From positions 1-22,764 of the IMG/VR virus record IMGVR_UViG_3300032083_003479: a stretch of 22,764 nt of DNA. The stretch is one strand, 5' to 3'. The notes below the pieces were generated by a model. That model was not told the DNA's origin and made no database searches. It saw only the letters and a program-made list of their open reading frames with translations. This DNA comes from a virus. Position 1 is the first letter of the stretch, and every line of letters starts with the position of its first letter. The position numbers and the translations under genes are program-made. Positions 1 through 22,764 of this stretch are shown here, in pieces.

Positions 1-10
1 GATTGCCCGC

Positions 11-38
11 TTGACGCCCGGCGCGATTGCCCTAGATA
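11..38 (+). promoter_or_regulatory. Sigma-70-type promoter of the tRNA-Val gene
   Basis: A -35 box TTGACG at 11-16 and a -10 box TAGATA at 33-38 are separated by 16 bp. They lie about 15 bp upstream of the first base of the tRNA (54). Position, spacing and match to consensus fit a host stable-RNA promoter. Because the tRNA is interrupted by the prophage, this promoter now fires into the phage end, towards the 3' end of the integrase gene. Confidence 0.6.
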
Positions 39-53
39 GGCCCGACCCCAAGG

Positions 54-91
54 GGGCGATTAGCTCAGTTGGTAGAGCGTCTCGTTTACAC
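54..91 (+). tRNA. 5' half of tRNA-Val(TAC), interrupted by prophage integration
   Basis: The sequence reads as an acceptor 5' strand (GGGCGAT, 54-60), a D arm (GCTC 63-66 paired with GAGC 75-78) and a 5' anticodon stem (TCTCG, 80-84). A seven-base loop TTTACAC (85-91) follows, with anticodon TAC at 87-89. After base 91 the match to a tRNA stops: the next five bases GGTGA pair with the stem at only three of five positions, and no variable loop, T arm (TTCGA) or 3' acceptor strand follows. The phage integrase ends just downstream, so this is the host part of an attachment site. The 3' half should sit at the other prophage end, outside the window, where a phage-borne 5' half may rebuild a working tRNA. 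Confidence 0.8.
80..91 (+). other. Left attachment site core (attL) in the tRNA-Val anticodon arm
   Basis: tRNA identity ends at base 91, at the 3' end of the anticodon loop. This places the strand-exchange region at or left of it. Tyrosine integrases commonly recombine within tRNA anticodon arms. The true core length cannot be set without the other prophage end, because the phage may share more of the 5' half. Confidence 0.55.
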
Positions 92-120
92 GGTGAGTGT
101 TGGAGGGGCGCTAGGGCGCA

Positions 121-150
121 GGAAAGCTAGGCTTTCCGCTTTTTCTTTTT
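121..150 (+). terminator. Intrinsic terminator at the phage edge, read on the plus strand
   Basis: A perfect 7-bp stem (GGAAAGC 121-127 and GCTTTCC 131-137) closes a 3-nt TAG loop. After two bases comes the T-rich tract 140-150 (five T, C, five T). It has the form of a Rho-independent terminator only for transcription coming from the tRNA promoter. On the minus strand the tract would be A-rich and on the wrong side. It overlaps the stop codon (127-129) and Lys-rich tail of the integrase gene, so it would stop antisense transcription into int. Confidence 0.65.
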
Positions 151-1197
151 CGATTGGTCGGGACTATGTCGGGACTCGCTCGCTTCGAGCGCATTGCGGA
201 CGTCGTCGTCCAGGACGTGCGCATAGCGCAGCGTCGTTTCGATCCGGCGGTGCTTGAGGGCTTCCTTGGCGGCTGCGAGCGAGCCGGTGGCGCGCACGAT
301 GCGCGTGCCGCGCGTGTGGCGCAGATCATGGATGCGCAAATTGTCGACGCCGGCATCGGCCTTCGCCTGTTCGAAGGGCTTGCGCAGGGCCGTCGCGGTC
401 AAGGGATAGCGCTTGCCGGCGCGGCGGTTTCCCCGACTTTTCTGGCAGACATAGGTGAAGACGAAGGGCTTGCCTTCATCGTCGTCGGCCTGGGGTTGGC
501 GCGCGATGATCTCGACCAGGGCCGTGGTGAGCGGACGCACGACAAAGTCGCCGCCCTTGATCCGGGTGATGGCCTGTTTGCGAGGCAGGTTGACGTCAGC
601 CCAGCACAGGCCGAGCACTTCACCCCGCCGCCATCCCGACTTGAGCAGGAATTCGACCGCGTCCGACACGTCGTTCCGCAGCGCAAGGAACAGCTTTTTC
701 TCTTCGGTATCCTCGAGCTCGCGCGGGGGCTTGCGGGGCACCTTCAGGAAGAGGCGGCCCCATTTGGGCATCGTCCCGATGTCATAGTCGCTGTCATCGG
801 CGTGGCGCCAGATCGCGCGGGCGTTTTCAATCTCACGATTGACGCTGGCATTGGCGCGGCCGTCGCGGCGCTTGGCGAAATAGACCTGGAGATCGCGCTG
901 CGAGATTTCGGACAGGAGCTTGCCCGCCCCGAGCCCTTCGACCAGGGCCGCGATCATGTAACGCATGGTCCGCCAACTGGGCGCGCGCTCAACATGTTCC
1001 TGATAGAGACCGGCGGCCTCATTCACGGTGATGGCCTGGCGCTGCTGATCGGGAAGGGCGGCGCGATGGCGCACGCGGCGCTCGAATTCTTCCGCCAGGC
1101 GCTTGGTGGTGCAGCCCGTCGAGCCGTAGTGGCGCCGGCCCCGGAACTGAAAATCATAGAGATAGTGGGGCTTGCCCTTGGGCTTGTAGACAGTCAC
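127..1197 (-). CDS. int: Phage tyrosine recombinase/integrase
   Basis: Site-specific tyrosine recombinase that would integrate and excise the prophage at the tRNA-Val site next to it. The N-terminus resembles the arm-binding start of phage integrases (VTVYKPKGKPHYLYDF). A SAM-like core-binding domain follows. The catalytic part shows the first Arg in SGWRRGEVLGL, the H-x-x-R box in IHDLRHTRGTR, a His in LKHRRIETT and the nucleophile Tyr in LRYAHV. The protein ends in a Lys-rich tail (SKKKKRKA). I chose the GTG at 1197, which lies 4 nt past the stop of the HTH gene and has a GGTGA upstream. A longer GTG start at 1242, overlapping that gene by 41 nt, is possible (371 aa instead of 356). It is the last gene of the leftward early operon. 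Confidence 0.93.
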   Translation of the reverse strand: MTVYKPKGKPHYLYDFQFRGRRHYGSTGCTTKRLAEEFERRVRHRAALPDQQRQAITVNEAAGLYQEHVERAPSWRTMRYMIAALVEGLGAGKLLSEISQRDLQVYFAKRRDGRANASVNREIENARAIWRHADDSDYDIGTMPKWGRLFLKVPRKPPRELEDTEEKKLFLALRNDVSDAVEFLLKSGWRRGEVLGLCWADVNLPRKQAITRIKGGDFVVRPLTTALVEIIARQPQADDDEGKPFVFTYVCQKSRGNRRAGKRYPLTATALRKPFEQAKADAGVDNLRIHDLRHTRGTRIVRATGSLAAAKEALKHRRIETTLRYAHVLDDDVRNALEASESRHSPDQSKKKKRKA

Positions 1198-1201
1198 GCA
1201 T

Positions 1202-1483
1202 TCACCGGCCGGGATTGCGCTCCGTAAAGGGGATGATGACACGTTCGCCGGCGCGGCGCTGCACGGATGTCCTGCGAGTAGGCGGGGCTGGAGCGCATGC
1301 GGGTGTCACCTGCCGGAGTTGCTCGACATATGATTCGAGGTCCGCGACAGTGTAGCGAACCGCCCGACCAATCAAGATATAGTGAAGCTGCCCCGCCTGA
1401 CGGGCCTTGCGCAGGGTTTTCGCGCACACACGCATGCGCTTCCTTGCTTCCTCCTCCGTCAAGAGTATCGCGTGATCGCTCAT
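1202..1483 (-). CDS. Excisionase-like helix-turn-helix DNA-binding protein
   Basis: A 93-aa protein with a MerR/HTH_17-type winged helix at residues 8-58. Landmarks are LTEEEARKRMRVCAKTLRKA, then a short wing (ILIGRAVRYTVADLESYVEQL). This is the fold used by many phage excisionases and by AlpA-like activators. It sits directly before the integrase, so a recombination directionality factor is the natural reading, though regulation of int transcription cannot be excluded. The tail after residue 60 is Pro/Arg-rich and low in complexity. The ATG at 1483 overlaps the stop of the upstream gene in an ATGA, indicating translational coupling. Confidence 0.75.
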   Translation of the reverse strand: MSDHAILLTEEEARKRMRVCAKTLRKARQAGQLHYILIGRAVRYTVADLESYVEQLRQVTPACAPAPPTRRTSVQRRAGERVIIPFTERNPGR

Positions 1484-2013
1484 GCCGCCCTCTTTTGCTG
1501 GACAGTCGCGCGGAGCTGGCGGTGAAAGGCGAGATAATCGCCAATTCCATGGAAGAGACCGGGCCAGCCCGCCTGTTCGGAACGATACCAGTCGCGCAAT
1601 TCCTCGATCCGCCCGCGCCGATGGTGAAGGTCCAATATGGTTTCAACCGCGTCGCCATGGCGATCGCGCAGGCGGGCGATGTCGGCCCCCTCGACACAGT
1701 CGCGGCGCACCGCTTCGGCCGATCCCCTGATCTCCTTCGCCAAAGCGGCATTATGGCGCTGGATCGCTTCAGTGAGCGCGGCGATCTTGTCGCCGATCGA
1801 CGCGGCATCATCCTTTGCCCCTTCACCAGTAAGGGCGAAGCGCCAGTCGGCGACGATCGCCTGCCATGTTCGGATTTCGGACGCCGCAGCCTTTTCCTCA
1901 AGGCGGCCAGATGCGACCAGCGCGGGATATTGGCGCTGGCGGCGATCGAGCGCGGCTTGTGCTTCTGAAAGCAGCGGCATGAAGCGGGCGCAGATATTTG
2001 CGGCAGGATCCAT
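1480..2013 (-). CDS. Helical phage protein of unknown function
   Basis: A 177-aa protein I do not recognise. It is rich in Ala, Arg, Glu and Leu, with long predicted helices that look coiled-coil-like: SEAQAALDRRQRQYPALVA near the start, and DKIAALTEAIQRHNAALAKE around residues 74-93. There is no signal peptide, membrane segment or Cys motif. The start ATG (2011-2013) shares one base with the TGA of the methyltransferase (TGATG), and the gene ends in an ATGA overlap with the excisionase-like gene. It is therefore translated as part of the early operon. A role in DNA metabolism or methylation control is possible only by position. Confidence 0.75.
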   Translation of the reverse strand: MDPAANICARFMPLLSEAQAALDRRQRQYPALVASGRLEEKAAASEIRTWQAIVADWRFALTGEGAKDDAASIGDKIAALTEAIQRHNAALAKEIRGSAEAVRRDCVEGADIARLRDRHGDAVETILDLHHRRGRIEELRDWYRSEQAGWPGLFHGIGDYLAFHRQLRATVQQKRAA

Positions 2014-2771
2014 CAGCCCAGTTCCTCGATCGCTGCCCGGATCCTTGCGACGGCGGTTTTGAAATGTGCGGCATCGCGCTCAATACCGACGAAGCGCTTG
2101 CCGGCGCGTATGGCGGCGACGCCGGTTGAGCCGGTGCCCATGAACGGGTCGCAAATCCTGTTACCCGCGACGTTTCGGATAATCTTTGCCATAAGCTCAT
2201 CGGGCTTCGTAGTCGGATGATCGAAGCGTGCCGCGCCGCGAGGGCTGGTTATCCGGCTGACCCGCAGTTTGTCATTCGCTTGCCCCTGCGGATGAAAGCC
2301 CCGATTCCAGGCGTGGACATAGAATTCCACGTCAGGCCGGTAATGTTTGTTGGCGACCGGTTGCGGGTTCGTTTTTTGCCAAACGCATAGCGCGTGGCGA
2401 TAGAAGCCCTGGACCCGCGCGAGCAGCTGGGCCAGCTGGTCATTATGGGCAAAGACGATCGCGGATCCGCACCGGGCCGGATCGATGATGTCCATGTCGA
2501 AACCGCGATGCAGATCGTTGGCGATCAGGCGGTCGAAGTTCGGTCGCCGCTTGCGATAGTGGCCCGCGCCGGTGGCACGAATGAGATAGGGCGGATCCAT
2601 GACGTCGGCATCCATGAAGCCCAAGCCGGGGCGGATGGCATAGGCGTCGCCGCAATAGAGCGTCGCCAGAGGTGCTTCGATCGCTCCAATGGTGACGGCT
2701 GTGATGTCATTTTCAGACGCGGCCGCGTCAAACCCAATGAGCGTGGGCTGATAGGGGTGTAAGCTAGTCAT
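2013..2771 (-). CDS. Orphan DNA adenine/cytosine-N4 methyltransferase
   Basis: S-adenosylmethionine-dependent amino-methyltransferase of 252 aa. The catalytic motif IV is DPPY at residues 59-62. The C-terminal half has HPTTKP (185-190), the SAM-binding loop DPFMGTGSTG (208-217) and FVGIE (227-231). The order, catalytic motif before SAM motif, is that of the beta class (N6-adenine or N4-cytosine; DPPY favours adenine). No restriction endonuclease lies beside it, so it is an orphan phage enzyme. It may protect phage DNA from host restriction or mark it for control of replication or packaging. The target sequence cannot be read from the protein. The start ATG at 2771 is 13 nt after the upstream stop. 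Confidence 0.9.
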   Translation of the reverse strand: MTSLHPYQPTLIGFDAAASENDITAVTIGAIEAPLATLYCGDAYAIRPGLGFMDADVMDPPYLIRATGAGHYRKRRPNFDRLIANDLHRGFDMDIIDPARCGSAIVFAHNDQLAQLLARVQGFYRHALCVWQKTNPQPVANKHYRPDVEFYVHAWNRGFHPQGQANDKLRVSRITSPRGAARFDHPTTKPDELMAKIIRNVAGNRICDPFMGTGSTGVAAIRAGKRFVGIERDAAHFKTAVARIRAAIEELG

Positions 2772-2784
2772 GGGCTGGGCCGTT

Positions 2785-2970
2785 TCACTTTTCTAAGAGG
2801 AGGCCGCCGCTGACTCCGCCCAGGGTGGCGTCGATCGTCGGGCGGGTGGGTTTGAAGGTGGGGACCAGGCGCGCGCCGGCGGCGATCATCGCGAGCTGTT
2901 CCTCGAGCGAGCGGGCGCGGCGGCGGGTGGCGCGCGCCGGGGCGGCATCGTTGGTCGGGGCGCTATCCAT
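2785..2970 (-). CDS. Small basic phage protein, unknown
   Basis: A 61-aa protein with an Arg-rich segment (ARATRRRARSLEEQL, residues 12-26) followed by a short helix and a Gly/Leu-rich end. I do not recognise it. The ATG at 2970 is preferred over a start at 2997 because it forms a TGATG junction with the upstream gene, the same coupling used throughout this operon. The basic stretch suggests nucleic-acid contact, but this is a guess. Confidence 0.6.
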   Translation of the reverse strand: MDSAPTNDAAPARATRRRARSLEEQLAMIAAGARLVPTFKPTRPTIDATLGGVSGGLLLEK

Positions 2971-3209
2971 CAGGCGTCCCCCCTTTCGCCGTGCCAATGG
3001 TATCGAGATGGCGGCGTGGCGTTCACGCGGTGGCGGGCGAGCATCTGGAGGGCGCCGTCATTGTCGTCGAGCGATTGGGCGAGATCGAGCGCGCGGCGGG
3101 GGCTGTAGCCCTGGAGCGTCAGCGCGCGGCAGAATTCGTCGCGGTCAGCCTGGAGGACGGGGACGGGGCGCGCGGCGCTGGCGAATTCGAGCAATTCAAA
3201 TTGGGTCAT
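2970..3209 (-). CDS. Small early phage protein, unknown
   Basis: A 79-aa soluble protein starting MTQFELLEFASAARPVPVL. A helical middle resembles UBA-like or short HTH folds (LTLQGYSPRRALDLAQSLDDNDGALQMLARHR), but I cannot assign a family. The ATG at 3209 overlaps the upstream stop in an ATGA, and the gene ends in a TGATG. It is a real member of the operon by coupling and by absence of any better reading frame. Confidence 0.65.
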   Translation of the reverse strand: MTQFELLEFASAARPVPVLQADRDEFCRALTLQGYSPRRALDLAQSLDDNDGALQMLARHRVNATPPSRYHWHGERGDA

Positions 3210-3406
3210 GACCGGCCTTTCCGCGCATGGAGGGCGGCGCGCAGTTCGAGATTGTCGCGCTGGAGCCGCTGGAGCGTGGTGCGGTAGGCGGTGTTGCTGC
3301 GGATCAGGGCGCGGACGTCTTCGGCGCGGCCGAGTTCGCCCAGCCCGGCGAGATGGTCGGCCGCCTGTCTTGCGAGATTTACGGTGCGAACGGCACGTTC
3401 CGTCAT
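3206..3406 (-). CDS. Small helical early phage protein, unknown
   Basis: A 66-aa protein, largely helical and rich in Leu, Arg and Ala, with a heptad-like C-terminal part (TTLQRLQRDNLELRAALHARK) that suggests a short coiled coil. A longer frame starting at 3478 exists. The ATG at 3406 is chosen because it overlaps the upstream stop as ATGA (3403-3406) and because the extra N-terminus would overlap the preceding gene heavily. No known family is recognised. Confidence 0.6.
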   Translation of the reverse strand: MTERAVRTVNLARQAADHLAGLGELGRAEDVRALIRSNTAYRTTLQRLQRDNLELRAALHARKGRS

Positions 3407-3555
3407 GGGAGCAACCTTTCGATCAGGGCATCTGCCGCGAGGCAGAGCCAGTGGAGCAGGGGGAAGGCGAAGAGCCACAGGGCCGCGAGACCGACGCAGC
3501 CGGCAAAGCGGGCGGCGGGATGGGCCATGCAGGCGCGCAGATCGACGCCGGGCAT
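3403..3555 (-). CDS. Small single-pass membrane protein
   Basis: A 50-aa protein with one clear hydrophobic helix at about residues 17-41 (FAGCVGLAALWLFAFPLLHW and on). It starts at the ATG at 3555, one base after the TGA of the upstream gene, and ends in an ATGA overlap with the next. The frame stays open further upstream to 3867, but that part is a Pro/Arg-rich shadow of the neighbouring gene. A membrane microprotein inside an early operon could affect the host envelope or block other phages. Nothing in the sequence proves that. Confidence 0.55.
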   Translation of the reverse strand: MPGVDLRACMAHPAARFAGCVGLAALWLFAFPLLHWLCLAADALIERLLP

Positions 3556-3556
3556 G

Positions 3557-3871
3557 TCAGGACAGCGGTCGCGTGGGGCGGGTGCGCCGGTAAAGGGGGC
3601 TGCGCGTCCGACCGACGCCCGCATAGCCGTCCTTGTGCCAGCCCAGATCCTGCATGATGCGGACAAGATGGCTGTTGTCGCTGTAGCGGGGGATGCAGTC
3701 ATGGGTGGCGGCGGTGGCGAGGGCGATGCCCAGATCGCGAAGCGCGACGGCATCGACGTTCCGAAGCAAGGCGGCGGCGTAGAGCGCGATGCGCGCGGTG
3801 GCGCGTTCCGTCCGGGTGATGACAGCCGGTTTGGGCGGCGTGGTGGACGGGCGAAGCGGGGTGACATTCAT
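3557..3871 (-). CDS. Early phage protein, unknown, possibly DNA-binding
   Basis: A 104-aa protein. The middle is helical (TARIALYAAALLRNVDAVALRD). The C-terminal part, YSDNSHLVRIMQDLGWHKDGY followed by a basic RSPLYRR, has the look of a small winged-helix-like unit with a basic wing, but I cannot name a family. The start is ATG 3871 with an AAAGGA Shine-Dalgarno sequence 8 nt upstream. There is a 22-nt gap to the upstream gene, so this gene has its own ribosome binding site rather than relying on coupling. Confidence 0.6.
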   Translation of the reverse strand: MNVTPLRPSTTPPKPAVITRTERATARIALYAAALLRNVDAVALRDLGIALATAATHDCIPRYSDNSHLVRIMQDLGWHKDGYAGVGRTRSPLYRRTRPTRPLS

Positions 3872-3893
3872 GTGCTGGATCCTTTCGGCAAGA

Positions 3894-4202
3894 TCAGTCC
3901 TGTTCGCCCAGCAGGCGCTGGTGATTGGCGAATGCCTGTTGCGCGGTGACGGGCGGGAAGCCCCGGCCCAGGCGATTGGCGCGGGCAGACAGGCGGCGGC
4001 TTTCGGAAGCGAGATTGTCGGCCAGGAGCCGGCCCCCTTCCTTTTGCAGGGCGCGCCAGGCGGGGCGGTCGCCAGACCGGTAGGCGGCGATCAGCGCCAG
4101 CGTCAGGCGGCGCGGCAGGACGGCAAAGCAGCGGGCGCAGACGCGCTGCCAGCGGAAACGGTTGCGGGTGCAGCCGGTGACGTCGCAGCGATGCTTAGCC
4201 AT
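3894..4202 (-). CDS. Small Cys-containing phage protein, probable zinc binder
   Basis: A 102-aa protein that begins MAKHRCDVTGC and carries four cysteines within the first 25 residues (C6, C11, C22, C25), a probable zinc knuckle. A basic helical body follows (RRLTLALIAAYRSGDRPAW and on). The ATG at 4202 overlaps the preceding gene by 8 nt. A longer frame to 4373 has no Cys or order in the added part and is a shadow. Function is unknown; DNA or RNA binding is plausible given the zinc site and charge. Confidence 0.65.
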   Translation of the reverse strand: MAKHRCDVTGCTRNRFRWQRVCARCFAVLPRRLTLALIAAYRSGDRPAWRALQKEGGRLLADNLASESRRLSARANRLGRGFPPVTAQQAFANHQRLLGEQD

Positions 4203-4389
4203 GATGCCGCCCCTTCGTGCCGGTGCAATCGGGGCAGATCGCGCCGCCGGCGACGGCCTTCCATGTTTCGGGCAAGGTGCCATCGGGCGAGTGATTTTCG
4301 ACCTGGCAGCGGGCGCAGATGACGGTGCGGGTATGCGGCATTGTGAGCGGCGCGCGCTGATCGCGCGCCGCAATGCGGTGCTTGGTCAC
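4195..4389 (-). CDS. Small zinc-ribbon protein
   Basis: A 64-aa protein with two CxxC pairs: CARC around residues 26-29 and CPDC around 52-55. This spacing is typical of a zinc ribbon. It starts with GTG at 4389, sharing GTGA with the stop of the primase-helicase gene, so it is translationally coupled to the replication protein. An in-frame ATG at 4341 is an alternative start. It may be an accessory of replication or transcription; the family is not recognised. Confidence 0.65.
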   Translation of the reverse strand: MTKHRIAARDQRAPLTMPHTRTVICARCQVENHSPDGTLPETWKAVAGGAICPDCTGTKGRHHG

Positions 4390-7028
4390 AGGACATTCTC
4401 CGGGTTTTGAGGGTTTTCGAAGACCCAGCAGCGCACCACCTGCCCTGCGGGGTTGTTCACATTTTCGCTGGCGCCCAGGAATTTGCGGGACTTGGATCCG
4501 CGCAGCAGCTTCTTGAGCTTGTCGATGTCAGGCGGGATGATGCCCGCATTGCGGCAGCGGGATTCGAATTCGACCAGGCGAATGGCGATCTTGCCGGGAT
4601 CGCGATGCTGATTGATGGATTTGCCTTCGTCGTGATCGGTCAGCTTTTCGCGATCGAGCAGGAATTCCACCTGTTCCCAGAAGCGCGCGACCAAGGGATG
4701 GTCGCCGCCGCAGGATTGCTGGCGGTCCAGCGCCATGCCGTCGACCAGCTGCAAGGTTTCGGCGATCCATTCGGGACGGATGGACGGGAAGAGGTGCGGC
4801 AGCGCCTCGACAGCGGCGGCGAGCTGCGAATGCGTCTTGATCGGGCGGCTGTTGACCAGGCCGGGCACGCGGCGCGGCATGTCACGATCATGGGCGGCGA
4901 AGCGGTCGAAGAAGAAGGGGAGGAATTTGGCTTCGTTGCGGACGACATGGACGACGGTGCCCGACACTTCCTCCATCGGCCAGGTTTCGAGGCGAATGGC
5001 GGCGTCCTTGGTCGCTTCGGACCAGCGCGCCTTGTCGATCGCCATCGACATGAGGCGTTCGAGCACGGCGGGGTGCGCGTCGATCCGCTCATTCTGCATG
5101 AGGTAGATCGCGCCCAGGAAAGGCGGTTCCGACGTTTCATAGCCGCCGGATTTCTGGCCCAGGCCGCGCGGGGAGCGACCGCCATAGAGGACCAGCAATT
5201 CGTTATAGTCGAACTGGCGCGTGCCGGTGCGCTTGTCATCGTCGCGGCCGCCCTCGATCAGGCCGACGGGCAGGTTCGCGACCTTGAGCAGGCTGCGCGC
5301 GATAAAGGCGGGTGTGCCCTTGTTGGGATCGAAGCCTTCGTAGCCGGACCGCCCCGCGAGCTTCCACATGAATTCGACCAGGGTGGATTTGCCCGAGCCC
5401 GGCGGCCCGGTCAGTTCCAGGAAACCAAGCGATTTATGTTTCTCGCGGATCTGGACCGCGAAAAAGCTCATGACGAAGAAAGCGAGCGTGATCAGCCCCT
5501 TGGGGCCGTAAGCGGTCCAGACGTCATCGACCCATGCAAAGGCGATGCGATCGGGATCATATTGGATATCGAGCAGGCGTTCGGCGCTGCGCAGCTTCAC
5601 CGCCTGCTGGCCGAAATCGAAATAATTTTCGCTGTTTAGCTTTTCGATGCGGCCTTCCCGCACGGCGAAGTCGCCAAAAAGCCAGGCCCGATGCGGGGCC
5701 GAATAGCCAGTGAAGGGGATGGGCTCGACCACCTTGAGCTTGCGCGTCTGGTTGCGCATCAAGCGGTCCAGCTGTTCGCCCGAGCCGCTCCACATGCCAG
5801 CGAAGTCCATCAGCCGTTTCTTGAATTCGCCCGAGCTGGCGCAGGCAGCGGCGCTGAAACGCGCCTTTTCCGTGCCCTGATCCGGGAAGTCGATCTGGAA
5901 GAAATAATTGGTTTCGTCGGCAATCGCGTCGCGTTCGCGGTAGAGCATGCGGAAGGCGCAGTTGGCGATTTCCTCGACGATCAGTTCATGCTGTTCGTCC
6001 TTCCAGCTGCTGCGGCACCACCAGAGGCGATTGCCGTGGCGGAAGTCGAAGCTGGCCAGCGCCTTCTTGTCGAAGATGAGGCGCGCCTTTTCGCGCGGCT
6101 TTTTCGCCAGGGTGACGTCGCCGTTCCAGCAATAGTCGGCGATCATTTCGGGCGACAGGGGGGCCCTGTCCCGATCGCCCTTCCACTGTTGATGGCGCAG
6201 GAGGAGGTCGTTCCAGTCCAAGGTGGTGCCTTCGCCATCGGGGCGGACCTGGGCAGCGCTGGCGGGCCAGCCTTCGTCGGCCGCGCGGTCGACGAATTTG
6301 CGGGTCCATTTCACGCCGGCGGCACCGGGGTCGAAGGCGAAGACCAGTTCGGGCCTGGTCGGCCGCTTGATGGCGCGCAGGGCGTCGTTCAGCTGGGCGA
6401 GGAAATGTTCGGGCCAATAGTTGCAGGACATGGCCGACACCGCGAGCAGGCCCGCGCCCTGGAACAGCGCCTGGGCATTGAAGATCCCTTCGGTGATGAA
6501 GATGCGATCGGCCTGGGCGCAGTCCTGCATCGTGACATGCGGGGGCATCCAGACATGGCCGCCGGGCTTGCCGCCCTTCTTGAAATGCGCCTTTTTCCCA
6601 AAGCGACCGGGGCGGTCGATGATCCGTTCCCACCAGGTGTCGCCGATCGGGAAGCGCACGGTCGCGGCCGACTGGTTGGTTTCGGGATCGTGGTAGACTT
6701 CCTGGCTATAGGCGCCGCGCAGATATTGGAGGTCGAAGCCCCGTTCGTGCAGCAGATAAGCATCGGCGGCGGCGGTGGGGTTGACGTCGGTCGTGGGGAA
6801 GCGGCGCGACCAATCCTCAAACAAGTCGGGCAGGAGGTTGCGGACGCTGCCCTCATAGCCGCAGCGTTCCTCTCGCGAACAGCGGACGATCTTGGGGTTT
6901 TTGGCCGAACAATATAGTTCCCACTGTTTGCAGTCAGGGCATTGCCCTTCCTGCATCCATTCGCCCTTGGGCTTTCGGAAGCGGAAGCGGTCCTGCAGGG
7001 ATTTGAGGATCTGGGCTTCTAGGTTCAC
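4386..7028 (-). CDS. Toprim primase-helicase (phage replication protein)
   Basis: An 880-aa replication protein. The N-terminus has a CHC2-like zinc-binding region with C30 and C33 and more cysteines at 40, 50 and 56. A Toprim-like domain follows, with the acidic ITEG at 178-181, FAFDPG at 230-235 (the usual DxD pair appears as D-P-G) and a further acidic DWND at 271-274. The C-terminal half holds a P-loop, GPPGSGKST at 541-549, for the helicase ATPase. The combination fits a fused primase-helicase that unwinds and primes the phage origin. The start is GTG 7028, in a GTGA overlap with the upstream gene. It is the largest gene of the early operon. The origin itself is not identified. Confidence 0.88.
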   Translation of the reverse strand: MNLEAQILKSLQDRFRFRKPKGEWMQEGQCPDCKQWELYCSAKNPKIVRCSREERCGYEGSVRNLLPDLFEDWSRRFPTTDVNPTAAADAYLLHERGFDLQYLRGAYSQEVYHDPETNQSAATVRFPIGDTWWERIIDRPGRFGKKAHFKKGGKPGGHVWMPPHVTMQDCAQADRIFITEGIFNAQALFQGAGLLAVSAMSCNYWPEHFLAQLNDALRAIKRPTRPELVFAFDPGAAGVKWTRKFVDRAADEGWPASAAQVRPDGEGTTLDWNDLLLRHQQWKGDRDRAPLSPEMIADYCWNGDVTLAKKPREKARLIFDKKALASFDFRHGNRLWWCRSSWKDEQHELIVEEIANCAFRMLYRERDAIADETNYFFQIDFPDQGTEKARFSAAACASSGEFKKRLMDFAGMWSGSGEQLDRLMRNQTRKLKVVEPIPFTGYSAPHRAWLFGDFAVREGRIEKLNSENYFDFGQQAVKLRSAERLLDIQYDPDRIAFAWVDDVWTAYGPKGLITLAFFVMSFFAVQIREKHKSLGFLELTGPPGSGKSTLVEFMWKLAGRSGYEGFDPNKGTPAFIARSLLKVANLPVGLIEGGRDDDKRTGTRQFDYNELLVLYGGRSPRGLGQKSGGYETSEPPFLGAIYLMQNERIDAHPAVLERLMSMAIDKARWSEATKDAAIRLETWPMEEVSGTVVHVVRNEAKFLPFFFDRFAAHDRDMPRRVPGLVNSRPIKTHSQLAAAVEALPHLFPSIRPEWIAETLQLVDGMALDRQQSCGGDHPLVARFWEQVEFLLDREKLTDHDEGKSINQHRDPGKIAIRLVEFESRCRNAGIIPPDIDKLKKLLRGSKSRKFLGASENVNNPAGQVVRCWVFENPQNPENVL

Positions 7029-7300
7029 CGGGGCGCGCCCCCCGTGACCAGGCGGAGGGTCGGCGCGGCGCGCGGGGCGCGGATGGGGTAAGGGCCGGTA
7101 TAAGGGCGGGCGGGGCCACGCGCAGGATCCGCGCAGGCCCCGCAGAGACGGACGAAGCCACGGTCATTCTGGAAGGCGTCGAACAGGGTGCGATAGCGGC
7201 CGCCGCATCCGTCGCAGGCAGGCATATGGCGCAAGTCAGTAGGCAAAGCGTCCCCCTCGGCCGCAACACGGCCGTCAGTCAGTTCTGGTTTTCGGTGCAA
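7025..7300 (-). CDS. Small zinc-finger-like phage protein
   Basis: A protein of up to 91 aa with CDGC (residues 29-32) and CGAC (53-56), a four-Cys zinc site similar to small phage regulators. The C-terminus is Pro/Arg-rich. The longest start is TTG at 7300. A TTG at 7246 behind a GAGGGGGA stretch, or the ATG at 7225, could be the true start, and all keep the Cys pairs. It ends in a GTGA overlap with the primase-helicase gene. Function unknown. Confidence 0.6.
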   Translation of the reverse strand: MHRKPELTDGRVAAEGDALPTDLRHMPACDGCGGRYRTLFDAFQNDRGFVRLCGACADPARGPARPYTGPYPIRAPRAAPTLRLVTGGAPR

Positions 7301-7310
7301 TTTCCGGCGG

Positions 7311-7682
7311 TCAGCCGGGGTCGAACATCGTCATCTGGTCCGGATCATCCGGTGCGTCGCGGGTGGGCGGCATGACATGCGGCACCTGGTCGCGCGGGCA
7401 GACGGGCAAATCCAGATCGGGCCGGTCGATCAGGCCGGGATTGTAGGAGTGGCGAAACACCAGTTCGAGACCGAAGGTGTGGGCGCAGCCGGTGTTGGTG
7501 CAGTGGGCGTCGATATGCTTCACCCGTTCGGTCACACGGACACTGCGGCGGATGAAACAGGGCGCATCGCATTTCGGGCAGGTAATGAGCGCATTATGCT
7601 TGGCACGCTCGCCGCCCGAGCTGGTGCGGAATTGCAGCGGCGCTTCGATCAGCGGCCGCGAGGGATGACGGTTCATGTTCAT
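7311..7682 (-). CDS. ogr: Ogr/Delta-type zinc-finger activator of late genes
   Basis: A 123-aa protein whose middle matches the Ogr/Delta family of P2/P4: CPKCDAPCFIRRS, then HCTNTGCAHTFGLEL. This gives the CxxC...CxxxxC zinc site and the conserved Thr-Phe after the last Cys. In P2-like phages this protein activates late tail and capsid promoters together with host RNA polymerase. It has about 30 extra N-terminal residues and about 45 C-terminal residues compared with the 72-aa P2 Ogr. The ATG at 7682 is chosen because it overlaps the upstream stop as ATGA. Unlike P2, where ogr lies after gene D, it sits in the early operon. Confidence 0.82.
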   Translation of the reverse strand: MNMNRHPSRPLIEAPLQFRTSSGGERAKHNALITCPKCDAPCFIRRSVRVTERVKHIDAHCTNTGCAHTFGLELVFRHSYNPGLIDRPDLDLPVCPRDQVPHVMPPTRDAPDDPDQMTMFDPG

Positions 7683-8137
7683 GGCTGATCCCCCTTTTCG
7701 CGGCGATCCAAGGCAGCGAGGCCGCTGGTCAGGATTTCTATTGCCTCCTCCACTTCCTTGCGGGTGCGGCGGACGGTGCGATGGTCGCTGCATGCGCTGG
7801 CGCTTATAAGGGCAGCGATGGCTTCGCCTGTTTCCTTGGCCGCTGCCGCAGCAAGGACTGACAAACACAGATCAGGCCCCTCGCGTGACGCCATGTCGAT
7901 CCGCAGGGCGTGCAGGCGGTGAAACGGCGCATGATCGCCGCCGTGGTCGAGAAAGGCCCGATCAAGGCGTTCCGCGTCGATCATGCGAATTTCCGTTTCG
8001 CAATCGGGGTCCGACCAGAGCCGCACGGTGCGATCGGAGCGCACCCCGCAAATGGCCGCGCAACGATCCCAGCCAATCAGGGCGGCGACCTTTGTGAGAG
8101 TGTATTGATAGGTAAGAGGTTCGCGGATCTTGGTCAC
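7679..8137 (-). CDS. Putative CII-like phage regulatory protein
   Basis: A 152-aa protein. The N-terminal part (LTKVAALIGWDRCAAICGV, then RTVRLWSDPD) looks like a helix-turn-helix read-out similar to P2-like CII/CP76 proteins, followed by helices rich in Ala and Glu. It starts with GTG 8137, sharing GTGA with the Cro-like gene, so it is second in the leftward early transcript, exactly where a CII-type regulator would be. The assignment is by position and loose similarity; it could also be an unrelated structural helper. Confidence 0.5.
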   Translation of the reverse strand: MTKIREPLTYQYTLTKVAALIGWDRCAAICGVRSDRTVRLWSDPDCETEIRMIDAERLDRAFLDHGGDHAPFHRLHALRIDMASREGPDLCLSVLAAAAAKETGEAIAALISASACSDHRTVRRTRKEVEEAIEILTSGLAALDRREKGDQP

Positions 8138-8478
8138 AGAGCGGCCCCCTTCGAAACTTGCTGACGTTTGAAGGAGACGGCGGCTTTCCGACTATCTAGC
8201 CCGCTATTGCGGGCTCCAACCCGCCGATCGGCCCCATGAAAGCGCACCGGGGCAGGTGGCATATCAACAGGGTAAATGTCGGGCCGCAGCCAGTGCCGGG
8301 AAACGCCAGAGGCCGCTTCAACGCGCAGGACATATTCGGGAGGAATACGCTTTGAGCTTTGGACCCATTTCCAAACCGCCGTTGGAGAGACGCCGCAAAT
8401 TCGGGCCAGCTCCGACTGAGACCCGAGGCTGTCCAGCGCCAGCTGCAGCGCTTCATAGGGAGTGAATGTTTCAACCAT
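8134..8478 (-). CDS. YdaS/Cro-like helix-turn-helix regulator
   Basis: A 114-aa DNA-binding protein. The HTH is at about residues 8-33 (ALQLALDSLGSQSELARICG and on), with the recognition helix in VSPTAVWKWVQ. It is followed by the IPPEYVLRVEAASGVSRHWLRPDIYP signature of YdaS/Cro-type phage regulators. It is the first gene leftward from the operator and faces the S24 repressor, so it most likely acts as the Cro counterpart that allows the lytic programme. I use the ATG at 8478; a start at 8529 would run through the operator. There is no Shine-Dalgarno sequence before 8478, and the possible promoter lies so close that the mRNA may be leaderless. Confidence 0.8.
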   Translation of the reverse strand: MVETFTPYEALQLALDSLGSQSELARICGVSPTAVWKWVQSSKRIPPEYVLRVEAASGVSRHWLRPDIYPVDMPPAPVRFHGADRRVGARNSGLDSRKAAVSFKRQQVSKGAAL

Positions 8479-8484
8479 GGTTGA
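8471..8484. promoter_or_regulatory. Perfect 14-bp palindrome over the Cro-like start codon
   Basis: TCAACCATGGTTGA reads the same on both strands and contains the start codon of the Cro-like gene (8476-8478). Its CAAC/GTTG half-sites recur in the intergenic region: GTTG at 8498, 8523 and 8547, CAAC at 8512. This suggests an operator for the Cro-like protein or the S24 repressor, able to block both transcription and translation start. Confidence 0.5.
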
Positions 8485-8563
8485 TGATTTAACTAAAGTT
8501 GATGGCGATCGCAACAAGAAAAGTTGCATCGCTCAATTTTACCAAGGTTGTAATGATCGCCCT
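8479..8563. promoter_or_regulatory. Divergent promoter/operator region of the lysogeny switch
   Basis: This AT-richer gap of 85 bp separates the Cro-like gene (left) from the repressor gene (right). GTTG half-sites occur at 8480, 8498, 8523 and 8547, and a GTTG-N10-CAAC inverted pair spans 8498-8515. On the minus strand a -35-like TTGCGA (8509-8514) and -10-like TAAATC (8486-8491) are 17 bp apart and would start RNA right at the Cro-like start codon. No equally good promoter for the repressor is visible. Confidence 0.5.
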
Positions 8564-9229
8564 ATGTTCCGGCGCGATCGACTAGTGGCCCTGATGGCCG
8601 AAAAAGGCATGACGCAAAGCGAACTGGCACGCCGCGTTGGCGTGTCAGCCACGGCCATCTGGAAAATGATGAATGAGCCCGCGCAGGGATCGAAGCATAC
8701 GCACAAGATTGCGCGCGAGCTGGAGACGTCGGCCGAATATCTGATGGGTGAAACCGATGACGGGTCGACGTCGCGGCAGCTGGTCGCGGCACCGGTAGGC
8801 GGGGAAGAACCCGACAGCGATATCGTCGAGATCGACAGTATCGACCTGAAATTCGGTATGGGTGCCAGCTTTCTCGACACCGATCATGTCGACGTGGAAA
8901 AGGTCAAGTTTTCGGCGAGCTGGATCCGGCAGTTCACCAATGCTTCGCCAGACATGCTGTGCACCACGAAGGGCATGGGCGATTCGATGATGCCGACGAT
9001 CCATGACCAGGACATCGTCATCATCGACCGCTCGCAGACGCGGCCCGAAATGGGCGACATGATCTGGGCGGTGGTCTATTCGGGCTGGGGGATGATCAAG
9101 CGGCTGCGCGCATTGCCGGATGGTCGTATTCGCATCAGTTCCGACAATCAGCTGGTCCGCGACGAATATGCGGCCGACGGCGAGTTGTTTATCGTTGGTC
9201 GCGTGATCGCGGCGGTGAAGAGCCTTTGA
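8564..9229 (+). CDS. S24/LexA-like prophage repressor
   Basis: A 221-aa C2/CI-type repressor. The N-terminal HTH spans about residues 5-55, with MTQSELARRVGVSATAIWKM as the helix-turn-helix. The C-terminal S24 peptidase fold has the catalytic Ser141 in MGDSMMPTI and Lys179 in GMIKRL. The hinge (65-115) has no Ala-Gly or Cys-Gly pair, the usual self-cleavage site, so RecA-driven autocleavage is uncertain. The frame is open upstream to 8462, but the ATG at 8564 starts the HTH domain at the usual distance and leaves the operator free. It is divergent from the Cro-like gene and coupled to the HIRAN gene. Confidence 0.92.
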   Translation: MFRRDRLVALMAEKGMTQSELARRVGVSATAIWKMMNEPAQGSKHTHKIARELETSAEYLMGETDDGSTSRQLVAAPVGGEEPDSDIVEIDSIDLKFGMGASFLDTDHVDVEKVKFSASWIRQFTNASPDMLCTTKGMGDSMMPTIHDQDIVIIDRSQTRPEMGDMIWAVVYSGWGMIKRLRALPDGRIRISSDNQLVRDEYAADGELFIVGRVIAAVKSL

Positions 9230-9654
9230 TGATCAGCGACCGGCTTCCCGCGATGTCGCTGCAGATCAAGGGGCTTGGCTTTCCCAATCGCGACGGTTCC
9301 GACCGTCGGTTCGAGGCGCTGTTGTGCCATCCAGGCGATCGGGTGGAGCTGCGGCCCGAGCCGAAGAACAAGCATGATGAACTGGCAATCGGGATATTTT
9401 CGGAGCGGGGCGCGCAGCTGGGCTATGTGTCGGCCGAGCGGTGCGGGCACATCGGGCAGCTGATCCGGCAAGGCCGCGAGGTGCAGGCGATCTTCCAAGG
9501 GCAGACGGACAGGGGGGCGTGGATCCGCGTCGCGTTCGATGGGGAAGCGCCTGCAGTGCCGGAAGAACGAGCAGAAGCGCCGCAACGGAGCGCGGCATCA
9601 GCGCAGTCGCCAGCACCTGACTTCTATCCGGATGAGGAATGGCCAGACGACTGA
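9229..9654 (+). CDS. Stand-alone HIRAN-domain protein
   Basis: A 141-aa protein with a HIRAN domain across about residues 10-105. Landmarks are LQIKGLGFPNRDGSDRRFEAL, then LRPEPKNKHDELAIGIFSE and GAQLGYVSAERCGHIGQLI. The rest is a Pro/Ala/Glu-rich acidic tail ending in DEEWPDD. HIRAN domains in SWI2/SNF2 enzymes such as HLTF and Rad5 bind DNA ends; stand-alone bacterial and phage copies are thought to recognise damaged DNA. The ATG at 9229 shares its A with the TGA of the repressor, so the protein is made in lysogens with the repressor. The acidic tail could mimic DNA or contact partners, which is inference. Confidence 0.82.
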   Translation: MISDRLPAMSLQIKGLGFPNRDGSDRRFEALLCHPGDRVELRPEPKNKHDELAIGIFSERGAQLGYVSAERCGHIGQLIRQGREVQAIFQGQTDRGAWIRVAFDGEAPAVPEERAEAPQRSAASAQSPAPDFYPDEEWPDD

Positions 9655-9687
9655 TGGTCTGCATCATCATTGTCTAAAGGGGGCATT

Positions 9688-10236
9688 ATGAAAAAAGGTA
9701 TCATAGCTGTCATCGTGCTGATCTTTGCGGCCGGTTTGACATGGTATTTTGCTTCACCAAGTCTTGCGATGCATGGGCTAAAGGAAGCTGCGATCAACGG
9801 TGACAGGGAAGAGCTAAAGGAACGGGTCGACTTTCCTGCCGTCCGGGAATCACTCAAGAGCCAAGCCAAGGCCCATATGGTGATGGAGATGCAGAAGGAG
9901 CAAAGTGATAACCCCTTCGCGGCACTTGGCATGGCGATGGCTGGCGCAATCGTCGATCCTATGATTGATGGCATTGTCTCACCTAGCGGTATCAAGGCCA
10001 TGGTGCAGCAGGGACGAATGGTCGCAGATCAGAAGGATACGGACCTCCAGCCCGATGCGAAGCCGGCTGAATGGAATATCGATCGGCGCAGCTTCGACAA
10101 ATTTATCGCTACGCCGGAAGTCCAAAATGGCGATCGCGCCCCCTCTCTCGTTTTTGAGCGAGACGGATTGGGATGGAAGTTGGTCGACGTTGAAATTCCG
10201 GAAGGCGGACTGTCGGCTGCAGATAAGGCCCAATAG
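9688..10236 (+). CDS. Membrane-anchored DUF2939 protein
   Basis: A 182-aa protein with an N-terminal signal-anchor helix (about residues 2-26, GIIAVIVLIFAAGLTWYF) and a body that fits DUF2939. The family hallmark VDFPAVRESLKSQ follows a short helix (LKEAAINGDREELKE). The start is ATG 9688 behind AAAGGGGG at 9676-9683. It follows the repressor and HIRAN genes, on the same strand, and its stop lies 2 bp from the convergent stop of gene D. No phage role is known. Its position next to the repressor makes it a candidate lysogenic-conversion gene acting at the inner membrane or periplasm. Confidence 0.75.
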   Translation: MKKGIIAVIVLIFAAGLTWYFASPSLAMHGLKEAAINGDREELKERVDFPAVRESLKSQAKAHMVMEMQKEQSDNPFAALGMAMAGAIVDPMIDGIVSPSGIKAMVQQGRMVADQKDTDLQPDAKPAEWNIDRRSFDKFIATPEVQNGDRAPSLVFERDGLGWKLVDVEIPEGGLSAADKAQ

Positions 10237-10238
10237 GG

Positions 10239-11231
10239 TCAGGCGCTTTCGAGCGCGATCCTTTGTCGAATTCCACCAGCACCGAAGGTCGTTTCGACGC
10301 TGTCGATCAACCAGGCGACGGCGTCGATCCGGCTGTTCCAGCCCGACAAGGTGAGCTTGCGCCCAGGCGTGATGCGGCAGTCGGCCAGCGCCAGGTCATA
10401 TTCGAAGCGATAGCCGCCGCGCGCGCGCTTCTTCCTTTCCGCTTCGGCGGCCTGTCTGGCTTCGGCTTCGCTGGCGTAGACGCGTTTGAGGCGCTTGGGG
10501 TTGTCGCCGCCTGTCGAGTGCTTGCGGCGGCGGCCAGCGGCCTGGTCGTGCCATTGGGCCTCCACCCCGTCATTTTCGTCCCGCTGGGCGTGGGTGAAGC
10601 TCCAGCGCCAGCCATCCTGGCGCGTCAGGGTCATGGCCGGGATCGCAGTCCCCCTGGCGGTGGTTGCGCTTCCCACTGGCATGAAGATCAGGCGACGATC
10701 CTTCCAGGTCGCGACGGCATCAAAGCGACTGCCGAGATCCTTGACCAGCGCCATGTCGCTTTTGCCGTGCTGGTCGAGCGTGGCGATGATCTTGCCAGCG
10801 AGATCGGGGTGAACCTGGGCGGTGATCCCGTGGCGGCCCGCAATGTCGGTCAGGATGGCGCCCAGCGTCTTGTCGCGCCAAGTGCGGGTGCGGCGCTTGC
10901 GATAATCGCCCGACAGGTCGGCCGAACGGGCCCGGATCGTGATCTGATCGGGTGGGCCGGATGCCTCGACTTCGTCGACGGTATAGCGGCCCTTGTCGAT
11001 CAGGCCGACACTGACGTCGTCGCCCTGTTCCCAGCCCAACGCCAGCGCGATGACCTTGCCGGGGTCGGGCATGGCCAGACGGCCATCGGCATTTTGCAGG
11101 GTGAGGCTCAGTTCGTCGGCTTCGCCGCCGGTCTTTTCCGTGAGGGTGAGCTCCACCAGGCGCGGGTTGACCTTGTCCATCAGGTCGACGCCGTCGAGGG
11201 TGATGCGCGCCTGCGCCTTGTTCGCGGTCAT
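10239..11231 (-). CDS. D: Tail protein D (P2 GpD-like, late control/spike hub protein)
   Basis: A 330-aa homologue of P2 gene D, the gp27-like hub that joins tube and spike. Typical parts are ITLDGVDLMDKVNPRLVELT at the start, LIDKGRYTVDEVEASGPPDQ at about residues 76-95, and IRARSADLSGDYRKRRTRTW, all characteristic of phage late control gene D proteins. The Arg/Lys/Glu-rich helix EARQAAEAERKKRARGGYRF lies near the end. The ATG at 11231 overlaps the U stop (ATGA). A longer frame to 11369 is a shadow. It is the last gene of the late operon. Confidence 0.9.
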   Translation of the reverse strand: MTANKAQARITLDGVDLMDKVNPRLVELTLTEKTGGEADELSLTLQNADGRLAMPDPGKVIALALGWEQGDDVSVGLIDKGRYTVDEVEASGPPDQITIRARSADLSGDYRKRRTRTWRDKTLGAILTDIAGRHGITAQVHPDLAGKIIATLDQHGKSDMALVKDLGSRFDAVATWKDRRLIFMPVGSATTARGTAIPAMTLTRQDGWRWSFTHAQRDENDGVEAQWHDQAAGRRRKHSTGGDNPKRLKRVYASEAEARQAAEAERKKRARGGYRFEYDLALADCRITPGRKLTLSGWNSRIDAVAWLIDSVETTFGAGGIRQRIALESA

Positions 11232-11635
11232 CCGTCGACCCGTCGCAAGTCCATGGTGAAATTCTGCCCACGCGGGAGGCCGCCGGCCATGATCCCGACA
11301 TGTCCGGTGTCGATCGCCTCGATCCGGTAATGGCCAAGGACGCGACCAAGCCCGTCCATCAGGGGCCAATTGTCACCGGTGTTGGCCATTTCGATCAGGC
11401 GGCTGATCGCGCCATAGTCGCCGGCGACTTCGGGGACGATCAACGCGCCGATCGTGACGATGTCTTCGCCTGGGCCGGCGAACTGCGCGGCGGGACGAAG
11501 GCCGAAGCGGTCGCTTTCCTCGTGCCGCCAGGACATGCGGCGCTGCAAATCCTGATAGGGGATGGTGTCCATGCCGAAGATGAAGAGGCCGAGCGTCATC
11601 AGGTGAGCCGGGCTTATCAGGGGGAGGGATGCCAT
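11228..11635 (-). CDS. U: Tail completion protein U (P2 GpU-like)
   Basis: A 135-aa protein with the GpU features: an N-terminal LGLFIFGMDTIPYQDLQRRMSW, then GPGEDIVTIGALIVPEVAGD and a C-terminal GVLG-like region (DGLGRVLGHYRIEAIDTGH). In P2, U caps the head-proximal end of the tail tube and helps set tail length. The ATG at 11635 overlaps the T stop by one base (TAATG), and the gene ends in an ATGA with D. This T-U-D order is that of P2. Confidence 0.9.
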   Translation of the reverse strand: MASLPLISPAHLMTLGLFIFGMDTIPYQDLQRRMSWRHEESDRFGLRPAAQFAGPGEDIVTIGALIVPEVAGDYGAISRLIEMANTGDNWPLMDGLGRVLGHYRIEAIDTGHVGIMAGGLPRGQNFTMDLRRVDG

Positions 11636-13800
11636 TAGTCGTCCTCATAGCCCCGGCGGCGTTCGCGCTCTTTGGCCTTGCGTATCGCTTCCATGACCCG
11701 TTCGGCGAGCGCTTCGGCATTTTCGCCGGGCAGCTGCTTAATGTGGAAATGATAGGTATCGCCCGAAGGGGGCGGCGGGCCACCTGCGCCGCCACGCGCT
11801 GAGGCGGTCGCGGGTGACAGCGCCAGCGACCCGGCGGCGGCGACCCCGACGGCGAGCCTTCGGGCCGCGTTGGCAGGGCCGCGTCGGTTGCCGTCGATAC
11901 CCCGCTCCAGACCGCCCGCGACATGGCCGCCGAGCGCCATGAACAGGCGCGACGGGGATTTGATGCCGAGATAGGCCTTGAACTGCTGAACGCCATATTT
12001 GGCCATGCCGATCAGCTTCTGTGCCAGGGCGGCAGGGTTTATGGCCATCAGAAGCCCCTGCATCATCATCGAGCCAATGTTACGCATCCAGGCGGGCAGA
12101 GCGCCGAGCGACTGTTTCACCCAGGCGACGCCGGCACTGAACGCCGCCTTGATGCTATCCCAATGGGTATAGATGAGGTAGGCGGCCGCGCCGATCGCGA
12201 CGACGACGGCGGTGATGACCAGCACGATCGGGTTGGCGAGCATCATGGCACCGGCGCGCAGGAAGCCCTGGCCAAGGAATAGCGCGGCCATGCGCAAAGC
12301 GCCCAGCACCGGCCCGGCCTTGCGCGCGATGGCGATGACGCTGCCAATGGGACCAAGGATCGTGCCCAGCGCAAATTGCGCCACGCCCAGCCCGATCTTG
12401 AGCGATATGAGGGCCGCCGCGCCTTTCATGATGCTGGCGGCCAGCACAGGGTTTGCCTGCGCCCAATCGCCGACATAGCTGGCGGCATTGCCGAGCATGC
12501 CGAGCACTTCGGTGCCGACAGGCAGGAGCGTGGTGCCCAGCACGATCGCTACACTGGAGGCGGTGCCGAGGAAGGCACGCCATTGCACGGTGGCATCGCG
12601 CGCAACCCGCTGATCGAAGGCGCGATCGGTGGTGCCCGACGCGTCCGCGATCTGGGCGCGCATCGACCGGAAATCATCCATGTTCTGGATCATGGAGCGC
12701 AGGGCGGATTGCGCCTGCATATCCTCGAACACATAGCCCAGCTTGCCCAGATCGCCGCCGGTGGCGCGGCTCGACAATTCGGCGATGGCTTCGAGCGGCG
12801 TCTTGCCCTGGGCATAGGCCTTTTTCAGGGCGGCAGGCAGGTCGATACCGAAGTTCTTTTCGAACGCCTTAACCGTCGCGGGCGCGTTGATCTTGCTCAG
12901 CAGGTTCTGGACGTTGTTAGCGGCGGCGTCGGCATCGCCAGCGCCCCGGCGTGCGATCTGCAAGGCAGCGGATAGATCCGCGACGGCGGGCACGCCCTTT
13001 TGCCCGAGCGCCTGCATCTGCGCCGTCAGGCCGGGGAACCAGCGCGCCATGTCCTTGACTTCGAACGCGCCGGCATTGCCGGCGGCGGCCATGACGTCGA
13101 GCGCCTTGCCGGTCTGGTCGATCGGCACCTTGAGGTTGTTGAGGTTGGCGTAGGCGGCGGCGGCACCGTCCGCGAGTTCGACCTTGAAGGCGGTGCCCAG
13201 GCGGCCGATCGGCGCAATCATCTGCACCGCCTTGCGCGGATCGAGGCCAAAGCCCGACAGCACGTCAACGCCCGCGCGCATGTCTTCAGGCATCTGGCGC
13301 GCGGCCTTTGCGGCGCGGGTGATGTTGGATGCCATGGCGTTGGTCGCTGCGTCGGTCAGTTCCGCCTTTTGCTGGATATCGACCATGCCGCTGGAAAATT
13401 CAGCGGCGGACTTCATCGCGAGAATGATGGGCGCGGCCAGGGCGGCCCCGCCGATGACATTGTCGCGGCCGCGATTCTTCAAATCTTCGCCACGGCGCTG
13501 CATGGCGGCGCGATCGGCATCGATCGCCGTCAGCCGCTGCTGGCGCTGCAGCTGGATATTGGTCTGCGCAAGTTGACGCTCGAGGTCGCGCTCGCGGTTG
13601 ATGAGGTCGGTGACGTTGCCGGCACCGCGCGCGATTTCCCGCTGGACCGAGCGCAGGTCGCGCGACAGCCTGCGCGAGTCACCGGCGAGCGAACGGAGAG
13701 AGCGCGAGCCCCGGTTGCCCAGGCCAACGATGTTCTTGAGCGCACCGGACATGCGGTCGACGCCGATGAAGTTCACCAGCAGCGATAGCTTATTGTTCAC
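11635..13800 (-). CDS. T: Tail tape measure protein T
   Basis: A 721-aa tail length-determining protein. The N-terminus has an Arg-rich coiled coil (about residues 30-95, with RDLRSVQREIARGAGNVTDL). The middle carries the TP901-type tape measure core (SAAEFSSGMVDIQQKAELTD; ALQIARRGAGDADAAANNVQ). Hydrophobic segments from about residue 440 include PIVLVITAVVVAIGAAAYLI, followed by YTHWDSIKAAF, typical of P2-like T proteins. The C-terminus is basic and ends EDD. The start is GTG 13800, in a GTGA overlap with the stop of E'. A 20-residue longer frame would overlap E' and is rejected. Confidence 0.92.
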   Translation of the reverse strand: MNNKLSLLVNFIGVDRMSGALKNIVGLGNRGSRSLRSLAGDSRRLSRDLRSVQREIARGAGNVTDLINRERDLERQLAQTNIQLQRQQRLTAIDADRAAMQRRGEDLKNRGRDNVIGGAALAAPIILAMKSAAEFSSGMVDIQQKAELTDAATNAMASNITRAAKAARQMPEDMRAGVDVLSGFGLDPRKAVQMIAPIGRLGTAFKVELADGAAAAYANLNNLKVPIDQTGKALDVMAAAGNAGAFEVKDMARWFPGLTAQMQALGQKGVPAVADLSAALQIARRGAGDADAAANNVQNLLSKINAPATVKAFEKNFGIDLPAALKKAYAQGKTPLEAIAELSSRATGGDLGKLGYVFEDMQAQSALRSMIQNMDDFRSMRAQIADASGTTDRAFDQRVARDATVQWRAFLGTASSVAIVLGTTLLPVGTEVLGMLGNAASYVGDWAQANPVLAASIMKGAAALISLKIGLGVAQFALGTILGPIGSVIAIARKAGPVLGALRMAALFLGQGFLRAGAMMLANPIVLVITAVVVAIGAAAYLIYTHWDSIKAAFSAGVAWVKQSLGALPAWMRNIGSMMMQGLLMAINPAALAQKLIGMAKYGVQQFKAYLGIKSPSRLFMALGGHVAGGLERGIDGNRRGPANAARRLAVGVAAAGSLALSPATASARGGAGGPPPPSGDTYHFHIKQLPGENAEALAERVMEAIRKAKERERRRGYEDD

Positions 13801-13934
13801 CGGCTCCCTTCCTTCCCGCCCCACATGGCGTTCCAGCGCTCGGTCGCCCGCGCGCTCCATTCGATCAGTTCATCCAGCGCCAGGTCGCGCAATTCGGACA
13901 GGGGCCAGTGAAAGACGGCCGCGATATTGGCCAT
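13797..13934 (-). CDS. E' part of the tail assembly chaperone (GpE family), 45 aa
   Basis: This short frame encodes MANIAAVFHWPLSELRDLAL, then DELIEWSARATERW and a short basic end. The first 26 residues are the hallmark of the P2 GpE family (small tail proteins of about 40 residues). The frame is -1 relative to gene E and stays open upstream to the T7 slippery run, so it is mainly expected as the C-terminal part of the fusion E+E'. Its own ATG at 13934 sits in a TGATG with the stop of E, so it can also be made alone by reinitiation. It ends in a GTGA overlap with T. Confidence 0.85.
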   Translation of the reverse strand: MANIAAVFHWPLSELRDLALDELIEWSARATERWNAMWGGKEGSR

Positions 13935-14293
13935 CAGGTCTTCGGCTGATGATCCGCGATGTAGAGTTCGATCGCCTTCTTCTCGGCCGCCGTCATAAAA
14001 AAACCCCGGATGACACCGCCGATTTCGGCCAGGTCTTCCGCGTCCAGGTTCTCGACTTCATCCCTGATCAGGATCGGATCGGAGATACGGGGAATGATCT
14101 CCATGGTGGCGGTGATGTCGCTGCTAAGGATATCGCGCAGGGAAAGACCGCGCAGCTCGCCGCTTTTCGGTTTGCGCAAAGTCAGCTGTTCGATGGTCGT
14201 TTCGCCCCGGCTGATGGGTTCGGCCAGGGTGACGGTGACAAAGCGGTTGGCGCGTTCGGCATTGCCGGTTGGGAGATCGGGCGGGTTCGTCAT
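13934..14293 (-). CDS. E: Tail assembly chaperone E
   Basis: A 119-aa protein of the P2 E / phage tail assembly family. The core reads FVTVTLAEPISRGETTIEQL, then LRKPKSGELRGLSLRDIL and MEIIPRISDPILIRDEVENL. It helps the tape measure and tube assemble and is absent from the finished tail in related phages. The ATG at 14293 has an AGAGGA Shine-Dalgarno sequence; a start at 14320 lacks one. Near the end it holds the heptamer T-TTT-TTT (13997-14003), where ribosomes can shift -1 to make E+E' (about 165 aa). Confidence 0.88.
   Translation of the reverse strand: MTNPPDLPTGNAERANRFVTVTLAEPISRGETTIEQLTLRKPKSGELRGLSLRDILSSDITATMEIIPRISDPILIRDEVENLDAEDLAEIGGVIRGFFMTAAEKKAIELYIADHQPKT
13997..14003 (-). 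promoter_or_regulatory. Programmed -1 frameshift site (T7 heptamer) for E+E'
   Basis: In the E frame the codons are GGT TTT TTT ATG, so the run of seven T is aligned as T-TTT-TTT, the X-XXY-YYZ pattern. Slipping one base back allows perfect re-pairing and leads into 66 further codons ending with E'. P2 uses T6G at the same place in gene E. No clear downstream pseudoknot was found by eye. Confidence 0.85.
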
Positions 14294-14374
14294 GCGGGGA
14301 TCCTCTGTTGAGCGGGGCATGAGGGCCGATGGGGTTTATGGAGAGGAATCGCCCCCACCGGCCCGCCACCGGAC

Positions 14375-14396
14375 GGCAGCCCCGCATTGGGCCGCC
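14375..14396 (-). other. Hairpin between tube gene FII and chaperone gene E
   Basis: On the minus strand GGCGGCCC and GGGCTGCC form an 8-bp stem (one G-U pair) with a 6-nt loop. It lies in the 121-nt gap between the FII stop and the E start, with no T-tract after it. It is therefore more likely an RNA processing or stability element, or a leaky attenuator, than a full terminator. Confidence 0.5.
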
Positions 14397-14414
14397 CGGC
14401 GGTTTGCAGGAATG

Positions 14415-14924
14415 TCAGCCGACAAGGATCGCCATGATTTCCGCATAGCGATCGACGCCATCGACGACGAAGACGCCCTGGACCATGTCGATTTCGATTT
14501 CCGTCCGCCCGTCGACGACGCGGCGATAGTAGGACAGCGCGGCGGTATATTTATGCTCGGTCGCGTCGCCGGGCTTGTCCTTGCCCATGTCGATTTCAGA
14601 AAAGCGGCCGCCGACATAGATTTCGACCGCCTGGGCCGGGGTGCCGTCGTCCGCGCGATAGGCGCCGACCAGGCGCAGGCGGACGCCTTCCACGCTGGTC
14701 GTGCCGAATTTGCGAATGAGCGCCTTTTCATGGCCGCCGAAGGTGACGGTCGCTTCCATCGGCTCGACACCCTTGTCGAGCTTGACCGCGCCGACCATGC
14801 CGCCGCCGCGCCATTCCTCCGTGGAGATGGCGAGCTTGGGCTGTTCGAATTCGGAGACGATGCCGAGATAGCTGACGCCATCGGCATAGGCATTGATGTT
14901 AACAAGGGTGCGAGGGAGGCCCAT
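14415..14924 (-). CDS. FII: Major tail tube protein FII
   Basis: A 169-aa tail tube protein of the P2 FII family. It begins MGLPRTLVNINAYADGVSYLG, with the conserved KLAISTEEWRGGGMVGAV and MEATVTFGGHEKALIRKFG, then EIYVGGRFSEIDMGKDKPGD. It polymerises into the inner tube inside the sheath. It has an AAAGGA ribosome binding site before ATG 14924 and lies 23 nt after the sheath gene, the normal FI-FII order. Confidence 0.94.
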   Translation of the reverse strand: MGLPRTLVNINAYADGVSYLGIVSEFEQPKLAISTEEWRGGGMVGAVKLDKGVEPMEATVTFGGHEKALIRKFGTTSVEGVRLRLVGAYRADDGTPAQAVEIYVGGRFSEIDMGKDKPGDATEHKYTAALSYYRRVVDGRTEIEIDMVQGVFVVDGVDRYAEIMAILVG

Positions 14925-14947
14925 GGCGCTATCCTTTCAGGGGGAGG

Positions 14948-16102
14948 TCAGGCGAGCTGATCCGCGAAGCCTTCGTAATATTCAGCGGTATTGATCAGCT
15001 CGATGATCGGGTTTTCCAGCGGCGAGGCCGGGGTGTATTTGATGCTGATGGTCGGACGTCCGGCGGCGAGCTGGACCGATCCGTTCTTTGCCGGATCATA
15101 ATAGGCCAGTGCGCCGATGATGCGCCCTTCGACCACGAGCTGGCGCAGCTGTGCGTTGACCGTTTCCAGCACATCCTTGATCAGGCCCACCGTCATGGGC
15201 TGGTCCATGAAAGGGCCGAGAGCGGTAACGATCATGTCCTGAAGCGCATGGCTGGTCCGCACCGCGCTTTCGAAGCTGAATTCGGGGTGGTCGTCCCCTG
15301 CGCAGGTGCGATTGCCCCAGAAGCGAAAGCCGTCGTTGCGGATCAGTGTGGTCACCGGGGCATCGTTCAACAGGCCCGCCGGCGTCGATGCATCCTGAAG
15401 ATCAAAATGCACATCTTTGGTCAGCTTGGTGACGCCGCCAATGGTGACGTTGCTGATGGTCTTATGCCAACCCTGTTGTTCGTCGATCATGGCGCGAAGG
15501 CCGAGCGCGCGAGCGACGGCGTCACCGGCAAATTCTACCGACGTGTCCGGCCAGATGAGCATCAACTCGCGGTCGCCGAAATTATCGCGGTAAAGGATAG
15601 CCGCCGCGACATTGGCGCCGATCGCGGCGGCGTAGACCATCGCGCGCAGCTTCTTGGCCGCGACGATCATTTCCACCGTCACTTCCTGCGTATCCAGGCC
15701 CGGCGCGCCCAGGATACGCGGGCGCACGCCCAAAACGCTCTGGGCGGCAAGCAGGGCCTGGATACCAGTGTAGTTGTTACCGTCGGTCGCGCCGATGACA
15801 TTGGCGTCGGTGGCCGCCTGGTCTTCCCCTTCCTCGACACGGACCACAACGACGATCGGGCTGCCCTGGTCGCCGATCGCTTCGAGCGCCGCACGGAGCG
15901 TGCCACCCGTGCCAGCATTGCCGGCGGCGGCATCGACGTCCGTCACCAGCACCGGCGTGTTGAGCGGGAAGGCCGCATCGAGCGCCTCCGTTGGCGCACC
16001 GACCGCAGCCGTTGCGGTCGCGATCAGGCCGATGACAGCCAGGCTTGATTGCCGGACGGTGCGGCCGCCGGTGGTGGTTTCGGTGATGGTAATGCCGTGC
16101 AT
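14948..16102 (-). CDS. FI: Tail sheath protein FI
   Basis: A 384-aa contractile sheath protein of the P2 FI family. Landmarks are MHGITITETTTGGRTVRQSS at the start, FPLNTPVLVTDVDAAAGNAG, and the central RPRILGAPGLDTQEV. The C-terminal domain includes NDGFRFWGNRTCAGDDHPEF, typical of FI, and the polymerising end with IKYTPASPLENPIIELINTAE. The ATG at 16102 is preferred over 16120 because a GAAGGA sequence is well placed in front and 10 nt separate it from the W stop. It follows W directly; P2 genes J, I, H and G are not between them. Confidence 0.94.
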   Translation of the reverse strand: MHGITITETTTGGRTVRQSSLAVIGLIATATAAVGAPTEALDAAFPLNTPVLVTDVDAAAGNAGTGGTLRAALEAIGDQGSPIVVVVRVEEGEDQAATDANVIGATDGNNYTGIQALLAAQSVLGVRPRILGAPGLDTQEVTVEMIVAAKKLRAMVYAAAIGANVAAAILYRDNFGDRELMLIWPDTSVEFAGDAVARALGLRAMIDEQQGWHKTISNVTIGGVTKLTKDVHFDLQDASTPAGLLNDAPVTTLIRNDGFRFWGNRTCAGDDHPEFSFESAVRTSHALQDMIVTALGPFMDQPMTVGLIKDVLETVNAQLRQLVVEGRIIGALAYYDPAKNGSVQLAAGRPTISIKYTPASPLENPIIELINTAEYYEGFADQLA

Positions 16103-16112
16103 GGCGGTTCCT

Positions 16113-16472
16113 TCAGGCAAGGGTGGCAGGAAGCGGAATGGCGAGTGTGGTCCGACTGGTCGGCGTGCCCAGATCGGTGCGGGTGCCAGAGACCGTGATG
16201 ACCAGCGACCCCTGCGCGACCGCGCCGCTCAGCGAGACGCGATCGACTTTGATCCGCGGTTCCCAGCGACGGAGAGCCACAACTGTCGCCGCGCGGAGCA
16301 ACATGGTTGTCGCCGCATTGATAGGCTGGTCGATCAGATCGAAGATCAGCGAGCCATAGTCGCGCAGCATCAATCGACTACCCAATGGAGTGCCGAGAAT
16401 ATCCGCGATCGACTGCACCAGATGGTCGGTGCCTTCGTTCGCCTTGCCGGTGGTGACCTGCATCCCGTTCAT
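16113..16472 (-). CDS. W: Baseplate wedge protein W (GPW/gp25 family)
   Basis: A 119-aa homologue of P2 W/T4 gp25. It has the family core HLVQSIADILGTPLGSRLML followed by RDYGSLIFDLIDQPIN, then the WEPRIKVDRVSL strand. The EPR motif of gp25-like proteins is present. It nucleates sheath assembly on the baseplate. The start may be ATG 16472 or ATG 16463. The first lies in the loop of a 7-bp hairpin (16462-16480) and no clear Shine-Dalgarno sequence is visible. A SNase gene, not V, is its immediate upstream neighbour. Confidence 0.9.
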   Translation of the reverse strand: MNGMQVTTGKANEGTDHLVQSIADILGTPLGSRLMLRDYGSLIFDLIDQPINAATTMLLRAATVVALRRWEPRIKVDRVSLSGAVAQGSLVITVSGTRTDLGTPTSRTTLAIPLPATLA

Positions 16473-16480
16473 GACGGGAT
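16462..16480 (-). promoter_or_regulatory. Hairpin presenting the W start codon
   Basis: Perfect 7-bp arms ATCCCGT and ACGGGAT enclose a 5-nt loop CATGA that holds the ATG at 16472. The second possible ATG (16463) is in the stem. Such a structure could regulate or time W translation. Confidence 0.45.
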
Positions 16481-16484
16481 CGAT

Positions 16485-16499
16485 GGCGCCTTCGGCGCC
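16485..16499 (-). other. Hairpin in the SNase-W gap
   Basis: The minus strand reads GGCGCC-GAA-GGCGCC, a 6-bp stem with a 3-nt loop, 12 nt before the W start. No T-tract follows it. It probably acts on mRNA stability or processing. Confidence 0.45.
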
Positions 16500-16526
16500 C
16501 TTATGACCAGTATGTGCCGGGGTAGA

Positions 16527-16543
16527 AGCCGGTTCTACCGGCT
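16527..16543 (-). other. Hairpin at the SNase stop codon
   Basis: AGCCGGT-AGA-ACCGGCT gives a perfect 7-bp stem with a 3-nt loop at the SNase stop (16543-16545). It could protect or end the SNase segment of the message. It lacks a T-run and is not a classical terminator. Confidence 0.45.
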
Positions 16544-16929
16544 CAACGCCAGGGTCGCGCCAGCCCTTGAGCGATCAGATATTCGCCGGCGTCGCGACCC
16601 CGAACCGCAATGGTCGCCAGGGTACGCCCGTAGCGGTCCTTGCCCGAGCGCAGGATCTTGGCATGGCCTTTGGCAAGGAATGCGGCGAGCGCATCCCGGC
16701 TTTGCAGCGCAAGCGGATAGTCACACCATCCGTTGCGGCGGCGGTCATTGCATTTGGGGCTTCCCCGCATCTCCGGCGCATCGATATTCTCGATCCGGAT
16801 CCGTTCGCCCTCGCAGGTGCGGATAGTATCGCCATCATGGACCGACCCAACGCAAAGGGTGGTAGCGGCGGCAAGAATGGCGAATATCGGCATGACGACG
16901 TGCCTAGCCCGCTTTCCCAGCCAGATCAA
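16543..16929 (-). CDS. Secreted staphylococcal-nuclease-like (SNase) protein
   Basis: Up to 128 aa with a complete SNase (thermonuclease) fold: VHDGDTIRTCEGERIRIENI, then DAPE, and KDRYGRTLATIAVRG. The equivalents of the catalytic residues Arg35, Glu43 and Arg87 of S. aureus nuclease are Arg45, Glu53 and Arg102, and the metal-site aspartates are present. The N-terminus looks like a signal peptide (KRARHVVMPIFAILAAATTL), so the enzyme is probably periplasmic or exported. The longer start is TTG 16929, which gives the basic n-region; ATG 16893 is the alternative. It sits between V and W, 17 nt after V, where P2 has no gene. Confidence 0.85.
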   Translation of the reverse strand: MIWLGKRARHVVMPIFAILAAATTLCVGSVHDGDTIRTCEGERIRIENIDAPEMRGSPKCNDRRRNGWCDYPLALQSRDALAAFLAKGHAKILRSGKDRYGRTLATIAVRGRDAGEYLIAQGLARPWR

Positions 16930-16945
16930 AGGCCATTACCACCGA

Positions 16946-17518
16946 TCATTCAGGATTGCCCGTCTTTGCAGTTCCCGCCTGAACGCCACCATGTTTGTGG
17001 TTTTTCAAGCTGATGCCATCGGCCGTGACGTCCTCGCTGGCATCCAGGCGACCAGCCAGGGTCACGTCCCCCTCAATCCGGACGTCGGCCCGAATCGTCA
17101 GGCCGCCCGGTGCCTCGACCAGCGCCGTCGCGCCATCCGGCAGTATGGCCGTCAGGGCATGGCTTTCCGGGTCATAGCCGACTTTGGCGCCATCGGCATA
17201 TTCGATCAGTTCCGCCAGGGTGGAGCCGGGCGGTGGGAACGCATCCTGCCAGATGCCGACCAGGGCAATCGCACCGGCAAGCTGGCCATCGGGTGCCAGG
17301 ACGAGCACCTGTTCGCCTATGCTGGGTGGAGACCATATCCTTGTCGCGCCAGCACGCGGGGCGAGCCAGCGGATTGGGGGTGTTTCCGCGCCGGCATCGT
17401 CGTCATCAGGATCGCCATAGCGAACCGTGCACGTCGCGCCGTCCAAATCGACCGATGCGATGACCCCGATCCGGATCAGTTCCGACAGGTCGGCTGGGAT
17501 GTCTTCCTGTTCCTTCAC
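16946..17518 (-). CDS. V: Baseplate spike protein V
   Basis: A 190-aa homologue of the P2 central spike. The N-terminal OB-like part reads ELIRIGVIASVDLDGATCTV and later RWLAPRAGATRIWSPPSIGE, typical of phage baseplate assembly protein V. The C-terminus forms the beta-helical needle (ADVRIEGDVTLAGRLDASED) and ends with LKNHKHGG, whose H174-x-H176 is the iron-binding tip motif of P2 V. The start is GTG 17518, in a GTGA overlap with the lipoprotein gene, so tail and lysis genes are joined. A second, broken copy of its N-terminus occurs at 19105-19326. Confidence 0.92.
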   Translation of the reverse strand: MKEQEDIPADLSELIRIGVIASVDLDGATCTVRYGDPDDDDAGAETPPIRWLAPRAGATRIWSPPSIGEQVLVLAPDGQLAGAIALVGIWQDAFPPPGSTLAELIEYADGAKVGYDPESHALTAILPDGATALVEAPGGLTIRADVRIEGDVTLAGRLDASEDVTADGISLKNHKHGGVQAGTAKTGNPE

Positions 17519-17652
17519 CGAATGGGACAGACCCGGTCGACCATCCGGATGGTCGCCTCCGCCGCCGTCCGGATGGTCGAAGCATTATCGCAGGACATGG
17601 CGGGCATGGACTGGCAGCCGGCGAGCATCAGCAAAGGGAGAAGTCGGATCAT
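17515..17652 (-). CDS. 45-aa lipoprotein, candidate outer-membrane spanin (Rz1-like)
   Basis: A short frame encodes MIRLLPLLMLAGCQSMPAMS and 25 more residues. LAGC is a lipobox, giving a mature lipoprotein of about 33 aa with a +2 Gln, compatible with the outer membrane. It has ATGA overlap with the holin (17649-17652) and GTGA overlap with V, so it is a real gene in the lysis block. Small lipoproteins downstream of holin/endolysin are usually o-spanins that act in the last step of lysis. It is not Pro-rich, as many Rz1 are, so the role is inferred. It contains the 16-bp palindrome at 17539-17554. Confidence 0.7.
   Translation of the reverse strand: MIRLLPLLMLAGCQSMPAMSCDNASTIRTAAEATIRMVDRVCPIR
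17539..17554. repeat. 16-bp perfect palindrome in the lipoprotein gene
   Basis: GACCATCCGGATGGTC is fully self-complementary. Its right half recurs as TCCGGATGGTCGA at 17568-17580, giving a repeated TIR peptide in the lipoprotein. It lies 21-36 bp upstream of the V start codon (in V orientation) and may be an operator or an RNA hairpin. Confidence 0.55.
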
Positions 17653-17870
17653 TCGCCGGTGCCTCCATTTTGCGTGCCCGTGAACAGGAATGCCATGACA
17701 AGGCCTATCAGCCCCTGAATCACGATTGCCTGTGCCAGGCTTTTGAACAAGTCGTTCTGGGCCAGCTCGGGGCGGACCAGAATCATCACCAGCACGAAGA
17801 TCGTGAGCGCGAAAGAGCCGCCGCCGGCGACGATGCGGGCGGTTGCCATGTTGATGGGGGGCAGTTTCAC
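17649..17870 (-). CDS. Holin-like small membrane protein
   Basis: A 73-aa protein with two hydrophobic helices (about residues 14-34, GGGSFALTIFVLVMILV; and about 48-65, AQAIVIQGLIGLVMAFLF) joined by a short polar loop. This is a class II holin-like topology, which would release the endolysin or collapse the membrane. It lies directly after the endolysin. I set the start at GTG 17870, where GTGA overlaps the endolysin stop. Longer (GTG 17903) or shorter (ATG 17849) starts are possible. Confidence 0.72.
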   Translation of the reverse strand: MKLPPINMATARIVAGGGSFALTIFVLVMILVRPELAQNDLFKSLAQAIVIQGLIGLVMAFLFTGTQNGGTGE

Positions 17871-18589
17871 CGCGCCATGTCCCCCGTCTTGTCCTTCAAC
17901 CACTGCAGAAACTGAGCCACTGTCTTATTGCGAAGGATGGAGGGGTTCGCTCTGGTCGCCGCCGGGCCGGCAATCTGATCGGCCCTGGCGCCAAGATCCG
18001 CGCCGATGACGGCGGCGGCGGTGACAGGGCCGAAGAAGTGCGCCGCATATAGCGACGCCTTGTTGATGGGGATGCCCTTGCCCTGCAGATATGCGGCATT
18101 CTTCCTCGTGAAAGACTTGGCGCGGTCCGTCTGCTCATCGACCGATGGTTTCAATCCACCGAATGCTTGGCTCATGTCCCCGCCCCATGTCCCGGCCTCG
18201 GCAAGCCATGTCGAGCGGATGAACTGATAGAGGCCGGACGCGCTGGAGGTGGTCGCCTTGACGTAGGGCCGGTCTGCGCTTTCGATCCTGGATAGCATCG
18301 GCCAGTAGGAAGCGGGGATGCCGATCGCGGGGAGGGCTTGCGGCGGAGCGATACGGTCCAGCTTGGCCAACGTGTCGCGTCCAGCCCAGCCATCGATCGC
18401 GAGGCAATGGAGCGCCTGGAAGAAGCGCACGAATGCGTCGTCGTTGAGCGGTAGCGCGCGAACGGAAGCATCCCCCGGCGCGTTCTCCCTCGCTTTAGCG
18501 ACCGTGAGTTGTCCAGCGATGCCATCCTGTTTCATGCCGAAGCGCGACTGGAACAGGACGACAAATGCGTTGTCGGAAATGATGCTCAT
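17867..18589 (-). CDS. Endolysin with lytic-transglycosylase-like domain
   Basis: A 240-aa peptidoglycan-degrading protein. The N-terminus has two tandem helical repeats like peptidoglycan-binding modules (NAFVVLFQSRFGMKQDGIAG at 7-26; DDAFVRFFQALHCLAIDGWAG at 50-70). The C-terminal half is a lysozyme/SLT-like fold with LSRIESADRPYVKATTSSAS, where Glu103 is the likely catalytic acid, then SGLYQFIRSTWLAEAG. It is flanked by the holin and the spanin-like gene. No signal peptide is seen, consistent with holin-dependent release. Confidence 0.85.
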   Translation of the reverse strand: MSIISDNAFVVLFQSRFGMKQDGIAGQLTVAKARENAPGDASVRALPLNDDAFVRFFQALHCLAIDGWAGRDTLAKLDRIAPPQALPAIGIPASYWPMLSRIESADRPYVKATTSSASGLYQFIRSTWLAEAGTWGGDMSQAFGGLKPSVDEQTDRAKSFTRKNAAYLQGKGIPINKASLYAAHFFGPVTAAAVIGADLGARADQIAGPAATRANPSILRNKTVAQFLQWLKDKTGDMAR

Positions 18590-18948
18590 CCGATATCTCC
18601 CAATTTTGCTTCCATGTCGGCAGGAACGTGCAAATGTAGTGGAAATGCATCGCCCAGGATCGCCCTGACCTGCTGCAGCTCCGGGCTGTAGGGATCAGAG
18701 CGATATTCTTTCGCTACCAGGATGTTCACCGCCACGGTTAGACGGGTTATCTTGTCTTCGAGTTGATCCACCCGGAGGTTAAGCGCCTGCACTTTCGCTG
18801 TTTCTTCCCCGTGCAACTTCGCCTCGCGTTCCTGTCGGCGTTCGTCTCGCTTGCCCCACCATTCGATCAGCCAGCGCGCACCCGCCCCCAGGCCGAACAG
18901 GCCGCCACCGCCAAGCAGCCATTGCGCGGTGGTGGGTTCGTCCGACAT
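18586..18948 (-). CDS. Single-TM coiled-coil protein, candidate inner-membrane spanin
   Basis: A 120-aa protein with a short N-terminus, one membrane helix (about residues 9-28, WLLGGGGLFGLGAGARWLIE), then a charged coiled coil (RDERRQEREAKLHGEETAKV, then LRVDQLEDKITRLTVAV). An N-terminal anchor followed by a periplasmic coiled coil is the topology of Rz-type i-spanins and of some phage lysis helpers. It overlaps the endolysin by an ATGA. The ATG at 18948 is preferred over 19017, whose added residues look random. The lipoprotein at 17515 could be its partner, though the two are separated. Confidence 0.6.
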   Translation of the reverse strand: MSDEPTTAQWLLGGGGLFGLGAGARWLIEWWGKRDERRQEREAKLHGEETAKVQALNLRVDQLEDKITRLTVAVNILVAKEYRSDPYSPELQQVRAILGDAFPLHLHVPADMEAKLGDIG

Positions 18949-19104
18949 CACGAAGGTCCGGCGGCCTGGAAGCCGATAGTGTTTCTCATGCTTCCCTCCG
19001 GTGCATTGGCAGAGCAATCATGGGCATGACGCGACGTTGCGCGCGCGCGAAGAGCGGGAGGCGGTATGACCGGGTGCTACCGTGTGGCGCGGGGCGATCG
19101 AGCT
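18949..19104. other. Intergenic gap, no gene seen
   Basis: About 155 bp upstream of the spanin-like gene and downstream of the chimeric fragment. An open plus-strand frame exists but has no family features and is Arg-rich noise. I see no clear promoter or Ogr-type operator here. Confidence 0.4.
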
Positions 19105-19326
19105 TTACGCGACCTCCAACGCCTCCAGCCGCGCGTCAATCACCGCGATCAGGAACAGGGCGAGCTGGTCGGAGCGGATGCCATAGCGTTCGCCAGCAGG
19201 GCGCGCGGGCCGGATGATATCGCCGCTTTCGACGGTGCAGGTGCCGTTCGCAAGATCGATGGATGCGATCGTGCCAAGGCGAAGCACTTCGCCGGCCGCT
19301 GCCTCTGGGTCAATAAAACGCGCCAT
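19105..19326 (-). pseudogene. Chimeric remnant: V-like N-terminus joined to tail-fibre C-terminus
   Basis: A frame of 73 aa (from ATG 19326; up to 77 aa from 19338). The first part, AAAGEVLRLGTIASIDLANG then TCTVESGD, closely matches the V protein start (LSELIRIGVIASVDLDGATC then TVRYGD). The rest, IIRPARPAGERYGIRSDQLA then LFLIAV, is nearly identical to the last 37 residues of the fibre at 21695. The join falls at the DNA stretch where similarity to the fibre gene begins (19220). It lacks the OB core and needle of V and all other fibre parts, so it is most likely a recombination scar, not a working protein. Confidence 0.75.
19111..19220. repeat. 110-bp direct repeat, left copy (fibre C-terminus)
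   Basis: It aligns without gaps to 21701-21810, in the same orientation. I count 6 differences in 110 positions, and the last 49 bp (19172-19220) are identical. The offset is 2590 bp. The repeat encodes the C-terminal end of the tail fibre and bounds the accessory island. Confidence 0.9.
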
Positions 19327-19330
19327 GGCG

Positions 19331-19417
19331 GCGACCATGGCGCGGAGACGCCGGGTGCGCGCCGGTCTGCATATGGAAAGGCCGCCTGTCCATATGCGGT
19401 GGCCCCCCCATGGTCGC
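19331..19417. repeat. Nested inverted repeats at the island's left edge
   Basis: Outer arms GCGACCATGG (19331-19340) and CCATGGTCGC (19408-19417) enclose a second pair, GCATATGGA (19369-19377) and TCCATATGC (19389-19397), with an 11-nt central loop. Such nesting can form a cruciform or serve as a binding site. It lies where the leftward V'-fibre remnant and the rightward island genes diverge. Confidence 0.6.
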
Positions 19418-19553
19418 GGCGACTGATGATGGGGAAAGGTCTGGTTATCGCGATCGCACCATTTGCGTTCGTTCGCCCCTCGACCTTCGTCGGTCGCTGT
19501 GCGAAATAGGAAAGGTCTAGGATTTTTGGATGCTTTGTCGGGGGAAGCGATTC
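19418..19553 (+). promoter_or_regulatory. Presumed promoter region of the accessory island
   Basis: The gap before the first island gene holds a 10-bp direct repeat GGAAAGGTCT at 19433-19442 and 19509-19518, and a CGACC/GGTCG inverted pair near 19480. These may be operators for the HTH protein encoded next. No convincing -35/-10 pair could be fixed. Confidence 0.35.
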
Positions 19554-19943
19554 ATGGTTGCGCGTGCATTGCTGGATGATCTGATTTCTTCGCGCGGTGA
19601 GACCTATGCGCGCATATCACTGCTGATCGGTCGCAATCCCGCCTACATCCAGCAATTTATCAAAAGGGGCAGCCCACGCGCCTTGAGCGTCACCGACGAG
19701 GCGACGATAGCCGCCTATTTCGATCTGGCGCCGGATTTCCTGCGGCGGACCGGGCAAGGGCCGGTCGCCGAGAGCCGCCCCTGGCGAGAACGATCGGACC
19801 TGGGTCAGGCGGCGATTTTGCGAACGCGACAGGCCATGGAACTGTCCGACAAGATCGGCGCATCGATTGCGATCTGCTATCTTCAACTGGCGCTCGACCT
19901 TCTTGAAACCCAAGTGAATGCGAAATCCAGTTCCCCCTGCTAG
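19554..19943 (+). CDS. HTH regulator related to sphingomonad XRE/S24-type N-termini
   Basis: A 129-aa protein. Residues 1-62 form a DNA-binding domain with RGETYARISLLIGRNPAYIQ and QFIKRGSPR as the helix-turn-helix and hinge. The style is that of S24-type regulators in sphingomonads. The peptidase half is missing; instead there is a helical C-terminus (AILRTRQAMELSDKIGASIA). It may be a repressor of the island or a truncated paralogue that competes for operators. The ATG at 19554 follows GGGGAAG; a start at 19530 would add 8 residues. It is first of at least four plus-strand genes. Confidence 0.75.
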   Translation: MVARALLDDLISSRGETYARISLLIGRNPAYIQQFIKRGSPRALSVTDEATIAAYFDLAPDFLRRTGQGPVAESRPWRERSDLGQAAILRTRQAMELSDKIGASIAICYLQLALDLLETQVNAKSSSPC

Positions 19944-19977
19944 CGCCCCCGCATTGAACTCGCTGCGACCGCAAGTC

Positions 19978-20481
19978 ATGGAAAACGGAGATGGAAGCTT
20001 GCCCGAAAAAGCCGTGAAGCTTTCCGAACGTCAGCAGCAATGTCTGCGTCTTGTCGCCAGCGGCATGACATCGAAGGAAATTGCACATCGCATCGGCACG
20101 ACGCCTGGCACGGTGGACAATCATATCCAGGCCGCCATCAAAATCACCGGCGCAGCGACGCGACGTGAAGCGGCCCGCGTTTTTCTGGAGGATGACCAAG
20201 AGGGGGTGCAACGATTGCATATGCAATCGGGAAACCTTGTTTCGCCGCCAGTTTCCGCCATTCTGGACGTATCGGAAGGCAAAGGATCGGAGCATCAGAT
20301 CCGGCGCCAAGCCTTACCGATAAGGGTGGCGAAGTGGGCCAAGCACCATGTGGGAGGATCCAGGCATGACCTATCGAGAACACAGGTGTTGCTTGCCATC
20401 GTGCTGGCCGCGCTTGTGTCGGCGGGTCTGCTTGCCCTCATCATCGCCACCTTCTTCTGGCTGAACATATTATTCAGCTGA
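19978..20481 (+). CDS. Tail-anchored LuxR-type HTH regulator
   Basis: A 167-aa protein from ATG 19978 (187 aa from 19918, which would overlap the previous gene by 26 nt). A LuxR-type HTH spans about residues 14-72: LSERQQQCLRLVASGMTSKE, then IAHRIGTTPGTVDNHIQAAI. A linker with no receiver or ligand domain follows. The C-terminal membrane helix (VLLAIVLAALVSAGLLALII and on, about residues 139-163) lies near the very end, so the DNA-binding part would face the cytoplasm while tethered. This suggests control by membrane release or a membrane signal; that is inference. Confidence 0.78.
   Translation: MENGDGSLPEKAVKLSERQQQCLRLVASGMTSKEIAHRIGTTPGTVDNHIQAAIKITGAATRREAARVFLEDDQEGVQRLHMQSGNLVSPPVSAILDVSEGKGSEHQIRRQALPIRVAKWAKHHVGGSRHDLSRTQVLLAIVLAALVSAGLLALIIATFFWLNILFS
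20460..20478 (+). other. Hairpin at the end of the LuxR-type gene
   Basis: GCTGAA and TTCAGC form a 6-bp stem with a 7-nt A/T-rich loop just before the stop codon. It is a weak transcript-end candidate, with no clean T-tract. Confidence 0.35.
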
Positions 20482-20500
20482 TTTGTCGACCATTTAATAA

Positions 20501-20522
20501 CGCGCGGGCCAAGCGCCGCGCG
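20501..20522 (+). promoter_or_regulatory. GC-rich hairpin abutting a strong Shine-Dalgarno
   Basis: CGCGCGG (20501-20507) and CCGCGCG (20516-20522) form a 7-bp stem with an 8-nt loop. Its last base is the first of GGAGGAG (20522-20528), the ribosome binding site of the next gene. It may tune translation or partly terminate upstream transcription. Confidence 0.5.
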
Positions 20523-20534
20523 GAGGAGAGCGCT

Positions 20535-20912
20535 ATGCCGACGGAAAAGAATGAACTTTTTTCATCCTCGGATCGAAAGATCGAACTTAGCCGAGAGGAT
20601 TTTCATGCGCTGACGGGTCAGCTGTTCGGAGCCTATCACAAGTTGGACGATGCGCTGGCTCACACCCTCCAGATGGCGGGCGAGATGGTCCGCACGGCAT
20701 CACAGTCGGGCCTGCAGCCTGAAAGCGGGCAGTTGCTGTTCGATGACATAACGTCGTGCCTGGATACCATGGTGGCGAGCCGCAAACAGCTGGTGAAAGC
20801 CCATCGCCGCGCCCATGTCATCCGTATGCGGACCACCCAGGCGTTCGAAGGGTGCCCGCCGCCATATGCCGCCGAACCTGATAATGTCATATCTTTGGCA
20901 TCGGTCGGCTAA
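20535..20912 (+). CDS. Helical protein of unknown function in the accessory island
   Basis: A 125-aa soluble protein, mostly alpha-helical. The N-terminus is polar (PTEKNELFSSSDRKIELSRE), the middle has a long helix pair (DFHALTGQLFGAYHKLDDAL; then TMVASRKQLVKAHRRAHVIR), and the tail is Pro-rich. There are two Cys but no clear metal motif. I recognise no family. It has the strongest Shine-Dalgarno sequence of the island (GGAGGAG, 6 nt before ATG 20535). The C-terminal helix-rich form fits a partner or adaptor protein. Confidence 0.7.
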   Translation: MPTEKNELFSSSDRKIELSREDFHALTGQLFGAYHKLDDALAHTLQMAGEMVRTASQSGLQPESGQLLFDDITSCLDTMVASRKQLVKAHRRAHVIRMRTTQAFEGCPPPYAAEPDNVISLASVG

Positions 20913-20939
20913 AGGTTCATCGCAAGAGCAGCGTGGCAG

Positions 20940-21347
20940 GTGATTGCACTGTTTTACTTCGCGGGGCTGATCGCGGTCAGCTGCTATGCCGTGTGCTATG
21001 GCGGGTTCGAAGGCCGGGCGATTTCCGCCATCATATCGGGACTATTCGGGCTGTCGGTCGTCGTGACAATGATGGCGCCAACCTATCAATTTTATGTTTT
21101 GATGGGCTTTGCCATCTCCTGCCTGTCCCTGGCGCTGAAATGCTGGGTCGCGATGGTCAGCTCTCGAAGGTGGCCGATCATCATAGCCGCCTTTCAGCTG
21201 AACATAGTTTGTGCGCAAATATCCATGTTCATCGCGCCCCAATTCAAGACGATGTTTCACTATGCCATGGTCACAATCTGGGCGGCGCCCACATTGTTGA
21301 TATTGGCCCTTGGCGTCTACCTCGACCGTCAACATGACCTGCAATAA
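20940..21347 (+). CDS. Four-helix membrane protein of unknown function
   Basis: A 135-aa integral membrane protein with four hydrophobic stretches: about residues 2-20 (IALFYFAGLIAVSCYAVCY), 28-50, 54-72 and 109-128 (TIWAAPTLLILALGVYL). A further semi-hydrophobic segment lies at 78-98. There is no signal peptide, enzyme motif or charged channel motif. It starts at GTG 20940, 27 nt after the upstream stop, and ends in a short polar tail. It is co-directional with the two regulators, suggesting a regulated membrane activity. No family is recognised. Confidence 0.65.
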   Translation: MIALFYFAGLIAVSCYAVCYGGFEGRAISAIISGLFGLSVVVTMMAPTYQFYVLMGFAISCLSLALKCWVAMVSSRRWPIIIAAFQLNIVCAQISMFIAPQFKTMFHYAMVTIWAAPTLLILALGVYLDRQHDLQ

Positions 21348-21694
21348 GACGATCGACTTTAGGATATCCGGGGACCGGATGCGGCTGGCTGAAAGTTGCA
21401 ACGGCAATGGGGATTAAGAGGCTATGCCCCGTCGCTGCCATCCGATCACTATCCTTCGGGATAAATCCCGCTCCTCTCCCGTTCCCGGACTATCTGCAAT
21501 GCGCCCGTTTTAAAGACTATCCGTCCAAGGTGGCCATGTGCCTGTGAGACGTGCATCATGGGTCGGTGAAGAAGCTCCTCCTGACCATTGAGGCGGTCGT
21601 GATCGTCGGCTGCATGATTGCGGGCATAGCCATAGGGCTGCTCAATCTTGCTCGATTGATAGGGTCCATGTTCCTGTGACACAGCAGCGCGGTC
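21348..21694. other. Intergenic region right of the island
   Basis: It contains two small hairpins: ATCCGG-GGA-CCGGAT at 21366-21380 and a UUCG-tetraloop hairpin at 21450-21463. Neither is followed by a T-run; either could still end the plus-strand transcript. A possible tiny membrane protein (21566-21679) is listed separately. Otherwise I see no gene. Confidence 0.45.
21566..21679 (+). CDS. Possible 37-aa single-pass membrane protein
   Basis: A plus-strand frame starting GTG encodes MKKLLLTIEAVVIVGCMIAG followed by IAIGLLNLARLIGSMFL. It has two basic residues, then an almost unbroken hydrophobic helix. A start at GTG 21551 would add five residues. There is no good Shine-Dalgarno sequence, but a three-codon minigene (ATG 21558) ends in GTGA on the start, which could allow reinitiation. 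The opposite strand also carries a 77-aa open frame without recognisable features. Small hydrophobic peptides like this include type I toxins and small regulators, but the evidence is only composition. Confidence 0.35.
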   Translation: MKKLLLTIEAVVIVGCMIAGIAIGLLNLARLIGSMFL

Positions 21695-22764
21695 CTAGGC
21701 CGCCTCCAACGCCTCAAGCCGCGCGTCATTGACCGCGATCAGGAACAGGGCGAGCTGGTCTGAGCGGATGCCATAGCGTTCGCCAGCAGGGCGCGCGGGC
21801 CGGATGATATTGACCTCGCCGGTCGGTTCCTCGGCCAGATAGGGTTCCATCACTTCGACCTGGCGGTAGATGGGATCGCCTTCATCATCCACGCCGGTCG
21901 GTTCATAGACGGTGACCGGGCGTTCGCGCTCCACAAAAGCCATGACCGGCTCAGTCTCTTCGGCCTCCGCATCCCAGCTGTCGTGGCAGCACCAGCCATA
22001 GCGGCGCCAGTCCAGCCCTTCCTCTTCCATGATCGCGAAGACGCGCTGGGCGCGCGGACCGAAATGGATGCGGGCCGCATCCTCGCCCTTGACGGCGATG
22101 GAATCGAGCCACTGGAAATGGCCCAGCTCCTTCAGGATGCGGCGCCCCGCGCGCAGTTCGGCGTCGCTCATGGCGCCGATCCACTGTTTTTCCGTTTCGT
22201 CGCAGGTCTGGATCGAGCCCGTCGTCGCGTAGATCGTCGTCGCGCGATAGGCGGCCGTGCCGAAGCTGTAGCTGTTATCGACCATGTAGCGAGCGGTGGC
22301 GCCAAGCTGGATTTCGGCCGCCTGGACGAACAGCTTGAGGTCCGAACCGATCTGCACCGCATGACCGAAAGCCGTGCCGCTGGCACCTGTGGCCCGCGCG
22401 CCCAGACGCACCACTTCACCCGGCGTGCCGCTGGTGTCCGCCGTTAGGAACCTGTCGCCGCCCAGCCAGACGTCGAGGCCGCTCCAGGCCGCGTCATTCT
22501 TGCTCGAATTGTAGACGTTGAAGATCTGGTTCGTGCCGTCATACTGCGCCGGCACCGAAAAGCGCACGGTTGCGCTGCCGACGCGCAGGGCGGGCTGGTT
22601 CTGCCCCTCATGATGCACCGCCCATTCGAATGATCCGCCATTGATGCCGGTTGCGCGCGCCCCCGTGGTCATCACCTTGCCGGGCAATCCGCTTTCGTCC
22701 CCCGTGGTGAAGATATCGCCGCCCAGCCACAGGTCATCACCGGACCATCCGGCGTCGTTCGCGG
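21695..22764 (-). CDS. Tail fibre with S74-like C-terminal chaperone domain (partial, runs off the right edge)
   Basis: The frame is open across the right edge, so the N-terminus is missing; 355 codons plus stop are seen. It holds at least two copies of a repeated unit of about 87 aa, marked by NDAGWSGDDLWLGGDIF and NDAAWSGLDVWLGGDRF, each followed by GARATG. The C-terminal region (IYATTGSIQTCDETEKQWIG, then ELGHFQWLDSIAVKGEDAAR and IHFGPRAQRVFAIMEEEGLD) resembles the S74 intramolecular chaperone of trimeric fibres. The usual Ser-Asp cleavage motif reads Cys-Asp here. The last 37 residues are duplicated at 19105. It would bind the host surface; gene position fits P2 H. Confidence 0.82.
   Translation of the reverse strand, partial: ANDAGWSGDDLWLGGDIFTTGDESGLPGKVMTTGARATGINGGSFEWAVHHEGQNQPALRVGSATVRFSVPAQYDGTNQIFNVYNSSKNDAAWSGLDVWLGGDRFLTADTSGTPGEVVRLGARATGASGTAFGHAVQIGSDLKLFVQAAEIQLGATARYMVDNSYSFGTAAYRATTIYATTGSIQTCDETEKQWIGAMSDAELRAGRRILKELGHFQWLDSIAVKGEDAARIHFGPRAQRVFAIMEEEGLDWRRYGWCCHDSWDAEAEETEPVMAFVERERPVTVYEPTGVDDEGDPIYRQVEVMEPYLAEEPTGEVNIIRPARPAGERYGIRSDQLALFLIAVNDARLEALEAA
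21701..21810. repeat. 110-bp direct repeat, right copy (fibre C-terminus)
   Basis: It pairs with 19111-19220. This copy is inside the intact fibre gene, immediately upstream of its stop codon, so it is the original. Sequence identity to the left copy ends sharply after 21810 (GATAT), where the left copy continues into V-like sequence. Confidence 0.9.

Follow-up and report, generated by a model that had tools for sequence, protein, structure and literature searches.

Analysis of a complete virus record of 22,764 bases, referred to here as the window, indicates that the region between its lysis genes and its tail-fibre gene is a mosaic junction between two P2-like lineages of sphingomonad temperate phages, generated by one illegitimate crossover, a reading to which we assign a probability of about 0.8. 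The genes of the window mark it as part of a P2-like temperate phage: those for the tube (FII), sheath, V and W proteins occur together with an integrase and an Ogr/Delta activator, and the Pfam matches (PF04985, PF04984, PF04717, PF00589 and PF04606) correspond to a P2-type tail module, an integrase and Ogr/Delta. An S24-type repressor is encoded as well, and the Ogr/Delta zinc-finger gene (7449-7583) is also present in most of the relatives tested. Sphingomonad genomes contain sequence related to the window, which is a temperate phage of sphingomonad bacteria. The contig represents one single virus record, and a DNA search of phage and plasmid records with positions 17800-22764 returned one weak lysin match only. 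Elsewhere in the window, divergent YdaS/Cro-like and S24 repressor genes at 8134-9229 probably form the lysogeny switch.

The window's own tail genes group with those of four phages, L015-L018, termed here lineage B (75-88% identity for V and 79-91% for the sheath), in which the gene order runs spanin-like gene, lysin, V, W and sheath. In the window, the V, endolysin-like and spanin-like genes lie on the minus strand. Its complete V gene (16946-17518) is of the lineage-B type, being 88% identical to that of L015 and only about 50% identical to the V genes of a second lineage, A. An endolysin-like gene (17867-18589) encodes a peptidoglycan-binding, transglycosylase-like protein, and the adjoining spanin-like gene (18586-18948, with its ATG at 18948) encodes a product with the look of a transmembrane segment and a coiled coil that is 78-91% identical in L015-L019. 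The label "spanin-like", proposed when the sequence was first described, draws no support from any curated protein family; the protein is short and conserved.

Upstream of the spanin-like gene lies an open reading frame of 77 codons (19105-19338, minus strand) whose halves belong to different families: the first 38-39 residues are V-like, the remainder is the C-terminus of the tail fibre, and the two are fused in frame. Family searches with this chimera matched phrog_7121 (E = 5.5e-6) and the baseplate family phrog_6142 (E = 0.03). Inspection of the V-like piece, V' (19222-19338, minus strand), revealed that, judged by its sequence, it is the start of a V gene from another P2-like lineage and was not copied from the V gene of the window. 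The V genes of seven viral contigs, L002-L008 (lineage A), match the first 42 residues at 81-88% identity, and the DNA of the piece, which covers the first 39 V codons, is about 83% identical to theirs, with 95-100 of 118 positions in agreement. These lineage-A V genes are complete (189-194 residues), and their proteins are only about 50% identical to the V protein of the window. Starting at the junction, homology to the seven contigs extends upstream across V' as far as a palindrome (19370-19396), beyond which the sequences are unrelated, such that the foreign piece measures about 180 nt and reaches upstream past the V' codons.

The junction between V and fibre had been placed at base 19220; the junction itself is real, but its position can be fixed only to within the motif ATATC (19215-19219), which is common to lineage-A V genes and the fibre end and is the probable site of illegitimate joining. 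The sequence at this site is GATATC in several V genes of the lineage-A type (L002, L163) and AATATC in the intact fibre gene of the window. As far as ATATC, V' and its leader agree with lineage A, and the sequence on the spanin side matches lineage B, as is characteristic of a mosaic junction. None of the relatives searched holds the V'-fibre fusion, a search of viral contigs with the junction pattern gave no match, and a scan of genome contigs with the chimera returned only one GTA-like fibre end, in a Blastomonas MAG. The chimera is probably a dead, non-functional scar.

The palindrome at 19370-19396, CATATGGAAAGGCCGCCTGTCCATATG, which carries no strand assignment, has the same design as those that precede V in lineage-A phages and marks the upstream limit of the shared sequence; shuffled sequences gave an expectation of 0. 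Comparison of leaders shows that palindrome type is lineage-specific: CATATGG..CCATATG occurs in lineage A and in the leader of V', and the dyad GGTA-N11-TACC occurs in lineage B and in the leaders of the window's spanin-like and W genes. The two lineage-B dyads of the window lie at 19063-19081, between the left fibre end and the spanin-like gene (a position also occupied by the dyad in L015-L018), and at 16521-16539, before W. Leader palindromes of both lineages are accordingly present in one genome, and the foreign one sits exactly on the V' piece. A palindrome scoring at least 10 within 140 nt before V occurs at 45 of 59 V loci, as against 2.7% of random stretches; because a few of these overlap the start codon or are spaced differently, the proportion of loci with a true leader palindrome is somewhat smaller. 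The palindrome sequence shifts between subgroups (CATATGG, CATTTGT, CATTTGG, CATGTGT, CTTGTGT) with the symmetry kept. In L002-L008 and L100-L163 these elements are about 27-40 nt long and lie about 30-45 nt before V; in lineage B the dyad recurs before the spanin-like gene, W and other genes.

These palindromes and dyads look like lineage-specific late-operon sites and are possibly candidate sites for the Ogr/Delta protein. The late operons of P2 have Ogr-activated promoters with TGT-N12-ACA dyads (PMC3931495). The window and its relatives resemble P2 in having dyads before V, the spanin-like gene and W, together with an Ogr/Delta gene in the window itself, but differ in that the dyads are other sequences that vary by lineage, and in the short distance that separates the lineage-A palindromes from the V start.

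The 3' end of the fibre gene (115 nt) is present twice on the minus strand, at 19106-19220 and 21696-21810, the copies being 94% identical over their length, with a longest identical run of 49 nt and a spacing of exactly 2590. The right copy terminates the intact fibre frame (21695-22762), which represents the 3' part of a gene with a Peptidase_S74 chaperone domain; the contig stops before the 5' part is reached. About 20 nt separate the end of the left copy from the lineage-B dyad, compared with about 30 nt between the last tail gene of L018 and its dyad. The preliminary description had reported a direct repeat of the fibre tail around the island and had proposed that recombination between the copies would delete exactly 2590 bp while leaving the fibre frame open. 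Both statements hold, the second in silico: joining the copies removes 2590 bp and yields an open fibre frame, with 0 internal stops, ahead of the spanin-like gene. Its view of the copies as a duplication that bounds a cassette fits less well, and they are better read as parental alleles, since their 94% identity is close to the 92.7% seen between fibre blocks of lineages A and B (see below).

An attempt to assign each copy to a parent by the substitutions that it has in common with L163 failed, with about three sites against two; set against L163, the nucleotide differences between the copies assign neither to A nor to B. Used as a single query against viral contigs, the fibre C-terminus confirmed no relative; L163, reached through its V gene, carries it. 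The window's S74 fibre end also resembles a fibre-like gene that is flanked by capsid genes and head-tail genes in sphingomonad clusters with the appearance of gene-transfer agents (GTAs; L064-L069, L009-L014, L020). The S74 fibre ends from such clusters in sphingomonad genomes (L064-L069) were of no help in assigning the two copies.

Examination of gene neighbourhoods in the relatives reveals that the fibre operon of lineage A lies upstream of V, usually with variable cargo of low G+C content between the two (L002-L008). In L163 the fibre stop (ending at 5908) lies 92 nt before the start of a complete lineage-A-type V match at 6001, with a palindrome and no cargo between them, and the fibre is 68% identical to that of the window over 346 residues and has the same C-terminal motif. 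Alignment of L005 (lineage A) with L018 (lineage B) shows that the two phages share a 3,689-bp fibre block, 92.7% identical, which ends at the last fibre stop codon; beyond this point one continues into cargo, palindrome and lineage-A V, and the other into the lineage-B dyad and the spanin-like gene. This arrangement demonstrates, independently of the window, an exchange of fibres between A and B that is bordered at the fibre 3' end.

These comparisons bear on several further proposals of the preliminary description. Complete V genes matching V', which it recommended seeking in relatives, exist in lineage A; a tail locus with V and fibre genes as neighbours, conjectured there as a source, exists in L163 and, with cargo interposed, in L002-L008; and the idea that a V gene and a fibre end recombined and left a scar is supported by the fusion of a lineage-A V' to the fibre end. 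Conservation of the chimera as a working gene in relatives, named there as evidence that would tell against this idea, did not appear in our searches. A fibre gene directly before the spanin-like gene was also to be looked for, and among the relatives no lineage-B phage with the window's fibre type in that position was found.

In the history that we favour, parent A would have carried fibre, cargo genes, palindrome and V in that order, and parent B a fibre of the same type whose end lay immediately ahead of that parent's own dyad, with the spanin-like gene, lysin and V following. Parent B is itself inferred. An illegitimate crossover at the shared ATATC would then have linked the lineage-A V gene, at codon 39-40, to the end of the fibre gene, at a point 38 codons short of the fibre stop. 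The A side would have supplied the complete fibre gene, the cargo and a dead V stub with its leader, and the B side the last 115 nt of a fibre gene, followed by the lineage-B dyad and the lysis genes. This single event would account for the entire observed order, namely intact fibre, cargo, V leader and stub, second fibre end, dyad and lysis genes. The "repeats" would be the two parental alleles of the fibre end, the left from the B-type parent and the right from the A-type side, rather than a duplication made by the island.

Duplication within one phage, in which the fibre end was copied during cargo insertion and the copies have since diverged, would also give two ends that are 94% similar and retain a 49-nt identical run. 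It needs an outside donor anyway, because V', with its lineage-A palindrome, is foreign to the V gene of the window, and the copies differ about as much as the fibre blocks swapped between A and B; we regard it as improbable. An integrative element that inserted at the fibre 3' end and restored the gene with a copy of the end that it carried, in the manner of elements targeting gene 3' ends, with the repeats as attachment sites, appears less probable still. Such an element would explain why a gene end stands on both sides and why the fibre gene is intact, but site-specific integrative elements encode an integrase or recombinase, and family searches found no recombinase, integrase, resolvase or transposase among the island proteins. 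It also leaves unexplained the V stub and foreign palindrome inside the left repeat, and our searches turned up the island at no other fibre end.

The co-occurrence of both lineages in one metagenome (L005 and L018, sample 3300024309) and the 49-nt identical run raise the question of whether reads from two phages were joined at a shared fibre end during assembly. A misjoin at the repeat would not, however, produce a V stub, and the V'/fibre junction is in frame and rests on only about five shared bases, too short for the usual assembly-graph join, making an artefact very unlikely. A further proposal is that the chimera is a working small gene, or that the palindrome of the V leader still acts as a late-operon site serving the lysis genes. 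The reading frame is open, and most of the codon changes that separate it from lineage-A V genes are synonymous (11-15, against 4-7 non-synonymous), but a recent scar would inherit such an excess from working V genes. Moreover, the V part breaks off after 39 codons, inside the OB domain, the fusion occurs in no relative searched, and the lysis genes retain their own dyad at 19063-19081; function at either element is improbable.

The cargo island (19400-21694) has a G+C content of 57%, compared with 64% in the rest of the window, and its genes lie on the plus strand, antisense to the tail genes. The first, i1 (19530-19943), encodes a helix-turn-helix (HTH) protein that resembles the N-terminal part of sphingomonad regulators (53-61% identical to L021-L025 across about 60-73 residues), a domain common to many sphingomonad proteins. 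The product of i2 (19918-20481) combines a LuxR/GerE-type HTH (PF00196, E = 2e-10) with a hydrophobic, putatively membrane-embedded C-terminal segment; i3 (20535-20912) encodes a small protein that found no match in a search of viral sequences, and i4 (20940-21347) a small hydrophobic, probably membrane, protein. A GTG-initiated frame at 21566-21679 may encode a 37-residue single-span membrane peptide. PADLOC and NCBIfam searches with the island proteins gave weak or generic matches only. Homologues of i2, i3 and i4 (19918-21347) adjoin one another in sphingomonad genomes (L092, L093 and L094, and in part L095-L099), in three cases beside conjugation-like (trb) genes, a label that comes from reading the protein sequences. 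At most, the trio can be described as a putative regulator-plus-membrane-protein cassette carried by mobile elements.

Cargo in the lineage-A slot is of similarly low G+C content (51-56%) and often antisense, differs among L002-L008 and is missing from L163; no lineage-A relative was found with the same cargo as the window. By its composition and replacement in relatives the window's cargo is moron-like, and it would have been carried along in the cross. It resembles the moron loci of temperate phages in being a low-G+C, antisense insert, different in each relative, that occupies a recurring slot separating the fibre operon from either the V or the lysis operon; it differs in that, atypically, a V stub and a second fibre end accompany it.

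Fibre mosaics occur among P2-like phages, and both morons and illegitimate mosaic joints are well established in phages. Exchange of tail fibres by recombination has been documented for the carotovoricin tail fibres of Pectobacterium (PMC13195805). As in such systems, fibre blocks move between the present lineages while flanks differ, which L005 and L018 show directly; unlike them, the window has one illegitimate border, whose traces are a fused stub and an extra fibre end. The window is a well-preserved case of ordinary phage mosaicism plus moron acquisition. It captures an intermediate, a transfer of fibre plus cargo for which both kinds of parental gene order are present in databases and the illegitimate border is still readable, and it points to a palindrome-marked cargo slot at the border of fibre and V, the palindromes varying by lineage, in little-studied P2-like sphingomonad phages. 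The general phenomenon being well known, the gain is mainly illustrative.

A form shorter by the cassette was found neither in viral contigs nor in 398 sphingomonad genomes. Deletion by RecA or phage recombinases acting on the 49-nt identical run would be possible. It seems doubtful that the fibre 3' end is a standing point of exchange and cargo loading and that the 2.59-kb cassette is also lost at a measurable rate between the allelic ends. If so, cassette loss would switch the phage between cargo-bearing and cargo-free forms with slightly different fibre tips, and the exchange point would adjoin the lineage-specific late-operon dyads.

Other slots and contents were seen among the relatives. 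The cargo between fibre and V in L007 includes a glycosyltransferase-61 gene. One lineage-B phage, L016, has about 2.3 kb of extra sequence between its lysin/holin genes and V (9300-11600 of that contig), a second possible cargo slot. In another, L017, cargo between the fibre and spanin-like genes (3997-7489) encodes a GH5 cellulase-family protein, an acyltransferase-3 and a protein with a weak O-antigen-ligase-like match, a combination that suggests a role in surface-polysaccharide modification.
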